In this document: positions 1-64,000 of the stretch, one piece after another
How the letters are laid out: every line of letters begins with the position of its first letter
How positions within the stretch are numbered: the stretch's first letter is position 1
Assembly (NCBI RefSeq): GCF_035961655.1
Contig: NZ_CP108393.1
Location: forward strand, 372,001 to 436,000
Source of the DNA: Streptomyces sp. NBC_01317
Lineage (GTDB): Bacteria; Actinomycetota; Actinomycetes; Streptomycetales; Streptomycetaceae
Direction of reading: 5' to 3'
Length of the DNA stretch: 64,000 bases
Made by a program: the position numbers and the translations under genes
Notes under the pieces: model-generated
The model's database searches: none
What the model was told of the DNA's origin: nothing
Seen by the model: only the letters and a program-made list of their open reading frames with translations

Positions 1-2
1 AG

Positions 3-326
3 CGGCTGCTCCAGGACCCCGACGCCGTTCCCGAGTGGCGGGATCTGCCCCATCGGCCGCCGGACGAGGACCCGCGGCCGGTCCCTGTCGTCCGTACGGT
101 CGAGGAGAAACTGGAATACGTGGCCGCACTCCAGGGGGTGGTCGTGCTGCCGCGCTCCACCGCCCTCTACTACACGCGCCCGGACCTCTGCCAGGTCACC
201 CTGACCGACATCGAGCCCGGCCAGGTCTGCCTGGCCTGGAGCGCCCGGAACACGGGTCCGCTGACCCTGGAATTCGCCGACCTGGCGGTGGAGATCTACG
301 CGGACGGTCCTGACCCTGTCTCCTGA
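3..326 (+). CDS. LysR-type regulator, C-terminal fragment (cut by window edge)
   Basis: The frame is open from the window edge and ends in TGA, giving about 107 residues. The tail has the look of the end of a LysR effector-binding domain as found in Streptomyces: a WRDLP segment, then VEEKLEYVAALQG, then VVLPRSTALYYTRPDLC, then a hydrophobic strand and a final acidic strand (FADLAVEIY). The DNA-binding helix-turn-helix would lie upstream, outside the window. LysR proteins usually control a neighbouring gene, but the likely target cannot be seen here. Assignment rests on pattern only; another regulator with a periplasmic-binding-like domain is possible. Confidence 0.6.
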   Translation, partial: RLLQDPDAVPEWRDLPHRPPDEDPRPVPVVRTVEEKLEYVAALQGVVVLPRSTALYYTRPDLCQVTLTDIEPGQVCLAWSARNTGPLTLEFADLAVEIYADGPDPVS

Positions 327-400
327 GCGTTCCGCCCACCCATTACCTCCGGCGTAATCGACGCTGTCCGGGACGCGAGGCAGGCTTGGGTTCACCGGGT

Positions 401-424
401 CCCGGGCGGCGCACTCCGCCCGGG
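401..424. terminator. GC-rich hairpin after the LysR fragment
   Basis: Arms CCCGGGCGG (401-409) and CCGCCCGGG (416-424) are perfectly complementary around a 6-base loop. The hairpin lies 75 bases after the LysR stop and 45 bases before the next start, so it could end LysR transcription or sit in the leader of the NTF2-like gene. There is no T-run, as is usual in this genus. Confidence 0.35.
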
Positions 425-469
425 GCCCGGGTCCCCGACCGACCGAACCTCGATGGAGGCTGATTTCCC

Positions 470-847
470 ATGTCCGTGACCCCTTACGAGACCGCCGTCA
501 CCCGTTACTTCGAGGCCTGGAACGCCCCGTCCGCCGAGGCGCGCACAAAGGCGGTCGCGGCGGCCTGGAGCGAGGACGGCGGGTACACCGATCCGCTGGT
601 GGACGTCAGCGGGCAGGAGGCGATCGCGGCCGTCGTGGCGGGGGCCAGGGAGCAGTTCCCCGGATTCACGTTCCGGCTCGCCGGGGCGGTCGACGGCCAC
701 CACGGCGTCGCACGCTTCGGCTGGGAGCTGGTCTCCGACGCGGACAGCTCCGTCCCCGTCACCGGCTCCGACGTCCTCACGCTGGCCGGGGATGGCAGGA
801 TCGACCGGGTGTACGGCTTCCTGGACCGGGTGCCGGCCGGCGCGTGA
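470..847 (+). CDS. NTF2/SnoaL-like domain protein
   Basis: 125 residues, the usual size for a single NTF2-like (SnoaL-like) alpha-beta barrel. The N-terminal helix YFEAWNAP, the AAAWSEDGGYTDPLV segment and the late GWELV and DVLTLAGDGRIDRVYGF strands match the pattern of this fold, where the pocket binds a small hydrophobic molecule or catalyses isomerisation or hydrolysis. The GDGRI-x-RVYGF ending is very typical. The ATG follows a GGAGG sequence by about 10 bases. It is a lone gene; substrate and reaction cannot be read from the sequence. Confidence 0.75.
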   Translation: MSVTPYETAVTRYFEAWNAPSAEARTKAVAAAWSEDGGYTDPLVDVSGQEAIAAVVAGAREQFPGFTFRLAGAVDGHHGVARFGWELVSDADSSVPVTGSDVLTLAGDGRIDRVYGFLDRVPAGA

Positions 848-939
848 CCGGGGCGGGGGGCGGGAGGTCCAGGACGGGCGGGAGCCGTAGGAACGTGCCT
901 CATCCCGGAGTCTTGTGAGAGCGCTCCCAGGGCGTCAGC

Positions 940-1608
940 ATGCTCCGTATGAACGTGCCTTCCGCTTCCGCCCCTTCCGCCCCTTCCGCCCCGCGCCCCG
1001 CTGTCCGCGCCTATCGCCGCGAGGATCTGCCCGCGCTGTTCGACATCTGCGTACGGACCGCGTACGAGGGCCAGGACTCACGACACCTCTACCCGGACCC
1101 GGACCTGATGCCGAGCATCTTCGCCGCTCCCTACGCCGTACTGGAGCCGGAGCTGACCTTCGTCCTGGACGACGGGCACGGTCAGGCCGTCGGATACGTC
1201 CTCGGCACGGCCGACACCGCGGCCTTCGCGCGGGCGTTCCGCTCGGTCTGGCTGCCGACGCTGACCGGCCGCTATCCGGCGCCGGCCGGCCCGCCCCGGA
1301 CACCGAGCGAGGAGATGATCGCCCTCATGCACGATCCGGAACGGCTGGTCCTGCCCGAGCTGGCCGCGTACCCCGCCCATCTCCACATCGACCTGCTCCC
1401 CGACTGGCAGCGGAAGGGCCACGGCCGGGCCCTCATGTTCCGGTTCCTCGGGGCGCTGCGGGACAGGGGGGTCGGCGCGGCCCATCTCTCGATGGTCACG
1501 GCGAACACGGCCGCCCGCGCCTTCTACGACCGGCTCGGCTTCCGGCCGATCGAGGTGCCGGATCCGGGTCCCCTCACGTATCTCGGCCGCTCGACCACGG
1601 TTGAGTAG
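940..1608 (+). CDS. GNAT-family N-acetyltransferase
   Basis: 222 residues. After a Ser/Pro/Ala-rich N-terminus of about 20 residues, the core starts at VRAYRREDLPALFDIC, and the acetyl-CoA loop is seen in LLPDWQRKGHGRALM (Q/R-x-x-G-x-G/A type). The last part, NTAARAFYDRLGFRPIEV, is the standard final GNAT strand-helix. The long spacer between the first strand and the acyl-CoA loop resembles acetyltransferases related to the C-terminal domain of O-GlcNAcase. ATG 949 is an alternative start. The acceptor is unknown. The stop lies immediately before the recombinase remnant, so the gene sits at the edge of the decayed island. Confidence 0.8.
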   Translation: MLRMNVPSASAPSAPSAPRPAVRAYRREDLPALFDICVRTAYEGQDSRHLYPDPDLMPSIFAAPYAVLEPELTFVLDDGHGQAVGYVLGTADTAAFARAFRSVWLPTLTGRYPAPAGPPRTPSEEMIALMHDPERLVLPELAAYPAHLHIDLLPDWQRKGHGRALMFRFLGALRDRGVGAAHLSMVTANTAARAFYDRLGFRPIEVPDPGPLTYLGRSTTVE

Positions 1609-1639
1609 CCGTACCCATCCGATCCCCGCGTCGGCGCTG

Positions 1640-2143
1640 GACGCCGGCCACCACCACCGAGGACATCAAGGCCGCCATCCGGACAAGCTGCCGCTGACCG
1701 GCCCGGACCTGTCCTCCGGGCGCCTCACGGCCGGCCAGGGACTGCTGAAGCACACCGTCCACCTGGACGAACTCTCCCACCGCTTCGCATCCGAGTGGCT
1801 TGCCGAGCGGTACCGCCGGTGGCCAGCGGCCACCAACACCCGCCTCCTGATCAGCCCGTAGTCCGCGTTCGACATCAACAACCCCGCCATCAGCGCCACA
1901 ATGCTCGGGAAGGTCTTCAGACGGGCCGACTTGACCATGCAGCAGGTACGCCAGGACCGGATCCTCTACGAAGCCCGCGAGCGCGAGGACCCGCTCCCGC
2001 TGATGCGGCTCTTCGGAGTGAGCGACGGCACCGCGACGCGGTACATCGCCGCAGCCCGTCCCGGAACGGACATGCGAGAGAACGTTCCGCTCACAGCCCG
2101 AGTGCACTCGCAGACGCGCTCCGACGGAGGCACGTTCTGGTAG
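1640..2143 (+). pseudogene. Remnant of a tyrosine recombinase/integrase C-terminal region
   Basis: The translated debris reads in order: TTEDIKAAI in one frame, then SSGRLTAGQGLLKHTVHLDE, then ASEWLAERYRRWPAATN and RLLIS, an in-frame amber TAG at 1859-1861, then the same frame continues with ISATMLGKVF, MQQVRQDRILYEARE and LMRLFGVSDGTATRYIAAA. This order is the C-terminal half of a family of actinobacterial site-specific recombinases/transposases that end in a helix-turn-helix-like LFGVSDGTAxRYIAAA. The N-terminal half is missing and there is at least one frame change near 1690 as well as the stop, so it is not functional. It marks past insertion of a mobile element at this point. Confidence 0.55.
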
Positions 2144-2976
2144 TCATAACAGCGCTGGTGCGAGCTCCCGCCAGGCCCGACGGGTGAAGACGGCCGACTG
2201 GTCGGCGACCACCCGCACGGCAACGTGGTCGGCGCCGGCCCGGCGGTGCTCGGCGAAGCGGACAGCAATCTCCTCCGGCCGTCCCCAGGCGAAAAGCGCG
2301 TTGATCAGCCGGTCGCTGCCACCACCGACCAGGTCCTCGGCGGTGAAGCCGGCCCGTAGCCAGGCCGCCCGATAGTTGGCCAGGTTCAGGTGGGAAGCGA
2401 GCATGGTCCTGGCCCTGGAACGGGCGGTATCGGCGTCGGCGTCGGCGTCCAGGAGGACGGTCTGCTCCAGTGCCAGCCGGTATGAGCCCGACTGACCAGA
2501 TACGGGTGCACACCCAGGGATCGTGCCGCGGCCAGCCGGGTCATCTCCGGACCGTGCGCACCGATGATGCGCGCGGTCGACGGCAAGGAAGGAGTCACCG
2601 CGTCCAACGCGTCCAGGTACGAGCGCAACGCCTGGTACGGCTTGCTGTACCGGTCGACGAAATCGGCTTGGCTGACGCCAAGTCCGACCAAGAGCCGTTT
2701 CCGTTGACCCTGCGGCAGCGCGTGGTAGGCGGCGGCCAGCTCGTCCGGCGTCCTGTCCCAGATGGACACGCACCCGGTCGCGACAGCGACGTGGTCGGTC
2801 GCGGCCAGGACCTCGGCCGCCGTGACGAGGTCTCCGCGAGGATTGCCCCCCGGGCTCCCGCCGAGCCAGATGGCTCCATAGCCGAGCTCTTCCAGCTCAG
2901 CCGCGGCATCCCGCGCCTCAGCGCGGTCTCCGTGGGTGAACGCCAAGCTCCGGACGCCCGTAGCCCCGAGATTCAT
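2144..2976 (-). pseudogene. LLM-class F420-dependent oxidoreductase, frameshifted
   Basis: Two overlapping minus-strand frames together make one luciferase-like monooxygenase of about 275 residues. The N-terminal part (from ATG 2976) reads GVRSLAFTHGD, LEELGYGAIWLGG, VAVATGCVSIWDRTP, QRKRLLVGLGVS and YLDALD, and stops making sense after GVHPYLVSRAHT. The C-terminal part resumes in another frame with LEQTVLLDADAD, then MLASHLNLANYRAAWLRAGF and AFGxPEEIA-like AWGRPEEIA, ending at TGA 2144. The shift lies near 2465-2490, next to a run of GAC/GCC hexamers coding for DADADAD, a likely slippage site. Such enzymes use F420H2 as hydride carrier. It could be a sequencing error, but it sits among other broken genes. 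Confidence 0.65.
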
Positions 2977-5033
2977 GAGAAGCCCTCCTGGTCGTGGGAC
3001 TTCCGTTGTAGTGACGTGCGAAGACCAGCAGCCCCAAAGACTCCGGCCTGTCCGGAAGCCAACCGCCAACGTCCGGATGTCGGCGGCGCCACCGAGGTTC
3101 GCGAACCCGTGCGCCTCGCGGTGTTCTCAGCACGAGGAGGGACCGCGGGCGCGCGGCGGAGCCGGCCGAGCGGCGGTATCCGGGGCTGCTCGACGTGGTG
3201 GCGGCGTGCCCCTGTTCCCGCAGACCAGTGGCTCCGAGGTGAGCTTCGCGCCGGCCGACGACCCGGGCGCCGTGGTCCGGCTCCGTATCGACGGCAAGGC
3301 GGGTACCTGGAGGGGCGGTCCTGCGAGGGCCGGTCCTGCGGAGACGCGCTGGACGAGGCCGTCGCGCGAGGCAGGGCCGGGGCGCGGGAACTGCGCCGGG
3401 TGATCTCGGCGTTCGAGAGACGTGGATACGGGATCCTCGCGGTGAGTCCGGGCCGGACCACGCCCTGGATCGCGGCGGCGCCCACCGACGCCACGATCAC
3501 GCGGGTGCTCGCGGAGGTCGGTACGGGGGTCCGGGAGTGGTCCCCGGTCCCGGAGGAGAACGGCGCGCCCGTGGCCGAACAGCTGCTGTCGGTGCACCTG
3601 GTCGACCCGGCCGTCACTGCGGAACGCCCCACCGGTGGGGGCGAATCCCCCCACGATGACGCGTCTGACCGACCCCGCGCTGCTGGCGGCGCTGTCGAGG
3701 CGCCCGTACTGCACGGCGACGTACCGCATGCGGCACGGTGTGATCGACCCGGCCGCGGGGAGCGCGTGGATGACCCGTCCGTACGCGGAGGAGGAGGAGG
3801 AGGAGTTCGGCCGGACGGTCCGGGAGGCGGTCGGCACGTGGCTGCGAACGTCTGACCCCTCAGGGGGTGGTGCTCTTTCCGTGACGAGCCGAGCGGTGAG
3901 CGGCCGTACGTGGGCGACCACGCGGTCGCCGTGACGGTGGACCTCACAGGCAACCCGGTCGGGGGCTTCCGGGTGTTGCGCGGAGCGGGCGGGCCGCTGG
4001 AACAACGGCGGCGGCAGCGGGACCCGACGGCTCCTCGGCAAAGCGTCCGGGCAGAGCCGGTCCGTACGGACAGCAACCTCTGCTGCTCTCGGGCCGAAAC
4101 GTCGCGGGGAGGACAGAGCAGTGCCGGGGTCAGTTTGCCTATCAGCCAGCTGAAACCGAGCCGAGGAGACCGGAGCCCGCCCGGCCAGCGACGCCGACCA
4201 CCAGGGCGCAAGGGCTGGTGAGTTGGCAGTCGGCTTCGTCAATGCCCCAGGAAACCCCATCGCTCACAGCTCCGTTGACGGCTGCCGAGGTGGCGACCGA
4301 TAGGCCGGTTCGTGCGAGCACGGGTCAGGTCGTACTGCCGCTGAGCAGGCTGAACCGGCCGTGCGACGGCCACGGGAAGAAGACGCACAGGGTCGGCTGC
4401 GCGTGCGTACAGGGCCTCGGCGAGTTCGGGCGTCACCCAGCCTGATCTCCGGCGAGCGTTCCAGAGTCAGCCGCCAGGCGGTCGACACCGCCCTTCCAGG
4501 CGGTGCCGCGTCCAGCGGGGTCGCCGCGAGCCACGTCCACTCGGTTCGCAATGGGGCGATGGACGCGCCATCGCGCCAGGCATGCAGGATGTCGGCGACC
4601 ACCGCGAGGTCATCGGTGCTGCACCGTGCCTCCCCACGCGCGTAACAGGCGGCGAGGGTTGGATCGAACCCGCCAACAGGATCCACCGGCTCGCCACCAA
4701 ACCCGCGACGAGCCGCCTCGCGAGCCGACGCCTCCGCCAGGCCGCCAGGCACCGTCAACTCCGGATGGAGCTCGCTCGGCATGTCACTGGAACCTTCGTT
4801 CATGCGCACAACGTAGGCCGTGGGAGTTCAGGAGCCGTGGGCGCGGGCCGCCCGATCGCACCCGCATTGCGGGACGGTGCCGCTAACAGGCCCAGGTGTG
4901 GAGCGCGTTGTCGCGGGTCGGACGCGGTGTACTCGGTGCCGTCTCCGAAAGCCTTGGGGCGGGGCATCCGTCCCGGAAAAGGCCCAAGGGGCCGCGCTGT
5001 ACGCCCTGCCCCGCGACCCCACCACGCGTTGAG
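2977..5033. other. Decayed region without an intact recognisable gene
   Basis: About 2 kb lacks a convincing intact gene. Protein-like segments appear in shifting plus-strand frames: around 3210-3310 (VPLFPQTSGSEVSF, then VVRLRIDGKAGTW), then in the next frame around 3350-3620 (DALDEAVARG, RRVISAFERRGYGILAV, APTDATITRVLAEVG, EQLLSVHLVDP), a small open frame 3656-3934 starting TRLTDPALLAAL, and a scrap near 3908-3960 (VGDHAVAVTVDLTGN). None can be assigned to a family. The frame changes suggest one or two old genes eroded by indels. On the minus strand only the frameshifted gene at 4239-4809 looks protein-like. Confidence 0.4.
4239..4809 (-). pseudogene. Hypothetical gene, frameshifted
   Basis: The minus-strand frame from 4809 has a plausible soluble protein (MPSELHPELTVPGG, FDPTLAACYARGEARCST, LAVVADILHAWRDG, TEWTWLAA, STAWRLTLERSPEIRLG), after which its composition turns to Arg/Ser-rich nonsense. 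A second frame continues sensibly from the same place with VTPELAEALYARAADPVRLL and VAVARPV, so one or two bases were probably lost or gained near 4440. The family is not recognised. ATG 4779 (MPSEL) is an alternative start. Low confidence that it was ever longer than about 190 residues. Confidence 0.35.
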
Positions 5034-5714
5034 TCACGGATGGAACCGCCACCGGCCTTCGGACACCACATCTACCTCGCCGTTCCGGACGCGGACGGCC
5101 GTCTCGTCGTCGATGAAGTAGATGGGGAAGTCCGCGCGCGCAGCGATGCGATCGGCCCAGGCGTCGTCCCGCTCGGGGAAGTCCGGCGAGTACAGGTGGG
5201 GCTTGAGGTACCAGTCGAAGAGGCCGAACGGCGGCTCCACGGTCGTCGCGCCGAGCACGTGGATGTCCGCGACGTCCCCGATGACGTCGGCGGAGTGCCC
5301 GGTGAGATTCCGGCTGAAGATCATCGATCCCGCGCTCAATCCCACGTAGACCCGGCTCTCCAGCGCCTCCAGGAAGCCGTCGACCAGGCCGTTGCCCGTG
5401 ATGCTGCGCGCGAGGTGGTAGTGATTGCCGCCGCCCACATAGATGACGTCGGCGCGGAACAGCCGGTCGAGCACCATCTGCTGGGGCAGGCCGTTCAGCT
5501 CCAGAACGTCGAACTCACGCCAGCCGAGCCCGAGGAGCCGATGCATGTCCGCGACGAGCCACCCGTGATCCCCGGGCTCGGCGACCGACGCCGTGGGAAC
5601 GTACACGAGGTTCGCCGACCCGAACGGCTTTCCCAGCATGTCCCGCAGCGCGTCCCGCAGTGTCTCGTTACGCAGACCACTCGCCGTCAACAGAAGCTCC
5701 ATCGGGCGAGCCAA
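5034..5714 (-). CDS. Peptidase S51-type (dipeptidase E-like) protein
   Basis: 226 residues, close to the usual 220-240 of the family. It belongs with the type 1 glutamine-amidotransferase-like fold used by PepE and cyanophycinase: the nucleophile elbow is GLSAGSM (Ser in G-x-S-A-G-S), preceded by the IYVGGGNHYHL loop that ends the central strand, and a C-terminal FIDDETAVRVRNGEV strand pair typical of S51 proteins. Known members cleave aspartyl dipeptides or cyanophycin-derived peptides; the substrate here cannot be fixed. ATG 5702 (MELLLTASG) is a good alternative start. It is the only intact gene left of the CRISPR array in the decayed island and is transcribed away from it. Confidence 0.75.
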   Translation of the reverse strand: MARPMELLLTASGLRNETLRDALRDMLGKPFGSANLVYVPTASVAEPGDHGWLVADMHRLLGLGWREFDVLELNGLPQQMVLDRLFRADVIYVGGGNHYHLARSITGNGLVDGFLEALESRVYVGLSAGSMIFSRNLTGHSADVIGDVADIHVLGATTVEPPFGLFDWYLKPHLYSPDFPERDDAWADRIAARADFPIYFIDDETAVRVRNGEVDVVSEGRWRFHP

Positions 5715-5839
5715 TCACGACGACCAAGCACGCGCAACGAACCCAGACTCTTCGCCACGATCATGCACGGCCGCATCAGGAGCGGCACCGTCCAGCTGGC
5801 CAACACCTGCGGGCGGGCTACGATCGGGTGAGTAGACGG

Positions 5840-5960
5840 AACGATCAAACACGCTTCACGACTACTCCAGACCAAAAGGGAACGAATGCACCTCTTGCCG
5901 GATCCGGTGAAGTTGCACGAGACCGGCAACCTCCTGCACTAACACCGCAGGTCAGGCAGT
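5840..5960 (+). promoter_or_regulatory. Putative CRISPR leader
   Basis: This stretch directly before the first repeat is visibly richer in A/T than its surroundings (for example around 5846-5885) and has no coding frame of its own. Repeat orientation and the degenerate last repeat both place the leader on this side. It ends in CGCAGGTCAGGCAGT just before repeat 1. A promoter here would transcribe the array rightwards. Confidence 0.4.
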
Positions 5961-6233
5961 CTGCTCCCCGCGCATGCGGGGATGGTCCCGCGACTCACGA
6001 CCCGCCGCTCGCTGCTGCTGGCTGCTCCCCGCGCATGCGGGGATGGTCCCGGCGCGCACACGGCGGCCGAACTGATGCCCGTCTGCTCCCCGCGCATGCG
6101 GGGATGGTCCCGCGTCGGACAGCTGGTCGCCGACGACCCAGATCTGCTCCCCGCGCATGCGGGGATGGTCCCCCGGTCGGGATTCCGGCCATCCCGGTCT
6201 TAACCTGCTCCCCGCGCATGCGGGGTGTCGACC
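5961..6233 (+). CRISPR. Orphan type I-E-like CRISPR array, 5 repeats and 4 spacers
   Basis: Five 29-bp repeats start at 5961, 6022, 6083, 6144 and 6205, separated by four 32-bp spacers (5990-6021, 6051-6082, 6112-6143, 6173-6204): an exact 61-bp period. The repeat core is CTCCCCGCGCATGCGGGGAT followed by GGTCCC; the GCGC/GCGG inner dyad forms the Cas6e-type hairpin and the pattern is that of subtype I-E. The first four repeats are identical; the last keeps its first 21 bases and then diverges (GTGTCG instead of ATGGTC), marking the leader-distal end. Repeat phase is uncertain by one base because three of the four spacers begin with G. No cas gene occurs anywhere in the window, so any activity would depend on Cas proteins encoded elsewhere. 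Confidence 0.93.
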
Positions 6234-6237
6234 GTGC

Positions 6238-6263
6238 GGGGTTCCGGCGGAGGTTGGAACCCC
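6238..6263. terminator. Hairpin between CRISPR array and secreted-protein gene
   Basis: GGGGTTCC (6238-6245) pairs perfectly with GGAACCCC (6256-6263) around a 10-base loop. It lies just after the last CRISPR repeat and 27 bases from the stop of the convergent secreted-protein gene, so it may terminate transcription from both sides. Confidence 0.5.
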
Positions 6264-6289
6264 GCGCCGTCAGCGGGGAGGAGACAGGA

Positions 6290-6580
6290 TCAGCAGGTGA
6301 CGACCTTGCCGTACGAGCCGCGGCCCCAGGTCCACTCCCACTGTTCGCCCGGCTGGTACGTGAGACACGGCGAGTCGGAACCCAGGTCGATGACGACCTT
6401 GAGGTGCATCGTCTCAGTGCACGAGTTGGTGACCTTCACGTACTTCCGGTGCTTGATGACGTCTCGCTTGACGCAGGCCGGCGCGGTTCCCCTGAGCTGG
6501 GCCTCCGAGGCGTGGGCGGCGGCGGGTGCGACGGTCAGGATGGTGGCGAATGCTGCGACCAGCAGCGTGAGTTTCTTCAT
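6290..6580 (-). CDS. Small secreted protein, alpha-amylase-inhibitor (tendamistat)-like
   Basis: From ATG 6580 (MKKLTLLVAAF) the product is 96 residues with a standard Sec signal peptide ending near AAAHA. The mature part has exactly four cysteines, with spacings of about 18, 18 and 24 residues, and central strands CTETMHLKVVIDLG and PCLTYQPGEQWEW followed by KVVTC. This layout resembles the two-disulphide beta sandwich of tendamistat-type alpha-amylase inhibitors (C-x-E-T-x-x-x-K-V-V). The inhibitory Trp-Arg-Tyr loop of true tendamistats is not evident, so it may be a secreted relative with another role. A longer frame to 6631 lacks a signal-like N-terminus and is less likely. Confidence 0.6.
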   Translation of the reverse strand: MKKLTLLVAAFATILTVAPAAAHASEAQLRGTAPACVKRDVIKHRKYVKVTNSCTETMHLKVVIDLGSDSPCLTYQPGEQWEWTWGRGSYGKVVTC

Positions 6581-6639
6581 GCCCGGACAACGACCGGCAA
6601 AATCGGAAGTCACCCTTCCGCTTTTGCCCATGAGGGCGT

Positions 6640-7250
6640 CGGCCTCGCACGGAGGATGTGGAACCCCGCCAAAGGTTGTTGCAGAAGGTTCGGTGAGGGC
6701 AGGGTGATGTGGTTTCTGGTGTGCCGCTTCAGCCGGTGAGGGTGGGTGAGGTTGTGCATGGTGGCGATGGCTTGGACGGCGTGGTGGAGGCCGTCTCTTT
6801 CCAGTTCTTCATGCGGGCGAAGGTGTGCTCGACGCGGGCTTTGACGCGTCGGTGCTCGGCGTTGTCCTCCTCCTGGGCACGCAGGAGAGGGCCGGACGTT
6901 CGTCGAGAACCAGTAGTTCCGGCCGGATGCTGCGACGGTGCGGTCGCGGACCGGGATCAGCGTGCCGTCCACGATCCACAACCGCTCCACATCGGCCACC
7001 GGCCGCGGTCCCGGATCATCCAGCGCGAGGAGCGGACCCAACCGCTGGATGATCCGGCACCCTGGCCGGGGAGATCCCGAAGAGCGGAGCCAACTGCCGC
7101 ATCGTGAGATTCGTCCGGTAGTACACCGCCGCCACCACCAGAAGCCGGTCCGGCAACGACAGACACCACGGCCCGACCCGTCGCCCCGCCCCCGCACCAC
7201 CCCCACCAACCCTTCGAACCGGCCCATCCCCCCCAACCCGTGAACGCCTC
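6640..7250 (-). pseudogene. IS5-family transposase remnant with internal deletion
   Basis: Minus-strand fragments in several frames read, in order, as an IS5-family DDE transposase: LPDRLLVVAAVYYRTNLTMR and LAPLFGIS (N-terminal helix-turn-helix), RIIQRLGPLLALDD, LWIVDGTLIPVRDRTV (first catalytic Asp), NYWFSTN, then directly DNAEHRRVKARVEHTFARMK (the catalytic Glu region) and GLHHAVQAIATMHNL. About 60-70 residues between NYxxSTN and the EHR segment are missing, which removes the second catalytic Asp, and there are at least three frame changes. It cannot be active. No clean terminal inverted repeats or target duplication were seen. Confidence 0.75.
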
Positions 7251-7558
7251 CACCCACAGTGCCTCAGCCCGGAACACCCCACCCCTACAAGAGGAATCCC
7301 CCATCCCAGACGTTGTGCGACAACCTTCCACGCAGGGCAGCAGCTCCAGGATCGTACGGCGGGAAAGTCCCGCGGCGGAGAAGCGCGGACTCGGCGACGT
7401 CACGACGCCGACGGACTCCTCGGTGAGGGACGACGCGATCGGCGCACGGCTGCCGGAAGGATCCTGACCAGCAGGATCGTTCCGGCAGCCGCCCGGCCGC
7501 GTGTCCCCGGGTGGACCCGCTCCCTGAGCGCGGGTCCGTCCGGGAACGGGCCGCCCGT
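7251..7558. other. Intergenic stretch with hairpins and a possible truncated Tat-signal start
   Basis: No intact gene. On the minus strand a GTG at 7403 opens a short frame reading TSPSPRFSAAGLSRRTILEL, which looks like the start of a twin-arginine signal peptide (S-R-R-x-I-L) but then runs into the transposase remnant; it may be the stub of a secreted-protein gene cut by the insertion. The rest is occupied by the terminator hairpins at 7448-7537. Confidence 0.35.
7448..7537 (-). terminator. Double hairpin ending the sugar-transport operon
   Basis: Arms 7448-7466 and 7472-7490 (starting GGCTGCCGGAA) match at 18 of 19 positions around a 5-base loop. A second hairpin pairs GGACCCGC (7513-7520) with GCGGGTCC (7530-7537). 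Both lie just beyond the stop of the last gene of the minus-strand operon (7559), so this is a strong factor-independent style terminator pair. Confidence 0.75.
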
Positions 7559-8194
7559 TCAGACCGCCCGCTCGTGCCCCCGGACGTCGAGCCAGGCGTA
7601 ATTCATCAGCCCGGTCCGCACGGTGTGCAGGGTCAGGACGTGCCGGCCGGGCTCCGTCGCCGGCAGCGGGAACGTCAGCTCCGCCCAGTGGTGCGCCTGC
7701 CGCCACGGCACCTCGTCGGCGTCGTCCGCCGTCGAGGGCACCTCCACGACCTCCGTGACCGGGTCGTCGTCCAGGGTCAGCGCGATCGCCCCGCCCTGCG
7801 GCGCGGTGTACAGCAGCGTCGCGGTGTACGGCCCCGGGGCGGTGACGTCCAAGGTGTAGCGCAGCCAGTTGCCCGGCGAGGTCCACCCGACGTAGAGCAG
7901 CCCCAGGGCGGGCTGCGCGGCGTTGAACGGGTGGTCGTCGATGCCGTTGCCCTTGGTGTAGCTGATGCCGACGGCCTCGTCCGCCCGGAAGCCGTTGAGG
8001 TAGCTGCCGTCCGGCGGGTTGAGCAGCCCGCTGCCCTGGTTGCGGTGGGCCGCGTCATGGAAGGCGACGCCCTCGCCGCCGATGTCGTAGTACGCGCACA
8101 TCAGGCGTCCCGGGATCAGCTGCGCCCCTGCGGGGCCGACGTCACCACCGAACGGACGGCCCTGGTAGGCACGGGGAGGAGGCAGCAGCGGCAC
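7559..8194 (-). CDS. Carbohydrate-binding-module protein
   Basis: 211 residues from GTG 8194, starting two bases after the stop codon of the aldo/keto reductase gene, so probably translationally coupled. The sequence has the order of a CBM6-like/DUF5010-type jelly-roll: MCAYYDIGGEGVAFHD, NQGSGLLNPPDG, YLNGFRADEAVGISY, LYVGWTSPGNWLRYTLDV, PYTATLLYTAPQGGAIALTL and a final GRHVLTLHTV, YAWLDV. The paired aromatic residues in the WTSPGNWLRY strand are typical of ligand-facing positions. No signal peptide and no catalytic domain are present, which is unusual for a CBM alone and suggests an intracellular sugar-binding or scaffold role. It is the last gene of the ABC-transport operon. Confidence 0.6.
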   Translation of the reverse strand: MPLLPPPRAYQGRPFGGDVGPAGAQLIPGRLMCAYYDIGGEGVAFHDAAHRNQGSGLLNPPDGSYLNGFRADEAVGISYTKGNGIDDHPFNAAQPALGLLYVGWTSPGNWLRYTLDVTAPGPYTATLLYTAPQGGAIALTLDDDPVTEVVEVPSTADDADEVPWRQAHHWAELTFPLPATEPGRHVLTLHTVRTGLMNYAWLDVRGHERAV

Positions 8195-8196
8195 GG

Positions 8197-9216
8197 CTAG
8201 ATCTCCGTTCCCTCGGTGCCGGCCAGCAGCCGGTCGACCTCGGCCAGTTCCGCGTCGGTGAAGGCCGGGCCGCGCAGCGCGTCCAGGCTCTCGTCGAACT
8301 GCCCGACGCTGCTCGCCCCGATGATCAGTGACGTCACCCGCCGGTCGCGCAGCGCCCAGGACAGCGCCGTCTGCGCCAGGCTCTGCCCGCGCTCCCGCGC
8401 CACCGCGTCCAGACCGCGCAGCGCGGCCACCAGCTCCGGGCTCAGGCTGGAGCGGCTCAGGGTCCCGCCGCGCGCCATCCGGGACTCCGCCGGGGTGCCG
8501 GCCAGGTAACGGCTGGTCAGCAGGCCCTGGGCGAGCGGCGAATAGCAGACGCAGCCCACCCCGCCGTCGTCGAGCACCTTGAGCAGCCCGTCCTCCAGCG
8601 TGCGGTCCAGCATCGAGTACCGCGGCTGGTGCGCCGCCAGCGGCACCCCCAGCTCGTCGAGCAGCGCGATGGCCCGCGCGGTCTGCTCGGCGTCGTAGTT
8701 GGACACCCCGACGTAGAGCGCCTTGCCCTGCCGCACCAGATCGGCCAGCGCGCCGACGGTCTCCTCCAGCGGGGTGTGCGGGTCGAAGCGGTGCGAGTAG
8801 AAGATGTCGACGTAGTCCAGGCCGAGCCGGGCCAGCGACTCGTCCAGGCTCGCCGTCAGGTACTTGCGCGAGCCCCATTCACCGTACGGGCCGGGCCACA
8901 TGCGGTAGCCGGCCTTCGAGGTGACGACCAGTTCGTTGCGGTAGCGGCCCAGGTCGCGGCGCAGCACCTCGCCGAAGTTGGCCTCCGCGGAGCCGGCCGG
9001 CTCGCCGTAGTTGTTGGCGAGGTCGAAATGGGTGACACCGCGGTCGAAGGCGTGGGTGATGATCGCGCGGTGCCGGTCCGCGCCGACGTCGTCGCCGAAG
9101 TTCTGCCACAGCCCGAGCGAGATCTCGGGTATCAGCAGTCCGCTCGCGCCGAGCCTGCGGTACGCCATCTCGTCGTACCGGGCCGCGGCGGCGGTGAAGG
9201 TGCTGCTTGGCTGCAC
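8197..9216 (-). CDS. Aldo/keto reductase, YghZ-like
   Basis: 339 residues from GTG 9216, chosen because GGAAG lies 9 bases upstream; the conserved part starts at YRRLGASGLLIPEISLG. Catalytic Asp-Tyr are in FDLANNYGEPAGSAE and the Lys in VVTSKAGYRMWPGPYGEWGS, followed by LGLDYVDIFYSHRFDP and VGVSNYD. The YGE..GSAE..FG and YRMWPGPYGEWGSRKYL segments are those of the L-glyceraldehyde-3-phosphate reductase (YghZ/Gpr) and Kv-beta-like branch. The usual NADPH site IIGASSV is present. Within the operon it likely reduces a sugar or sugar breakdown product brought in by the transporter. Confidence 0.85.
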   Translation of the reverse strand: MQPSSTFTAAAARYDEMAYRRLGASGLLIPEISLGLWQNFGDDVGADRHRAIITHAFDRGVTHFDLANNYGEPAGSAEANFGEVLRRDLGRYRNELVVTSKAGYRMWPGPYGEWGSRKYLTASLDESLARLGLDYVDIFYSHRFDPHTPLEETVGALADLVRQGKALYVGVSNYDAEQTARAIALLDELGVPLAAHQPRYSMLDRTLEDGLLKVLDDGGVGCVCYSPLAQGLLTSRYLAGTPAESRMARGGTLSRSSLSPELVAALRGLDAVARERGQSLAQTALSWALRDRRVTSLIIGASSVGQFDESLDALRGPAFTDAELAEVDRLLAGTEGTEI

Positions 9217-9260
9217 TGGGGGGTGCTTCCTTTCGGGTGGGAGGGGGAGGCGGACACGCC

Positions 9261-10100
9261 CTAGCGGACGCCGATGGTCGCGATGCTCTGGGTGAAATAC
9301 CGCTGGACGAAGACGAACACGAGCACGATGGGCGCGATGACCAGGACGGAGCCGGCCAGCAGCAGGCCGTACTGGGTGGCGATCTGGCCGGTCGAGTACA
9401 GCGACAGCGCGACCGGCAGGGTGTACATGTCCTGGCTCTGCGCGGCGACCAGCGGCCACAGGAAGTTGTTCCAGGAGCCGAGGAAGGTCAGGATGCCCAG
9501 CGTCGCCAGCGGCGGCCCGCACAGCGGCATCACGATCCGCGCCCAGATCCGCAGCTCGCCCGCGCCGTCGATCCTGGCCGCCTCCAGCAGGGTGTCGGGG
9601 ATGCCGGAGATGAACTGCCGCATCATGAACACCCCCATGGGCGAGGTCAGGAACGGCAGGATCAGCGCCGTGTAGGTGTTGGTCAGGCCGAGCTTGGTGA
9701 CCAGTACGAACAGCGGGACGAAGGTGACCACGCCCGGCACCATCAAGGTGATCATCACCAGCGTGAACACCAGCCGCTTGCCCGCGAAGTGGAACTTGGC
9801 CAGCGCGTAGCCGACCATCGAGCAGAACAGCAGATTGCCGGCCACCGTCACCAGCGCCACGATCAGGCTGTTGAGGAAGAACCGGCCCAGATGCAGCCGG
9901 TCGAACCAGGTGCTGTAGTTGCCCGACGTCGGGTGCTGCGGCAGGAAGCCGGACGGGTCGCGCAGGATCTCGCCCTGGGTCTTGAACGACCCGAGCAGCA
10001 TCCACAGGAACGGCAGCAGCGTGATCACCACCGCGACCACCAGGCCGAGATACGTCAGCAGCCGCCGCCGCGCCCACAGGCGGTCGAAGGTCGCCCGCAT
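9261..10100 (-). CDS. ABC sugar permease, MalG/CUT1 type
   Basis: 279 residues with about six membrane segments, starting TYLGLVVAVVITLLPFLWML. The EAA loop that contacts the ATPase is DTLLEAARIDGAGELRIWARI (Glu-Ala-Ala...Gly), and the partner-specific ending VFVFVQRYFTQSIATIGV is the standard CUT1 MalG-like C-terminus. The ATG overlaps the stop of the upstream permease gene, so the two subunits are co-translated. It forms the membrane channel with the MalF-like partner. No ATP-binding subunit is encoded nearby; Streptomyces CUT1 systems usually share the ATPase MsiK. Confidence 0.9.
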   Translation of the reverse strand: MRATFDRLWARRRLLTYLGLVVAVVITLLPFLWMLLGSFKTQGEILRDPSGFLPQHPTSGNYSTWFDRLHLGRFFLNSLIVALVTVAGNLLFCSMVGYALAKFHFAGKRLVFTLVMITLMVPGVVTFVPLFVLVTKLGLTNTYTALILPFLTSPMGVFMMRQFISGIPDTLLEAARIDGAGELRIWARIVMPLCGPPLATLGILTFLGSWNNFLWPLVAAQSQDMYTLPVALSLYSTGQIATQYGLLLAGSVLVIAPIVLVFVFVQRYFTQSIATIGVR

Positions 10101-11074
10101 CAGTCCTCCTTGGATCTCAGGGCGCGGAACATCACCATGCTGAGCAGCGCGATGGCGATGAAGAGCACATAACTCGCGGCGGACGCGTAGGCGTAGTTGC
10201 CGAACCCGAACTGCTTGAACGCGAAGTAGCTGACCGACAGCGTCGCGTCCAGCGGGCCGCCCTGGGTCATGACGAACGGCTCCTCGAAGAACTGCAGATA
10301 CCACACCGACAGCAGCACCGCGCCGAACAGCAGCGTCGGCCGCATCAGCGGAACGGTGATCCGCAGGAAGCGCTTGACCGGCCCGGCGCCGTCGATCATG
10401 GCCGCCTCGGTGACCTCGGCCGGGATCGTCTGGAGCCCGGCCAGGAAGATCACCATCAGCGTGCCCATGTTGCGCCACACACCGAGGCCGATCATCGCCG
10501 GCATCGCCCAGGTGGTGCTGGCCAGCCAGTCGGGACCGCTGATCCCGACCCAGCCGAGAACCGCGTTCAGCGGGCCGTCCCTTTGCAGGATGAAGCGCCA
10601 CACCACGGCCACCGCCACGATGCTGGTGACCACCGGGGTGTAGAAGCCGACCCGGAAGGCGGTGCGGAAGCGGCTGATGCCGCTGTTCAGCGCCACCGCC
10701 AGGACCAGCGCGATACCCATGGTGAGCGGGATGCCGACCACCACGAAGTAGGCGGTGTTACGCAGCGACTTGAGGAACTGCGCGCTCCCGAAGAGCGTGT
10801 GGTACTGGTCGATGCCGACGAAGTTCACCGCCAACGGGCTGTCGACGTCAGCGCTCTTGAAGTCGGTGAAGGACATCAGGAAGGACGACAGCAGCGGGAT
10901 CAGCGTGAACGAGGCGAAGAGCAGGACGAAGGGCAGCGAGAAACCCCAGGCGATCAGGCTCTGCCGGCGCCGCAGGCCGCGCGGTGCGCCGGAAGCCCGG
11001 CCCGCGCCGCCACCGCGGCCCGCAGGCCGGGTGGCGGCACCCTTCTCCGCTCCTCCGGTGAGGACAGCCATCAT
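10100..11074 (-). CDS. ABC sugar permease, MalF/CUT1 type
   Basis: 324 residues; ATG 11074 overlaps the TGA of the binding-protein gene (ATGA) and is followed directly by a second ATG at 11071. A basic, Gly/Arg-rich N-terminus of about 37 residues leads into the first membrane segment (SLPFVLLFASFTLIPLL). The EAA loop is EVTEAAMIDGAGPVKRFLRI and the ending YVLFIAIALLSMVMFRAL is standard. YFVVVGIPLTMGIALVLAVALN and YTPVVTSIVAVAVVWRFI are transmembrane stretches of the MalF-like family. It pairs with the MalG-like subunit downstream. Confidence 0.9.
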   Translation of the reverse strand: MMAVLTGGAEKGAATRPAGRGGGAGRASGAPRGLRRRQSLIAWGFSLPFVLLFASFTLIPLLSSFLMSFTDFKSADVDSPLAVNFVGIDQYHTLFGSAQFLKSLRNTAYFVVVGIPLTMGIALVLAVALNSGISRFRTAFRVGFYTPVVTSIVAVAVVWRFILQRDGPLNAVLGWVGISGPDWLASTTWAMPAMIGLGVWRNMGTLMVIFLAGLQTIPAEVTEAAMIDGAGPVKRFLRITVPLMRPTLLFGAVLLSVWYLQFFEEPFVMTQGGPLDATLSVSYFAFKQFGFGNYAYASAASYVLFIAIALLSMVMFRALRSKED

Positions 11075-12357
11075 CTGCCGCCGGTGCCGATGCCGTCGGC
11101 GGCGGACTGCGCGGCCTTCATCGCCGCGGCCGGGTCCTTGCCGTTCTTGACGATCTGCTCCAGCTGCTGGCCCACCGCGTCGGCGACCTCCAGCCAGGTG
11201 GCGTTGGGCGGCGGCGCGTTGGTGTCCTTGAGCTGGTCGCCGAAGACCAGGAGCCGCGGGTCGGCGGCCAGTTCCGGCTGCTGCCAGGCGCTCTGCACGG
11301 CCGGCAGCGCGCCGTCGATCTGGTACCACTTGGCCTGTACGTCGGGCTTGGACAGCCACTGGATCAGCTTCCAGGCCGCCGCGCTGTTCTTGGACTTCTT
11401 GAAGACCACCAGGTCGGAGCCGCCCGCGAAGGACGTCGCCGACTTCTGCTTGGGGAAGGTGGCCAGCGCGTACTTCTTCTTGAAGTCCGCACCGCCCGCC
11501 TCGTCCAGCGCGTTCTGCTCACCCGCGCCGGCCACCAGGATGCCCAGCTTGCCGCTGACGAAGGCCGATTCCGCGGCGCCCGCGCCCGCCGAGGGGTTCG
11601 GGTCGGCGATCTTGTCGGTGTAGAAGCTCTGGAAGTAGCGGTACGCCTCGACCGTCTCCGGGGTGTCGAAGGTCCACTTTCCGCCGTCCTGGCTGATGAT
11701 CTGGGCGCCGTTGGACCACGGGAAGGCGAAGGAGTTCTGCAGATCCTGGTCGGGCGTCGTCGACATCCTGATGCCGTACTCCGCGTGGCCCTTGGTCTGC
11801 ATGCCCTTGGCCAGCTTCTTGAGGTCGTCCCAGGTCTTCGGCGGCCCGTCGAAGCCCGCCGCCTTCGCCAGGTCGGTCCGGTAGAACAGCACCCGCGTGT
11901 CCACCGCCCACGGCACGCCGACCGTCTGGCTCCCCACCTGCGCCGACTTGAGCGGCCCCTGGAAGTAGACGCTGGTGTCCGTGCCCGCGGGCACCGTTTG
12001 GAACCCGTCGGTGAGGCCGCCCATCAGCGTGGTGCCGACCTGGGCGATGTCGGGGGTGACCCCGCCGGCTTCCGCGGTACGGAACTTGGCCGCCGCGTCC
12101 TGCCACGGTATCGAGGTGACCTTGACCTTGTAGCCGGGGTTCTCGGTCTCGAACTGCTTGAGCAGCTTAGGGAGGTTGTCGCCATCGCTGCCCATCGCCC
12201 ACATGGTCAGTTCGGCGGTCTTCGGCGCGGCGGCGTTCTGCCCCGCCGACTGGCCGGAATCCGCTCCGCTGCCGCTGTCCGACGATCGCCCGCAGGCGGC
12301 GGTCAACAGCGTGACAGACAGCAGGGCGAGGGCAATCTTCACCTTGGGATGTCTCAC
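11071..12357 (-). CDS. Extracellular sugar-binding lipoprotein of an ABC importer
   Basis: 428 residues with a lipoprotein signal: short basic start, LALLSVTLLTAAC with the lipobox Cys, then a Ser/Gly-rich linker. The mature part shows the ABC-type solute-binding pattern ELTMWAMGSD, LPKLLKQFETENPGYKVKVT, PDIAQVGTTLMGG, VGVPWAVDTRVLFYRTDL, TWDDLKKLAKGM and a C-terminal AAWKLIQWLSKPDVQAKWY. This is the CUT1 sugar-binding protein class (E. coli MalE-like). It would sit on the outer face of the membrane and deliver an oligosaccharide to the permease pair. First gene of the operon; promoter and operator-like repeat lie immediately upstream. Confidence 0.9.
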   Translation of the reverse strand: MRHPKVKIALALLSVTLLTAACGRSSDSGSGADSGQSAGQNAAAPKTAELTMWAMGSDGDNLPKLLKQFETENPGYKVKVTSIPWQDAAAKFRTAEAGGVTPDIAQVGTTLMGGLTDGFQTVPAGTDTSVYFQGPLKSAQVGSQTVGVPWAVDTRVLFYRTDLAKAAGFDGPPKTWDDLKKLAKGMQTKGHAEYGIRMSTTPDQDLQNSFAFPWSNGAQIISQDGGKWTFDTPETVEAYRYFQSFYTDKIADPNPSAGAGAAESAFVSGKLGILVAGAGEQNALDEAGGADFKKKYALATFPKQKSATSFAGGSDLVVFKKSKNSAAAWKLIQWLSKPDVQAKWYQIDGALPAVQSAWQQPELAADPRLLVFGDQLKDTNAPPPNATWLEVADAVGQQLEQIVKNGKDPAAAMKAAQSAADGIGTGGR

Positions 12358-12383
12358 GAGGGTCCTTCTGTCGATGCCCCGAT

Positions 12384-12446
12384 GTTTCGAAAGGGCATTT
12401 ATTAAAGAGTTTTCGCAACCGTAGCCACGGCGCTATCGCCCGTCAA
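12384..12446 (-). promoter_or_regulatory. Promoter and operator-like inverted repeat of the sugar operon
   Basis: Reading the minus strand, TTGACG (12446-12441), a 17-base spacer and TACGGT (12423-12418) make a good vegetative Streptomyces promoter. Just downstream, GTTTCGAAA (plus 12384-12392) and TTTCGCAAC (12411-12419) form an inverted repeat matching at 8 of 9 positions with 18 bases between, in an unusually A/T-rich stretch. A repressor bound here would block transcription initiation; the ROK-family gene immediately upstream is the obvious candidate. Inferred, not shown. Confidence 0.55.
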
Positions 12447-12672
12447 CGGTTCGCGCGCCGCGATATGCGCGGGAGTTGCGGTTCCCGGCGCGCGGGCGGC
12501 GTGAGGCAGGGGGTGGGTGATGCCGGCGCGACAGAAGGGACCGGTGACGGGCCGTATACGAGCGGCGCGCCCCACAGAGGTCAGTCGACGCGGCGGATCG
12601 CGACGCGGCCGACGAGGCGGATTCCAGCCTGGCGAAGGAGGGTGTGGCGAAGGAGGGTGTGGCGAGTTTCGG
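12427..12672. other. Intergenic region between ROK regulator and sugar operon
   Basis: Apart from the promoter at its left edge, about 230 bases follow the ROK stop codon with no protein-like frame. A short direct repeat near 12640-12664 (GGCGAAGGAGGGTGT, twice in tandem) is the only structure noticed. Confidence 0.4.
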
Positions 12673-13998
12673 TCAGCGGGTGTCGGCGGTACGTGCCGAG
12701 GGCGCCGCGGAGGTGGACCACCGGTCGCTGTGCGAGGCGCCGAAGAGCCGGCCTTCGACCTCGTCGAGCGCCCGGCGCACCCCGCCGAGCACGGTCGCCC
12801 GCCCGCCCAGCGCGGCGGGCGACAACCGCGGTGCGGGCGCGCCCAGTTGCCGCTCGCAGAGGTCGAGCGTGCGCTCGTCGAGGACCGGCATCAGCCGTGC
12901 GGCGGTGGCGGCCGGCAGGCCGCATATCACCACGAGTTCGGGGTCGAGGATGGTCGCCAGCATCGCGACCGGGCGCGCCACGATCGAGCCGAGCCGGTCC
13001 ACGATCCGCCGGGCGACCGGGTCGCCGGCGTCGTAGGCCGCGAAGACCATGTCGGCGGTCACCTGCTCGGCTTCGCCCGCGGCGAGTTCCACCAGCCGCC
13101 CGGGACCCGGCACCGCGGAGGTATCCGCACTCGCATCCGCTGTCGCCGTCGCCCCGCCGACCGCCTCGCGGACCGCCTCCGCGCCCAACTGCGCGGCCTT
13201 GCGCATCACTCCGCCGGGCGGCCCCATGCCGGCCAGCAGATTCACCGCGGTCATCTCGCCGGCCACACCGTTGCTGCCGCGCACCAGGCGGCCGTTGACG
13301 ATCAGCCCGGCGCCGAAGCCGTTCTCGCACACGTCGAGCAGTACCGCGTTCTGAAGGCCGCGGGCCGCGCCCTGCCAATGCTCGCCGATCATCGCGAGGT
13401 TGGCGTCGTTCTCCGCGACCACCGGCCAGGGCAGGGTGTGTTCGAGTTCGGTGATCACATCGCGGCTGCCCTCGCGGTACTCCGCCGCGGTCGCCGTGTC
13501 GTAGGCGTGCGACTGCACCGGCGCCGGGATGCTCACGCACACCTGCCACACCGCCTCAGGCACGAGTCCGGCCAGTGCGATCACCTCGTGCGCGATGGCC
13601 GGGCCGTGCCTGGTGACCTGCGAGCGCAGGCTGGTGTCGGTGTCGACCTCGTGGGACAGCTCCCCGCACACCCGCCCGGTCAGATCGGCGACGGCGGCGG
13701 TCACCCGGCGCTCACGGATTTCCAGCGAGACCACAAAGCCGGCCCGCGGATCGGTGCGGTAGCGGCGCGCCGGGCGGCCGGGCTGCGCTTCCTGCGCCGG
13801 GTCGCCGGACACCTCGACCACCAGGCCCTGGGCTATGAGCCAGTCACAGGTGGTGTGCACGGTCGGGCGCGACAGTCTGGTCAGCGTCATCAGGTCCGTC
13901 GCCGTGCTGGACTCGCCGTCCCGCATGGCGTCGTAGACCGCGGCGGCGTTCATCCAGCGGATCTGCGCCGCTGACGGCGTGCTCGTGCGCCTTGCCAC
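12673..13998 (-). CDS. ROK-family transcriptional regulator
   Basis: 441 residues from GTG 13998, selected because GGAGGA lies 5 bases upstream; a longer frame to 14124 lacks such a site. An N-terminal winged helix-turn-helix ([20 protein letters not shown]) precedes a sugar-kinase-like ROK core: [55 protein letters not shown] and [10 protein letters not shown]. The usual zinc-site Cys residues of sugar-kinase ROK proteins are not obvious, fitting a regulator rather than a kinase. It is encoded just upstream of the sugar ABC operon on the same strand and probably represses it until a sugar or sugar phosphate binds. Confidence 0.88.
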
Positions 13999-14169
13999 CT
14001 CGGTCCTCCCTGTACCCGTCGGCCCGGCGAACCCGCGGGTTCGTCCCTTCACGGGCGCACTGCCAGAAGGTATCAAACCGCAGTTCACCGTGCTCGCTCC
14101 CACCGATCCGGTGCCACATCGCATCAGTGATCACTGACCGGACGGAGACATCCGATCGAGAAACACGCC

Positions 14170-15124
14170 CTAGTGGCGGTCGCCCGCCGCGCTGCCGTGG
14201 GGGGCCCAAGACCTCGATCGACGCCAGGTCGTCGGCCGTCAGGTCGATGTCCGCCGCGCCGGCGTTCTGTTCCAGGTACGTGCGGCGCTTGGTGCCCGGG
14301 ATCGGGACGGCGTCGTGGGCCATCAGCCAGGCCAGTGCCAGCTGGGTGGAGGTGACGCCCTTGGCCCTGGCCAGGGCGCCGACGTGGTCGGCCAGTGCGG
14401 CGTTCGCGGTGATGTTCTCCTCCGAGAAGCGCTTCAGGCCGCGCCGGGCGTCGTCCGGGGCCAGGTCCTCGCGGCGGGTGATCGTACCGCCCAGGAAGCC
14501 CCGGCCGAGCGGTGAGAACGCGACGAATCCGATGCCCAGCTCCCGTACGGTGTCCAGCACGCCGTTCTGCTCCACATCGCGGCTGAACAGGGAGTACTCC
14601 GACTGGAGCGCGGTCAGCGGATGGACCGCGTGGGCCCGGCGCAGCTGGTCGGGGGTCGCCTCGGACAGGCCGAGATAGCGGACCTTCCCGGCCCGCACCA
14701 TCTCGCTCATCGCTCCGACCGTCTCCTCGACGGGCACGCCGGGGTCCACCCGGTGCAGGTAGTAGAGGTCGATGACGTCCGTGCCGAGGTGCTTCAGGGA
14801 GCGGTCCACCGACCGGTGGGCGTACGCGGGGCTGCCGTTCGGCCCGTGGGCCGTTCCGTCGTCGTCGAACTCGGTGGCGAACTTCGTCGCGAGGGTGATC
14901 TCGTCGCGGCGGGCGCCGAGGGCCCGCCCGATCAGCTTCTCGTTCGTGAACGGGCCGTAGGCCTCCGCGGTGTCGATGAGTGTGACGCCGAGGTCTACCG
15001 CCCGGTTGAGCGTGGCGATGGCCTCCTGCTCGTCACGGGGGCCGTACCAGACGCTCATCCCCATCGCGCCGAGACCTTCGGCGGAGACGGTCAGGCCCTG
15101 GGATCCGAGTTTCACGTTCTTCAT
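14170..15124 (-). CDS. Aldo/keto reductase with a probable frameshift near the C-terminus
   Basis: From ATG 15124 the protein reads as a standard reductase of about 318 residues: [30 protein letters not shown] (Asp-Tyr), [10 protein letters not shown] (Lys), [42 protein letters not shown] and [15 protein letters not shown]. After DLASIEVLG the frame would continue another 100 residues in Arg-rich nonsense to 13844, into the regulator gene. One base later the normal ending [10 protein letters not shown] followed by TAG (14170-14172) is found. The change falls at a run of six C (plus 14199-14204, G6), a typical slip or sequencing-error site. The first 95 percent is intact, so the enzyme may still work. 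Confidence 0.75.
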
Positions 15125-15287
15125 GGAGAGGTGGCGCCCTTTCGGTGGCGAGCGACGGGTCCGGTCGGTAGTGACCGATGTGTCCAGCTTCCACCCTGGA
15201 GCGCGCTCCGGGGCAAGCCGCACCTCTCGTGCACGCCGGGACGGTACGTGGCAGGGTGTGTGCCGACCGCGGACGCGAGGAGGCACC

Positions 15288-15893
15288 ATGGGCGAGAGCA
15301 CCACCGACACCACCGGCACGGAAGCGTGTCTGGGCTTCGACGACTGGACGTGGCTGAACCCGCCCGCCCGCTGGGCCCCGTACGACGACGCGCTCGACGT
15401 CACGACGGACCCGGACACCGACTTCTGGGTGACCACGCACTACGGCTTCGTACGGGACACGGGGCACGCGCTGCTGCGCCCGGTGCCGGCGGAGTTCCGG
15501 CTGCGGGCGACGTTCAGTGGCGAGTACCACGAACAGTACGATCAGGCCGGGCTGTTGCTGCGGATCGACGGGAAGAACTGGATCAAGACCGGGATCGAGT
15601 ACGTCGACGGCAGGCAGCAGTTGAGCGCGGTGGTGACCCGCGAGGTGTCCGACTGGAACGTCGTGCCGCTCGCGTATCTCACCGACGCCCCGGGGCCGGT
15701 GACCGTCGAGCTGCGGCGCGAGGGCGACACGGTCACGATCCTGTACGGCCTCGGCGGCGCACCCGAGACGATGCTGCGGCTCGCCTATTTCCCGCCGGAG
15801 GTACCCGCCCAGGCCGGGCCGATGTGCGCGTCGCCCGACGGGAAGGGCTTCACGGCCCGGTTCACCGCGCTGAGTCTCGACGCGCTCACGTGA
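15288..15893 (+). CDS. DUF1349 domain protein
   Basis: 201 residues from ATG 15288, preceded by GAGGAGG. The concanavalin A-like DUF1349 pattern is clear: [67 protein letters not shown] and [15 protein letters not shown], ending with [10 protein letters not shown]. The family is sometimes named regulator of enolase 1-like in eukaryotes, but its bacterial function is unknown. There is no signal peptide. It is divergent from the aldo/keto reductase gene, 160 bases away, so the two may share control. Confidence 0.85.
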
Positions 15894-16009
15894 GGTGACG
15901 GGGGGCCGCGGGCGGTGGCCACGGGGCTGCCGCAGGCCCTCTGGCACAAGCCTCGGCCGGACGCTTTGCTGGATGGGCCCCCCGTCGCTCCCACCGCCGA
16001 GGACCCGCC

Positions 16010-18082
16010 ATGACGCACCCGACCGATCCTGTCGACCCCGTGGCCACTCCCGCTCCCGCCGCCACTCCCGCCGCCACCGTCCCCGCACCTGTGCCCGTAC
16101 GCGGCCCTCGCCAGGTGCCCCTCCTCGGGAACCTGCCCGCGTTCGCCCGTGACCCGCTCGGCTTCTTCACCCGGTTACGGGGGCTCGGCGACCTCGTCGA
16201 GTGGAAACTCGGGCCGCAGCGCGCCCTGTTCCTCTCCCGGCCCGAGCACATCGGGGAGTTGCTCACCGGCGTGGAGACGCGGTACCGCCACCCCGAACTC
16301 GGCTGGGCGTTCAAGCTGGTGCTCGGCGAGGGGGTGGTCACCTCGGAGGGGCCGGCCTGGCGCCGCAAGCGCGCGCTGGTCCAGCCGGCCGTACGTCCCC
16401 GTCAGGTCCGGGGCCACGCGGGCACGATGGCGGACTGCGCGGCCACCCTGGCCGTCTCCTGGCGGCCCGGTCAGCGTGTCGACGTCCGGCAGGAGATGCT
16501 CGGCCTCACCCAGCGCATCGCGGTACGCACCCTGTTCGGGGCCGACACGGCGGGGCGCGAGGGCGCGATCGGTCCGGCGATGGACATCGCGCAGCGGGAG
16601 ATCGGCAGTGAGTTCCGGGGGCTCACCCTCTTCCTGCCGCCCTGGGTGCCCACTCCGGGCCGCCGCCAGCTCAGGAGGGCCGTGGCCGTCATCGACCGCG
16701 AGGTCGCGCGGGTCACCGACCACCGCAGGCGCGCCGGGGACGGGGAGACCAGGGACGACCTGCTCAGCCGGCTGCTCGCCGCGCGGGACGAGGAGGACAG
16801 GCCGCTCAGCGACAAGGAGATCCGCGACGAGGCGGTGACGCTCTACATCGGCGGCCACGAGACGACCGGCACGACGCTGACCTGGGCGTGGTACCTCCTC
16901 GCCCGCGATCCTGTGGCGCGGGCGCGCCTGGACCGGGAGCTGGCGGACGTTCTCGCCGGCCGGACGCCGGGGCACGACGATGTCAAGGATCTTCCCTGGA
17001 CCGAGCAGATCGTGAAGGAGACCCTGCGCCTCTATCCGCCGGTCTGGCTGATGACGGCGATCGCCAAGCAGGATTCGACGCTGGGGGGACGGCCGGTGGC
17101 GGAGGGCACGGTCCTGTGGTCGAGCCAGTGGAGCGCCCACCGTGACGCCCGCTGGTTCCCCGACCCGGAGGCCTTCCGCCCGGAGCGGTGGGACGCGGAC
17201 GCGTCACCCGCCGTGCCGGACCACGCGTGGTTCCCGTTCGGGGGCGGCGCGCGGGCGTGCCTCGGCGCGCGGTTCGCGATGGTCGAGGCGGTGCTCGTCC
17301 TGGCGACGCTCGCGCAGCGCTTCCATGTCGACGTGGAGCCGGGCGAGAATCCGCCGAAGACCGGGCTCACGCTCCAGCCCTCCCTGCCGGTACGGGGGAC
17401 CCTGCGGGCGGTCGTCCCGGCCGGGACGACCGCCCGCAGGCCTGAGCGGACGCCCGGCCCCCGGGTGCGGCAGGCTCAGGACGAACCGCCCTCGCGCGGG
17501 CGCAGGCCCTCCACCAGCGTGCCGACCGTCCGGGACACCAGTTCCTCCAGCGGCCGGTCACCGTTCACGCCCGTGGTGGCGAGGACCGCGAGGCCCTGGA
17601 GGACGGCGAGGACGGTCAGGTCCACGCGGCCGGTGGTGTCGGCGTCGATGTCGCCCCGGGCCCGTGCCTGGGCGAGCAGGGCGACAGGGGCGGCGAAAGC
17701 GCGGTCATTGGCCTCCCGGAGCCGTGCGGCGCGGGTCGCGTCCTTCGATGTGTGCATCAGGCCGAGGAGGGCGCGGTGCTCGACCGCGAACGCGACGTAC
17801 GCCTGCGCGAAGGTCACGAGCCGCGCCGTGAAATCGCCGTCCTCGTACACGTCGGGGGATCCGCCCAGCGCCGCGTCCAGGCGGCGGCCCAGCCGTTCGT
17901 ACCCGTCCTCGGCCAGGGCGTCCATCAGGGCCTGCTTGTCGGCGAAGTGGCGTCTCGGGGCGCCATGGCTGACCCCGACCTCCCGCGCCAGCTCCCGCAG
18001 CGAGAGGCCGTCGGCGCCGTGGGCGGCCAGCGTCCGCTCCGCCTGCCGGAGCAGGGCCGTCCGCAGGTCGCCGTGGTGGTAG
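16010..18082 (+). CDS. Cytochrome P450; frame lacks a stop at the normal end
   Basis: The first ~465 residues are a complete P450: VPLLGNLPAFARDPLGFF, WRRKRALVQPAV (C-helix), I-helix LYIGGHETTGTTLTW, KETLRLYPPVW (ExxR), PEAFRPERWD and the haem loop FPFGGGARACLGARFAM with the Cys ligand. The family end (LRAVVPAG) falls at 17420, inside a perfect palindrome, but no stop follows: the frame stays open to 18082, adding some 220 Arg/Ser/Pro-rich residues that are simply the antisense of the TetR gene. A one-base shift would give TGA at 17442-17444. Either a stop was lost, a frameshift is present, or the assembly has an error. Electron donors are not encoded nearby. Confidence 0.75.
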   Translation: MTHPTDPVDPVATPAPAATPAATVPAPVPVRGPRQVPLLGNLPAFARDPLGFFTRLRGLGDLVEWKLGPQRALFLSRPEHIGELLTGVETRYRHPELGWAFKLVLGEGVVTSEGPAWRRKRALVQPAVRPRQVRGHAGTMADCAATLAVSWRPGQRVDVRQEMLGLTQRIAVRTLFGADTAGREGAIGPAMDIAQREIGSEFRGLTLFLPPWVPTPGRRQLRRAVAVIDREVARVTDHRRRAGDGETRDDLLSRLLAARDEEDRPLSDKEIRDEAVTLYIGGHETTGTTLTWAWYLLARDPVARARLDRELADVLAGRTPGHDDVKDLPWTEQIVKETLRLYPPVWLMTAIAKQDSTLGGRPVAEGTVLWSSQWSAHRDARWFPDPEAFRPERWDADASPAVPDHAWFPFGGGARACLGARFAMVEAVLVLATLAQRFHVDVEPGENPPKTGLTLQPSLPVRGTLRAVVPAGTTARRPERTPGPRVRQAQDEPPSRGRRPSTSVPTVRDTSSSSGRSPFTPVVARTARPWRTARTVRSTRPVVSASMSPRARAWASRATGAAKARSLASRSRAARVASFDVCIRPRRARCSTANATYACAKVTSRAVKSPSSYTSGDPPSAASRRRPSRSYPSSARASIRACLSAKWRLGAPWLTPTSRASSRSERPSAPWAASVRSACRSRAVRRSPWW
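17401..17440. terminator. Perfect 40-bp palindrome between convergent P450 and TetR genes
   Basis: The 20 bases 17401-17420 (CCTGCGGGCGGTCGTCCCGG) are followed at once by their exact reverse complement (17421-17440), with no loop bases and no mismatch. It lies at the end of the P450 homology and 36 bases beyond the stop of the convergent TetR gene, so it is best read as a bidirectional terminator. In RNA it folds into a stem of up to 18 G/C-rich pairs. Confidence 0.75.
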
Positions 18083-18099
18083 GGCCGGGGGGTGCTCAT
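17476..18099 (-). CDS. TetR/AcrR-family regulator
   Basis: 207 residues. The N-terminal helix-turn-helix is LSLRELAREVGVSHGAPRRHFADKQAL, the standard TetR DNA-binding block, preceded by YHHGDLRTALLRQAERTL. The C-terminal ligand domain (FAQAYVAFAVEHRALLGLMH, NDRAFAAPVALLAQAR) belongs to the TetR_C WHG-like group, where YxxFAxxHPxxFxLMF is typical. It is divergent from a short-chain dehydrogenase gene with 61 bases between starts, and two dyads in that gap are good operator candidates, so autoregulation and control of the dehydrogenase are likely. Confidence 0.9.
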   Translation of the reverse strand: MSTPRPYHHGDLRTALLRQAERTLAAHGADGLSLRELAREVGVSHGAPRRHFADKQALMDALAEDGYERLGRRLDAALGGSPDVYEDGDFTARLVTFAQAYVAFAVEHRALLGLMHTSKDATRAARLREANDRAFAAPVALLAQARARGDIDADTTGRVDLTVLAVLQGLAVLATTGVNGDRPLEELVSRTVGTLVEGLRPREGGSS

Positions 18100-18115
18100 C
18101 GGCTCACCCTATCCT

Positions 18116-18154
18116 AATGTTGTCGTTGACTACATTGTATCCATTGTCTACATT
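18116..18154. promoter_or_regulatory. Two tandem operator-like dyads between TetR and SDR genes
   Basis: Site 1 (18116-18136) has the form AATGT(N)GTC(N3)GAC(N)ACATT, a 21-base dyad with 8 of 10 pairs. Site 2 (18134-18154) is a weaker copy ending in the same ACATT, so TACATTG appears twice, 18 bases apart. Both lie in the 61-base gap between divergent start codons and the stretch is much richer in A/T than its surroundings. This is how TetR regulators usually control themselves and the divergent gene. Confidence 0.65.
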
Positions 18155-18160
18155 GGACGT

Positions 18161-19063
18161 ATGAGCCCTTCCTCGCGCGCCCCACGGTGGTCCCTCTCCG
18201 GCCTACCCGCCCAGACCGGCCGTACGGTCCTGATCACGGGCGCGGGCAGCGGCATCGGGCTGGAGACGGCGCGGGCGTTCGCCTCCGCCGGAGCCCGGGT
18301 CACCCTGGCCGTCCGCAGCGTCGACGCGGCGCGCGCGGCGGCCTCGGACCTGCCCGGCCGCCCCGGGGTGCTTCCCCTGGACCTGGCCGATCTCTCCTCG
18401 GTACGGCGGTTCGCCGCGGCCTGGGACCGGCCCCTCGACGTCCTGGTCAACAACGCGGGGGTGGCCAACGTGCCACTGCGGCGGACCGCCGACGGCTTTG
18501 AAACGCACCTGGGCACCAACCACCTCGGTCACTTCGCGCTGACCAACCTCCTCCTGCCCCGGATCACCAGGCGTGTGGTCACCGTCGCGTCCAACGCGCA
18601 CAAGGGGGCCGCGCTCGACCTCACCGACCTGAACTGGCGGCGCCGCCCGTACCGGGCCCCGGCCGCCTACGGGCAGTCCAAGCTCGCCAACCTGCTCTTC
18701 ACGCTGGAGCTGCAACGGCGGCTGACGGAGGCCGGATCGGCCGTCCTCGCGGTGGCCGCGCATCCGGGCGCGGCCACCACCGGGCTCAACCGTCACCTCG
18801 GTCCCGCCATGACGTTCGTGGCCGCCACCGTCGGGCGGATCGTCCAGCAGAGCGGTTCGGCGGGGGCCCTGCCCACGCTCTTCGCGGCCACCCAGCCGCT
18901 GGCCGGGGGGAGTTACGTCGGCCCCGACGGACGGGGGGAGCAGCGCGGCCACCCCACGCTCGTCGGGCGGAGCGCGGTGGCCCAGGACCCCGTCCTCGCC
19001 CGGAAGTTGTGGGAGGCGTCGGAGCGGTTCACCTCAACCGCCTTTCCTCACCTCGTCCCCTGA
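18161..19063 (+). CDS. Short-chain dehydrogenase/reductase
   Basis: 300 residues from ATG 18161. The Rossmann motif is VLITGAGSGIGLETARAFASAGARVTLAVR, followed by DVLVNNAGVAN, LGTNHLGHFALTNLLLP and catalytic VASNAHKG with Tyr-Lys in AAYGQSKLANLLFTLELQ. The NAG-V and YGQSK-LAN-LF pattern places it with the retinol-dehydrogenase/WWOX-like oxidoreductases. No ribosome site is seen and the start is only about 7 bases after the second dyad, so the transcript may be leaderless. Its substrate is unknown; control by the divergent TetR protein is likely. Confidence 0.88.
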   Translation: MSPSSRAPRWSLSGLPAQTGRTVLITGAGSGIGLETARAFASAGARVTLAVRSVDAARAAASDLPGRPGVLPLDLADLSSVRRFAAAWDRPLDVLVNNAGVANVPLRRTADGFETHLGTNHLGHFALTNLLLPRITRRVVTVASNAHKGAALDLTDLNWRRRPYRAPAAYGQSKLANLLFTLELQRRLTEAGSAVLAVAAHPGAATTGLNRHLGPAMTFVAATVGRIVQQSGSAGALPTLFAATQPLAGGSYVGPDGRGEQRGHPTLVGRSAVAQDPVLARKLWEASERFTSTAFPHLVP

Positions 19064-19282
19064 CGAGGGCACCACGCGCCGCCCGACCGCCTCCGCCGCC
19101 GCGCCCATGGCGACACCCGCGACGATCAGCACGACCGACACATAGATCTCGTAGCCGTCGAAGACGTCGAACCTGGCCACCAGGGACCAGAGTCTGAACC
19201 ACCCGCCGGTCAGCTCGTACAGGAGGCCGCCGACGCCCTGGGCCAGCAGGACGAAGCAGAGGAAACCGAAGAAGGTCTTCAC
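19034..19282 (-). CDS. Small two-helix membrane protein
   Basis: From GTG 19282 the product is 82 residues with two membrane segments (FFGFLCFVLLAQGVGGLLYEL and IYVSVVLIVAGVAMGAAAEAV) and a charged tail. GTG 19339 or TTG 19348 would add about 20 residues; the chosen start gives the natural VKTFFGFL beginning, though GGAGAG sits very close to it. The 3' end overlaps the dehydrogenase gene by 30 bases tail to tail. Function unknown. Confidence 0.6.
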   Translation of the reverse strand: MKTFFGFLCFVLLAQGVGGLLYELTGGWFRLWSLVARFDVFDGYEIYVSVVLIVAGVAMGAAAEAVGRRVVPSSGDEVRKGG

Positions 19283-19393
19283 CTCTCCGAGGGTAGGGAG
19301 AGCGGCGGCGCGGGACCATCGGTCATCGGGAGCGGCCACCCTGACCAAAGTCGCGGGCGGGCCGCCGGCCGGCCTACCGAAGTCTCGCCCGCG

Positions 19394-22300
19394 TCACCCC
19401 GTGCCCGTACGGACGGCCGCCGAGGCCGCCGAGGCCTCGATGACCGTCCGGGCCGAGCGGGTCACGCCGTTGACCGTCACCGCGAGGGTCACGGTCCCCG
19501 GCCGCAGGGCGGTGAGCGTGCCCGTGGCCGGGTCGAAGAGGGCCGCGTGCCGGTCCCGTAGCCGCTGCCGGTCCCGTACACCCTGCCGGTCCCGTACCCC
19601 CGGCCGGTCCCGCAGGTCCCGCACCCCCTGCCGCCCGTCCCCGATCAGCACGTTCGGCGAGCCCGTCCAGTCCGCGCTCAGCGGGAAGGCCACCGGCACC
19701 TGCCTGCTCCCCTGGGTGACGTACGCCGCGACCTTCGCGTCGTGTCCCGGGGTCAGCACCGCCGGGGTGTCCAGCGTCAGCGCGTCGGTGTGCGCGCGGG
19801 TCTGGACCGAGATCCAGTCGGGGCCGCCCGTCCACGGCGCCCCCCGGGCGGCGGTCCACTCGCCCGGGGACACCCGGTCCACACCGACCAGCGACCACCC
19901 GGTGAAGCCGCCCTCGCCCGGCGGGGCCGAAGGGGCCTTCCCCGCGTTGCCGTTGACGAGATACGGCACACCGTCCACGCGCGAGGCGTCGAAGACCCCG
20001 ACGTGGCCGCCGATCAGCGCCGCGCCCTTGCCGGTCGTACGGCGGAAGTCGGCGAGCCACCCTTCGAGCAGCGCCGCCTCCTTCCGGTCGCCCAGCTGGC
20101 TCGCCTTCTGGACGGTCGGGTCGCGCGGTGGTACGTGCTCGATCACCACGAGCGAGCCCACCCCGTCGTCCTCCGCCGCCACGTCCAACTGCGCACGCGC
20201 CTCCTCGATCTGGGCGAGACCGCCGCCACGCAGCGACAGACTCGACGTGTCGAGGGTGAGGAACCGGGTCCCCCGGTGGTCGAACACCCGGTGGGCGGGG
20301 CCGAATTGGGCGGTGAAGTTGTCGATCGTCCCACCCATCACCTCGTGGTTGCCCGGCACGTAGTACCAGGGCAGCGTGTCCCCCAGCTCCTCGGTCAGCA
20401 CCCGGCGCGCGAACGCCAGGTCCTCGGGCGCCCCCTCGTCCACCAAGTCCCCGTTGACCACAAGGAAGTCGGGCTTCGCCGCCCTGATCTCGCGCAGGGT
20501 ACGGCGGGCTTGGTCCACGATCGGACTGTCCGGGTCGCGGGCGACGAACTGGGCGTCGGACATCACCGCGAACCGCCAGTCCCGGCCCTCGGTGCGGGCC
20601 GCGGTGGCGATCAACGGGTCGGCGGGACGCCGCTGTTCGGGCAGGTCCACGGTGGGCGGCAACTGCGCCGTCAGGTCGTCGAGCACGACCTCCCCGGTGT
20701 ACTGCTTCGTGGCCGCGGTCTCGGCGAGGTAGAAGCGGTACACACTCAGCGGGGTCGCGGCGCCCTCGGGCACGGTGAAGGTCACCTGCCGCCAGCCGGT
20801 CCAGGTGACGTACGGACCGCGCAGCAACTGGTCCGAGCCGGCCGCGTCCTTGAGATGCAGCGTGGGCCAGGCGCCCCGGCCGTCCCCCTTGATCCAGAGT
20901 GCGAACGACTGCGGGCGGCCGGGGACTTGAAGCGGTACGGGCGGCAGCGCGTAGGCGGCGCGGGTCGCCGTCGACTGCGTGAAGTCGTAGCCGAGGCGCA
21001 GTCCGGTGCCGGTACGGCCGTCCGGCACGGCGCCGACCGAGCCGCTCGCCCGCGCCTGGGAGAAGGTCCAGGACGCGGCGTCGTCGAAGCCGGTGACCGG
21101 CCGCTCCTCCAGTCCGACGGTGACGGCGAGCGCGGTGGTGACCCCACCGGCGGTGGCCGTGATCCGGCCGGCTCCCGCGCCCGTGAGGGAGCGGACGGTG
21201 AAGTTCTCGGCGCCGTCGTCGGTGACGGAGAAGAGGGAGCGGTCGAAGTCCAGGGTGACATCACGGGGTTCGACCGGCGCGCTGGTGCCATGGGCGTCGA
21301 GCCCGACGATACCGAAGGTGCCGGAGGCCGCCGCGTCCGCGAGTCCGACCCGCTGGGTCGTGGGGCGGATCCGGTCGAGCCGGTCGAGGACCGTCAGCTC
21401 CGTCCCGCCCCCGGCGGGTCCGCGCTCGGCTCTCACCTCGGTGGTGCCGCTCGCGCGGGCGGTGAACAGGCCGCGCGCGTCGACCCGGCCGACGGAGGAC
21501 CGTACCGCCCGCCAGTGGGGCGCACCGGCGGCTGGCCCGTACGTCTCGTCGTAGCCGGCGGCGGTCAACTGCCGGGTCAGACCGGGGAAGACGCGCTCCG
21601 GGTGGCCGCCCCTGATCGGGTCGACGGTCGGTGCGCCGGCCGGGGGCGTACGGGTCGAGACCCAGAACCCGTCGAGCCGTCCGCTGCCGTCGGGGGCGGT
21701 GAGGGCGAGGCCGTTGGGGACGGCGCGTTCGCTGCCGTCGGAAGGGCTGTTCTCCACCTTCGGCGTGTCGCTGCCCGGGACGCGGGCGACCAGCGTCGAG
21801 GAGCCGCCGCCGTCGAGGTTGAGGGCGCTGTACGACCCGGCGCGCCGCATCATCAGGCCGAGTTCGGTGAGGGTCACCCCGCCGCTGTCGGCCTGCCGCC
21901 CGTCGACGGTGAGGATCCGCATCGTGGAGCCGTCCCGCGAGAACCCGACGGCGGTACGCGGGGCCGCGGTGTTGTTGCCCTCGCCGTCGTGGTTCTGCGC
22001 GACCCCGTCCACGACGAGCAGTTCCCGCCCCCCGACGGCGGTAGGGGGCACCGGCCCGCTGTCCGTGCGCGGGCGGTACGCGACCGTCACCGGCTCACCG
22101 GGGCGCAGCGCCCCGAGGGCCTCGGCCCCCGCCTCCCGCCCGACCAGGACGGTGGTGCCCGGCGCGATGGGCCCGGTGCCGGGGCGGTCCGTCACGGAGA
22201 CGACCTCGCCGTCCCGGACGACCGCTTCCGCGACGGGGGCCGCCCGGTCCACGGTCAGGGCGCGGTCGGCGCGGCCCCAGCCCGCCGTGTAGACGCCGAG

Positions 22301-22963
22301 GGAACCGGCGGGCACGTTCGCGGCGTTGTACGCGGCCAGGGGGTGCGGTCCCGAGGGCAGGGTCACCGTCCCCTCGAAGTAGAGCCGGAGGATCCGCCCC
22401 GCGTTCCCGGGGCCGATCCCGACGGCCCGTTCGGCGCCGGCCGCCGGGGAGTGGTCGACCTGGCCGTCCCTGATGCCGGGTCCCTGCGGCGCGCCCGTCT
22501 CGTTGATGTCGAAGAAGTCCGCGTTGATCGCGGCGACGGTACGGCGCCCGGCGCCCGGGTCGTGGAGCGCGGCGAGTTCGGAGACCGTACGCCGGTCGGA
22601 GACCTGGCCGGAGGACAGGTAGTCGGCCCGGGCGCCACCGTCGAGGTCCACGGAGAGTGTGTCGACCCGCAGCCACGCGGCGGCTTCGAGCCGGTCGTAC
22701 GAGGTGAGGGTGACACCGGGGGCGACGGGCCGGGAGGAGCGCGACGTCTCCAGTCCTTCTCCGTCCCCACCGGCCGTGACCGTCGCCGGGGCCCCGCCCC
22801 CCGCGCTCGCCGGCGGGGGCGCGACCGGCCGCAGGATCCCGGCGGCGGTCAGCGGCCGGGGGTCGGGCGTGGAGTCGGCGAAGGACGGGGAGACCGCCCC
22901 CGCCGTCAGGGCGGTCGCCGCCGTGAACAGCACGACGGACCGCCAGGCGTTGCCTGGGCCCAC
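19394..22963 (-). CDS. Secreted phosphodiester glycosidase/metallophosphoesterase fusion
   Basis: 1189 residues from GTG 22963, chosen for an AGGAG five bases upstream; the longer frame to 23095 has no such site. A signal peptide (VVLFTAATALTAGAVSPSFA) precedes an N-terminal NAGPA-type phosphodiester glycosidase domain (VAAINADFFDINETG, VGFSRDGSTMRILTVDG, SALNLDGGGSST). A middle part has Ig-like and carbohydrate-binding-like beta domains. The C-terminal calcineurin-like phosphoesterase has the metal motifs FAVMSDAQF, VVNGDLVDEG, YVPGNHEVMGG, VVIEHVPP and LIGGHVGVF. Near the end, a degenerate GVRDRQ/LRDR repeat (about 19545-19625) is encoded by short tandem DNA repeats. It probably strips sugars and phosphate from extracellular phosphodiesters such as wall polymers. 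Confidence 0.85.
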   Translation of the reverse strand: MGPGNAWRSVVLFTAATALTAGAVSPSFADSTPDPRPLTAAGILRPVAPPPASAGGGAPATVTAGGDGEGLETSRSSRPVAPGVTLTSYDRLEAAAWLRVDTLSVDLDGGARADYLSSGQVSDRRTVSELAALHDPGAGRRTVAAINADFFDINETGAPQGPGIRDGQVDHSPAAGAERAVGIGPGNAGRILRLYFEGTVTLPSGPHPLAAYNAANVPAGSLGVYTAGWGRADRALTVDRAAPVAEAVVRDGEVVSVTDRPGTGPIAPGTTVLVGREAGAEALGALRPGEPVTVAYRPRTDSGPVPPTAVGGRELLVVDGVAQNHDGEGNNTAAPRTAVGFSRDGSTMRILTVDGRQADSGGVTLTELGLMMRRAGSYSALNLDGGGSSTLVARVPGSDTPKVENSPSDGSERAVPNGLALTAPDGSGRLDGFWVSTRTPPAGAPTVDPIRGGHPERVFPGLTRQLTAAGYDETYGPAAGAPHWRAVRSSVGRVDARGLFTARASGTTEVRAERGPAGGGTELTVLDRLDRIRPTTQRVGLADAAASGTFGIVGLDAHGTSAPVEPRDVTLDFDRSLFSVTDDGAENFTVRSLTGAGAGRITATAGGVTTALAVTVGLEERPVTGFDDAASWTFSQARASGSVGAVPDGRTGTGLRLGYDFTQSTATRAAYALPPVPLQVPGRPQSFALWIKGDGRGAWPTLHLKDAAGSDQLLRGPYVTWTGWRQVTFTVPEGAATPLSVYRFYLAETAATKQYTGEVVLDDLTAQLPPTVDLPEQRRPADPLIATAARTEGRDWRFAVMSDAQFVARDPDSPIVDQARRTLREIRAAKPDFLVVNGDLVDEGAPEDLAFARRVLTEELGDTLPWYYVPGNHEVMGGTIDNFTAQFGPAHRVFDHRGTRFLTLDTSSLSLRGGGLAQIEEARAQLDVAAEDDGVGSLVVIEHVPPRDPTVQKASQLGDRKEAALLEGWLADFRRTTGKGAALIGGHVGVFDASRVDGVPYLVNGNAGKAPSAPPGEGGFTGWSLVGVDRVSPGEWTAARGAPWTGGPDWISVQTRAHTDALTLDTPAVLTPGHDAKVAAYVTQGSRQVPVAFPLSADWTGSPNVLIGDGRQGVRDLRDRPGVRDRQGVRDRQRLRDRHAALFDPATGTLTALRPGTVTLAVTVNGVTRSARTVIEASAASAAVRTGTG

Positions 22964-23259
22964 AACTTCTCCTGGGAGACGGTGAATTCGTTCGGGTGAG
23001 CACTGTCTGCCGCCAGCTTTGCCGTGCACACACCAATGAACCAGGAGTTCGGGGAAACGCCGGGAAGAACACGCGGTGACAGCGCCGGACGCCACCCGCT
23101 GGACCAGCCGGTCATGGCCCCCAGGCGGCGCACTGACATCTCTTGGAAAATTTCAGGGGGAGGTGTCGATCCGGGCCTCTCCCGTTCGACGTACAAGTGA
23201 GAGGCGGGGAAAGCCCCGCTCCGGCCCGCCAGGGCCGGCCACCACATGACGGAGTCACC

Positions 23260-23616
23260 ATGCCGCGTTTCCTGACCATGATCCGCATCGATGAGCAGAA
23301 CACGCCGACCGAGGCTCCCGGCCCCGAGTTCGACGAGCGCATGGGCGCGCTGCTGGAGGAGATCACCAAGGCGGGGGTCATGCTGGACACGGCCGGCCTG
23401 GCGCCGACCTCCGACGGCACCCGGGTCACCTGGGCCGACGGCAAGGTGCGCTACACGGACGGGCCCTTCACCGAGACCAAGGAGGTCATCGGCGGCTACT
23501 CGCTGATCCAGGCCAGGGACAAGGCGGAGGCCCTGGAGTGGGCCAGGCGCTTCCTGGAGATCCACCCGGCCCACTGGACCGTCACCGCGGAGGTCCGCGA
23601 GATCGTCGAGGGCTGA
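23260..23616 (+). CDS. YciI-like (YCII/PhnB-associated) protein
   Basis: 118 residues from ATG 23260 with GGAG six bases upstream. It shows the YCII pattern used in the DGPF subfamily: FLTMIRIDE, LLEEITKAGVMLDTAGLAPTS, VTWADGKVRYTDGPFTETKEVIGGYSLIQ and AEALEWARRFLEIHP. These are dimeric ferredoxin-like alpha-beta proteins with a conserved His/Asp pocket; DGPF members often accompany ECF sigma-factor genes, but none is present here. Function unknown. Confidence 0.85.
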   Translation: MPRFLTMIRIDEQNTPTEAPGPEFDERMGALLEEITKAGVMLDTAGLAPTSDGTRVTWADGKVRYTDGPFTETKEVIGGYSLIQARDKAEALEWARRFLEIHPAHWTVTAEVREIVEG

Positions 23617-23632
23617 CACGGCCGCCCACCGT

Positions 23633-23693
23633 CCCGTACGCGGATCGCCCCTGCCCCGCCGCTCCTACGGGGTGGGGTCGATCCGCGTACGGG
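23633..23693. terminator. Long inverted repeat between convergent YciI and SpoIIE-type genes
   Basis: CCCGTACGCGGATCG (23633-23647) and CGATCCGCGTACGGG (23679-23693) are perfect 15-base arms, and the enclosed bases contain further CCCC/GGGG pairs. The repeat begins 17 bases after the YciI stop and its right arm covers the last codons of the opposing phosphatase gene. It is a clear bidirectional terminator. Confidence 0.8.
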
Positions 23694-25386
23694 AACGGGG
23701 CGACGACCCGGGCCTGGCCTCCCTCCGCAGGAGCAGCAGCGCCATGTCGTCACCGCCGCCCTGGGTGCCCAGCCGGTCGAACAGCATGTCGGCCAGGTCC
23801 GGCAGCTCCTCCGGGCCCGTCCTGACCGCCTCCGCCAGCACCTTCATCCGGTCCCCCAGGTCCGTGCCGGGCTCCTCCACCAGGCCGTCCGTGCAGAGCA
23901 GCAGTGTGTCGCCGGGGCCCAGCGTCCCGGTGGTGACCGGGTAGTCGATCCCGCCGTCCCCGGCGAACTCGGCGGCGAGGCCGAGCGGCAGCCCGCCGGT
24001 CGTCGTGATCCAGCCGCAGGCTCCGCCGGCGACCCGCACCATCGGGTCCAGATGCCCCGCCCGTACGATCTGCAAGCCTCCCGTCGACAGGTCGACCTCC
24101 ACATACGTGCAGGTGGCGAAGCGGTCGGTGTCCAGCTCGTGCAGGAAGGCGGCGGCGCGGGCCATGGCGGTGGCGGGCGGGTGGCCCTCGGCGGCGTACG
24201 CCCAGAGCACCATCCGGAGCTGGCCCATGACCACGGCGGCGTCCGTGTCGTGGCCCTGGACGTCGCCGATGGTCAGGCCCACCCGCCCGCCGGGCAGCTG
24301 GAGCACGTCGTACCAGTCCCCGCCGACGCTCCGCCCGATCCGCGCGGGGCGGTAGCGGACGGCCGTCAGCGCCCCAGGGATGTCGGGGATGTGGCGCGGG
24401 AGCATCGCCTGCTGGAGGCCCTCGGCGAGGTCGTGCTCCTGGTCGTAGAGCATGGCCCGCTGGAGGCTCTGCGCGATGCTGCTGCCGAGCGCGACCAGCA
24501 GCGCGCGCTCCGAGTCGCTGAAGTCGCCGTGCCGGGGGTAGAGCATCGCGAGCACGCCGATGGGCCTGGCCTGGGCGATCAGCGGGAGATACGCCCCCGA
24601 GGAGACGACCAGCGGCTCGATGTGCGGCCAGAGCAGCGGGTAGGCGTTGCGGAACTCCTCCCGCGAGGTGACGAAGCGGGGCCGCTCGTTCCGTACCGCC
24701 TCGCTCATCGGGTACGGCTCGTCGATCCGGGTGTACTGGAGCTCCGTCGCGAAGGGGCCGTTACGCCCCTGCGCGACCAGCCTGATCCGTGTCCCCTCGA
24801 CCACCCCGAGCGAGACGCTCTCCGCCCTGAGGTGACCGAGCGCCTCCTCGTCCTCCAGGACCTTGATGACGTCGTGCACGGTCTCGGCGTGGGACAGCAG
24901 GGTGGTGGTGCGCTCCACCATCTCCGTCAGCCGCCGCCGGCCCGCGTCCAGCTCGTTCCTGGCGGCCGCGTCGGCGAGGTCGTGGTGGGCGATCCGGACG
25001 ATGCCGATGACCCGGACGGCGTTCGTCCGCTCGTCGCGGAGGATCCGCGCCTGGGTGTGGGTCCACCGCATCGCCCCGTCGCGGCAGCGGATCTGGAAGT
25101 ACGTGGCGTAGCGGTCCGTGCCCCGCTCCACGGCCTGTCCCACGACGGCGTTCACCCGCGCCGCCTCGTCGGCCGGGATGCGGGACAGCAGCGACTCGCC
25201 CCTGCCGTCGTACTCGTCCTCGCGCAGGTCGAACACCTCGAGGGCGGGGCCGTCCAGATGGAGTGCTCCGCTGACGAGGTTCCAGTCGAAACCGCCCATG
25301 CGGTTGAGGGCGAGTCCCAGTCCCGGATCGGCGGGCCAGTCGTCCGGCAGCGACCCGGCGCCCGGCCGAGCGCCCTGATCAGCCAT
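23665..25386 (-). CDS. PAS-GAF-PP2C (SpoIIE/RsbU-type) serine phosphatase
   Basis: 573 residues. An N-terminal PAS-like sensor (FDWNLVSGALHLD, YFQIRCRDGAMRWTHTQARIL) is followed by a GAF-like domain (about residues 160-320; SGAYLPLIAQARPIGVLAMLY) and a SpoIIE/PPM phosphatase domain starting LAEGLQQAMLPRHIP. Metal-binding Asp residues are in VGGDWYDVLQL and GDVQGHDTDAAVVMGQLR, and later GDTLLLCTDGLVEEPG and GGGDDMALLLLR. Streptomyces has many such proteins, which act on anti-sigma-factor antagonists. No cognate anti-sigma or antagonist gene lies adjacent, so its partner is elsewhere. Confidence 0.88.
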   Translation of the reverse strand: MADQGARPGAGSLPDDWPADPGLGLALNRMGGFDWNLVSGALHLDGPALEVFDLREDEYDGRGESLLSRIPADEAARVNAVVGQAVERGTDRYATYFQIRCRDGAMRWTHTQARILRDERTNAVRVIGIVRIAHHDLADAAARNELDAGRRRLTEMVERTTTLLSHAETVHDVIKVLEDEEALGHLRAESVSLGVVEGTRIRLVAQGRNGPFATELQYTRIDEPYPMSEAVRNERPRFVTSREEFRNAYPLLWPHIEPLVVSSGAYLPLIAQARPIGVLAMLYPRHGDFSDSERALLVALGSSIAQSLQRAMLYDQEHDLAEGLQQAMLPRHIPDIPGALTAVRYRPARIGRSVGGDWYDVLQLPGGRVGLTIGDVQGHDTDAAVVMGQLRMVLWAYAAEGHPPATAMARAAAFLHELDTDRFATCTYVEVDLSTGGLQIVRAGHLDPMVRVAGGACGWITTTGGLPLGLAAEFAGDGGIDYPVTTGTLGPGDTLLLCTDGLVEEPGTDLGDRMKVLAEAVRTGPEELPDLADMLFDRLGTQGGGDDMALLLLRREARPGSSPRSRTRIDPTP

Positions 25387-25584
25387 GCAGCCACCCTCTC
25401 ACCGATCGCCGTTTCGCACGCGCCGAGCGGCCGGTGAGGACCCGTGTCCACGGTCCACGCCCGGCCCAGCGCCCGCCCCCGCGTCCACGGTCCGGAAAGC
25501 GCTTCCGGTCCGGGGGCCGGCCGGAGGAGACTGCGGCCGCACGTCGAGCGCGTGCGACCGCTGCCGAAAAGGACTCCGCTCTCC

Positions 25585-27372
25585 ATGCAGAAACCCGAAA
25601 CCGCTCACCGTCCCGGTCCGCTGGACCACCACTACTCGGGGGAGCATCCGCTCCGTACCCTCGCCTACCTCTTTCGTCCCGACCGCCGCAGGCTCCTCCT
25701 CGTCGTCGCGGTGTTCACCGTCAAGCACATCCCGGTCTGGCTGCTCCCCCTGATCACGGCCAACATCATCGACGTGGTCGTGGAGCACCGGCCCGTCTCC
25801 GAGCTCTGGTACAACGCCGGGGCCCTCGTCTTCGTCCTCGCCCTCAATTTTCCGATGGCGCTGCTCTACGCGCGCCTGATGAGTGCCAGCATCCGCCGGA
25901 TGGGGCGTGAGCTGCGGTCCGCGCTCTGCCGCCGGATGCAGTACCTGTCCCTCGGCTACCACGCGCGGGTCAGCGCGGGTGTCCTCCAGACCAAGGTGGT
26001 ACGGGACGTCGAGGCCGTCGAGCAGATGACCCAGCAGAGCGGCGACCTGGGGCTGGGCGCCATCATGACGCTGCTGGGCGGCCTGGTGGTGATCGGGTTC
26101 CGTACGCCGGTGGTGCTGCCGGTGTTCCTCGTGGTCGTGCCGCTGGCCGCGCTGCTGGTACGGCGGCTGCGCTCGCGGATCCGTACGAACAACGAGGAGT
26201 TCCGGCTGGAGATCGAGCGGCTGTCCTCGCGCGTCGGCGAGATGACCACACTGATCCCCATCACCCGCGCCCACGGCCTGGAGCGCACGGCGCTGCACCG
26301 CGTCGACAACACGCTGGAGCGGGTGCTCACCGCCGGATTCCGGCTGGACGTGCTCAACGGGCGCTTCGGCTCGCTGTCCTGGATCCTGCTGAACACGCTG
26401 GCGGTCGGCTGTCTGACGGGCTCGGCGGTGGTCGCGTACTACGGCTGGATGGGCATATCGGCCGGTGACGTCGTCATGATCAGCACGTTCTTCACCGCGC
26501 TGACCGCTTCCCTGATGACCCTGATGAACCTGACGCCGATCATCTCGAAGGGACTGGAGTCGGTGCGCTCGGTCGGCGAGGTGCTCCAGGCGCCGGACCT
26601 GGAGAGCAACGAGGGCAAGACGTCCGTCGACCGTGTCGAGGGGCGGATCGACTTCGAGGGGACGGGATACCGCTACCCGGAGGCGGCGGAGCCCTCGGTG
26701 CGCGGCTTCGACCTGACGGTGCGGCCCGGCGAGACGATAGCCCTGGTCGGCGCGTCGGGTGCGGGCAAGTCGACCCTGCTGAACCTGCTGATCGGTTTCA
26801 TCCGGCCGACCGAGGGGCGCATCCTGCTGGACGGCGCGGACATGGCGTCGCTCGATCTGCGGACGTACCGGCGTTTCCTGTCGGTCGTGCCGCAGGAGTC
26901 GATCCTCTTCGAGGGGACGATCCGGGAGAACGTGACGTACGGCCTGGCGGGCGGCGAGGACGAGACCGCGCTGCGGCACGCGCTGGACGCGGCGAACGCG
27001 ACGGAGTTCGTGGACCGGCTGCCGGACGGCCTGGACACGGTGGTGGGGCAGCGCGGCGCCCGGCTGTCGGGCGGCCAGAAGCAGCGGCTCGCGATCGCCA
27101 GGGCGCTGATCAGGGATCCGCGGATCCTGGTGCTGGACGAGGCGACGTCCGCGCTGGACAACCGGTCGGAGGCGCTGATCCAGGACGCGCTGGCGCGGCT
27201 GGTGGCGGGCAGGACGGTGTTCGTCGTGGCGCACCGGCTGTCCACGATCCAGAACGCGGACCGGATCGTGGTGATGGAGCACGGCCGGATCGTGGAGACG
27301 GGCAGCCATCAGGAGCTGCTGGCGCGGGGCGGGTCGTACGCGACGACGCTCCAGCCCCGGAGGTCGGGGTGA
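25585..27372 (+). CDS. ABC transporter, fused membrane and ATPase domains
   Basis: 595 residues from ATG 25585. Half-transporter layout: transmembrane domain with about six helices (LLLVVAVFTVKHIPVWLLPLI onward), then an ATPase domain with Walker A GASGAGKST, Q-loop VVPQES, signature LSGGQKQRLAIARAL, Walker B ILVLDEATSALD and the H-loop VAHRL. It would work as a homodimer or with a partner half-transporter exporting a lipid, drug or peptide; no partner is adjacent. Upstream in-frame starts would add up to 47 Arg/Pro-rich residues and are unlikely. The gene is divergent from the SpoIIE-type phosphatase and convergent with the TetR gene. Confidence 0.9.
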   Translation: MQKPETAHRPGPLDHHYSGEHPLRTLAYLFRPDRRRLLLVVAVFTVKHIPVWLLPLITANIIDVVVEHRPVSELWYNAGALVFVLALNFPMALLYARLMSASIRRMGRELRSALCRRMQYLSLGYHARVSAGVLQTKVVRDVEAVEQMTQQSGDLGLGAIMTLLGGLVVIGFRTPVVLPVFLVVVPLAALLVRRLRSRIRTNNEEFRLEIERLSSRVGEMTTLIPITRAHGLERTALHRVDNTLERVLTAGFRLDVLNGRFGSLSWILLNTLAVGCLTGSAVVAYYGWMGISAGDVVMISTFFTALTASLMTLMNLTPIISKGLESVRSVGEVLQAPDLESNEGKTSVDRVEGRIDFEGTGYRYPEAAEPSVRGFDLTVRPGETIALVGASGAGKSTLLNLLIGFIRPTEGRILLDGADMASLDLRTYRRFLSVVPQESILFEGTIRENVTYGLAGGEDETALRHALDAANATEFVDRLPDGLDTVVGQRGARLSGGQKQRLAIARALIRDPRILVLDEATSALDNRSEALIQDALARLVAGRTVFVVAHRLSTIQNADRIVVMEHGRIVETGSHQELLARGGSYATTLQPRRSG

Positions 27373-27374
27373 TC

Positions 27375-27427
27375 GTTCAGGGGAGTCGTGCGGTCCTGGG
27401 TGACGCCGTTCAGAGGGAGTCGTGCGG
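27375..27427. repeat. Duplicated 19-20 bp at the convergent ABC/TetR 3' ends
   Basis: GTTCAGGGGAGTCGTGCGG (27375-27393) recurs as a 20-base copy with one inserted A at 27408-27427, with 14 bases between. The right copy encodes the end of the TetR protein including its stop codon; the left copy is non-coding, so it looks like a recent small tandem duplication. Confidence 0.7.
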
Positions 27428-28099
27428 CTCCGACGTCATCCGGTCCACCTGGCCGGTGTCCAGGGGCGGCTGGGTGAAGGCGATGTGCGGGGTGCGCAGC
27501 CCGGCCATGACCAGGTCGAGGTGGCGCTGCCAGGCGTCGGGCGCGGCGGCGCCCGACGTCTCCACGACCCCGCGTATCCCCCACACGACCATCGCGATGT
27601 CCGTGACGGTGACCTGGTCGTTGACCACGCCGGCCCGCCGTGCCCCGGACAGCAGGCGGTCGGTGATCCCGCGCAGGTGCGCCACCTGCGCGGGGCGGGC
27701 CAGTTCGCCCCACGCGCCAGGGAGGTGGCCCCGGCTGCCGGCGATGAGCCGGCCGACGGTACGGAGGAACCGGTCGAGGCCCTCGCCGGGCGGCTGCCGC
27801 GCGGCCTCCTCGGCGAGGGTGACCAGCTTGTCGTAGAAGACCTCGACCAGCTCCGCGACCAGGGCCTCCTTGGTGGGAAAGCGGCGGTAGAGCGTCGCGG
27901 GGCCCACTCCGGCGAGGCGGGCGATGTCCTCCATGCCGGCGGTGGGTCCCTGCGCGGCGAAGGCCCGGCCGGCCGCGTCGATCATGCGGGCACGGTTCTC
28001 GGCGGCGTCGCGGCGCAGCGCCGGCCGGCGCGTCTTGGACGGTGCGGTGGGGTCGCCGGTGTCGTCGTGTCTCCCGGCCGTCCCCAGGTCGCCCGTCAT
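27410..28099 (-). CDS. TetR-family regulator
   Basis: 229 residues. The helix-turn-helix is AAGRAFAAQGPTAGMEDIARLAGVGPATLYRRFPTKEALV, a classic TetR block, followed by a ligand domain with FLRTVGRLIAGSRGHLPGAW and DIAMVVWGIRGVVE. The ATG overlaps the TGA of the upstream dehydrogenase gene (ATGA), so the pair is co-translated: the regulator is the second gene of its own target operon. A Streptomyces SDR-TetR pair of this kind usually represses itself. Confidence 0.9.
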   Translation of the reverse strand: MTGDLGTAGRHDDTGDPTAPSKTRRPALRRDAAENRARMIDAAGRAFAAQGPTAGMEDIARLAGVGPATLYRRFPTKEALVAELVEVFYDKLVTLAEEAARQPPGEGLDRFLRTVGRLIAGSRGHLPGAWGELARPAQVAHLRGITDRLLSGARRAGVVNDQVTVTDIAMVVWGIRGVVETSGAAAPDAWQRHLDLVMAGLRTPHIAFTQPPLDTGQVDRMTSEPHDSL

Positions 28100-28947
28100 T
28101 CCGGCTGCCCTGACTCCGCCGGGAAGGCCGTCGACCGGCTGACCTCGGCCCACTCCCGCGTCTCGCGGATCCGCGCCTCGGTCGACTTCTCCACGGCCTC
28201 CACCGCGTCCGCCCCGAGCAGCAGCCGGAGCGGCGGCTCGTCCCGCCGTACGGCGTCCAGGATCACCCGCGCGCCGCGCGCCGGGTCGCCCTCCTGCACC
28301 CCGTCGGTGCCGTCGCGGTAGCGGTGGATCGCGCCCACGCTGGCCTCGTAGTCCGGGCCCACCTCGGCGCGGTGCATGGTCGTGCTCTGCCAGTCGGTGC
28401 GGAAGGCGCCGGGCTCGACGATGATCACCCGCACGCCGAAGGGCCTCACCTCGTTGTTGAGCACCTCGGAGAAGCCTTCGACGCCGAATTTGGCGGTCTG
28501 GTACGGGCCCAGCCCGGGGGAACCGCCGACCCGTCCGCCGACGGACGAGAACTGGACGAAGCGGCCGGACCGCTGCCGCCGCAGCACCGGCAGCGCCGCC
28601 TTGGTCACGTTGATGACGCCGAACAGGTTCGTCTCGATCTGGGCGCGGAACTCGGACTCCGGCGTCTCCTCGATCGGCGCGGAATTGGCGTACCCGGCGT
28701 TGTTCACGACCACGTCGAGCCGGCCGAAGGCGTCGAGCGCGAGTTGTACGGCCGCACGGGCCGCCGCCGGGTCGGTGACGTCGAGCGCGGTCGCCCGCAC
28801 CCGGTCCCCGTACTTCCGGACGAGGTCGTCGAGTTGCTCGGGGCGACGCGCCGTCGCGACGACGTGGTCCCCGGACTCCAGGGCGGCCAGGGCCAGCTCC
28901 CGCCCGAATCCGCGGGAGCTTCCGGTGATGAGCCAGGTCTGTGACAT
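28096..28947 (-). CDS. Short-chain dehydrogenase/reductase (oxidoreductase, SDR)
   Basis: 283 residues. Rossmann motif WLITGSSRGFGRELALAALE, then LDVVVNNAGYANSAPIEE, QIETNLFGVINVTKAALP, catalytic FVQFSSVGGRVGG with Tyr-Lys in YQTAKFGVEGFSEVL, and VIIVEPGAFRTDW. This is the common SDR subfamily with GSSRGFGR and EPGAFRTDW motifs. GAGGAG lies 8 bases before the ATG. It heads a two-gene operon with a TetR regulator, and an unusual 7-bp tandem repeat lies in its leader. Substrate unknown. Confidence 0.9.
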   Translation of the reverse strand: MSQTWLITGSSRGFGRELALAALESGDHVVATARRPEQLDDLVRKYGDRVRATALDVTDPAAARAAVQLALDAFGRLDVVVNNAGYANSAPIEETPESEFRAQIETNLFGVINVTKAALPVLRRQRSGRFVQFSSVGGRVGGSPGLGPYQTAKFGVEGFSEVLNNEVRPFGVRVIIVEPGAFRTDWQSTTMHRAEVGPDYEASVGAIHRYRDGTDGVQEGDPARGARVILDAVRRDEPPLRLLLGADAVEAVEKSTEARIRETREWAEVSRSTAFPAESGQPE

Positions 28948-28963
28948 GTCGGCTCCTCGATGA

Positions 28964-29010
28964 GCGATAAGCGATAAGCGATAAGCGATAAGCGATAAGC
29001 GATAAGCGAT
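28964..29010 (-). repeat. 7-bp tandem repeat (TTATCGC)n in the SDR-TetR operon leader
   Basis: The unit GCGATAA on the plus strand (TTATCGC on the coding strand) occurs six times perfectly from 28964 to 29005 and once more partially to 29010. It ends 17 bases before the dehydrogenase ATG, just upstream of its GAGGAG site. It is A/T-richer than any surrounding sequence. It may act as iterated regulator half-sites or as a slippage-prone spacer that alters promoter geometry. Confidence 0.95.
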
Positions 29011-29047
29011 AGACCATCTCTCACTTCACGCTAACACGGCGGCCCGG

Positions 29048-29563
29048 TCAGCGCGGCCGCCGGACCGGGGACGAGGCCGTGGAGCGCCCCTGACCCTCGT
29101 CACCGGGGGCCGGGTCGATCCGGCGCGGCCTGACATGTTCGTACGCCATCGTCGTCTGGACGTCGGCGACCTCGCGGCGCTCGGTGAGCCGGTCGATGAC
29201 AAAGGCGTAGACGCCGTTCACGTCCGGGACGGCGATGTGCAGCAGGAAGTCGTGGGCGCCGGAGGTCACGAACAGGCCGATGACCTCCGGCAGCCGCGCC
29301 GCCCACTCCCGGAACCCCTCGATGACCGGCCGGGCCGGCGGGCGGATGCGGACCGAGATCAGTGCCTGGACGGGTCGGCCGATCGCGTCGAGGTCGACGG
29401 CCGCGTGGTAGCCGGTGACCACTCCGTGCTCGCGGAGCAGCTTCACGCGCTCCAGCGAGGTGGACGGCGAGACGCCGGTCTTGGCCGCGAGATCGCGGTT
29501 GGTCTGCCGTGCGTCGTTCTGCAACTCCCGCAGCAGGGCGAGATCGACCGCATCAAATTTCAT
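29048..29563 (-). CDS. Lrp/AsnC-family regulator
   Basis: 171 residues. N-terminal helix-turn-helix: FDAVDLALLRELQNDARQTNRDLAAKTGVSPSTSLERVKLLREHGVV, the standard AsnC layout. The RAM ligand domain follows (ALISVRIRPP, VIGLFVTSGAHDFLLHIAVPDV, YAFVIDRLTERREVADVQTTMAYEHVR). Such regulators respond to amino acids or related molecules. The gene is divergent from the DUF2000 gene, with 103 bases between starts, so DUF2000 is its likely target. The last ~20 residues are basic and low in complexity. Confidence 0.92.
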   Translation of the reverse strand: MKFDAVDLALLRELQNDARQTNRDLAAKTGVSPSTSLERVKLLREHGVVTGYHAAVDLDAIGRPVQALISVRIRPPARPVIEGFREWAARLPEVIGLFVTSGAHDFLLHIAVPDVNGVYAFVIDRLTERREVADVQTTMAYEHVRPRRIDPAPGDEGQGRSTASSPVRRPR

Positions 29564-29666
29564 GGAACACCTCTCAGACCGCATGACGTACGGCACCTGG
29601 CGACAGACCCGGGACGTGTGCCTAGCGTATCGGGGTGTCCGTACACGAACGAGTAGCAGGAGCACC

Positions 29667-30131
29667 ATGTCCCTCCCCCAGCTGACCGGCGACGACGTGA
29701 CCACCCACCGGCCGACGCGGCAGGCCAGGCTCAAGTGGGTCGTCGTCGTGGACGAGAGCCTCCCGGCGGGCCGGGCGGCCAACGCCGCCGCCTGCATGGC
29801 CGCCGCCGTCGGCAAGGCCCTGCCCGATCTCCTCGGCCCCGGCGGCGAGGACGCGTCGGGTGTCCCCCACGCGGGCCTGCCGTGGGCGGGCTGCACCGTC
29901 CTGGCCACGGACGCGGACGCGCTGCGCGCGCTGCGGGCCAAGGCCGCCACGAGAGAGGACATCCTGATCGTGGACATGCCCGAACCGGCGCAGACCGCAC
30001 GGGTGTACGACGACTACCTCGGAGTGCTCGCCGCGACCGGGCAGGACACCCTCGGTTACTGCGGCGTCAGCCTCGTCGGGCCCCGCAACCGGGTGGACAA
30101 ACTGGTCGGCGGGCTCGCTCTACTGCGCTGA
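29667..30131 (+). CDS. DUF2000 domain protein
   Basis: 154 residues from ATG 29667 with GCAGGAGC upstream. The DUF2000 pattern is present: KWVVVVDESLPAGRAANAAACMAAAVGKALP, WAGCTVLATDADALRALRAKA and LGVLAATGQDTLGYCGVSLVGPRNRVDKLVGGL. The fold is peptidyl-tRNA-hydrolase-like (PTH2) but the function is unknown. Divergent location from an AsnC regulator suggests an amino-acid-related role; this is inference. Confidence 0.85.
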   Translation: MSLPQLTGDDVTTHRPTRQARLKWVVVVDESLPAGRAANAAACMAAAVGKALPDLLGPGGEDASGVPHAGLPWAGCTVLATDADALRALRAKAATREDILIVDMPEPAQTARVYDDYLGVLAATGQDTLGYCGVSLVGPRNRVDKLVGGLALLR

Positions 30132-30199
30132 CCGGGGGTTGATCCGGTGGATTCCGCATCCATTGGGCCGATATCCGTTACCCGGTGTGAGTCGCGGCG

Positions 30200-30250
30200 T
30201 TGAACGTGCGTGAAGGCCGCACAACGTGCGGCTGTGCTCGAAACGTTCAA
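30200..30250 (+). promoter_or_regulatory. Nested stem-loop in the chaplin leader
   Basis: TTGAACGT (30200-30207) is complementary to ACGTTCAA (30243-30250), which directly abuts the GGAG ribosome site (30251-30254). Inside, GCCGCAC (30216-30222) pairs with GTGCGGC (30226-30232) around a 3-base loop. A folded leader would bring a stem right up to the ribosome site of the chaplin gene. Confidence 0.45.
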
Positions 30251-30261
30251 GGAGAAACTTG

Positions 30262-30531
30262 ATGTCGCGTATCGCGAAGGCAGCTGCTGTTCTCGCCGGC
30301 ACGGGCGCCGTGCTGGCCGGTGGCGCCGGAATGGCCGCTGCCGACGCCGGTGCCGAGGCTGCGGCCGTCGGCTCGCCCGGTGTCCTGTCCGGCAACCTGC
30401 TCCAGGTGCCCGTGCACGTCCCGGTCAACCTCTGCGGCAACACCGTCGACGTGATCGGCCTGCTCAACCCGGCGTTCGGCAACACGTGCGCCAACGTCTC
30501 GGCACCCCAGACCGGCGGCTACGGCGGCTGA
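30262..30531 (+). CDS. Short chaplin
   Basis: 89 residues from ATG 30262, eleven bases after AAGGAG begins. A Sec signal peptide (KAAAVLAGTGAVLAGGAGMAAA) is followed by one chaplin domain: GSPGVLSGNLLQVPVHVPVNLCGNTVDVIGLLNPAFGNTCAN, with the two conserved Cys residues, and a Gly-rich end. This is the short-chaplin type (E-H class), surface-active amyloid-forming proteins that coat aerial hyphae. A single domain and the lack of a sorting motif show it is not a long, wall-anchored chaplin. Known chaplin genes are switched on with aerial growth. Confidence 0.9.
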   Translation: MSRIAKAAAVLAGTGAVLAGGAGMAAADAGAEAAAVGSPGVLSGNLLQVPVHVPVNLCGNTVDVIGLLNPAFGNTCANVSAPQTGGYGG

Positions 30532-30672
30532 ACACGGACTGACGTGTCCGGCCCCCGGGCCACACGTTCCCGTTGAATGACGGCCTCCCGCGCCGCGGCG
30601 CGGGGGGCCGTCGTCCGTCGGGCCGCGAGTGGTCGCCGTCCGGCTCAGGCCGACGCCCCGTTGGCCGCTGCC

Positions 30673-31536
30673 TCAGGTCTCGTAGCGGTAGATCTTGCGG
30701 TGGTCGAGCAGCGTGGACGGCTTGACGTTCCAGGGCGGCAGCGGCTCCTCCAGGCTGATCGCCCGGCCGTGCTGGGGATCCCTGGCGGGCAGCTTCTTCT
30801 TCGGCAGATAGGTCGCCTTCGGGTGCTTCTGCTGCCAGCGGTCCCACAGCAGGTCGACAAAGGCGTGGTGCAGCCAGAACGCCGGGTCGTTCGGGGAGGC
30901 CGCGCCCAGCATGGCTCCCCCGATCCAGCGGTGCACCCGGTTGTGGTTGCGCCAGCGCTCTCTGCCGCCGGACGTCCAGCCTTCGAGGCGGTTGCGGAAA
31001 CCGGAGGTGGCGGTCGAGTCCCAGGGGGCCGCGTCGTAGACCTTCTCGTTCATCGCCGCGGCCAGTTCCGCCTTGCTGGGCAGGGCGATCGGGGAGGAGG
31101 GACGGCCCAGGTCCCGGGTGAGGAACCGGTCGTCGGTCACCCCGCCCTTGATGCTCCAGTTGCCCGCGCTGTAGGCGAAGGGGCCCGTCATGACCTGCTG
31201 GTCCCTCTCCCGTCCTGTGCCGCCGAGGAAGTCCTCGCGCCACAGGGCGGCGGCGGGGGTGTTGTCGGTCGTCCAGTCCCAGTACGGGATCGTCACGGTG
31301 GCGTCGATCGTGCGGAGCGCGCGCTCGAAGTCGAGCAGGTAGCGCCGGTGCCAGGGCAGGAACGAGGGAGCCATGTGCCCGGCGCGCACCCCGCCCTCGG
31401 CGTCGGAGACGTAGTACCGGGTGTGCAGCCGTACGAACTCCTCGTACGTGCCGCGGCGTTTGAGCTCCAGGACGGCGCCGACAAATCTCCTCTTCTCGGT
31501 GCCGCTGAGATTCCGCTGGTTCTTTCTGGTGTACAC
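30673..31536 (-). CDS. melC2: Tyrosinase (MelC2-like)
   Basis: 287 residues from GTG 31536. All six copper-binding His are in place: one in VRLHTRYYV, two in GHMAPSFLPWHRRYLLDFE (CuA), two in HNRVHRWIGG, and one in NDPAFWLHHAFVDLLWDRWQ (CuB). Other tyrosinase hallmarks are TIPYWDWTTDNTP and GPFAYSAGNWSIKG. It oxidises tyrosine to dopaquinone, the start of melanin formation. It has no own signal peptide and depends on MelC1 for export and copper loading. It follows melC1 by 54 bases. Confidence 0.9.
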   Translation of the reverse strand: MYTRKNQRNLSGTEKRRFVGAVLELKRRGTYEEFVRLHTRYYVSDAEGGVRAGHMAPSFLPWHRRYLLDFERALRTIDATVTIPYWDWTTDNTPAAALWREDFLGGTGRERDQQVMTGPFAYSAGNWSIKGGVTDDRFLTRDLGRPSSPIALPSKAELAAAMNEKVYDAAPWDSTATSGFRNRLEGWTSGGRERWRNHNRVHRWIGGAMLGAASPNDPAFWLHHAFVDLLWDRWQQKHPKATYLPKKKLPARDPQHGRAISLEEPLPPWNVKPSTLLDHRKIYRYET

Positions 31537-31590
31537 CGGTGGGGGCCCTCCCGAGGTCGCTGGTGGTGTCGGACGTGGTGGACCGGGCCG

Positions 31591-32118
31591 TCAGACGTGG
31601 TGGACCGGGCCGGAGAGCGACAACTGGGCACCCCGCAGGTCCTCTACGGCCGCGCGGGCGGCGTCGAGCAGGGTCGGGAACGACTCGTAGTGGTTGACCG
31701 CGCTCAGATAGCTGCCGTCGGCGCGCCGCATGACGTGCAGGGGACGGCCGTCGATCCGGATGTCGAAGGCGGACAGACCGGGGGCGGCCGCGGTGACGGC
31801 GCCGGCCCCCATCGGGCCCGCGCCCATCGCGCCCGTACCCGTGCCGAGTTCGATCCGGCGTCCCTGGTACATCTCCTCGAACGCCCGGCCCGCCGCGTCC
31901 CGCACGGCGCGGGCCGCCCCGGCCCCGGGGGCCGCCGGGCCGTCCGCGCGGCGGCCGGCCCGGACGACGGGGGCCAGGACCGTGGCCGTGCCGCCGACCA
32001 CGCCCAGCGTGAAGAGCGACCGCAGGAAGTTCCGGCGGGTGCGGCCGCGCGGGCCGGCCCCGTCCGGGGGCGCCGCCTGCCGTAAGGGGCTGCGTTCGGC
32101 CTGGGTTCCACGTGGCAT
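31591..32118 (-). CDS. melC1: Tyrosinase cofactor MelC1-like (Tat-exported)
   Basis: 175 residues. The N-terminus has a twin-arginine signal (RTRRNFLRSLFTLGVVGGTATVLAP) and a long Ala/Gly linker; the conserved MelC1 core is AFEEMYQGRRIELGTG and later FDIRIDGRPLHVMRRADGSYLSAVNHYESFPTLLDAARAAVEDL. MelC1 binds apotyrosinase, delivers copper and takes it through the Tat pathway. GGAGG lies 6 bases before the ATG. A 17-18-bp direct repeat (31571-31588 and 31594-31611) lies across its 3' end. Confidence 0.9.
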   Translation of the reverse strand: MPRGTQAERSPLRQAAPPDGAGPRGRTRRNFLRSLFTLGVVGGTATVLAPVVRAGRRADGPAAPGAGAARAVRDAAGRAFEEMYQGRRIELGTGTGAMGAGPMGAGAVTAAAPGLSAFDIRIDGRPLHVMRRADGSYLSAVNHYESFPTLLDAARAAVEDLRGAQLSLSGPVHHV

Positions 32119-32467
32119 GAAGGACCTCCGCTCGTCGGTGAGGGCGCGGCAGAAGACGGGCCACGGCCCCGCCCGGACAACGAGACGGGGACAAAACAGT
32201 TATCCGGCGTTGTCCGTTCCCGGCGAACTCCCCCGCCCCGCAACGGAGTTCGCGCCGCGCCGGTACGGCCGTTCGGCCCCCTCGCGGTCACCCCGGCAGG
32301 TGTCTCACCCTCTGGGCCCTGCGCGCGCCGGAACGGGGTACACGGGAGGGAGCGGAGCCGGGTCCGGCGACGCACCGTCGTGACCGCCGGGGCCGGGCCC
32401 GCTGACAGGGCAGGATGGGCCGGGGGCCGGCACACGACGGTCGTACCGTACGAACGCAGGAGGCAGC
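32119..32467. other. Divergent intergenic region between melC1 and the YihY-like gene
   Basis: No gene. GGACAA occurs at 32175-32180 and 32189-32194 and its complement TTGTCC at 32210-32215, around an A/T-rich centre (ACAAAACAGTTAT); this is the most promoter-like part and probably holds the melC promoter. The remainder is G/C-rich and shows nothing further that can be supported. Confidence 0.35.
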
Positions 32468-33463
32468 GTGTCCGCCGAGGAATCCGCACCGACGGCGCGC
32501 CGGTTCGGCCGCGCCCTGCGGCGGACGCCGCTCGCGATGTGGCACGACGACGCGACCGACGTGGCCGCCGCCCTCACCTACTACGCGGTGCTGGCCATCT
32601 TCCCGGCGCTGCTCGTGACGGTCTGTTCCATCGGCCTCGCGGGGCCGGACGCCGGGGGCACGCTCGCCGCCCAGGTGACCGCGCTCGTACCCGCGCAGTC
32701 GCGTGTCCTGGTGAGCGACGCGCTGCGGGAGATGGCCGGGCAGCGCTCCGCGGCCTGGCTGCTCGCGTCCTTCGGGACGGTCGGCGCGCTGTGGTCGGCG
32801 TCCAGCTATCTGGGGGTGTTCCGGCGGGCCCTGCACGCCATGCACGGGGCGGTGGACCACCGGCCGCCGTGGCGGACCGCGCCCCGGATCGCCCTCACCG
32901 CCTGCGCCCTGCTGGCGCTGCTCGTGACCAGTGCCTTCAGTCTGGTGCTGACCGGGGAGGCCGCGGCGGCGCTGGGCCGGATACTGGGCATGAAGGGCGC
33001 GGTGGACGCGGTGTGGGGCGGGCTGAAGTGGCCGCTGCTGCTGGCGCTGGCCGCCGTACTGGTGCTGCTGGTGTTCCGTACCGGCCCGCCCGGCACCCGC
33101 CGGCTGCGGCGCGCGCTGCCCGGCGGGATCCTGGCGGTGGTGCTCTGGCTGCTGACGTCGGCGGGTTTCGCGCTCTACACGGCCCACGCCGGGACGTACA
33201 ACCGGCTCTACGGCTCGCTCGCCGGAGTCATCGTGTTCCTCGTCTGGCTGTGGGTCACGAATCTCTCGCTCCTGGCGGGCGCGCAGTTCAACGCGGAGCT
33301 GGCCCGGGGCAGCGCGGGGCCACGTGCGAAGGCCGGCCCGACGACCTCGTCGTCGGACCGGCCCGGGTCACCGGGTGCGGACACCCGGCCCGCACTGTCG
33401 GGGGTTCAGCAGCTCAGGTTGGATCCCGCGGTGGTCCCGAGGATGCCGACGAAGCGCTGGTAG
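32468..33463 (+). CDS. YihY/UPF0761 (BrkB-like) membrane protein
   Basis: 331 residues from GTG 32468 with AGGAGG upstream. The family pattern is clear: DDATDVAAALTYYAVLAIFPALLVTVCSIGL, then SSYLGVFRRALHAMHG, then PGGILAVVLWLLTSAGFALYTAHAGTYNRLYGSLAGVIVFLVWLWVTNLSLLAGAQFNAEL, with about six membrane segments. Members are inner-membrane proteins of unknown role once misnamed ribonuclease BN. The real homology ends near residue 280; after that the frame passes through two terminator hairpins and 58 bases into the antisense of the chitinase gene, so the last 50 residues are doubtful. Confidence 0.8.
   Translation: MSAEESAPTARRFGRALRRTPLAMWHDDATDVAAALTYYAVLAIFPALLVTVCSIGLAGPDAGGTLAAQVTALVPAQSRVLVSDALREMAGQRSAAWLLASFGTVGALWSASSYLGVFRRALHAMHGAVDHRPPWRTAPRIALTACALLALLVTSAFSLVLTGEAAAALGRILGMKGAVDAVWGGLKWPLLLALAAVLVLLVFRTGPPGTRRLRRALPGGILAVVLWLLTSAGFALYTAHAGTYNRLYGSLAGVIVFLVWLWVTNLSLLAGAQFNAELARGSAGPRAKAGPTTSSSDRPGSPGADTRPALSGVQQLRLDPAVVPRMPTKRW
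33331..33388. terminator. Two hairpins beyond the chitinase gene, inside the YihY frame
   Basis: GGCCGG-C-CCGACGAC (33331-33345) pairs with GTCGTCGG-A-CCGGCC (33349-33363) around a CTC loop with a single mismatch, and CCGGGTG (33371-33377) pairs with CACCCGG (33382-33388). They lie 18-75 bases past the chitinase stop and near the end of the YihY homology, so they are likely the shared terminator of the convergent pair. Confidence 0.7.
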
Positions 33464-34293
33464 AGGTTGATCCGGCTCTGCACCTGGGCGGGGTTGCCGC
33501 CGTTGCACTCGATGCTGCCGTTGATGCTGCGGATGGTCTCGCCGAAGCCTCGGCTGTTGACCATCGCGTTGTGGGGGGTCATCGTGCCGGGGCCGTTCTG
33601 GGTGTTCCAGTACCAGAGACCGGTCTTCCAGGCCACGGCCGCGTCGGTCTGCACCAGGTTGGGGTTACGGAGCAGGTCGATGCCGAGGGCGTCGCCCGCG
33701 GCCTTGTAGTTGAAGTTCCAGCTCAGCTGGATCGGACCGCGGCCGTAGTACGCGGCCGTGCCCGCGGGGCAGCCGTAGGACTGGCTGGTGTCGCAGTAGT
33801 GCGGGTAGTTCGCGGTGTTCTGCTCCACGATGTACACGAGACCGCCGGTCTCGTGGCTGACGTTGGCGAGGAAGGCGGCCGCTTCCTGGCGCTTGACCGT
33901 GTCGGAGCCGGTCTTCGCGAAGCCCGGGTAGGCGCTCAGCGCGGCGGTCAGGCCGCTGTAGGTGTAGAAGGAGTTCCGGCTCGGGAACATCTGGTTGAAC
34001 TGGGCCTCGGAGACCACGAATCCCGACGGGTTGGTCGGCGGCGGAGTCGTGTTGCCACCACAGGTGCCCTGGTCGGCCCAGACATCGGTGGTGCCGGGGA
34101 TCTCACCCTGGGTCCACCACTTCGCCGACCAGTTGTGGCCGTTGTACGAGGCGGCGTTGCCGCCGACGTAGACGGTGGAGGCGTTCCACCCGGCGGCGCA
34201 GGCCGCGGCGGACGCGGAGGTGGCGGGGAGGAATATCGCGAGGGCGAGGGCCGAGACCATCGCCGTGAGCAGTGCCAAGACGCGTTGCTTCAA
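33406..34293 (-). CDS. Chitinase, glycoside hydrolase family 19, with chitin-binding domain
   Basis: 295 residues if started at TTG 34293, which has AGGAG eight bases upstream; the GTG at 34302 lies inside that same ribosome site and is less likely. Signal peptide (LLTAMVSALALAIFLPATSASA), then a CBM5/12-type chitin-binding domain (AGWNASTVYVGGN, NWSAKWWTQGEIPG), a Thr/Pro linker, and a GH19 domain: FNQMFPSRNSFYTY, ANVSHETGGLVYI (catalytic Glu), YYGRGPIQLSWNFNYKAAG and INGSIECNG. This layout is that of the Streptomyces ChiC-type enzymes, which break fungal chitin. A DasR-like site lies upstream. Confidence 0.92.
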   Translation of the reverse strand: MKQRVLALLTAMVSALALAIFLPATSASAAACAAGWNASTVYVGGNAASYNGHNWSAKWWTQGEIPGTTDVWADQGTCGGNTTPPPTNPSGFVVSEAQFNQMFPSRNSFYTYSGLTAALSAYPGFAKTGSDTVKRQEAAAFLANVSHETGGLVYIVEQNTANYPHYCDTSQSYGCPAGTAAYYGRGPIQLSWNFNYKAAGDALGIDLLRNPNLVQTDAAVAWKTGLWYWNTQNGPGTMTPHNAMVNSRGFGETIRSINGSIECNGGNPAQVQSRINLYQRFVGILGTTAGSNLSC

Positions 34294-34384
34294 GGGACTC
34301 ACTCCTGTCCACGGCCGGGCGGCGCGAGCCGTCCGGCCGTCATGGGGGGTGAGGGAACCAAAGCGGAAGGGCGTGCACCCTGTC

Positions 34385-34398
34385 AAGGTCTAGACCAA
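34385..34398 (-). promoter_or_regulatory. DasR-like site upstream of the chitinase gene
   Basis: The minus strand reads TTGGTCTAGACCTT, matching the palindromic DasR core TGGTCTAGACCA at 11 of 12 positions, and close to the TGGTCTAGACCT-type repeat known from Streptomyces chitinase promoters. It lies 92 bases before the chitinase start and about 115 bases before the divergent carbonic anhydrase gene. N-acetylglucosamine-derived signals release DasR from such sites. Confidence 0.75.
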
Positions 34399-34515
34399 GG
34401 CGGGGAGTTGGCGGCCGTCCGCGAGGCTGAAAATGCATGGCTGATTAAAGAGCAGGTCAACAAAACACCAAGGCCAACCAATGGCCAACGATGTCACGGA
34501 TAGTCTCCGGCCGTG

Positions 34516-35265
34516 ATGTTCACCAGACTTGCAAAAACGCCCCCTGTCCTTCACAGCGCCACCACACGCCGCTCCGTCCTGCGCGCGGCCGTCGCCGGCA
34601 CCGCGGCCACCACCGCGGTGGCCCTGGCCGCTCCGGGCGCGGGCGCCGCTCCGGCCGCGCGGCCCCGTCCGGAGGAGCCCCGTCCGTCCACTCCCGCCCA
34701 GGCCCTTCTCGCGCTCAACGCGGGCAACCGGCGCTGGCGCACCTTCCGGGAGCAGCACCCGCACGAGACGGAGGTCGTGCGCCGCACGCTCGTCGACGGC
34801 CAGCACCCCTTCGCCATCGTCCTCGGGTGCATCGACTCACGGGTCGCGCCGGAACTCGTCTTCGACCAGGGCCTCGGCGACCTGATGACCGTACGGACCG
34901 CCGGCGAGGTCCTGGACGAAGCCGTCCGCGGCAGCATCGCGTACGGCGTGCTGGAGCTGGGCATACCGCTCGTCGTCGTGCTCGGGCACCAGTCCTGCGG
35001 CGCCGTCTCCGCGGCCGTCGACGCGGACGAGTCCGGAGAGCTGCTGCCCGCCCACATCCAGTACCTCGCGGACGAGATCAAGCCCGCGATCGACCGCACC
35101 AAGACGGGCGCCGCGCGCAAGGACTCCACCATCAACGCGAACGTCTCGCTCATCCGCGGGCGCCTCGCCGCCGATCCCGACCTGGCCGCGAAGATAGCCG
35201 ACGGCTCGCTCGCCGTCGTCGGCGCCCGCTACGAACTCAACACCCAGCTCGTCCACCAGATCTGA
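34516..35265 (+). CDS. Exported beta-carbonic anhydrase
   Basis: 249 residues from ATG 34516 (GTG 34513 directly before it is an alternative). No clear ribosome site is present. A twin-arginine signal (TTRRSVLRAAVAGTAATTAVALAAPGAGAA) precedes a beta-class carbonic anhydrase: zinc ligands in IVLGCIDSRVAPELVFDQG (Cys, with the Asp-Arg pair) and VVLGHQSCGAVSAAV (His and Cys), and LMTVRTAGEVLD between them. It interconverts CO2 and bicarbonate outside the membrane. Divergent from the chitinase gene; it may share the DasR-like region but the site is closer to the chitinase. Confidence 0.9.
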   Translation: MFTRLAKTPPVLHSATTRRSVLRAAVAGTAATTAVALAAPGAGAAPAARPRPEEPRPSTPAQALLALNAGNRRWRTFREQHPHETEVVRRTLVDGQHPFAIVLGCIDSRVAPELVFDQGLGDLMTVRTAGEVLDEAVRGSIAYGVLELGIPLVVVLGHQSCGAVSAAVDADESGELLPAHIQYLADEIKPAIDRTKTGAARKDSTINANVSLIRGRLAADPDLAAKIADGSLAVVGARYELNTQLVHQI

Positions 35266-35328
35266 CCCCACGTCCGCATCCGGCCACGGCGTCGCAGCCG
35301 TGGCCGGGCGCCGTCCCGGGGCCCGGGA

Positions 35329-36123
35329 TCAGGGGACGATCGAGTCGATGTACCCGCCGTCGACCCGGACCGCCGCGCCGGTGGTCGCCGACGCGAACGG
35401 CGAGCTGAGGTAGACGACCATGTGCGCGATCTCCTCGGGCTCGATCAGGCGCTGGAGCAGGGACTGCGGGCGGTGTTCCCGCATGAAGACCCGCTGGGCC
35501 TCGTCCCAGGGCAGCGAGGAATCGACCAGCTCGTAGACGAAGTCTTCGACGCCACCCGTATGGGTCGGCCCCGCCAGCACGGAGTTGACGGTCACCCCGC
35601 TGCCGGCCGCCGCCTTGGCAAAGCCGCGGGAGACCCCGAGCAGCGAGGTCTTCGAGACTCCGTAGTGGATCATCTCGGCGGGGATGACGATCGCGGAGTC
35701 GCTGGCGATGTACTGGATGCGCCCCCAGGACCGCTCCATCATGCCGCCCAGATACGCGCGGGTCAGGCGGATCGCGGCCAGGACGTTGACCTCGAAGTAC
35801 CTCCGCCATTCGTCGTCGCTGATCTCCAGTGCGGGCCGGGACCCGAAGATGCCCAGGTTGTTGACGAGGATGTCCGCCGCGGGCAGGACGCCGAGCACCC
35901 GCGCCGCGCCGTCCTCGGTGGCGAGGTCGCCGGGCGCGGCGACGAACTCCGCGCCGGGCACCTCCGCGCGCAGTCGTTCCAGCGCCTTGTCCACGGACTC
36001 CGCACTCCGCCCGTTGACCGCGACCCGCGCCCCGGAGCCGGCGAGCCCGGCCGCGATGGCCGCGCCGATCCCCTGGGTGGACCCCGTCACCAGAGCTGTC
36101 TTTCCTGCCAGGTCGATCCGCAC
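35329..36123 (-). CDS. Short-chain dehydrogenase/reductase
   Basis: 264 residues from GTG 36123; the frame continues to 36162 but the conserved part starts IDLAGKTALVTGSTQGIGAAIA. Other motifs: DILVNNLGIFGSRPALEIS, YFEVNVLAAIRLTRAYL, catalytic IQYIASDSAIV with Tyr-x3-Lys in MIHYGVSKTSLLGVSRGFAK, and the usual ending EIAHMVVYLSSPFASATTGAAVRVDGGYIDSI. This is a classical SDR of the ketoacyl-reductase-like type (NADP expected from the Arg after the second strand). It is a lone gene, convergent with the carbonic anhydrase gene. Confidence 0.9.
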   Translation of the reverse strand: MRIDLAGKTALVTGSTQGIGAAIAAGLAGSGARVAVNGRSAESVDKALERLRAEVPGAEFVAAPGDLATEDGAARVLGVLPAADILVNNLGIFGSRPALEISDDEWRRYFEVNVLAAIRLTRAYLGGMMERSWGRIQYIASDSAIVIPAEMIHYGVSKTSLLGVSRGFAKAAAGSGVTVNSVLAGPTHTGGVEDFVYELVDSSLPWDEAQRVFMREHRPQSLLQRLIEPEEIAHMVVYLSSPFASATTGAAVRVDGGYIDSIVP

Positions 36124-36296
36124 GCTCCACGCCCTTCCTCGCGCCCGCTGTGAGCACGTCATTGTGCGTCAGGCGCCTACCCCCGCCCGCCGGGAGGATT
36201 CCGGCGGTGTGTCGTGACCGGCGAGGGGGAGGAACCGGGCAGCCCGCCACCGGTATGCGTCTGCCTCTTGATGTGAACCCGACACCTGTGTCATAT

Positions 36297-36308
36297 ATGT
36301 CTAGACCA
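36297..36308 (+). promoter_or_regulatory. Second DasR-like site, upstream of the Fn3 lipoprotein
   Basis: ATGTCTAGACCA matches the DasR core at 10 of 12 positions, keeping GTCTAGACCA. It ends 25 bases before the start of the Fn3 lipoprotein gene, in an A/T-rich patch (TCATATATGT) where the promoter is expected. Confidence 0.5.
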
Positions 36309-36333
36309 TTGCCCCCCGGATGGAGGACACGGC

Positions 36334-37311
36334 ATGCAGGACACGGCCTTGAGAAGGATCTTCCCCCTTGCCGCGCTCGCGTCCGTGGCCGCCCTCGGGC
36401 TCGCCGCGTGCGGCTCCGACGAGGCCCCGCCCGCCGCCCCGGCCGGGGTGACCGTCCAGGCCGGTACCGCCACCTCCGTCCATGTCATGTGGCGGCAGGC
36501 GCCGGAGAGTTCCGGCATCACCGGGTACGAGGTCTACCGGGGCGGTACCAAGGTCAAGGACGTCCCGGCGAACCAGAGCATGGTCGACATCACCGGCCTC
36601 ACCCCCTCCACCCCGTACACCTTCACCGTCCGGGCCAAGGACGGCGACGGCACCTACTCGCCCTACAGTGCCAAGAAGTCCGCCACCACGCCCGCCGCCG
36701 TCGCGGAGGACAAGAAGGCACCCTCCCGCCCGGCCGGGCTGACCGGCAAGAGCGCCGGCCCGCGCGGCGCCCAGCTGAACTGGACCAGGTCCGCCAAGGA
36801 CGAGGGCATCACGTCCTACGACATCTACCAGGGCGGCTCGAAGATCCACAGTGTCGCCGGGGGCGCGACCTCCGCGCGGATCACCTGGCTGCGGCCGGGA
36901 ACCCACTACTCCTTCACGCTCGCCGCCCGCGACGCGGCGGACAACACCTCGCCCGTCAGCCGCACCGTCGAGATCACCACCCCGAAGGGTCCCGGCGACG
37001 ACCCCGACACCGCCCCCACAGCGTTCCGCGCCGCGACCCACGCCGCCGACGGCGCCTACTACGTCGACCTGTCGTGGGTGGCGCCGGAGACGGGGGCCGA
37101 GGTCACCACGTACGAGATCTATCTCGACGGGAAGTTCGCCACCACCCTCATCTGGGGCGGCGAAACCCCGAAGGGCCGGGCCACGTACAGCGTGTACGTG
37201 GGCAAGCGTGCGGGCGACGCCTACCGGGTGAAGCTCCGCGCCAAACTGCCCGACGGCAAGTGGGGCCGGTTCTCCGAGGAGCGCCCCGTCGTCACCGGCG
37301 ACGCCTCCTGA
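36334..37311 (+). CDS. Lipoprotein with three fibronectin type III domains
   Basis: 325 residues from ATG 36334, with GGAGGAC upstream. Lipoprotein signal FPLAALASVAALGLAACGSDE (lipobox Cys). Three Fn3-like beta sandwiches follow: about residues 35-110 (VTVQAGTATSVHVMWRQAPESSGITGYEVYRGG and TPYTFTVRAKDGDGTYS), 130-210 (LNWTRSAKDEGITSYDIYQGG and THYSFTLAARDAADNTS) and 225-320 (VDLSWVAPETGAEVTTYEIYLDG). No catalytic domain. Such Fn3 modules are common in chitin- and cellulose-acting proteins; with the DasR-like site upstream it may help attach or present a chitin-related enzyme, but this is inference. Confidence 0.85.
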   Translation: MQDTALRRIFPLAALASVAALGLAACGSDEAPPAAPAGVTVQAGTATSVHVMWRQAPESSGITGYEVYRGGTKVKDVPANQSMVDITGLTPSTPYTFTVRAKDGDGTYSPYSAKKSATTPAAVAEDKKAPSRPAGLTGKSAGPRGAQLNWTRSAKDEGITSYDIYQGGSKIHSVAGGATSARITWLRPGTHYSFTLAARDAADNTSPVSRTVEITTPKGPGDDPDTAPTAFRAATHAADGAYYVDLSWVAPETGAEVTTYEIYLDGKFATTLIWGGETPKGRATYSVYVGKRAGDAYRVKLRAKLPDGKWGRFSEERPVVTGDAS

Positions 37312-37491
37312 CCCCGGTCACGGGACGGCCGGACAGACGGTCCTGTCGACAGAGCCGTGGTACTCCAGGCGCCGCAGGGTGTGCGTCAGCACCTTGGGGC
37401 TGCCGCCCTCGGAGATAGCTTTCCGGTGTCGATCAGCCACCGGCCGGGGCGGCGTCCCGGACCCGGCCCGCACCAACAGGAGCGACCAGCC

Positions 37492-38463
37492 ATGAGCAGC
37501 GACAACACGATGCGCGCGATCACCCAGGACACCCTCGGCGGCCCCGAGGTTCTCCGGCTCGGCGAGGTGGCCACGCCCCGGCCGCTGCCGACCGAGATCC
37601 AGGTCCGTGTCCACGCCGCCGGGGTGAACCCCGTCGACTGGAAGACCCGCGCGGGCGGCGGGATGCGGAACGTGCTGGGGGAACCTCCCTTCGTTCTGGG
37701 CTGGGACGTCTCCGGGGTGGTGTCGGAGGTCGGGGGCGGTGTCACCACCGTCCAGGTGGGCGACGCGGTGTACGGCATGCCGTGGTTCCCGCGCCGGGCC
37801 GGGGCCTACGCCGAGTATGTGACCGCCCCCTCCCGGCAGTTCGCCCGCAAGCCCGCGACGATCGGCCACGACCGGGCCGCCGGGGTCCCGCTGGCCGGTC
37901 TCACCGCCTGGCAGTCGCTCGTGGACACGGCGAAGGTCCAGGCGGGGCAGCGGGTCCTCATCCATGCCGCCGCCGGGGGTGTGGGCCATTTCGCCGTGCA
38001 GATCGCCAAGCACCTCGGCGCGTATGTCATCGGCACCGCGAGCGCGGCCAAGCACGACTGGCTGCGCACGCTCGGCGCCGACGAGGTCGTCGACTACCGC
38101 ACGGTCAGGTTCGAGGACGTCGTCCACGACGTGGACGCCGTGATCGACCTCGTCGGGGACGGACACGACTCCACCAGCAGCCGCTCGCTCCGGACCCTGC
38201 GCCCCGGCGGTCACCTCGTCGTCGTCCCGTCGGGCGTCTCCTCCGACCTCGCCGAGGCGGCACACGAGCAAGGCCTCCGCGTCAGCGACTTCCTGGTCGA
38301 GCCGGACGGCCATGCCCTGGCCCGGATCGCCGCGCTGATCGACAGCGGAGCGGTCACCGTGGGACTCGACGACATCCTCCCCCTGGAACAGGCGGCCGAG
38401 GCGCACCGCCGGGGCGAGGCCGGGGAAACCCGCGGGAAGCTGGTCCTGCGCGTCACGTCCTGA
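37492..38463 (+). CDS. NADP-dependent oxidoreductase (quinone oxidoreductase-like MDR)
   Basis: 323 residues from ATG 37492 with CAGGAGC upstream. Medium-chain reductase without structural zinc: VRVHAAGVNPVDWKTRAGGG, LGWDVSGVVSEVGGGVTTVQVGDAVYG, PLAGLTAWQSLVDTA, and the nucleotide motif RVLIHAAAGGVGHFAVQIAKHLGAYVIGTAS. The ending LPLEQAAEAHRRGEAGETRGKLVLRV is the usual one. Members reduce quinones or unsaturated aldehydes with NADPH. It is downstream of the Fn3 gene with its own ribosome site. Confidence 0.9.
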   Translation: MSSDNTMRAITQDTLGGPEVLRLGEVATPRPLPTEIQVRVHAAGVNPVDWKTRAGGGMRNVLGEPPFVLGWDVSGVVSEVGGGVTTVQVGDAVYGMPWFPRRAGAYAEYVTAPSRQFARKPATIGHDRAAGVPLAGLTAWQSLVDTAKVQAGQRVLIHAAAGGVGHFAVQIAKHLGAYVIGTASAAKHDWLRTLGADEVVDYRTVRFEDVVHDVDAVIDLVGDGHDSTSSRSLRTLRPGGHLVVVPSGVSSDLAEAAHEQGLRVSDFLVEPDGHALARIAALIDSGAVTVGLDDILPLEQAAEAHRRGEAGETRGKLVLRVTS

Positions 38464-38529
38464 GACGGCCGCCCCGCCGCCGGCCGCCGGCCGCCAACCG
38501 CCGGCCGTCCCGGTGCCGTTCACCGCGGC

Positions 38530-39663
38530 TCACCGCCGCTCACTGCCGACCGGCCGTCCTGGGTCTCTCTCCTTCTCCTTCCTGAGGCGCAGCCGTGTCA
38601 GCAGCCGTTTCCCGGAGCCCCGCCGCAGCGGCTCGTCGGCGGCCGTCGGCCAGGGCACCCTGTCGCCGTCACTCCCCGGGGCCACCGGGCCGGAACCTGG
38701 ACCGGGCGCGGGCTCAGGGCGGTGGCGGGGTGAGACGTCACCCTGCGGGTCAGGACGAGGGGCCGGACGGGTGCGTCTGGCCTCGTCCAGCAGCGCGGTG
38801 AGACTGGCGCGGTGCCAGCGGATCTCGTCCGGATGGTCGGCCAGCAGCAACGGACGCACCGCCGCCAGCGCCGCCTCCGACTCGGAGCGGCCGTGGGCGA
38901 GGTCGGGCTGAAGTCTGCTCAGATACGCCCGCTCGTACGGATCGACCACCAGCTCGGCCCGCTGCACCGGGTCGAGCACCGATCCGGTGATCGCCGCCCG
39001 CTCCCAGGGGTCCTCGCTCAGGTGCAGGAGGTGGCCGATCCGCCGGCCGCGCCAGTTGCGCGGCCGTACGTCGTCGTCCGGGTCCCGTCCCGCGGTGAGC
39101 GTCCTGGGGAACCGGCCGACCAGGAGGGTCCCCTCCCTGGCGGCGAACGCCGTCAGCTCGTCGGCCAGATACAGCCACACCACCGCGCGGTAGCGGTTCA
39201 GATAAAACTTCACGGGCGTGAGGTATCCGGCCTTGGCCAGCCGGGTGAAGCGGCCGGGGCTGATGGCCATCAGCTCCGCCCCCTCGGCCGTGCCCACTGT
39301 CCGTACCCGCTCACGCAACGCGTCCGGGAACCTTTCGGCGGCCCGCAGCCGCTCGATCTCCCGCCACTCGACCTCCCGCCGGCCGACCGCCCGCCGCCCC
39401 GCGCCCACCACGACCGTGGTGCGGACGTGTCCCAGCTGGGCGGCCAGCTCGAACTCGCCCCGCTTCAACTCCAGCTCCCGCGCGGCCCGCCCGACCGCCA
39501 CGGTCTCCGACGCCCCGTCCTGCGAGCTGTCCGACGCCGTGTCCGGCGTGCTCCCCCGCTCCCCCTCTTCTGCCACCGCTGCCGTCGCAGCTGTTGCACC
39601 TGTCGCACCCGTCGCAGCCGTCTCCGCGGCCGCTTCGTGCTTCGCGAACATCCTGATGTCCAT
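38530..39663 (-). CDS. DUF6397-like protein
   Basis: 377 residues from ATG 39663 with GGGAGGA upstream. An Ala/Thr-rich start of about 50 residues is followed by VGRAARELELKRGEFELAAQLGHVRT, then WREIERLRAAERFPDALRERVRTVGTAEGAELMAISPGRFTRLAKAGYLTPVKFYLNRYRAVVWLYLADEL, two helix-turn-helix-like blocks resembling MerR-type modules. The second half contains LLHLSEDPWERAAITG and ERAYLSRLQPDLAHG. I match this to the Streptomyces DUF6397 family from memory. Function unknown; DNA binding is plausible. It follows the Roadblock gene on the same strand. Confidence 0.65.
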   Translation of the reverse strand: MDIRMFAKHEAAAETAATGATGATAATAAVAEEGERGSTPDTASDSSQDGASETVAVGRAARELELKRGEFELAAQLGHVRTTVVVGAGRRAVGRREVEWREIERLRAAERFPDALRERVRTVGTAEGAELMAISPGRFTRLAKAGYLTPVKFYLNRYRAVVWLYLADELTAFAAREGTLLVGRFPRTLTAGRDPDDDVRPRNWRGRRIGHLLHLSEDPWERAAITGSVLDPVQRAELVVDPYERAYLSRLQPDLAHGRSESEAALAAVRPLLLADHPDEIRWHRASLTALLDEARRTRPAPRPDPQGDVSPRHRPEPAPGPGSGPVAPGSDGDRVPWPTAADEPLRRGSGKRLLTRLRLRKEKERDPGRPVGSERR

Positions 39664-39760
39664 GACGGTCCTCCCCCGTGAGCTTCGCTTACTCTCGGTG
39701 ACGACCGTAGCGCGACCCGCGCCCCTCCCGCTCAGCCTGTGGATAACTCTCGGTGAGAGG

Positions 39761-40174
39761 TCAGAGACCGCTCAGCGTGGCGGTGCCCGGCTGCCGGGCG
39801 GCCACCCCGAGGCGTTCCCCGACCCGGTTGACGAGCAGCGTCATCTCGTACGCGACCTGGCCGACATCGGCTTCGGCCGTGGCCAGGACGCACAGACAGC
39901 TGCCCTCGCCGGCCGCCGTGACCACCATCAGCGCCTCGTCGAACTCGACCATCGTCTGCCGGGCCCCGCCCGCGCCGAAATGACGCCCCGATCCCCTCGC
40001 CAGGCTCTGCAACCCCGAGGAGACCGCGGCCAGATGCTCCGCGTCCTCACGCGCCAGACCTGAACTGGCACCCGTCACCAGACCGTCGTTGGACAGCACC
40101 AGCGCATGCCGTATGTGGTCCACCCGCTCGGCCAGATCGCTCAGCAGTCCGTCGAGTCCCTCGTCCAGCGGCAT
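39761..40174 (-). CDS. Roadblock/LC7 domain protein
   Basis: 137 residues from ATG 40174, preceded by GGAGGACC. The Roadblock pattern is complete: GLDGLLSDLAERVDHIRHALVLSNDGLVTGASSGLAREDAEHLAAVSSGLQSLARG, then QTMVEFDEALMVVTAAGEGSCLCVLATAEADVGQVAYEMTLLVNRVGERL. In Streptomyces such proteins are usually the second gene of a conservon (CvnA-D), where they act on a small GTPase. Here no CvnA, CvnC or CvnD is adjacent, so it is a solitary member that must pair with a G protein encoded elsewhere. Confidence 0.9.
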   Translation of the reverse strand: MPLDEGLDGLLSDLAERVDHIRHALVLSNDGLVTGASSGLAREDAEHLAAVSSGLQSLARGSGRHFGAGGARQTMVEFDEALMVVTAAGEGSCLCVLATAEADVGQVAYEMTLLVNRVGERLGVAARQPGTATLSGL

Positions 40175-40316
40175 TGCCGGTCCTCCGCGTTCCTGTGATC
40201 CCCGATGCCCTGCTCTGAGCCCGTAGCCTTCCTCACCCACCGCACGTGGGCAAGCGATCGGCACACCTCCGGGGCGTCGCCGCGCTCCCGCCGCCCCGGA
40301 GGCCGAAAATGCCGTC

Positions 40317-40745
40317 ATGGCATCACACATGAGCAAGGGCCAATGGCACGCGTTTGTCGGCGAGGGCACCCGGACCGCCAAGCTGTCCACCGTTCGGGCC
40401 GACGGCAGCCCGCACATCGCGCCCGTCTGGTTCCTCCTGGACGGCGACGACCTGATCTTCAACACCGGCAAGGAGACGGTGAAGGGCCGCAACCTGCGGC
40501 GCGACAACCGGGTCGCGCTGTGCGTGGACGACGAGCGGCCGCCGTTCTCCTTCGTCCTGATCGAGGGTCGCGCCGAACTCAGCGAGGACCCCGAGGAGGT
40601 GCGGGAGTGGGCGGTCCGGCTCGGCGCGCGGTACATGGGCGAGGAGCAGGCGCAGGCGGTCGGTGAGCGCAACTCCGGGCCCGGGGAAGTGTTGGTACGG
40701 GTACGGGTCGACAAGGTCGTGAACGTGGCCGACATCGCGAGCTGA
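40317..40745 (+). CDS. PPOX-class F420-dependent oxidoreductase
   Basis: 142 residues from ATG 40317 (ATG 40329 is also possible). Split-barrel flavin-fold protein: GTRTAKLSTVRADGSPHIAPVWFLLDGDDLIFNTGKETVKGRNLRRDNRVALCVDDERPPFSFVLIEGRAEL. The K-x-x-N-L-R-R-D-N/P-R-V-A-L-C pattern and the lack of the FMN-specific Arg motifs place it with actinobacterial F420-binding PPOX proteins (Rv1155-like). These reduce small unsaturated substrates or bind F420. It is convergent with the phosphopantetheinyl transferase gene. Confidence 0.88.
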   Translation: MASHMSKGQWHAFVGEGTRTAKLSTVRADGSPHIAPVWFLLDGDDLIFNTGKETVKGRNLRRDNRVALCVDDERPPFSFVLIEGRAELSEDPEEVREWAVRLGARYMGEEQAQAVGERNSGPGEVLVRVRVDKVVNVADIAS

Positions 40746-40757
40746 CCTGAAGGTCAC

Positions 40758-41591
40758 TCACGCGAGCGGACCGGCGGTGTCCTCGTTCTGTCCCCGACGG
40801 AGCGAGGGCACACTCCCGGCCGCCTGGAGTGTCGTCGGCAACTGCCGCATCCGTACGGTGAACGCGGGGCCCTGTACGGCACAGGCCGCCGCGTGGCCCG
40901 GAAGCGTGGGCACATCCACCACGGTCCAGCCGGCGGGCGGCGCCGCCCGCTCCGTCGTCCCGAGGTAGTCGGCGGCCAGGTCGCGCCCCAGGCCCGTACC
41001 GATGCCCTTGAGGTAGGCCTCCTTGCGGGTCCACACGCGGGTGAACCCGGCCGGCCGCTCCTCGGCGGGAAGCGCCGCCAACTCGGCCTGTTCGGCCGGG
41101 TGCAGCGCGGCGGCGAGATCGCCGACCGCGCGCCGCAGGGCCACCGGCTCGACATCGACGCCGATGGCCTCGGACGCGACACCGATCATGACCACGTCGC
41201 CGCCGTGGGAGAGCGAGAAGTGCACCGGGAACGGCGGATCCGTCAGTACGGGCCTGCCGTGCGGGCCTCCGCAGCACGGGCAGGTGTCCCTGCCCAGCAC
41301 GATCGCCTCCGGCGCGAGCCCCACACACGCCCCGAGCACGCGCCGGAGCGCGGTGTGCGCGACGCCGTACCGGATCCGGTCACGGCCGTGCACGAAGGCC
41401 CCGGCCCGCCGGCGTTCCTCGGCGTTCAGTACGGAGAGGTCGAGGGTCTCCTCGGCCTGCCGCGAGATGTCCAGCAGCCAGAGGTCCACCACTCCCGGGC
41501 GCGGCGCGCCGGGCGGCCCGGCGGGTGGGGCTTCGCGGCGCTGGATCTCGGACAGGGCGGTCTCCCAGGATGTGCAGATCGGTGGAATCAC
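40758..41591 (-). CDS. 4'-phosphopantetheinyl transferase, Sfp type
   Basis: 277 residues from GTG 41591. The superfamily motifs are present: HFSLSHGGDVVMIGVAS, IGVDVEPV (Asp/Glu metal ligands) and FTRVWTRKEAYLKGIGTGL (W-x-x-K-E-A). It would transfer the phosphopantetheine arm from CoA to carrier proteins of fatty-acid, polyketide or peptide synthases. Its length and the Arg/Pro-rich N-terminus fit Sfp-type enzymes. No synthase is in the window, so it acts in trans. Confidence 0.9.
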   Translation of the reverse strand: MIPPICTSWETALSEIQRREAPPAGPPGAPRPGVVDLWLLDISRQAEETLDLSVLNAEERRRAGAFVHGRDRIRYGVAHTALRRVLGACVGLAPEAIVLGRDTCPCCGGPHGRPVLTDPPFPVHFSLSHGGDVVMIGVASEAIGVDVEPVALRRAVGDLAAALHPAEQAELAALPAEERPAGFTRVWTRKEAYLKGIGTGLGRDLAADYLGTTERAAPPAGWTVVDVPTLPGHAAACAVQGPAFTVRMRQLPTTLQAAGSVPSLRRGQNEDTAGPLA

Positions 41592-41625
41592 CAGCGTAGC
41601 CGCATCGGCCGTACACCCGGCGCCG

Positions 41626-41660
41626 CGTCCGGCCCCACGTCCGGCCCCACGTCCGGCCCC
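41626..41660. repeat. 12-bp tandem repeat
   Basis: The unit CGTCCGGCCCCA occurs twice exactly (41626-41637, 41638-41649), followed by an 11-base partial copy (41650-41660), in the gap between the divergent transferase and methyltransferase genes. It may space their promoters; nothing more can be said. Confidence 0.8.
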
Positions 41661-41719
41661 GCACCGGGGTCCCGTGCACCTGCGGCGCCTCGGAGCGCTG
41701 CTTGGGGGATCATGGGGGC

Positions 41720-42319
41720 ATGGCCCACGACCACACGCATGTGCAGCGGTTCTTCGGCGCGAGGGCGGCGCAGTGGGACAGCCGCTTCCCCGACGACGGC
41801 CCCGCCTACGCGGCGGCCGTCGCGGACCTCGGGCCGCGGCCCGGGGACGCGGTGCTGGACGCCGGGTGCGGAACGGGCCGCGCCCTGCCCGCGCTGCGGG
41901 ACGCGGTGGGACCGGCGGGTACGGTGCTGGGCGTCGACCTGACGGCCGCGATGCTCGACGCCGCCGTTCGGGCGGGCCGCCACCGCAGCGGCCGGCTGGT
42001 ACGCGCCGACGTGGCCGCGCTGCCGGTCGGGGACGGGGCGCTGGACGCGGTGTTCGCCGCCGGACTGATCGCCCACCTGCCGCAACCGGCCCAGGGGCTC
42101 GCCGAGTTGGCGCGCGTCGTACGGCCCGGCGGGCAGTTGGCGCTGTTCCATCCCATCGGCCGCGCGGCCCTGGCCGCCCGGCAGAGCCGGGTGATCACGG
42201 AGGACGACCTGCGCGCCGAGCCCAACCTCCGTCCGCTGCTGGCCGGTTCGGGGTGGCGGCTGGAGTCGTACGTGGACGAGGAGACCCGTTTTCTCGCGCT
42301 GGCGGTCCGTCAGGACTGA
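41720..42319 (+). CDS. Class I SAM-dependent methyltransferase
   Basis: 199 residues from ATG 41720. Motif I is AVLDAGCGTGRALP, followed by VLGVDLTAAMLDAA, then VRADVAALPVGDGALDAVFAAGLIAHL (motif II region) and ELARVVRPGGQLALFHPIG (post-motif). This is a Methyltransf_11/UbiE-like fold. The substrate cannot be told. It is divergent from the transferase gene. Confidence 0.88.
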   Translation: MAHDHTHVQRFFGARAAQWDSRFPDDGPAYAAAVADLGPRPGDAVLDAGCGTGRALPALRDAVGPAGTVLGVDLTAAMLDAAVRAGRHRSGRLVRADVAALPVGDGALDAVFAAGLIAHLPQPAQGLAELARVVRPGGQLALFHPIGRAALAARQSRVITEDDLRAEPNLRPLLAGSGWRLESYVDEETRFLALAVRQD

Positions 42320-42420
42320 GCAACCGGCCGCCCGGGCGCGGACGTCCTCTTCTGCCCGGGGGCCCCGGACCGTACGTTGGAGGGCCAGGCAGCGCCCGTC
42401 AGCAGGGGAAGGTGGACCCG

Positions 42421-42711
42421 GTGTTCGACCGACTGCGCAGGATCCTTGTCTCGGACCGCCCCGCCGCACCGTCCGGATCACAGCCCCGGGCACGACAGCA
42501 CAACCTCTTCGAAGCCGCGGCCACCTACGTGGCGGCGTGCGCGGAGGACGATCAGCAGCGCGGCGACGAGGCCGCCGGATGGGTCTCGCCGGAGGCGCTC
42601 TCGTTCGGCGTCAGCGAGCTGGCGTGCCGCGCCGTGATCGCCCTGGCACGGGAGCGCGACGAGTCACCGCAGACGGTGGCCCGCAGCCTCCTCGGGCTGC
42701 CCGCCGCGTGA
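42421..42711 (+). CDS. Small conserved hypothetical protein
   Basis: 96 residues from GTG 42421, with GGGGAAGG ten bases upstream. Basic N-terminus (VFDRLRRILVSDRP), then helical stretches HNLFEAAATYVAACAEDD and LSFGVSELACRAVIALARERDESPQTVARSLLGLPA. The regular heptad-like spacing of hydrophobic residues suggests an all-helical protein. Family not recognised. Confidence 0.6.
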   Translation: MFDRLRRILVSDRPAAPSGSQPRARQHNLFEAAATYVAACAEDDQQRGDEAAGWVSPEALSFGVSELACRAVIALARERDESPQTVARSLLGLPAA

Positions 42712-42835
42712 GAACACCGCAGGTCGGGCCTGGTTCCGGTACCGCCCGCGCGGATACCGGGCCGTAGCGGACTCTCGACGTCCGGGTGGTCCACTGGCTA
42801 GGGTGCGCCGACAACCGCTCGAATCGGGAGGTGTC

Positions 42836-43720
42836 GTGTCCGTAGCGGACGATTCCATCGATGATGACACCCTGTATGTGCTCACTGCCGCTCTGCTGAC
42901 CCCGGCGCGGTTCCCCGGCGTCCTCGGGGACGACTACCCGGAGGCGTGCGCCGCCCTCGGGCTCGAACCGTGGACCCGGGGCTACGGGCTGGTCTTGGGC
43001 CAGGACGGCGACGGTGCGCGCTGGACCGTGGCGGTGGACGACGTGTCGCTGGTCGCCGTCGCGATCGCCTCCTGGGACTGCGGCATGGAGTACGACCTCT
43101 CGCCGGAGGAGCGGACCGTCGTCCGCGCGCTGCCCGGCTGGCCGCTCGACCTGGCCGTGTCGGCGCCCGGTGTGCCCGCCCCTCACGACCCGGATCCGGA
43201 CCTCGTACCGGAGGACGGGGAGCCCGGGGGAATCGCGCGGACGCCGCTCGCCCCGCCCGACACCGCGGTCTGGGGCCCGGCGCAGCGGCGCCTGGGCGCG
43301 GACGAGGTCGCCGCGCACTGGGCGGCATGGCGGGAGCAGTACGACGCCGCGGTGAAGGGCTCGCCTCCGACGGAGGAGCCGCCCGGTGGGACGGGCGCGG
43401 AGAGCGGTGGTACGGCGGAGGTCTCCGGGAGCCCCGCCGGGACCGAGCCGCCCCCTCCAGAGCTGCTGCGCGTCCTCGCCGAGCTGCGCGGCTATGTGGA
43501 GACGGCTCCGCCCCTGGGCAGGGTCCGCTCCAGCTTCGCCCCCGGCGACGCCCGGACCCTGCGCGCGGACGGCCCCGGCTGGTCCTTCGTCGCCAGGACC
43601 GACGACATGGCCTTCGTCCTGATGGACGACGAGCCCAACGAGGTGCTTCCGATCGCCCGTGGCCCGGAACTCCCGGCGCTTCTCGCGGCCCTCGACGCCA
43701 TGGCCGTACGCCCCGCGTGA
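42836..43720 (+). CDS. Hypothetical protein with an internal low-complexity linker
   Basis: 294 residues from GTG 42836, with GGGAGG five bases upstream; a longer frame to 42803 lacks a ribosome site. Acidic, soluble. N-terminal part: DDDTLYVLTAALLTPARFPGVLGDDYPEACAALGLEPW, WDCGMEYDLSPEER. A Glu/Pro/Gly-rich linker (about residues 175-205) separates it from a C-terminal block ELLRVLAELRGYVETAPPLG, WSFVARTDDMAFVLMDDEPNEVLPIARG, reminiscent of small DUF domains in Streptomyces. Family not recognised. Confidence 0.6.
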   Translation: MSVADDSIDDDTLYVLTAALLTPARFPGVLGDDYPEACAALGLEPWTRGYGLVLGQDGDGARWTVAVDDVSLVAVAIASWDCGMEYDLSPEERTVVRALPGWPLDLAVSAPGVPAPHDPDPDLVPEDGEPGGIARTPLAPPDTAVWGPAQRRLGADEVAAHWAAWREQYDAAVKGSPPTEEPPGGTGAESGGTAEVSGSPAGTEPPPPELLRVLAELRGYVETAPPLGRVRSSFAPGDARTLRADGPGWSFVARTDDMAFVLMDDEPNEVLPIARGPELPALLAALDAMAVRPA

Positions 43721-43780
43721 GCCGTCACACCGCGGACCTGCACGTGACAGCGCCGCACCCCCACGCACAGCAGAGCTGAC

Positions 43781-43804
43781 CGGGGGGACCCGGCGGTCCC
43801 TCCG
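43781..43804. terminator. Hairpin between convergent hypothetical genes
   Basis: CGGGGGGACC (43781-43790) pairs with GGTCCCTCCG (43795-43804) around a CGGC loop, with one G-T wobble. It lies 61 bases past the plus-strand stop and 19 bases before the minus-strand stop, fitting a shared terminator. Confidence 0.6.
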
Positions 43805-43822
43805 GCCAGCTGTCCGGCCGGG

Positions 43823-44005
43823 TCAGCGGCCGATCTGCTTGCGGTTGATCCGGCGCAGCCTGCGGCGCTGCGACGGGTCCAGCATCAGGTAGGTGGCCGC
43901 CGGCACACCCACCACGATCAGCAGGGCCACCCAGAACGGTACGAACGCCCAGAGGATCAGGCCGACGGCCACTCCTCCGACAGCGATCTTTGCTTGTGTC
44001 GACAT
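43823..44005 (-). CDS. Small membrane protein with a basic tail
   Basis: 60 residues from ATG 44005, GGAGG upstream. A long hydrophobic hairpin (VGLILWAFVPFWVALLIVVGVPAATYLML) forms two close membrane segments, followed by a strongly basic tail (RRRLRRINRKQIG). Such hydrophobic-then-Arg-rich proteins are common, poorly known Streptomyces membrane proteins. It sits just after the desaturase gene on the same strand. Confidence 0.7.
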   Translation of the reverse strand: MSTQAKIAVGGVAVGLILWAFVPFWVALLIVVGVPAATYLMLDPSQRRRLRRINRKQIGR

Positions 44006-44075
44006 CCCGACGCCTCCTTCGCGGCCAAGGGCCGCTCACTGCTCGGTGAACGCGTAGGAGCGTCCGCCAGTTCCA

Positions 44076-45161
44076 CTATGCGCCTGTACGGAGCGGTTCG
44101 CCGACGTCGTGGAGGTGACCGAGGGCCTGGCGGTACGAGTCGATCAGTCCGGTCTCGGCGTACGAGACGCCCAGCGCCTGGCAGTGCGCGCGTACCAGGG
44201 GCTGGGCGAGCCGCAGGTGGGGGCGGGGCATGCTGGGGAAGAGGTGGTGCTCGATCTGGTAGTTCAGCCCGCCGAGGAACCAGTCGGTGAGCACACCGCC
44301 GCGAATGTTGCGTGAGGTCAGGACCTGGCGGCGCAGGTGCCCCCAGCCCGCGCCGTTCTCGGAGTCGGGCATCTCCATGCCCTTGTGGTTCGGCGCGAAG
44401 GCCATGCCCAGGTGCAGGCCGAGGAGCATCTGGTGGATCACCGCGAAGACGACGGCCTGGCCGAGGGTCAGTGTGGTGAGCAGCAGGGTGACGTACGCGG
44501 CGACGTGTGCGCCCAGGAGCAGTCCCTCCACCGCGCGGCGGCGGCCGGGCATGCGGGTGTCCTTCTGGCGCGAGAAGACGGCCTGGAAGCCGTACACCTT
44601 GAGGGCGATGCCCTCCAGGGTCGTCAGCGGGAAGAACATCCAGGCCTGGTGGCGGGTGAGCCAGCCGCGCAGTCCCGTACGGCCCGCCGTCTGCCCCTGG
44701 GTGAAGACGAAGATGTCGGCGGCGACGTCCGGGTCCTTGTCGATGTGATTGGGGTTGGCGTGGTGCCGGTTGTGCTTGTCGTTCCACCACTCCTGGCTCA
44801 TCCCGAGCAGCAGGTTGGCGTGGACGAGCTGGATGACACGGCCCTTGCCGCGGTCGCCGGTGATCTGGGAGTGTCCCGCGTCGTGGCCGATGAACGCGAT
44901 CCGGGCCGACAGGACCGCCAGCGGGGGCGCGAGGAGCATCGTCCACCAGGAGGGGCCGATGAGCGCCATGCCGGTGATGACGGCGGCGACGAGGACCAGG
45001 TTGACCGTGATGCCCCGGGCGTACCAGGCGACCCGGCGCTCGAGGAGTCCCTGTTCCTTGACCGTCCGCAGCAAGGGCGCGAAGTCGCTGCCGGTGCCGC
45101 GGGGGGTGGCCGGTTCGGGTATGGACTCCACAGCGGGGGGTGCGGTGGTGGCCTGGGGCAT
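44076..45161 (-). CDS. Fatty-acid desaturase
   Basis: 361 residues from ATG 45161, with GGAGA upstream. The three iron-binding His boxes are intact: FIGHDAGHSQ, WWNDKHNRHHANPNH and GLNYQIEHHLFP, with membrane stretches between. This is a membrane acyl-lipid or acyl-CoA desaturase of the DesA3/delta-6-like type; the QIEHH third box is typical of front-end or plant-like desaturases. It would introduce double bonds into membrane fatty acids, useful for cold adaptation. No ferredoxin or cytochrome b5 gene is adjacent. Confidence 0.9.
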   Translation of the reverse strand: MPQATTAPPAVESIPEPATPRGTGSDFAPLLRTVKEQGLLERRVAWYARGITVNLVLVAAVITGMALIGPSWWTMLLAPPLAVLSARIAFIGHDAGHSQITGDRGKGRVIQLVHANLLLGMSQEWWNDKHNRHHANPNHIDKDPDVAADIFVFTQGQTAGRTGLRGWLTRHQAWMFFPLTTLEGIALKVYGFQAVFSRQKDTRMPGRRRAVEGLLLGAHVAAYVTLLLTTLTLGQAVVFAVIHQMLLGLHLGMAFAPNHKGMEMPDSENGAGWGHLRRQVLTSRNIRGGVLTDWFLGGLNYQIEHHLFPSMPRPHLRLAQPLVRAHCQALGVSYAETGLIDSYRQALGHLHDVGEPLRTGA

Positions 45162-45434
45162 GTCGGTCTCCGGTCTGTCGGCCGATGTGCGGGAAGAAGG
45201 GTCGCGCTGTCTGCGCTGACCTGCAGAAAAACGTACGGGCCCGGCGAAGGTGGCGACCATGGCGCCACCCCCCGGAAATGGGGGAGGCTTCCCGGGGGTC
45301 GGCAATGGTGCTGGCTACACCCCGCCGCTTCGGCATGAGTCGAGTAACGGCAGCTCCGGGACCGCGTGGCTTCGCGGTCGGGTACCATCGGCGGCTCACC
45401 CGCAGTAGTCAAAGTTGAGGAATGCGTCTTCGCT

Positions 45435-46325
45435 GTGCACACGCTCCCCGCGGCAACGCTCTCCCGGGTCTCCGAACTCGCCCGCCGTTCCACGGTCTTT
45501 CTCCCGGGGGACCCGGCTCGCGCCGGCCGGATCGCCTACTGGCATCCCGACGGCGCGGAACCGCCGTCCGCGCCGGGCTCCGTGGAGGAGCTGGCCGTCG
45601 TCGACACCGAGGCCCACCCTCTCATGGTCAGGGCGTTGCTGGTGCCCCTGCGGGACGCTCTTCCGTCGCTGACCAGGGCCCGTGTGGCGGAGAATGTGTC
45701 ACCGTCCGGCGCCTTCCGGGGCGCGGCGGCGCTGCTCGCCCGGCAACTGGCGTCCCGTGGACGGATGTTGCCGGGTCCCACCGGCACCGGGCACGACGCG
45801 TGGCGGGCCGGACCACTGACGGCCGAGGACCTGGAGCGGGTCCGTACGCTCGCCGCCTCCACGCCTCCCACCGCGCATGGCGTTCCGCTCGGCGGAGGTG
45901 GTTTGGCCGGAACTGTTCTTCTGCCCGAGCCTGAAGGGCTGTTGAGAGACTTCCTCGACGCGGTGGCCGACACCCTGCCGCGTACCCCCGCCGCGCCGCT
46001 CGCCGCCGGTGGTGACGCCTTCGCCGCCCTGCCCGCCCGGCGCTTCCCCGAACTCCGGGGCTGGGCCGGAGAGGTGGCCGCGGGCCATGACGCGGGAGGC
46101 GGCTCGGCGGCGGCCTTAGGACCACGTGCGCGGATGGACGCCCTGCTCGCTCCGCGCCGGGCGGCCCGCGCTCCTCGCCTGCCACTGACGCTCCGCGCTG
46201 GGCGATCAGCCGCTCACCCGCGCCGGACTCGGCCAACTCGCCGAGGCGGGACGCCCGGTGGGCCGGCCGCGCCACCGGAGGGCGCTCATCGACCCCGCCG
46301 AGGCACGGCGCGCCCGGGAGAGCCA
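45435..46325 (+). pseudogene. Degraded large DEAD/DEAH (SNF2-like) helicase, N-terminal fragments
   Basis: From GTG 45435 the frame reads as the N-terminus of a large Streptomyces helicase: HTLPAATLSRVSELARRSTVFLPGDPARAGRIAYW, PSLTRARVAENVSPSG, HDAWRAGPLTAEDLERVRTLAAS, GTVLLPEPEGLLRDFLDAVADTLPR and FPELRGWAGEVAAGHDAG. Then homology breaks. In another frame around 46200-46320 come LTRAGLGQLAEAGRP and ALIDPAEARRARESQ, matching a segment normally several hundred residues further on. So the centre is deleted, the frame shifted and all helicase motifs are missing. The intact protein would be about 900 residues or more. Confidence 0.6.
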
Positions 46326-46712
46326 GGACCATCACACCGGTCCTCCCTGTCGAGTCAGCATGTTGAGTCGTTGAGGTCCGGGCAACAGGTGGCACGGAAG
46401 GCAGCACAGCCGTCCGCGTCCCGATGACGAGCACGTAGCTCCCGTGACCGTACGGGCCAGTGCCGTCCCCGACCTGTGGCGCGGCCACCCTCGCGAGATC
46501 GCGTCTCGCCCCACAGGCAGGCGGCACAACGCATGCTCCGACTCGGACGACAAAACTTTCCGGGAGATTCGCTGCCCCCTTTTCCCGAATGTTTCCCGGC
46601 TGCGGAAAAATATCGCGGCATTCAAGAGCAGGCTCGCAGGCCCGCCCATGTGCCAGGCAGGCGCCGGGAAACTTTGACCGTATGGTACAGCTCGAATCGA
46701 AGGAGCCCCTTG
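46326..46712. other. Leader and promoter region of the HelD-type helicase
   Basis: No gene. The last 150 bases are markedly A/T-richer (for example 46540-46570 and 46605-46625) and probably contain the promoter of the helicase gene. I searched by eye for the rifamycin-associated inverted repeat (CTTGC...GCAAG type) known upstream of some helR genes and did not find a convincing one. Confidence 0.4.
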
Positions 46713-48794
46713 TTGTCGAAAATGAATGATTCCGCTGTGCGTGCGGTTGAATCGGAGCAGGGTTATGTCTCCTCCTTGTATGAATTGCTCACCGAGCGCC
46801 TCTCCGAGGCGCGAGTAAACCGAGCGAGTGTGCTGAAGGCTCCGGCGGACAGCGCCGGTGAGGCGTACGAGAGAGAAATCGCCGCCGCGCGTCTGGCCAG
46901 GGAGATCGGCCGGCTGGAGGGCGCCGAAAAGGGGCTGGTCTTCGGGCGCATCGACCGGACGGACGGCACGGCCCTGCGCGTCGGACGGATCGGACTGCAT
47001 ACGGACGAGGACGACCTGCCTCTGCTCGTGGACTGGCGCGCGAACGCGGCACGGCCCTTCTACGAGGCGACGCCGGTCCACCCGATGGACCTGCGACGGC
47101 GCCGGCACCTGCGCCTCGATGAGCGCACGGTCGTCTCGGTGAGCGACGAACTGCTGGACGGGACCGCCCCGACCGACGAGGACGTGGTGGGGGACGGCCC
47201 GTTGGCCGAGGCTCTGTCGGCACGGCGTACGGGCAGGATGCACGCGGCCGTCGCGACGCTGCAGGCCGAGCAGGACGAGATCGTCCGCTCCGCCCACCGC
47301 GGGGTGACCGTGGTGCAGGGCGGGCCCGGCACCGGCAAGACGGTGGTCGCCCTGCACCGGGCGGCCTACGTCCTGTACGCGTTCCCGCGCGCCGCGGAGG
47401 AGGGTGTCCTGGTGGTGGGCCCGAACGCCCGGTTCCTCGACTACATTTCCCAGGTCCTTCCCTCGCTCGGAGAGAACGACGTCGTTCTGGCGACCTGCCG
47501 GGAACTGGCCGGAGTGTCCCCGGACGCGGTGGACCCGTTCGACACGGCGCGTCTCAAGGGCAGCTCCGACCTCGCCGACGCCCTGGCCGGCCTGCTGCGC
47601 GTCCACCAAGCCCCCGCCGGTGACTTCACCGTGCGGATCGGACAGGAACTGCTTCACCTTTCCGGCGGGGAAGTCGCCACGGCACGCGATGCCGCCTTGG
47701 CGGCGGCATCGGGGCACAACCCCGCGCGCCGGGTGTTCAAAGAGCTCATGGTCGACGCCGTCACCGACGGGATGCAGCGAGACATGGGGGACCTTCTGGA
47801 GCAGATCGACGCCGATGCCGAAAGGATGACGGGCCTGAACCTCGACCGGTTCACGGGAGCCGACCAGCACCGTGCCGAAGGCGCGGCCGACCCGGGGCCG
47901 GTCCACGAGCTGGACCTGGACGCCATCCGAGCCGATCTCCTCGACGACGCCGGCGTCGACCGAGCGGTCGAGGTGTTGTGGCCGCGGCTGGCACCCGGTG
48001 ACCTCGTGAAGGCGCTCCTGACGAACGCCGGCGCTCTCGCCGAGCACCTGCCCCGCCTGACCGCGCAGGAGCGGTCCCTTCTGCTGCGCGGTCAGGACGA
48101 CCCGTGGACCGATGCCGATGTGCCGTTGCTGGACGAGGCGGTGAACCTGGTCGACGGCCCACCCCAGCGGACGTACGGGCACGTCGTCGTCGACGAGGCG
48201 CAGGAACTGACCGCCATGCAGTGGCGGATGATCGTCCGCCGCTGCCCGGCGAGGGCGATGACGCTGGTGGGTGACTTCGCCCAGGCAGGCCCGGTCGCGA
48301 CAGCACGCGACTGGAAGGAAGCGCTGATCCCCGGCGTCGGACCGCGGTTCAAACTGCACCACCTGACCGTCAGCTACCGCACCACGCAGGAGATCCTGGA
48401 GAGCGTCCGGAACCTGCTCACGCGGATCGCTCCGGACCAGAAGCCCACACGGTCGCTGCGAAGCGGTGAGAGCCCTCGCACCGTGACCACACCTCCGGAC
48501 GGGTTGGTCAGCGCCGTCGTCCAGGAACTCCGCGCCCAGAGCACCGCCCACCCGGGCGAACTTCTGGGAGTGATCTGCGCGGACACCAGGGTGAGCGAGC
48601 TGACGGCCCGGGGCGTCGCTCACCACGCACGCATCGTGCCGGCGTCCGAAGCACGCGGCCTGGAATTCGACGGGGTCGTCGTCATGGACCCCGAGGAAAT
48701 CATCGCGGCCCGCCCCGGTGGGGAAAGGGATTTGTACGTAGCCCTGACCCGGGCCACCAAGCGCCTCTGCACCATTACCGTCAAGCCCGCCTGA
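46713..48794 (+). CDS. HelD/HelR-type RNA-polymerase-associated helicase
   Basis: 693 residues. TTG 46713 is preferred: AAGGAG (46700-46705) is 7 bases away, whereas ATG 46722 is 16 bases away. An N-terminal antiparallel coiled-coil part (SEQGYVSSLYELLTERLSEARV, YEREIAAARLAREIGRLEGAEKG) leads to LPLLVDWRANAARPFYEA and the motor: Walker A VVQGGPGTGKTVVALHRAAYVLY, Walker B VVVDEAQELTAMQWRMI, LTVSYRTTQEI and LYVALTRATKRL. Members of the actinobacterial HelD/HelR class push arms into RNA polymerase channels and release stalled complexes; HelR also displaces rifamycins. Follows the decayed helicase fragments. Confidence 0.85.
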   Translation: MSKMNDSAVRAVESEQGYVSSLYELLTERLSEARVNRASVLKAPADSAGEAYEREIAAARLAREIGRLEGAEKGLVFGRIDRTDGTALRVGRIGLHTDEDDLPLLVDWRANAARPFYEATPVHPMDLRRRRHLRLDERTVVSVSDELLDGTAPTDEDVVGDGPLAEALSARRTGRMHAAVATLQAEQDEIVRSAHRGVTVVQGGPGTGKTVVALHRAAYVLYAFPRAAEEGVLVVGPNARFLDYISQVLPSLGENDVVLATCRELAGVSPDAVDPFDTARLKGSSDLADALAGLLRVHQAPAGDFTVRIGQELLHLSGGEVATARDAALAAASGHNPARRVFKELMVDAVTDGMQRDMGDLLEQIDADAERMTGLNLDRFTGADQHRAEGAADPGPVHELDLDAIRADLLDDAGVDRAVEVLWPRLAPGDLVKALLTNAGALAEHLPRLTAQERSLLLRGQDDPWTDADVPLLDEAVNLVDGPPQRTYGHVVVDEAQELTAMQWRMIVRRCPARAMTLVGDFAQAGPVATARDWKEALIPGVGPRFKLHHLTVSYRTTQEILESVRNLLTRIAPDQKPTRSLRSGESPRTVTTPPDGLVSAVVQELRAQSTAHPGELLGVICADTRVSELTARGVAHHARIVPASEARGLEFDGVVVMDPEEIIAARPGGERDLYVALTRATKRLCTITVKPA

Positions 48795-49052
48795 GAGCGG
48801 AGCAGCGAGGGGATCCGCGATGACGACATCGACGTCGAGACGACCGAACCGTCGGACTTACCCGCGCCGCCGGGACCGCCGCATCAGGCGATCACGGCGG
48901 ATCGGACAGTCGGCCCCCGCGCGGCCGGGCCGGCGCCTTCGAGGTCATCGAGTACAGCCTGCGCGGTCGGCCCGGAGGCGCGCCCGGCACCTGGGGCCAC
49001 CACCGCCTGGTCCTCAACGACGTCGACCCCGGCGCCCTCACGGCCTCGAACG

Positions 49053-49346
49053 TCAGTCGAGGCCTTCGATGATGCGGAAGTCGCGCTCGACGCCGTCAGC
49101 GAGTGTGGCCAGCGCCTCCTGGTAGGCCGCACTCGCATGCGCGGCGACTGCCTGTTCGAAGCTGTCGAACTCGATCAGGACGGTGCGCTCGGCGATTCCG
49201 GCGTCGTGCGCGACGACCCGGCTGCCGCGGGCGAGCAGCCGCCCGCCCGCGGCCTTGACGGCCGTACCAGCCAGCTTGTTGTAGGCAGCCAGCTTCTCGG
49301 GATCCGCGATGGTGCGGTAGGCGCTGACCCAATAGCCCCTGGCCAC
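49053..49346 (-). CDS. DUF1330 domain protein
   Basis: 97 residues from GTG 49346 with AGGAGG six bases upstream. The DUF1330 pattern is complete: GYWVSAYRTIADPEKLAAYNKLAGTAVKAAGGRLLARG, VVAHDAGIAERTVLIEFDSFEQAVAAHASAAYQEALATLADGVERDFRIIEG. It folds as a dimeric ferredoxin-like barrel, related to antibiotic-biosynthesis monooxygenases, with unknown function. It is the third gene of the MarR-MFS operon, 27 bases after the transporter. Confidence 0.88.
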   Translation of the reverse strand: MARGYWVSAYRTIADPEKLAAYNKLAGTAVKAAGGRLLARGSRVVAHDAGIAERTVLIEFDSFEQAVAAHASAAYQEALATLADGVERDFRIIEGLD

Positions 49347-49373
49347 GGTACCTCCTGTGTTCGGAATTGATAC

Positions 49374-50858
49374 TCAGCTTCCCGTTCGGCTCGACCGGCC
49401 CGGGCCCGGCACACCGACCGGGGCTGTGATCGGATCGGTCTCGGGTGACCGCCGGCGGGCGAGGATGAGGCCGGCCACCGTCGTGACCGCCATCGCGGCG
49501 ACGCCGACCAGCGCCGCGGTCGTGTAGGCGTCGTCGTTCGGGAAGAGGCGGCCCGTGGCGGTGCCGGCGGCCAGGACCAGACCGCCGATGGCGCTGCCCA
49601 GGGAGTACCCGACGCTGCGGACGACGTAGTTGAAGCTCATGGCGCTCGACGTCTCGCTCCGGGGGGTGACGGCCAGGATGACCCCGGGCATGGCGGCCGA
49701 GAAGCTGCCGACGCCGAAGCCCAGCACGCCCATGGCCGCGAGCAGTTCGGCCAGGTTGGACCGGGCGGTGGCGAACAGGACGAACCCGGCGCCGACGACG
49801 GCTGCGCTGCCGGCCAGGAGCAGGGGGCCGTCGATCCGTTCGCGGACCCGCGGCGTGAGCTTGGCGGCGACGAACCCCAGCACGGAGAACGGGATGAGGA
49901 CCAGCCCCGCCACGAAGGTGGTCAGTCCGAAGCCGTAGCCGGCGCTGTGCGGCGTCTGCGCGTAGCGGGTGATGAGCGTGAGCAGGAGGTACATGCCGCT
50001 CCCACCGACGAACATGGCGATGTTCGCCCCGGCGACCGCCGGGTGCCGTACCGCCCGGACGTCGACCAGGGGTGTCTTGGTCCGCAGTTCGGAAACGGTC
50101 CAGACGCAGAGCAGGAGTACGGCGGCGGCCGCAAGGGTCACCGCCACGGCGAGGTGTCGGCTCCACAGGCTCCTCTCGCCGGCCAGGAACAGGACGAGGA
50201 GCAGTCCACCCGCCAGGACGAGCGCACCGGCCACGTTCACGTGAGCGGAGCGGCCTTCGGGAGCCGCGGGCACGGAGCGCCACGCGGTCACGAAGGCGAT
50301 GGCCGTGACGAGCAGGCCGAGGCCGTAGGCGGCCCGCAGTCCGCCGAACTCGGCGAGCAGCGCGGCCAGCGGGTAGCCGACGCCGGCTCCGATGACGGAG
50401 ACCACGGAGATCAGGGCGATCGTGGCCGCGCCGCGCTCCTCGGGAAGATGGTCGCGGGCCACGCCCATCATCAGCGCCGTGAGACCGAGTCCGGCGCCTT
50501 GGGCCGCTCTGCCCACGAGCAGCCAGGCGAACGGCAGGGGCAGCACGGTGAGCGCGCTGCCGGCGACGACGATCGCCAGCGTGGCGAGAATCGTGGCCCG
50601 CCGGTGCGGACCGGCGCCGAGCCGGCCGAGGACGGGTGTGGCGACGGCCCCGCTGAGCAGGGCGATGGTCAGCGTCCACTGCGCGCTGTCGAGGGAGACG
50701 TGGAACGTGGTCGCCACGCTGGTGATGAGCGGCGTCCCGAGGCTGGCGACCGCCGCCACGACCAGGGCGATGAACACCAGGGCGGGGACCAGCAGACGTG
50801 CCTCTGAACGTGTCAGGGCAGTGCTCGTGGGCCGGTCATGAGCCTGGGCCGCGCTCAC
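49374..50858 (-). CDS. MFS drug exporter, 14-helix (DHA2-like)
   Basis: 494 residues from GTG 50858, which overlaps the stop of the MarR gene. About 14 membrane segments; family cues are LGTPLITSVATTFHVSLDSAQWTLTIALLSGAVATPVLGRLG (motif A region), VGRAAQGAGLGLTALMMGVARDHLPEERGAATIALISVVSVIGAGVGYPLAALLAEFGGLRAAYGL (motif C-like GxxxGPxxGG variant). Such transporters export drugs or toxins by proton exchange. Co-transcription with a MarR regulator points to an inducible efflux system. Confidence 0.9.
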   Translation of the reverse strand: MSAAQAHDRPTSTALTRSEARLLVPALVFIALVVAAVASLGTPLITSVATTFHVSLDSAQWTLTIALLSGAVATPVLGRLGAGPHRRATILATLAIVVAGSALTVLPLPFAWLLVGRAAQGAGLGLTALMMGVARDHLPEERGAATIALISVVSVIGAGVGYPLAALLAEFGGLRAAYGLGLLVTAIAFVTAWRSVPAAPEGRSAHVNVAGALVLAGGLLLVLFLAGERSLWSRHLAVAVTLAAAAVLLLCVWTVSELRTKTPLVDVRAVRHPAVAGANIAMFVGGSGMYLLLTLITRYAQTPHSAGYGFGLTTFVAGLVLIPFSVLGFVAAKLTPRVRERIDGPLLLAGSAAVVGAGFVLFATARSNLAELLAAMGVLGFGVGSFSAAMPGVILAVTPRSETSSAMSFNYVVRSVGYSLGSAIGGLVLAAGTATGRLFPNDDAYTTAALVGVAAMAVTTVAGLILARRRSPETDPITAPVGVPGPGRSSRTGS

Positions 50859-51313
50859 CGGTGCGGCTCCTCTCGGGCGCGGCTTTCGAGATCCGCCAGA
50901 CGCAGCAGCGCCGGAAGGGCTGCCGCCAAGGCGTCGGCCTCGTCACCGGTGAGTTCGTCGATCAACCGCGCGTACGCGTCGGCGCCCGCCTGGCGTCGCG
51001 TCCGGACGTACGACGCGCCGGCCTCGGTCAGGCACACCAGCGTGACCCGCTTGTCGGACGGATCGCCCTTCCGCTCGACCAGCCCGGATTCCTCCATCAC
51101 CCGGACCAGGACGGTCATCGCGGGCTGGGTGACGCCCTCGGCCACCGCCAGATCGGTGATCCGTCGCGGGCCGGTCCTGTCCAGGGTGGCCAAGGTGGCG
51201 GCGGACGTCAGGCTCATGTCGCGGGGAAGGCGTCTCACGGCCCTGGTGGCCAGACCGTAGAGGGCTGACCCGATGGCATCGGAAGCGCCGTGGGCGGCGT
51301 CTCGGCGACTCAC
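50855..51313 (-). CDS. MarR-family regulator
   Basis: 152 residues from GTG 51313. The winged helix is RITDLAVAEGVTQPAMTVLVRVMEESGLVERKGDPSDKRVTLVCLTEAGASYV, exactly the MarR DPSDKR wing. N-terminal dimer helix ALYGLATRAVRRLPRDMSLTSAATLATLDRTGPR. Its stop overlaps the exporter start, giving translational coupling. MarR proteins repress such exporters until a drug or phenolic ligand binds. An A/T-rich dyad lies upstream of the start. Confidence 0.92.
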   Translation of the reverse strand: MSRRDAAHGASDAIGSALYGLATRAVRRLPRDMSLTSAATLATLDRTGPRRITDLAVAEGVTQPAMTVLVRVMEESGLVERKGDPSDKRVTLVCLTEAGASYVRTRRQAGADAYARLIDELTGDEADALAAALPALLRLADLESRAREEPHR

Positions 51314-51321
51314 GCCTGAAG

Positions 51322-51336
51322 TATAGCAGTTTTATA
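51322..51336 (-). promoter_or_regulatory. A/T-rich dyad upstream of the marR-like operon
   Basis: TATAGCAGTTTTATA (plus strand) forms an imperfect dyad of TATA(A)/TTATA half-sites in one of the few A/T-rich patches of the window (51321-51350), 9 bases before the regulator start. It is a candidate MarR autoregulation site and probably overlaps the promoter. Confidence 0.45.
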
Positions 51337-51506
51337 TTAATTCTTTATGCATCTGCGCTCGGCGACGTGTGACCCGGGCGCGTCTTCCGCCCGGCCGGGG
51401 CCGCGCCGTACGGTGATCGCCGGTGGGACCGTGGAGCCGCATCCGCACACCCGTACAGACGTATGTCCGCACATCCGCACGTCCGACAGAGGAAGAGGCG
51501 CGCCCC

Positions 51507-52523
51507 ATGAGTGACCCGAGGATCCTGACCGTACGCCCGGAGACCGGCGAGTACGCCTGGACGTTCGGCGGCGTCGCGCCCGTCGCGCGCATCACCCCGG
51601 GCACGGTCCTGGACCTGTTCACCGAGGACTGCTTCGCGGGGCGCGTCCGGTCCGTGAACGATCTGGTCTCCCAGGTGTGCGAGTTCCCGTTCCTCAATCC
51701 GCAGACGGGCCCCTTCCACGTCGAGGGCGCGGAGCCGGGCGACACGCTGGCGGTGCACTTCGTGTCGATCCGGCCCGCGCGGGACTGGGCGGCCTCCTCC
51801 ACCGTGCCGCTCTTCGGCGCACTGACCTCCACCACCACGACGGCGACCCTCCAGCCGCCGCTGCCGGAGGTCGTGTGGATGTGGCAGCTCGACCGGGAGC
51901 GCGGCACCTGTCTGTTCAGCGCGCGCGACAGCGACATCCGGATCGAGCTGCCGATGGACCCGATGCACGGCACGGTCGGGGTGGCGCCGGCCAACCTGGA
52001 GGTACGGTCCGCGCTGGTCCCCGACGCGCACGGCGGCAACATGGACACACCCGAGATGCGCGCCGGTGTCACCTGCTACCTCGGGGTGAACGTGGAGGGC
52101 GCGCTGCTGAGCCTCGGCGACGGGCACGCCCGGCAGGGGGAGGGCGAGACGTGCGGGGTGGCCGTCGAGTGCGCCATGAACACCGTGGTGATCGTGGAGC
52201 TGCTCAAGGGCGTGTCGACGCCCTGGCCGCGCATCGAGTCCGACACCCACATCATCTCGACGGGTTCGGCGCGCCCGCTGGAGGACGCGTTCCGCATCTC
52301 CCAGCTGGATCTGGTGCGTTGGCTGGCCCGCGACTACGGTCTCTCCGAGCTCGACGCGTACCAGTTGGTCACACAGGCCGGTGAGGCGCCGCTGGCCAAC
52401 GTGTGCGACACGAACTACACGTGCGTGGCGAAGATCCGCAAGGAGTGGCTGCCCGCGGGTGAGCCGCACCGTGGCCTGCACCGCCACCTGCGCGAGACGG
52501 CGGCGATCCTGCCCACCGCGTGA
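51507..52523 (+). CDS. Acetamidase/formamidase
   Basis: 338 residues from ATG 51507. The FmdA/AmdA pattern is clear: RITPGTVLDLFTEDCFAGRVRSVNDLVSQVCEFPFLNPQTGPFHVEGAEPGDTLAVHFVSI, HGTVGVAPANLEVRSALVPDAHGGNMD, AGVTCYLGVNVEGALLSLGDGHARQGEGETCGVAVECAMNTVV and the ending LANVCDTNYTCVAKIRKEWLP. It releases ammonia from small amides. The aldehyde dehydrogenase gene follows 145 bases later on the same strand. Confidence 0.92.
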   Translation: MSDPRILTVRPETGEYAWTFGGVAPVARITPGTVLDLFTEDCFAGRVRSVNDLVSQVCEFPFLNPQTGPFHVEGAEPGDTLAVHFVSIRPARDWAASSTVPLFGALTSTTTTATLQPPLPEVVWMWQLDRERGTCLFSARDSDIRIELPMDPMHGTVGVAPANLEVRSALVPDAHGGNMDTPEMRAGVTCYLGVNVEGALLSLGDGHARQGEGETCGVAVECAMNTVVIVELLKGVSTPWPRIESDTHIISTGSARPLEDAFRISQLDLVRWLARDYGLSELDAYQLVTQAGEAPLANVCDTNYTCVAKIRKEWLPAGEPHRGLHRHLRETAAILPTA

Positions 52524-52668
52524 CGGCGTCAACGCCGCCTTTCGGGCGATTCCTGACGGTTCCTCCGGTCCCCGGTCGCCCTCTCCGGGCTGCGGTCACG
52601 CCCGGATCTCCTTACTGTCGGTCCTTGGGGCGCCACCCAGCGTGCCACCCGAAACCGGAGGAGTCACC

Positions 52669-54138
52669 ATGCCGGAGCTGTTCATCGGCGGCAGGTGGAC
52701 CGCCGCCCTCGACGGGCGGACACGCGAGATCCGCTGTCCCGCGGACGGTTCCCTGGTCGCGACCGTCGACGAGGGCGGTCCTGAGGACGCCGCCGCGGCG
52801 ATCGCCGCGGCCCGGGAGGCGTACGACCGCGGGCCCTGGCCCGGCACCCCCGCCGCCGAGCGGGGGCGGCTGCTGCTGCGGGTCGCCGATCTGCTGGAGC
52901 GCGACAAGCACGTACTCGCCCGCGCCGAGTCCCTGGACACCGGGAAGCGGCTCGTGGAGAGCGAGTTCGACCTGGACGACGTGGCGAACTGCTTCCGCTA
53001 CTTCGGCAACCTCGTGGCGGCCGGCGGCCGGGACCGGATCGTGGACACCGGCAACCCGGAGGTGGACAGCCGGGTGGTGCACGAGCCGGTCGGGGTGTGC
53101 GCGCTGATCACCCCGTGGAACTATCCGCTGCTCCAGACCGCCTGGAAGGTCGCCCCCGCCCTCGGCGCGGGCAACACCTTCGTTCTCAAGCCCAGCGAGC
53201 TGACCCCACACACCGCGATCCTGCTGATGCGGCTGCTGGCCGAGGCGGGACTGCCCGGCGGCACGGCCAATCTCCTGCTCGGCGCGGGAGCCACCGCCGG
53301 GGCGCCGCTGAGCGAGGACCCGCGTGTGGACCTGGTGTCGTTCACCGGTGGTCTGGTCACCGGACGGCGCGTCATGGCCGCCGCCGCCCCGACGGTGAAG
53401 AAGCTCGCCCTGGAGCTGGGCGGCAAGAACCCCAACATCGTCTTCGCCGACGCGGACTACGACACGGCGGTGGACTACGCGCTGACGGCGGTGTTCCTCC
53501 ACTCGGGGCAGGTGTGCTCGGCCGGGGCGCGGCTGCTGGTCCAGGAGGAGCTGCACGACAGCTTCGTGGAGGACGTGGTGGCCAGGGCGCGCGCGATCCC
53601 GCTGGGCGGCCCCTTCGACGACCACGCCCGTACGGGCCCGCTGATCTCCGCCGCGCACCGGGAGAAGGTCGAGGCGTACGTGGCGGCCGGCATCGCCGAG
53701 GGCGCGGTGCTGCGCTGCGGCGGCGAGCGGCCCGACGACCCGGAGCTGAGCGCGGGCTTCTACTACCTGCCGACCGTGCTGGACGAGTGCACGCCCGGCA
53801 TGTCGGTGGTACGGGACGAGTCGTTCGGTCCCGTGCTGACGGTGGAGCGGTTCCGCGACGAGCAGGAGGCGCTGGCTCTCGCCAACGACACCGTGTACGG
53901 ACTGGCCGGGGCGGTGTGGTCGCAGGACGTCGGCCGCGCCCACCGGGTGGCGTCGCGGCTGCGCGCCGGAACCGTATGGATCAACGACTTCCGGCCGTAC
54001 GTGCCGCAGGCGGAGTGGGGCGGGATGAAACAGTCCGGCTTCGGGCGGGAGTTGGGTCCTTCGGGGCTGGCGGAGTACCAGCAGGTGAAGCACGTCTGGC
54101 GCAACCTCGACCCCCGGCCGCTCGGTTGGTTCGAGTGA
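52669..54138 (+). CDS. Aldehyde dehydrogenase (betaine/aminobutyraldehyde type)
   Basis: 489 residues from ATG 52669 with GGAGGAG upstream. NAD-dependent dehydrogenase with ITPWNYPLLQTAWKVAPALGAGNTFVLKPSELTP, LVSFTGGLVTGRRVM, catalytic Glu in KLALELGGKNPNIVF and catalytic Cys in FLHSGQVCSAGARLLVQEE; the ending EYQQVKHVWRNLDPRPLGWF is usual for this class. It oxidises an amino- or betaine-aldehyde to the acid. Together with the amidase it suggests use of small amides or amines. Confidence 0.92.
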   Translation: MPELFIGGRWTAALDGRTREIRCPADGSLVATVDEGGPEDAAAAIAAAREAYDRGPWPGTPAAERGRLLLRVADLLERDKHVLARAESLDTGKRLVESEFDLDDVANCFRYFGNLVAAGGRDRIVDTGNPEVDSRVVHEPVGVCALITPWNYPLLQTAWKVAPALGAGNTFVLKPSELTPHTAILLMRLLAEAGLPGGTANLLLGAGATAGAPLSEDPRVDLVSFTGGLVTGRRVMAAAAPTVKKLALELGGKNPNIVFADADYDTAVDYALTAVFLHSGQVCSAGARLLVQEELHDSFVEDVVARARAIPLGGPFDDHARTGPLISAAHREKVEAYVAAGIAEGAVLRCGGERPDDPELSAGFYYLPTVLDECTPGMSVVRDESFGPVLTVERFRDEQEALALANDTVYGLAGAVWSQDVGRAHRVASRLRAGTVWINDFRPYVPQAEWGGMKQSGFGRELGPSGLAEYQQVKHVWRNLDPRPLGWFE

Positions 54139-54182
54139 CCACCGGGCAGCGCGGGAAGAAGCCGGGCCCGGCGGCGCGCGCC

Positions 54183-54212
54183 GGCCGGGGCGGATGCGGG
54201 TGTGCCCCGGCC
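54183..54212. terminator. Hairpin between aldehyde dehydrogenase and a small membrane gene
   Basis: GGCCGGGGC (54183-54191) pairs perfectly with GCCCCGGCC (54204-54212) around a 12-base loop, 45 bases after the dehydrogenase stop and 22 bases before the convergent stop. It fits a shared terminator. Confidence 0.65.
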
Positions 54213-54233
54213 GCGGGCCGCGCCGTGCCCCGG

Positions 54234-54428
54234 TCAGGGCCTCAGGTCGCCCACCACGTTCGCCGTGGCGGAGATCCCCTCCGTGATGCTCGGCGCCATG
54301 CTCGTGCCCGCCAGGAAGAATCCGAGCAGGACACAGGTCACGGCGTGTGACATCTTCAGTCCGCCGGTGCGGACAAAGATCACCGCGAGGACCACCAGCA
54401 GCAGCACCAGTGAGATCGAAATAGCCAT
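54234..54428 (-). CDS. Small membrane protein
   Basis: 64 residues from ATG 54428, with GGAGGAGG upstream. The N-terminus is one long membrane segment (ISISLVLLLVVLAVIFVRTGG), followed by a second weaker hydrophobic stretch (VTCVLLGFFLAGTSMAPSI) and a short polar tail. Similar proteins in Streptomyces are of unknown function and often developmentally expressed. Confidence 0.7.
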   Translation of the reverse strand: MAISISLVLLLVVLAVIFVRTGGLKMSHAVTCVLLGFFLAGTSMAPSITEGISATANVVGDLRP

Positions 54429-54548
54429 GGCCAACCTCCTCCGCCGCAGCGCGATTGCGGCATTCGGCCGCCAGTGTGGCGGAGGAGACGGTCCTGACGG
54501 CCGACCGGCGTGCCCGCCGAACGGGTGATTGACCTGGGGTGACCGTGA

Positions 54549-55433
54549 TTACCTGCGGTGGTTCCTGAGGAACTGTTCGAGGCCCGCCAGGTCGTCCGTG
54601 TTGAGGTGGTCGACGCCGGCGGACAGCAGTTCGGTCCATACGGCGTCCCGGGCGGGCCCCGGCAGGTCGGGCGTGCTCCAGAAGCGGACCCGCTGACCGC
54701 GCCGGTGCGCGGTGTCCACGAGGGTGCGGAGCGTGGCGCGTTCGGCGGTGGGGATCGGGCCCACACCGGTCCAGCTGAACGTCTGGGTCCAGTTGGCGCT
54801 GATGAGCGGGACGAAGTCGGCGCCGGCGGCCGTCCCGAGGTCGTCCAGGCGGCCGTCGTAGAAGGCGTGGCGCACGCGCTGCGCCTCCATCGGTACCCGT
54901 GCGGCCCGGTCGCCGGAGATGACGGGGGTGACCGCTCCGGGCCGCACCACGCCGTACGCGTAGGTGGTCAACAGCGAGCGGTACTCGGTGAGTTGACGGT
55001 GCAGTTCGGCATAGGCGGCGGCGCCGTCGTTCTTGATGTCGACGAGGAGTTGTACGGGCCGGTGGTGCCCCCGGTACACGGAGCCGTGGTGGGCCCGGAC
55101 GCGTGAGCGCAGCGGGTCGAGGTAGAGCGAGCGCAGCGTACGGGCCGGGTCGAGGTCCGTGGCCTCGTGGGCGACGAGCAGGTCGCCGTCGACGAGGAAG
55201 ATGTCGGCCTCGACGCTGGTGAAGCCGTGGTCCAGCGCGTCGTGGAGGGGGCGCGGGTGGAGGTAGTCGTTGTGGGCGTGGGCGTGGGTCAACGGCCGTG
55301 GCCCGGGGCCGGTCCGGGGGGTGTCCTCCGCCGTGGCGGCGGGTGCGGCGTGGGCGTACGCGGGGGCCGCGACCACCGCCGTGAGTGCGGCGGCGAACGT
55401 GCTGACGGCTCTGCGGCGCGTGGTGAGGGGCAT
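54549..55433 (-). CDS. Exported GDPD/PI-PLC-like phosphodiesterase
   Basis: 294 residues from ATG 55433 (MPLTTRRRAVSTF); the longer frame to 55502 lacks a signal-like start. Twin-arginine/Sec-type signal (TTRRRAVSTFAAALTAVVAAPAYA), then THAHAHNDYLHPRPLHDALDHGFTSVEADIFLVDGDLLVAHEAT with the paired His and Glu-x-Asp metal residues of glycerophosphodiester phosphodiesterases, and VQLLVDIKNDG, PVPLISANW-like VPLISANW, VRFWSTPD and DHLNTDDLAGL. This is the secreted PLC-like/GDPD TIM barrel. It would hydrolyse glycerophosphodiesters outside the cell. Confidence 0.88.
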   Translation of the reverse strand: MPLTTRRRAVSTFAAALTAVVAAPAYAHAAPAATAEDTPRTGPGPRPLTHAHAHNDYLHPRPLHDALDHGFTSVEADIFLVDGDLLVAHEATDLDPARTLRSLYLDPLRSRVRAHHGSVYRGHHRPVQLLVDIKNDGAAAYAELHRQLTEYRSLLTTYAYGVVRPGAVTPVISGDRAARVPMEAQRVRHAFYDGRLDDLGTAAGADFVPLISANWTQTFSWTGVGPIPTAERATLRTLVDTAHRRGQRVRFWSTPDLPGPARDAVWTELLSAGVDHLNTDDLAGLEQFLRNHRR

Positions 55434-55619
55434 GGGGGCTCCATGGGGACGCGGTGGGGCGGTCCCGGTGAGTATCGGCTCCGGCGGCGGGGCGGAAAAC
55501 ACGGAGCGTGAAGTGTTCGGCCGCTCGACAACTGCCCGTTGGGTGGGGGGCGGTGGAGGGACGCGCGCCGCCGGAGCGCGGGGGCCGGAGGTGCCGTTCC
55601 CGCGCTCCGGGCCGGCGGG

Positions 55620-56753
55620 TCAGCGAGGTGCCGGGAGGTTCGTCAGCCGCGCCAGGGTCTGCTTGTGGTGGCCCGGGGTGCCCAGGGCGATCTCGTCGGC
55701 CTTCGCCCGCTTGAGGTAGAGGTGGGCGGGGTGCTCCCACGTCATGCCCGTACCGCCGTGCAACTGCACACACTCCTCGGCCGCGTGGACCGCGACCCGC
55801 CCGGCGTACGCCTGTGCGACCGCCACGGCGAGCGGTGCGTCGGGGCTGCCGGTGGCGAGGGCGTCGGCCGCGTTGCGGGCGGCGGCGCGGGCCGAGACGA
55901 CCTGGAGCCACAGCTGCGCCATCCGGTGCTTGAGCGCCTGGAACGAGCCGATGGGGCGGTTGAACTGGTGGCGCTCCCTGGTGTGCCTGACGGTTTCCTC
56001 CAGGCACCACTCGGCGACCCCGAGCTGTTCGGACGCGAGCAGTCCGGCCCCGGCCAGCAGCCCCCGGCGCACCGCGGCCCCGGCGGTCGCCGGGCCGGCG
56101 ATCCGGGTCCCCGCCCCGGGGTCCACGGTGACGGTGGCGAGCGGGCGGGTCAGGTCGAGGGGCGTGAGGGGTTCGACCGCGACGCCCGGCTCCTCCGTAC
56201 CGACCGCGTACAGGCCGTCGTCCCGCAGGACGAGCAGGATGTCGGCGCGTGCGGCCTCCGCGACACCGGCGACCGGTCCGGTACCGGTGGGGAGGGACTC
56301 GTCCGGCGCGGTGGCGAGGGGTACGGCGAGCACGGCGACCCGGCCGCCGGTGGCGAGGGACTCCAGCAGGTCGGCCACCGCCGCGCTGTCCGTGTCACAG
56401 GCGAGCAGGGTCTCCGTGGCCGCCACCGCACCGGTCAGGAAGGGCGCGGGGGTGACGTACCGGCCCAGCTCCTCCAGGACGACGGCGGCCTCCCGGTGGC
56501 TCGCCCCCTGCCCGCCGAGCTTCTCGGGGATCAGCAGGCCCGCGGCCCCGATCCCGCCGGCGAGCGCCGTCCACAGCCCGCTGTCGTACGGGTCGCCCGC
56601 CTCGGCGCGGACGAGCGCCGCCGGTACGTCGGCACGGTCCGTGAGCAGGGACCGTACGGCGGCGCGCAGATCGTCCTCGGCCTCCGAGTAGAGCAGGTCG
56701 GGTGCGGTGCCGGGCGTCTCGGTCGGCGAGACGGTCGAAGTCGTCGAATTCAT
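55620..56753 (-). CDS. Acyl-CoA dehydrogenase
   Basis: 377 residues from ATG 56753, whose start overlaps the stop of the upstream dehydrogenase gene. Features: AAGLLIPEKLGGQGASHREAAVVLEELGRYVTPAPFL, VAEWCLEETVRHTRERHQFNRPIGSFQALKHRMAQLWLQVVSARAA and VAQAYAGRVAVHAAEECVQLHGGTGMTWEHPAHLYLKRAK. The active-site Glu position of classical dehydrogenases is in the LHGGTGMTWEHP region. Two tandem paralogues of different subtype usually form a heteromeric enzyme, as for steroid side-chain FadE pairs. Confidence 0.9.
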   Translation of the reverse strand: MNSTTSTVSPTETPGTAPDLLYSEAEDDLRAAVRSLLTDRADVPAALVRAEAGDPYDSGLWTALAGGIGAAGLLIPEKLGGQGASHREAAVVLEELGRYVTPAPFLTGAVAATETLLACDTDSAAVADLLESLATGGRVAVLAVPLATAPDESLPTGTGPVAGVAEAARADILLVLRDDGLYAVGTEEPGVAVEPLTPLDLTRPLATVTVDPGAGTRIAGPATAGAAVRRGLLAGAGLLASEQLGVAEWCLEETVRHTRERHQFNRPIGSFQALKHRMAQLWLQVVSARAAARNAADALATGSPDAPLAVAVAQAYAGRVAVHAAEECVQLHGGTGMTWEHPAHLYLKRAKADEIALGTPGHHKQTLARLTNLPAPR

Positions 56754-57934
56754 CGGGAGAGGTCCTTCCAGGCGACGTCCTTGTCGTTCCGCGGCTCGAC
56801 GGGCAGGCCGAGGACACGCTCGGCGACGATGTTGAGCAGTACCTCGCTCGTGCCGCCCTCGATGGAGTTGCCCTTCGAACGCAGGTAGCGGAATCCGGCG
56901 TCGCGTCCGGTGAAGTCGACCAGCTCGGGCCTGCGCAGGGTCCAGTCGGAGTACAACAGGCCCTCGTCGCCGAGGAGTTCGACCTCCAGGCCGCTGATCT
57001 CCTGGTTGAGCCGGGCGAAGGCGAGCTTCATGCCGGCGCCCTCGGGTCCCGGTTCGCCCGCGACGAGTCGCTGGCGCAGCCGCTCGCCGGTCAGCCGGGC
57101 GACCTCGGCCTCCACCCAGAGGGTCAGGAGGCGCTGGTGCAGGTCGTGGGTGCGCAGTTCCGGCCGCTCGCGCCACGTCCGGGCGGCCGGGCCGATCATG
57201 CCGCCCTCGCGGGGCAGCCGGGCGCCGCCGATGGAGACCCGCTCGTTCATCAGGGTCGTCCTGGCGACCTTCCAGCCCTCGCCGATCGCGCCGAGGCGGT
57301 GCGCGTCGGGGATCCGTACGCCCGTGAGGAAGACCTCGTTGAACTCGGCCTCGCCGGTGATCTGGCGCAGCGGCCGTACCTCGACACCGGGATCGGTCAT
57401 GTCGCAGAGGAAGTAGGTGATGCCCAGGTGCTTGGGCAGGTCAGGATCGGTGCGGGCGATGAGGATGGCCCAGCGGGCGAGGTGGGCGCTGGAGGTCCAC
57501 ACCTTCTGGCCGTCGACGATCCAGTCGCCGTCGTCCGCGCGGACCGCACGGGTGGCGAGCGCCGCGAGGTCCGAGCCCGCGCCCGGTTCGCTGAACAGCT
57601 GGCACCACACCTCCTCGCCGACCCACAGGGGCCGCAGGAAGCGCCGCTTCTGCTCGTCGGTGCCGTACCGCAGGATCGTCGGCGCGGCCATGCCGAGGCC
57701 GATGCCGATGCGCCTGGGGTCGTTGCCGGGTGCTCCTGCGGCGGCCAGCTCGGCGTCCACGACGGCCTGGAGGGAGCGGGGCGCGCCGACGCCGCCGAGT
57801 CCGGCCGGATAGTGCACCCAGGCGAGTCCCGCGTCGAAGCGGGCCCTGAGGAAGTCGGTCCTGTCCGTGGTGGCCGGGGGATGCGCGGCGAGCAACTCGC
57901 GGGTACGGGAGAGGAGTCCGGCGGCGTCGGTCAT
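56750..57934 (-). CDS. Acyl-CoA dehydrogenase
   Basis: 394 residues from ATG 57934; the ATG overlaps the TGA of the preceding oxidoreductase gene. Motifs: WVHYPAGLGGVGAPRSLQAVVDAELAAAGAP, MAAPTILRYGTDEQKRRFLRPLWVGEEVWCQLFSEPGAGSDLAALATRAVRADDGDWIVDGQKVWTS (FAD/substrate block), MNERVSIGG and IEGGTSEVLLNIVAERVLGLPVEPR. The E-G-G-T-S-E ending is the standard acyl-CoA dehydrogenase one. Second gene of the coupled trio. Confidence 0.92.
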   Translation of the reverse strand: MTDAAGLLSRTRELLAAHPPATTDRTDFLRARFDAGLAWVHYPAGLGGVGAPRSLQAVVDAELAAAGAPGNDPRRIGIGLGMAAPTILRYGTDEQKRRFLRPLWVGEEVWCQLFSEPGAGSDLAALATRAVRADDGDWIVDGQKVWTSSAHLARWAILIARTDPDLPKHLGITYFLCDMTDPGVEVRPLRQITGEAEFNEVFLTGVRIPDAHRLGAIGEGWKVARTTLMNERVSIGGARLPREGGMIGPAARTWRERPELRTHDLHQRLLTLWVEAEVARLTGERLRQRLVAGEPGPEGAGMKLAFARLNQEISGLEVELLGDEGLLYSDWTLRRPELVDFTGRDAGFRYLRSKGNSIEGGTSEVLLNIVAERVLGLPVEPRNDKDVAWKDLSR

Positions 57935-58974
57935 CGGGTGCCGCCTTCCGGGACGGCTTCCGCCGCCGTTTCCGGTGTTTCCGCAGCCGTTTCCGGTGTT
58001 TCCCCCGGGACCGTCTCCGGGATCACGACGATCCGTCCGGTGGTGACGCCGTCGGCGACCCGCTGGACGGCGTCCGCCGCGTCCTTCATCGGTACCCGCT
58101 CGCTGATGAGCGGCTTGATCGCGCCCCGCGCGGCGAGCGCGGTCAGCTCCTCGTGACAGCGCAGGACCGCGGCCGGGTCCTTGGTGGCGTAGAGGCCCCA
58201 GTGCAGGCCGAGGATCGAGTAGTTCTTCACCAGCGCGTGGTTGAGGGCGGGGGTCGGGACGTCCCCGCCCGCGAAGCCCACGACGACGATCCGGCCCTCG
58301 AAGGCGACGCACTTCGTGGACTTGGCGTAGGCGTCACCGCCCACCGGGTCGAAGACGACGTCCGCCCCCCGGCCGCCGGTGGCTTCCTTGACGGCGGCGA
58401 CGATGTCCTCCGTACGGCGGTCGATGACGATGTCACAGCCCAGCTCGCGGGCGACGCGCGCCTTGTCGGGTCCGCCGACCACACCGATGACGGTGGCTCC
58501 CGCCGCCTTCCCGAGCTGGACGGCGGCGCTGCCGACCCCGCCGGCCGCCGCGTGGACCAGCAGGGTCTCGCCCGGCCGGAGCCCCGCACGGCGGTGCAGG
58601 GCGAACCAGCCCGTCTGGTAGCCGATGTGGAGGGCGGCGGTCTCGGCGTCGTCCAGCGCCTCGGGCGCGGGCAGGACGTCGGCGGCGTCCACGGCCACGT
58701 ACTCCGCGAAGCCGCCGTCCGACAGCCCGGGGCTCGGCGTCGCGATCACCCGGCGGCCGTCCGGCGTCTCGCCGCAGATCTCGACGCCGGGGGTGAAGGG
58801 CAGCGGCGGACGCACCTGGTAGTGGCCCCGGCAGAGCAGCGCGTCGGGGAAGTTGATGTTGGCCGCGAGGACCCGCAGCAGGATCTGCCCCTCGCCGGGC
58901 ACCGGCCGCTCCACCTCGTCGAGCCGCATCACCTCGCGCGGCTCACCGTTCCGGTGCACTCGCCATGCCTGCAT
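57931..58974 (-). CDS. NADPH:quinone oxidoreductase-like (zinc-free MDR)
   Basis: 347 residues. Motifs: ILLRVLAANINFPDALLCRGHYQVRPPLPFTPGVEICGE, LLVHAAAGGVGSAAVQLGKAAGATVIGVVGG (nucleotide site), ADVVFDPVGGDAYAKSTKCVAFEGRIVVVGFAGGDVP. The tail has a repeated ETPETAAETPETAAEA segment encoded by a 21-bp tandem duplication (about 57965-58005). It is first gene of an operon with two acyl-CoA dehydrogenases, so it probably reduces an unsaturated acyl-CoA or quinone in the same pathway. Confidence 0.9.
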   Translation of the reverse strand: MQAWRVHRNGEPREVMRLDEVERPVPGEGQILLRVLAANINFPDALLCRGHYQVRPPLPFTPGVEICGETPDGRRVIATPSPGLSDGGFAEYVAVDAADVLPAPEALDDAETAALHIGYQTGWFALHRRAGLRPGETLLVHAAAGGVGSAAVQLGKAAGATVIGVVGGPDKARVARELGCDIVIDRRTEDIVAAVKEATGGRGADVVFDPVGGDAYAKSTKCVAFEGRIVVVGFAGGDVPTPALNHALVKNYSILGLHWGLYATKDPAAVLRCHEELTALAARGAIKPLISERVPMKDAADAVQRVADGVTTGRIVVIPETVPGETPETAAETPETAAEAVPEGGTR

Positions 58975-59020
58975 ACCAGAGCCTCCACACGATGGGCAGT
59001 AGCGCTACGTCCCGCATACT

Positions 59021-59032
59021 AAGCGGTCGCTT
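59021..59032 (-). promoter_or_regulatory. Dyad upstream of the oxidoreductase/acyl-CoA dehydrogenase operon
   Basis: AAGCGGTCGCTT, within TACTAAGCGGTCGCTTGCC, is a 10-of-12 palindrome with arms AAGCG/CGCTT. It lies 47 bases upstream of the operon start. AAGCG(N)nCGCTT-type sites are common TetR-family operators in front of actinobacterial acyl-CoA-metabolism genes; no TetR gene is adjacent, so the regulator would be elsewhere. Confidence 0.45.
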
Positions 59033-59078
59033 GCCCACCTGGGAACCGTCTCTCCCCGGCCTTCCTCCCGGCCCTCCC

Positions 59079-59663
59079 TCACGACACCTTCGGCTTGGCC
59101 CGTACATGCATCCGCTCGCCCTGCGGCCCGAACAGGCTCAGGAATTCGACCGGTTCGTCCGCCGCGGGCCCGAACCAGTGCGGTACGCGGGTGTCGAACT
59201 CGGCCGCCTCCCCCGCACCCAGCACCACGTCGTGCTCCCCGAGCATCAGCCGCAGCCGGCCCGCGAGGACGTAGAGCCACTCGTACCCCTCGTGGATGCG
59301 GGCCTCGGGCACCTCACCGTCGGGCCGGTGCACCACCTTGTACGCCTGGAGGCCACCGGGCCGCCGGGTGAGGGGCAGCATGGTCCGGCCGCCGCGCACG
59401 ATCGCCTCGGCACGGATCCGGGGGTCACCGACCCGCGGCGCGCCGACCAGTTCGTCCAGCGGGACCTGGTGGGCGCGGGCCAGGGGCAGCAGCAGTTCGA
59501 GGCTGGGGCGGCGGAGGCCGGACTCCAGCCTCGACAGGGTGCTCACCGAGATTCCCGTGGCGGTGGAGAGGGTGTTCAGCGTGGCCCCGCGCTCGCGCCT
59601 GATCCGGCGCAGCCGGGGCCCCACTTCGTTCAGTACGGCATCAAGGCCCGCGTCGTCGTCCAT
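59079..59663 (-). CDS. XRE-type regulator with C-terminal cupin domain
   Basis: 194 residues. N-terminal helix-turn-helix: LRRIRRERGATLNTLSTATGISVSTLSRLESGLRRPSLELLLPLARAHQVPLDELVG. C-terminal cupin barrel: EVPEARIHEGYEWLYVLAGRLRLMLGEHDVVLGAGEAAEFDTRVPHWFGPAADEPVEFLSLFG. The fusion is typical of small-molecule-sensing regulators in this genus. Neither flanking gene is obviously its target. Confidence 0.9.
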   Translation of the reverse strand: MDDDAGLDAVLNEVGPRLRRIRRERGATLNTLSTATGISVSTLSRLESGLRRPSLELLLPLARAHQVPLDELVGAPRVGDPRIRAEAIVRGGRTMLPLTRRPGGLQAYKVVHRPDGEVPEARIHEGYEWLYVLAGRLRLMLGEHDVVLGAGEAAEFDTRVPHWFGPAADEPVEFLSLFGPQGERMHVRAKPKVS

Positions 59664-59729
59664 GCCCCCATTGCAGAAACAGCAAGAGCGTTTGTCAATT
59701 ACACCCCTCTGCGGGAGGGCCGGTGCCCG

Positions 59730-59987
59730 TCAGTCGTGCACGCCCGGCGTGACGGTGTCCGCACCCTCCGGGAAGATCGGGACGGGCTTGATGCGGCGCA
59801 GGTACGCCTCCGCCTTGATGATCGCCTCGCGTGCCGTGCGCTGCCCCATCAGCACGCACAGCGTGTAGGCGACGTCCTCGAACCGGCCGCGTGTGGTCGT
59901 GTCCAGCGGGTCGGCCAGGACCAGCCGTTCCCAGGCCCGGTAACGGCTCAGCAGATCGGCGACCAGATGCCTGTCCGGCAGCAGCAT
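59730..59987 (-). CDS. DUF5133-like protein
   Basis: 85 residues from ATG 59987 with GGAGGTGG upstream; the longer GTG start at 59996 would lie in the ribosome site. The sequence MLLPDRHLVADLLSRYRAWERLVLADPLDTTTRGRFEDVAYTLCVLMGQRTAREAIIKAEAYL matches, from memory, the Streptomyces DUF5133 family, often found beside anti-sigma or ABC genes. All-helical, probably cytoplasmic. Function unknown. Confidence 0.7.
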   Translation of the reverse strand: MLLPDRHLVADLLSRYRAWERLVLADPLDTTTRGRFEDVAYTLCVLMGQRTAREAIIKAEAYLRRIKPVPIFPEGADTVTPGVHD

Positions 59988-60189
59988 GTCGACCACCTCC
60001 AGCAGCGGAATCCGGTGGGGTAATGGGTCGGAGTGATGAGGTGGGCGGGGCCTGCCTACGCACAGCGGATCTCACGCCCCGGCCTTTCATTCTCCCTCGG
60101 CCGCCGCACTTCCGCTCGGCGGAGGAGGAGGGCGCGGTCAGGGAACGCGGCACGGGAATACCGCCCGTGCCCCGTCCGCTCGCACCTGT

Positions 60190-60888
60190 ATGAGCACTCT
60201 TGGACTGATCGGCAGTGGACACATCGGCGGCACCCTCGCCCGGCTCGGCGTGGCGGCGGGTCTCGATGTGGTCCTGAGCAACTCCCGGGGCCCGGAAACC
60301 CTCACGGATCTGGTGGCCGAGCTGGGACCGCACGCACGTGCCGCGACCGCGAGGGAGGCGGCGGAAGCGGGTGACTGGGTGGTGGTGACGGTCCCGTTGA
60401 AGCACTACGACCAGGTACCGGTGAAGCCCTTGGCCGGGAAGGTGGTCATCGACACGAACAACTACTACCCCCAGCGCGACGGGGCGATCCGGGAGCTGGA
60501 CGAGGAGCGGACGACCACGAGCCAGCTGCTCCAGGACCACCTTCCGCAGTCGTACGTGGTCAAGGCGTTCAACAACATCATGTACACGCACCTGGCGTCC
60601 CTCGCCCGGCCCACCGGCGCACCGGACCGGTCGGTCCTGCCGATCGCCGGTGACAACGCCGACGCCAAGGCGACGGCGGCGCGGCTGATCGATCAGCTCG
60701 GGTACGACACGTTCGACACGGGTGTGCTCGCCGACAGCTGGCGCTTCCAGCGCGACACCCCGGCGTATGTCATCCCGTACGCGAAGAATCCGCTGGGTCT
60801 GGGCTCCTCCGGGGACGACCCGGGGGCGCCGTTCGACGTGGCGGGGCTGAAGGTGGCCCTGGACGCGGCGAAGCGGCCGGGCAGCTGA
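60190..60888 (+). CDS. NADPH:F420 reductase-like dinucleotide-binding protein
   Basis: 232 residues from ATG 60190. Rossmann start TLGLIGSGHIGGTLARLGVAAGLDVVLSNSRGPETLTDLVAELGPHARAATAREAAEAGDWVVVTVPLKHYDQVP, then VIDTNNYYPQRDG, SYVVKAFNNIMYTHL and VLADSWRFQRDTPAYVIPY. This is the F420-dependent NADP reductase/pyrroline-reductase-like group (COG2085). The catalytic role in this branch is unproven; hydride transfer between NADPH and F420 or another cofactor is likely. Confidence 0.85.
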   Translation: MSTLGLIGSGHIGGTLARLGVAAGLDVVLSNSRGPETLTDLVAELGPHARAATAREAAEAGDWVVVTVPLKHYDQVPVKPLAGKVVIDTNNYYPQRDGAIRELDEERTTTSQLLQDHLPQSYVVKAFNNIMYTHLASLARPTGAPDRSVLPIAGDNADAKATAARLIDQLGYDTFDTGVLADSWRFQRDTPAYVIPYAKNPLGLGSSGDDPGAPFDVAGLKVALDAAKRPGS

Positions 60889-60921
60889 TCACGGAGACAC
60901 GGGGGGCCTGTGAGCCCGGGT

Positions 60922-62223
60922 TCAGATCTCGTTACGGGTGAGGGCCAGCAGGCGGTCGAGGACACGCGGGCCGCTCGTACGGACCCCGTCGTGCTCGTAC
61001 TCGTCGGTCACCCAGGTCCGCAGCCCCCGGATCGACCGCGCCGTGCGCAGTGAGTGTTCGGTGTCGACATACATGTCGTCGTGGTAGACGGCGGCGGCGA
61101 CCGGGACCTCGTTGGCGGCGAGGCGGTCGGTGTCGTACAGCGGCTCCCAGTCGGTGCGGGCGGCGAGCAGGTCGGCGGTCTCACGCAGCGGGCGCAGGGC
61201 GGGGTCGTTCGCGAAGTTCCACGGGTGGACGCTCTCGCCCGTGAAGTACAGCGGCCCGTCGCCGGCCAGGGTGGTGGCGGCGTCGAAGCGGGCGAACTCG
61301 CCGCGGGTCCGCTCGGCCGCCCAGCCGGTGGGTTCGCCGCCCTGGGCGTAGACGGCCTCGTGGATCAGCGCGTACAGCGGGTGCGCGGCGTACGAGAGGG
61401 CAGCGGCGGCGCCTTCCTGGAAGGCGTCGGAGAGCACCTGGCCGCCCGGCGCCCGTACGAAGGCGTTCTCCAGCAGGTAGTGGAGCTGGTGGCTGCCGTC
61501 CGTGCCGCCGAGCAGGTGGCCGAGGGACTGGAAGGCCTCCGGGGTGAGCGTGTAGCCGGTGGGCAGCGCGACGGGGCTCTGTTCGGCGAGGTGCTCGGCG
61601 ATCCGGCGGGCCCGGGCGATGTCCTGCGGGTAGCGGGCGTAGTGGGCCTCGACCTTGCGCGCGATACGGGGATACGCGGCGCGGTAGACCTCGTCCGCCG
61701 TCGCGTCCAGGGACGGCAGGCCGCCGGTGATCAGGACCGTGCGCAGGCCCTCGGGCGCCGCGGAGAGGTAGTGGGTGGCGCAGAATCCGCCGAAGCTCTG
61801 GCCGAGGACGGTCCAGGGCGCGTCACCGGTCAGCCGGGGGCGGATCGCCTCGCAGTCGCGGACGATCGAATCGGCCCTGAAACGGGCGAGATAGTCGGCC
61901 TGTTCGCGGGGGCCGCCGCGCAGGGGGAGGGTCTGGCGGTTGGCGGGGGTGGACAGTCCGGTGCCGCGCTGGTCGAGGAGGAGCACCCGGAACTCCTGGA
62001 GCGCCCGGCCCAGCCACGCCTGCCGCCCCACGAACCGGCGGGCGCCGAAGCCGGGGCCGCCTTCCAGGTAGACCAGCCAGGGCAGGTTCTCCCCGGCCTT
62101 CGAAGTGGCGACGACCTCTCGGGCGAAGAGCTCGATCCGCTCGCCCGACGGGTCGCCGTGATCCAGCGGGACCGTGAAGCGGTGGTCGGTGAGGACAACT
62201 CCGGGCTGGGTGTAGCTGGTCAC
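60922..62223 (-). CDS. S33-type alpha/beta hydrolase (prolyl aminopeptidase-like)
   Basis: 433 residues from GTG 62223. Motifs: LPWLVYLEGGPGFGARRF (oxyanion HGGPG-like), VLLLDQRGTGLSTP, nucleophile elbow VLGQSFGGFCATHYL, and a C-terminal part with AYAVYHDDMYVD-like VAAAVYHDDMYVDTEHSL holding the late Asp and His. The length and long N-terminal PLDHGDPSGERIELFAREV resemble tripeptidyl/prolyl aminopeptidases of Streptomyces. It would release N-terminal Pro or short peptides in the cytoplasm; no signal peptide is seen. Confidence 0.88.
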   Translation of the reverse strand: MTSYTQPGVVLTDHRFTVPLDHGDPSGERIELFAREVVATSKAGENLPWLVYLEGGPGFGARRFVGRQAWLGRALQEFRVLLLDQRGTGLSTPANRQTLPLRGGPREQADYLARFRADSIVRDCEAIRPRLTGDAPWTVLGQSFGGFCATHYLSAAPEGLRTVLITGGLPSLDATADEVYRAAYPRIARKVEAHYARYPQDIARARRIAEHLAEQSPVALPTGYTLTPEAFQSLGHLLGGTDGSHQLHYLLENAFVRAPGGQVLSDAFQEGAAAALSYAAHPLYALIHEAVYAQGGEPTGWAAERTRGEFARFDAATTLAGDGPLYFTGESVHPWNFANDPALRPLRETADLLAARTDWEPLYDTDRLAANEVPVAAAVYHDDMYVDTEHSLRTARSIRGLRTWVTDEYEHDGVRTSGPRVLDRLLALTRNEI

Positions 62224-62431
62224 GAACGCTCCTGTTTCTCGATCGCCCCCGCCGGGGCGCTCACGCCCGGGACAGTACCGGGCCCGGGGCGGTACGCGTA
62301 CAGCCTGGGTCCTCGCACCGGGTCCTCGCGCGTACCGGCGCGCTTCCGGGCGGATCGGTGGCCGGTCTTCAACCGCCGCGTCGGCGGCCGTACGGTGTGA
62401 TCATCGGCTTTTCCCGACCAAGGTGGTCCGT

Positions 62432-63403
62432 ATGTCCCTGTTCGACCTGCCCCTCGACGAGCTGCGCGCCTACCGCAGCGCGTCCACGGAGCCCGAGGAC
62501 TTCGACGCGTTCTGGGCGAAGACCCTCACCGAGGCGCGCGGCCACGCGCTCGACGCCCGCTTCGAGCCCGTACCGACGGCGCTCAGGACCCTCGACGTCC
62601 TCGACGTGACCTTCGCCGGCTTCGGCGGTCACCCGGTCAAGGGCTGGCTCGTGCTGCCCGCCGGGACGCGTGAGCCGCTGCCCGTCGTGGTGCAGTTCCT
62701 CGGGTACGGCGGCGGGCGCGGCCTCCCGCACGTCCACCTGCTCTGGGCGTCGGCCGGCTTCGCGCACTTCGTGATGGACACCCGGGGGCAGGGCAGCGGC
62801 TGGAACGGCGGCGACACCCCCGACCCCGTGGGCAGCGCCTCCTCCTACCCGGGCTTCCTCACCCGGGGGATCGAGGACCCGTACGCCTTCTACTACCGGC
62901 GGGTCTACACGGACGCGGTACGGGCCGTGGAGGCGGCCCGCTCGCATCCGCTGGTGGACGCCTCGCGCACGGCGGCCGTCGGTACCAGCCAGGGCGGCGG
63001 GATCACACTCGCGGTCGGCGGCCTGGTGCCCGACCTGGTGGCCGTGGCGGCGGACGTGCCGTTCCTCTGCGACTTCCCCCGGGCGACGACGCTCACCGAC
63101 CGCGACCCGTACCGTGAGGTGGGCAACTACCTCAAGACGTACCGGGGCAGGACCGAGCGGGTGGGCCGGACGCTCGCCTACTTCGACGGGGTGCACTTCG
63201 CGTCGCGCGGGCGGGCGCCGGCGCTGTTCTCGGTGGCCCTGGAGGACCGTACGTGCCCGCCGTCGACGGTCTTCGGTGCCTTCAACGCGTATGCGGGCGC
63301 GGACAAGACGATCGAGGAGTACGACTTCAACGACCATGAGGGAGGCGGTCCGTTCCAGGAGGCCGTCCAGCTGGAGTGGCTGCCCGGGCGTCTGACCGCC
63401 TGA
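62432..63403 (+). CDS. Acetylxylan/cephalosporin-C deacetylase, CE7 family
   Basis: 323 residues from ATG 62432, with AAGGTGG upstream. The AXE1 pattern is plain: FDLPLDELRAYRSASTEPEDFDAFWAKTL, VTFAGFGGHPVKGWLVLPAG, VVVQFLGYGGGRGLP, FAHFVMDTRGQGSGWNGGDTPD, catalytic Ser in AAVGTSQGGGITLAVGGL, Asp in FSVALEDRTCPPSTVFGAFNAY and His in YDFNDHEGGG. Such enzymes deacetylate xylo-oligosaccharides or cephalosporin C, usually inside the cell. It stands alone, not with a xylanase gene. Confidence 0.92.
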   Translation: MSLFDLPLDELRAYRSASTEPEDFDAFWAKTLTEARGHALDARFEPVPTALRTLDVLDVTFAGFGGHPVKGWLVLPAGTREPLPVVVQFLGYGGGRGLPHVHLLWASAGFAHFVMDTRGQGSGWNGGDTPDPVGSASSYPGFLTRGIEDPYAFYYRRVYTDAVRAVEAARSHPLVDASRTAAVGTSQGGGITLAVGGLVPDLVAVAADVPFLCDFPRATTLTDRDPYREVGNYLKTYRGRTERVGRTLAYFDGVHFASRGRAPALFSVALEDRTCPPSTVFGAFNAYAGADKTIEEYDFNDHEGGGPFQEAVQLEWLPGRLTA

Positions 63404-63470
63404 CGGTGGGCCAGTTCGAGGAGGAGCGGTCGCTCGCGGAGCCGCCGCGTGACACACGAAGGGCCGAGCG

Positions 63471-64000
63471 GTGCGGATCACTCTCTTCACGCCTTTCGCC
63501 GTCAGTGCCCTGCTGGGGGCGGCGGCGCCGTGGGCCGGGCGCAGGCTGCCCCCGAGGACGGCGGCCTGGCTGCTGACGTCCGCCTCGGTGGTGGCGGGCG
63601 GCGGCTGGGCGGCGGCGCTGGCGATGCTCGCCTTCACGCTGGTCGGGCAGATCCCGGTGGTGGCCGCCGAGGGGCAGTGGTCCCCCGGTGTCCTGGCCGC
63701 GAACACCCCGGTCGACCGGTCGGTGGCCCTGGCCTGCGGGGTGGTGCTCGCCGGGTGCGCGGTGGCGTTTGTGGTGTCCGCGTACCGCAGGACCCGTACG
63801 CTCCTCAACGCCCGGCGGGAGGGCCGCGCGCTGCCGTCGGGGGGCGAACTGGCCGTCCTGGACGATCCCGTACCCACCGCGTTCACCGTGCCCGGCTCCC
63901 CCGGGCGGATCGTGGTCTCCTCCGGCATGCTGCGCGCCCTCGACGCCCGGGAGAGGAGCGCCCTGCTGGCCCATGAGCGGGCGCATCTGCGCCACCACCA
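63471..64000 (+). CDS. M56-family metallopeptidase, N-terminal part (cut by window end)
   Basis: GTG 63471, with GAAGGG upstream, opens a frame that runs to the window edge (about 176 residues seen). Membrane segments at the N-terminus (ITLFTPFAVSALLGAAAPWAG, TSASVVAGGGWAAALAMLAFTLVG and VALACGVVLAGCAVAFVVSAY) are followed by FTVPGSPGRIVVSSGMLRALDARERSALLAHERAHLRHH with the zinc-binding H-E-x-x-H motif. This is the BlaR1/M56 membrane protease family, in Streptomyces usually beside a BlaI-type repressor; none is seen upstream within the window, but it could follow or be elsewhere. Confidence 0.85.
   Translation, partial: MRITLFTPFAVSALLGAAAPWAGRRLPPRTAAWLLTSASVVAGGGWAAALAMLAFTLVGQIPVVAAEGQWSPGVLAANTPVDRSVALACGVVLAGCAVAFVVSAYRRTRTLLNARREGRALPSGGELAVLDDPVPTAFTVPGSPGRIVVSSGMLRALDARERSALLAHERAHLRHH

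Follow-up and report, generated by a model that had tools for sequence, protein, structure and literature searches.

A type I-E CRISPR mini-array in Streptomyces sp. NBC_01317 and its possible use by a divergent resident cas operon

Results

The chromosome of Streptomyces sp. NBC_01317 carries a short type I-E CRISPR array far from the only I-E cas genes found in the genome. In the reading that we favour, which we consider about evenly balanced between right and wrong, this is a genuine and structurally complete mini-array of a lineage common in the genus, which lacks its own cas operon in this genome and is read by the resident I-E operon instead. The array lies in a stretch of 64,000 nucleotides (hereafter, the window), which corresponds to positions 372001-436000 of the source genome, a single contig of 8,066,947 bases.

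Anatomy of the array and its leader

The array is of type I-E: five 29-nt repeats with an exact 61-nt period and four 32-nt spacers occupy positions 5961-6233 of the window. A rescan reproduced the repeats and spacers reported in the initial annotation, as well as the full identity of repeats 1-4 (the five repeats start at 5961, 6022, 6083, 6144 and 6205). Chance does not account for four identical 29-mers at a fixed period, and a scan tolerating 8 mismatches finds only these five copies in the whole window. The features of the locus are as follows:

5034-5714, minus strand: left neighbour, Peptidase_S51 gene (Pfam PF03575, E 5e-44)
5876-5960, plus strand: leader, its terminal core GCAGGTCANNNAGT abutting repeat 1 (gap-free alignment with 17 leaders)
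5961-5989, plus strand: repeat 1, CTGCTCCCCGCGCATGCGGGGATGGTCCC
5990-6021, plus strand: spacer 1, 32 nt
6022-6050, plus strand: repeat 2, same as repeat 1
6051-6082, plus strand: spacer 2, 32 nt
6083-6111, plus strand: repeat 3, same as repeat 1
6112-6143, plus strand: spacer 3, 32 nt
6144-6172, plus strand: repeat 4, same as repeat 1
6173-6204, plus strand: spacer 4, 32 nt
6205-6233, plus strand: terminal repeat (5), nt 1-21 identical and nt 22-27 altered (comparison with repeats 1-4)
6230-6271, plus strand: strong inverted repeat after the array with a 15-bp stem, terminator-like without a T run (arms 6230-6245 and 6256-6271)
6290-6631, minus strand: right neighbour, alpha-amylase inhibitor family gene (Pfam PF01356, E 4e-8)
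6732-7399, minus strand: transposase remnant in two frames, pieces 6732-6956 and 7019-7399 (Pfam, pieces scanned apart)

The repeat folds into a hairpin with a CCCCGC/GCGGGG stem (-14.3 kcal/mol), the Cas6e-type stem of I-E arrays, and the terminal repeat retains this stem at -14.2 kcal/mol. Type I-E Cas6e cleaves after nt 21 of such repeats, as in E. coli; the last crRNA of the array would therefore keep its full 3' hairpin. The terminal repeat had been described as degenerate, which is accurate only for the 3' handle part, where nt 22-27 differ, while nt 1-21 are identical to the other copies. Terminal repeats elsewhere show the same tendency. In 35 arrays from the fetched loci, including the window array, changes affect 61 of 280 positions in nt 22-29 versus 44 of 735 in nt 1-21 (Fisher p 3e-12; 55/272 versus 44/714 without the window array), in a set that is partly made up of related arrays and includes at least two with a one-base shift inflating the handle count. 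Since changes concentrate in nt 22-29 in other arrays too, the last repeat is an ordinary feature, and we rejected it as a sign of decay: its hairpin half is whole, its changes are confined to nt 22-27 and the pattern is common across arrays.

The 85-nt leader aligns gap-free to 17 leaders of window-type arrays at cas-bearing loci, all ending in the shared core GCAGGTCANNNAG or a near variant, which places it in the same family as the leaders at those loci. It scores 49.3 on the leader profile, compared with 19.5-71.6 for the 17 cas-locus leaders (leave-one-out) and with a mean of -62.6 and a maximum of -19.2 for shuffled versions of the window leader (n=2000). On this profile the leader is intact, preserved as well as the leaders at cas-bearing loci. 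A scan for sigma-70 promoter and terminator consensus listed none at the array. The inverted repeat after the array folds strongly (z -6.2 over 81 nt, z -3.5 over 78 nt). As a general array feature, however, the downstream hairpin was rejected: 4 of 22 folded arrays reach z <= -3 (23 were tried, one being too short), and 2% of 60 random window stretches do so.

Occurrence in the genus

The leader-repeat junction of the window array (up to 2 mismatches) is present in 72 of 295 same-genus genomes including its own, a sample drawn from a larger group, and Cas6e matches occur in 121 of the 295. No Cas6e match was found in 21 of the 72 junction-bearing genomes by Pfam PF08798 at E 0.001, a count made partly on fragmented assemblies, with five of the 21 in a single contig (G013, G105, G129, G165, G170) and one (G195) carrying a partial Cas8e match. 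Among four of these 21 loci that were inspected, G029 has five repeats and G035 two, and no second repeat was found in G013 or G020, so that some Cas6e-less loci are single leftover units. By these counts, stand-alone I-E arrays are common in this genus, and the window array joins a known type. A Streptomyces survey (Zhang 2018, as cited in PMC12231136) gives arrays in 46 of 70 genomes and cas genes in 26 of 70.

Several arrays with diverged repeats stand side by side at three of the fetched loci (L016, L024, L067), which may reflect decay and renewal in place.

The resident cas operon and the other arrays

The only Cas6e, Cse1 and Cas1 matches of the genome are at 1.809-1.815 Mb, all outside the window, in agreement with the initial annotation, which had seen no cas gene in the 64 kb. 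They belong to a complete-looking I-E operon 1.43 Mb from the window array, in which PADLOC identifies all eight genes (Cas3, Cas8e, Cas11e, Cas7e, Cas5e, Cas6e, Cas1e and Cas2e); the sole Cas6e is encoded at 1810094-1810894 on the minus strand. An array of ~154 repeats (1,818,835-1,828,208; L012 8836-18209) adjoins the operon. Between its repeat and the window repeat, 7-8 of 29 positions differ; the differences extend to the 5' flank and to two or three positions of the handle, and none falls within the 6-bp G+C stem. When folded by itself, the resident repeat favours a pairing that is not quite the same (-13.6 kcal/mol, z -0.6). The two leaders are alike in their last 18 nt only, with a profile total of -7.6 for the resident leader versus +49.3. 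The 29th base of the resident repeat varies (C 70, G 59, T 16 and A 5 among the 150 repeats that fit a strict pattern), which is what a free last PAM base would predict; AAN is the effective PAM in S. avermitilis as cited in PMC12231136.

Operons of what we call the standard lineage flank the window-type repeat and leader in other genomes. The resident proteins share about 32-36% identity with theirs for Cas6e and Cas8e, 31-37% for Cas3, 43-47% for Cas7e and 47-51% for Cas1. Judged by these identities, the resident operon belongs to another I-E lineage than the window array, whose own lineage would thus be without an operon in this genome. No decayed standard-lineage cas genes were found in the genome, a standard-lineage Cas3 query matching the resident cas3 alone (41%). 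Resident Cas8e has matches (E 1e-20) in 64 of 295 genomes including its own: 12 other genomes reach at least 57% identity, 12 loci fall at 48-52% and the remaining full-length matches at 35-41%. The array is therefore an orphan locally, with no cas genes nearby, but not in the strict sense, as one I-E operon of another lineage is present. For the suggested chromosomal I-E system acting in trans there is now a candidate operon; the different repeat and the other lineage nevertheless make the relation between array and operon weaker than first assumed.

A search with the leader core and stem pattern returns five junctions genome-wide (the window, 574 kb, the resident array, 7.246 Mb and 7.696 Mb), and none with the reversed control. 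The initial annotation had proposed looking for other arrays with the window's repeat; four other leader-bearing arrays exist, but each of the five has its own repeat variant. The stem letters CCCCGC-NNNN-GCGGGG are common to all five save for a T-G wobble at 7.696 Mb, where the repeat forms five of six stem pairs in its best fold. Three of these arrays have no cas genes nearby besides that of the window: 573977-574768 (plus strand), ~7245.6 kb (minus strand) and 7696.0-7696.3 kb (minus strand) (L011, L139, L140). They share related repeats and a similar leader stretch, GCAAAGC, and seemingly constitute a third family without a cas operon in this genome.

Arrays beside relatives of the resident operon

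Window-like repeats occur next to operons related to the resident one. The handles ATGGTCCG are found beside two such relatives (G135, G205). In the genome closest to the resident operon by Cas8e (G064, 71%), a CTGCT-type array with CTGCTCCCCGCACCCGCGGGGTTGGTCCC adjoins cas8e, and a second array with CTGCTCCCCGCACCCGCGGGGATGGTCCC and the handle ATGGTCCC lies ~12.6 kb from the operon; this genome has a single Cas6e match, and no cas1/cas2 was found in the 35 kb fetched. In G094, G187, G036, G023, G071 and G088, which also carry close relatives of the resident operon, the repeats or handles are unlike those of the window.

In each of two further genomes, G031 and G154, there is one Cas6e match and one operon of the resident lineage, with no array and no cas1/cas2 within the 20 kb fetched, nor any cas1/cas2 in the fetched array loci. 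Matches to the leader-repeat pattern are scattered over their chromosomes, 23 in G031 and 17 in G154 with none in the control (L141-L147, L263, L272, L278-L294). Most of these are junctions of very small I-E arrays; by our reading, a recognisable leader is present in about 21 and 15 of them, respectively, and some have only one or two repeats. Approximately fifteen of the G031 arrays can be paired with a G154 array whose flanks are similar; a comparison of first spacers shows that these differ. Several of the scattered arrays, though located at different sites, have similar sequence upstream, at ~74-92% over 270-830 bases (L279, L280, L282, L284, L146), as if the arrays had been copied along with a neighbouring stretch. 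A tnsB/tnsC module beside the G031 operon, an idea taken from PMC12231136, was rejected, as none of the three ORFs checked matched a transposase family.

Because the stem is shared and the closest relative by Cas8e is flanked by window-like repeats, service of the window array in trans by the resident operon is plausible, if unproven. For trans processing alone we would put the chances at about even, and lower for the acquisition of spacers into the window array.

Alternatively, the array could be a stranded leftover, left unread and not yet decayed after its standard-lineage cas operon was lost, or was left behind when the array was carried in. We regard this as possible, though somewhat improbable. 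It would account for the presence of a single Cas6e, Cse1 and Cas1 locus in a genome whose window array has the repeat and leader that standard-lineage operons flank elsewhere; the junction-bearing genomes without a Cas6e match, some with relic-like loci (G013, G020), and the mere four spacers of the window array also agree with it. It sits less well with an undecayed leader and four undecayed repeats, with the lack of any cas remnant found in the genome and with the similar repeats adjoining relatives of the resident operon.

Genomic surroundings

The array was initially placed inside a decayed island. The transposase remnant at about 6732-7399 agrees with this: one piece matches HTH_Tnp_4 (E 2e-8), and the other DDE_Tnp_4 with an E of 0.002, below Pfam's cut-off; 'IS5-type' is our own reading of these domains. 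The rest of the surroundings does not. The array sits in a 575-bp gap between two intact-looking genes, for Peptidase_S51 and the alpha-amylase inhibitor, and Pfam matches among the further-out ORFs scanned are to metabolic, transport and regulatory genes. None of the 7 nearby ORFs matched a PHROGs family, and no phage or conjugative island marks were found among the ORFs scanned.

At least 23 of the other 294 genomes also have the Peptidase_S51 gene, at 81-91% identity. Seven relatives with this gene, compared over 15-19 kb, have nothing but that gene in common with the window, homology stopping at 5746-5790, and neither an empty site nor an element boundary was found in these seven. When the gap (5715-6290) was compared among 61 genomes including its own, matches elsewhere were almost all to the leader and array part, so the arrival of the array is not datable.

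A leader-bearing array also occurs in a phage. Saccharomonospora phage PIS 136 (L296, 12445-13445) has a four-repeat I-E-like array with the leader end CCAGGTCAGGAAGT; its last repeat is altered past nt 23 and followed by a strong hairpin, so that its anatomy is that of the window array. This matching anatomy, together with two plasmids described in PMC12231136, SCP1 with its four-spacer cas-less array and pSHK1 with five arrays spread along it, would suit a self-contained cassette of leader, array and hairpin, brought in by a plasmid or phage and dependent on whatever I-E machinery its host has, but we find this highly doubtful given that the Pfam-matched neighbours are ordinary chromosomal genes with no PHROGs match in the 7 nearby ORFs, that the transposase remnant is the sole mobile trace nearby, that no boundary was found in relatives sharing the left gene alone and that so few arrays have the downstream hairpin.

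In Streptomyces phage Eklok (33918-35200, L295), several diverged I-E-like hairpin repeats at irregular spacing were seen by eye in an intergenic region; phages related to Eklok were also matched by the array search, on the basis of the matches alone.

Spacers

The initial annotation had proposed matching the spacers to actinophage and plasmid sequences. Searches with the whole array and with each spacer against phages and plasmids, and with half-patterns against IMG/VR, returned no convincing protospacer for spacers 1-4. The IMG/VR search used two exact half-patterns per spacer with 16-17 fixed bases each, the free positions for the second half of spacer 1 being set one base off. Its best full-length agreement is 25/32, of which 16-17 bases were fixed by the pattern, and was taken as chance. 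We likewise did not accept as real the matches of spacer 1 to Paracoccus plasmids (26 nt at 96%, E 0.005) and to a Streptomyces sp. BHT-5-2 record (26 nt at 92%, E 0.06), of spacer 2 to Streptomyces phage Mischief19 (22 nt at 95%, E 0.3) or of spacer 4 to a Klebsiella phage (25 nt at 92%, E 0.08). No window spacer reaches 24/32 within eight sequences of its own genome, and none of 145 resident spacers matches the window within 6 mismatches. As 99.5% of 2104 spacers in this genus are unmatched according to a figure cited in PMC12231136, the missing protospacers are uninformative here.

Discussion

If the resident operon does read the window array, the leader would drive a short pre-crRNA. The resident Cas6e, despite its other lineage, would cleave this transcript behind nt 21 in every repeat, since window and resident repeats have the same 6-bp stem. 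The predicted crRNAs are ~61-nt long with the handle AUGGUCCC; once loaded, the four guides would be used by the resident Cascade and Cas3 for interference, and few or no new spacers would be added to the array. The initial annotation took the identity of the first four repeats to mean that the array is either recent or maintained; its conservation also fits recent arrival or recent loss of cas genes.

Several known systems resemble the window array in part. The I-E arrays of S. avermitilis (PMC4762764) likewise have a 29-nt repeat with a CCCCGCNNNNGCGGGG-type stem, 32-nt spacers and a leader before repeat 1, and the description given there has a single cas set serving two arrays with different repeats. 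Those arrays flank their cas genes, whereas the window array is separated from the only operon found, one of another lineage. The SCP1 array, as PMC12231136 presents it, is similarly short with no adjoining cas genes; SCP1 is a plasmid, however, whereas the window array is on a chromosome that also encodes a divergent I-E operon. Streptomyces strain QF2 (PMC8782336) likewise combines one I-E operon with many small predicted arrays located elsewhere. The part of that paper describing them reports 38 scattered predicted arrays and an operon without cas1/cas2, compared with five leader-bearing arrays, five repeats and an operon with cas1/cas2 in the genome studied here. The QF2 spacer-phage matches printed there are short (14-20 nt) with high E values (0.06 to 9.5), so we give them no weight. 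The orphan I-F arrays of E. coli with anti-cas spacers, in the account of PMC8616872, are a case of an array retained after cas loss, in a subtype other than that of the window array.

On a broader and unlikely proposal, the I-E arrays of the genus would be free-standing cassettes (a leader, a short array and sometimes a terminal hairpin) that plug into any I-E lineage of the host, with array and effector evolving and moving separately; the window array would then be a guest from another lineage that a divergent Cas6e and Cascade keep in working order.

The mismatch of lineage between the window array and the only cas operon found is a useful twist. With one operon and five leader-bearing arrays that have five repeats and a common stem, this genome offers a natural test of how much repeat divergence is tolerated by I-E Cas6e and Cascade. 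Reading of the window array by the resident Cas proteins would mean that arrays without cas genes can provide live immunity in this genus; should the array be unread, such arrays would be relics that inflate array counts.
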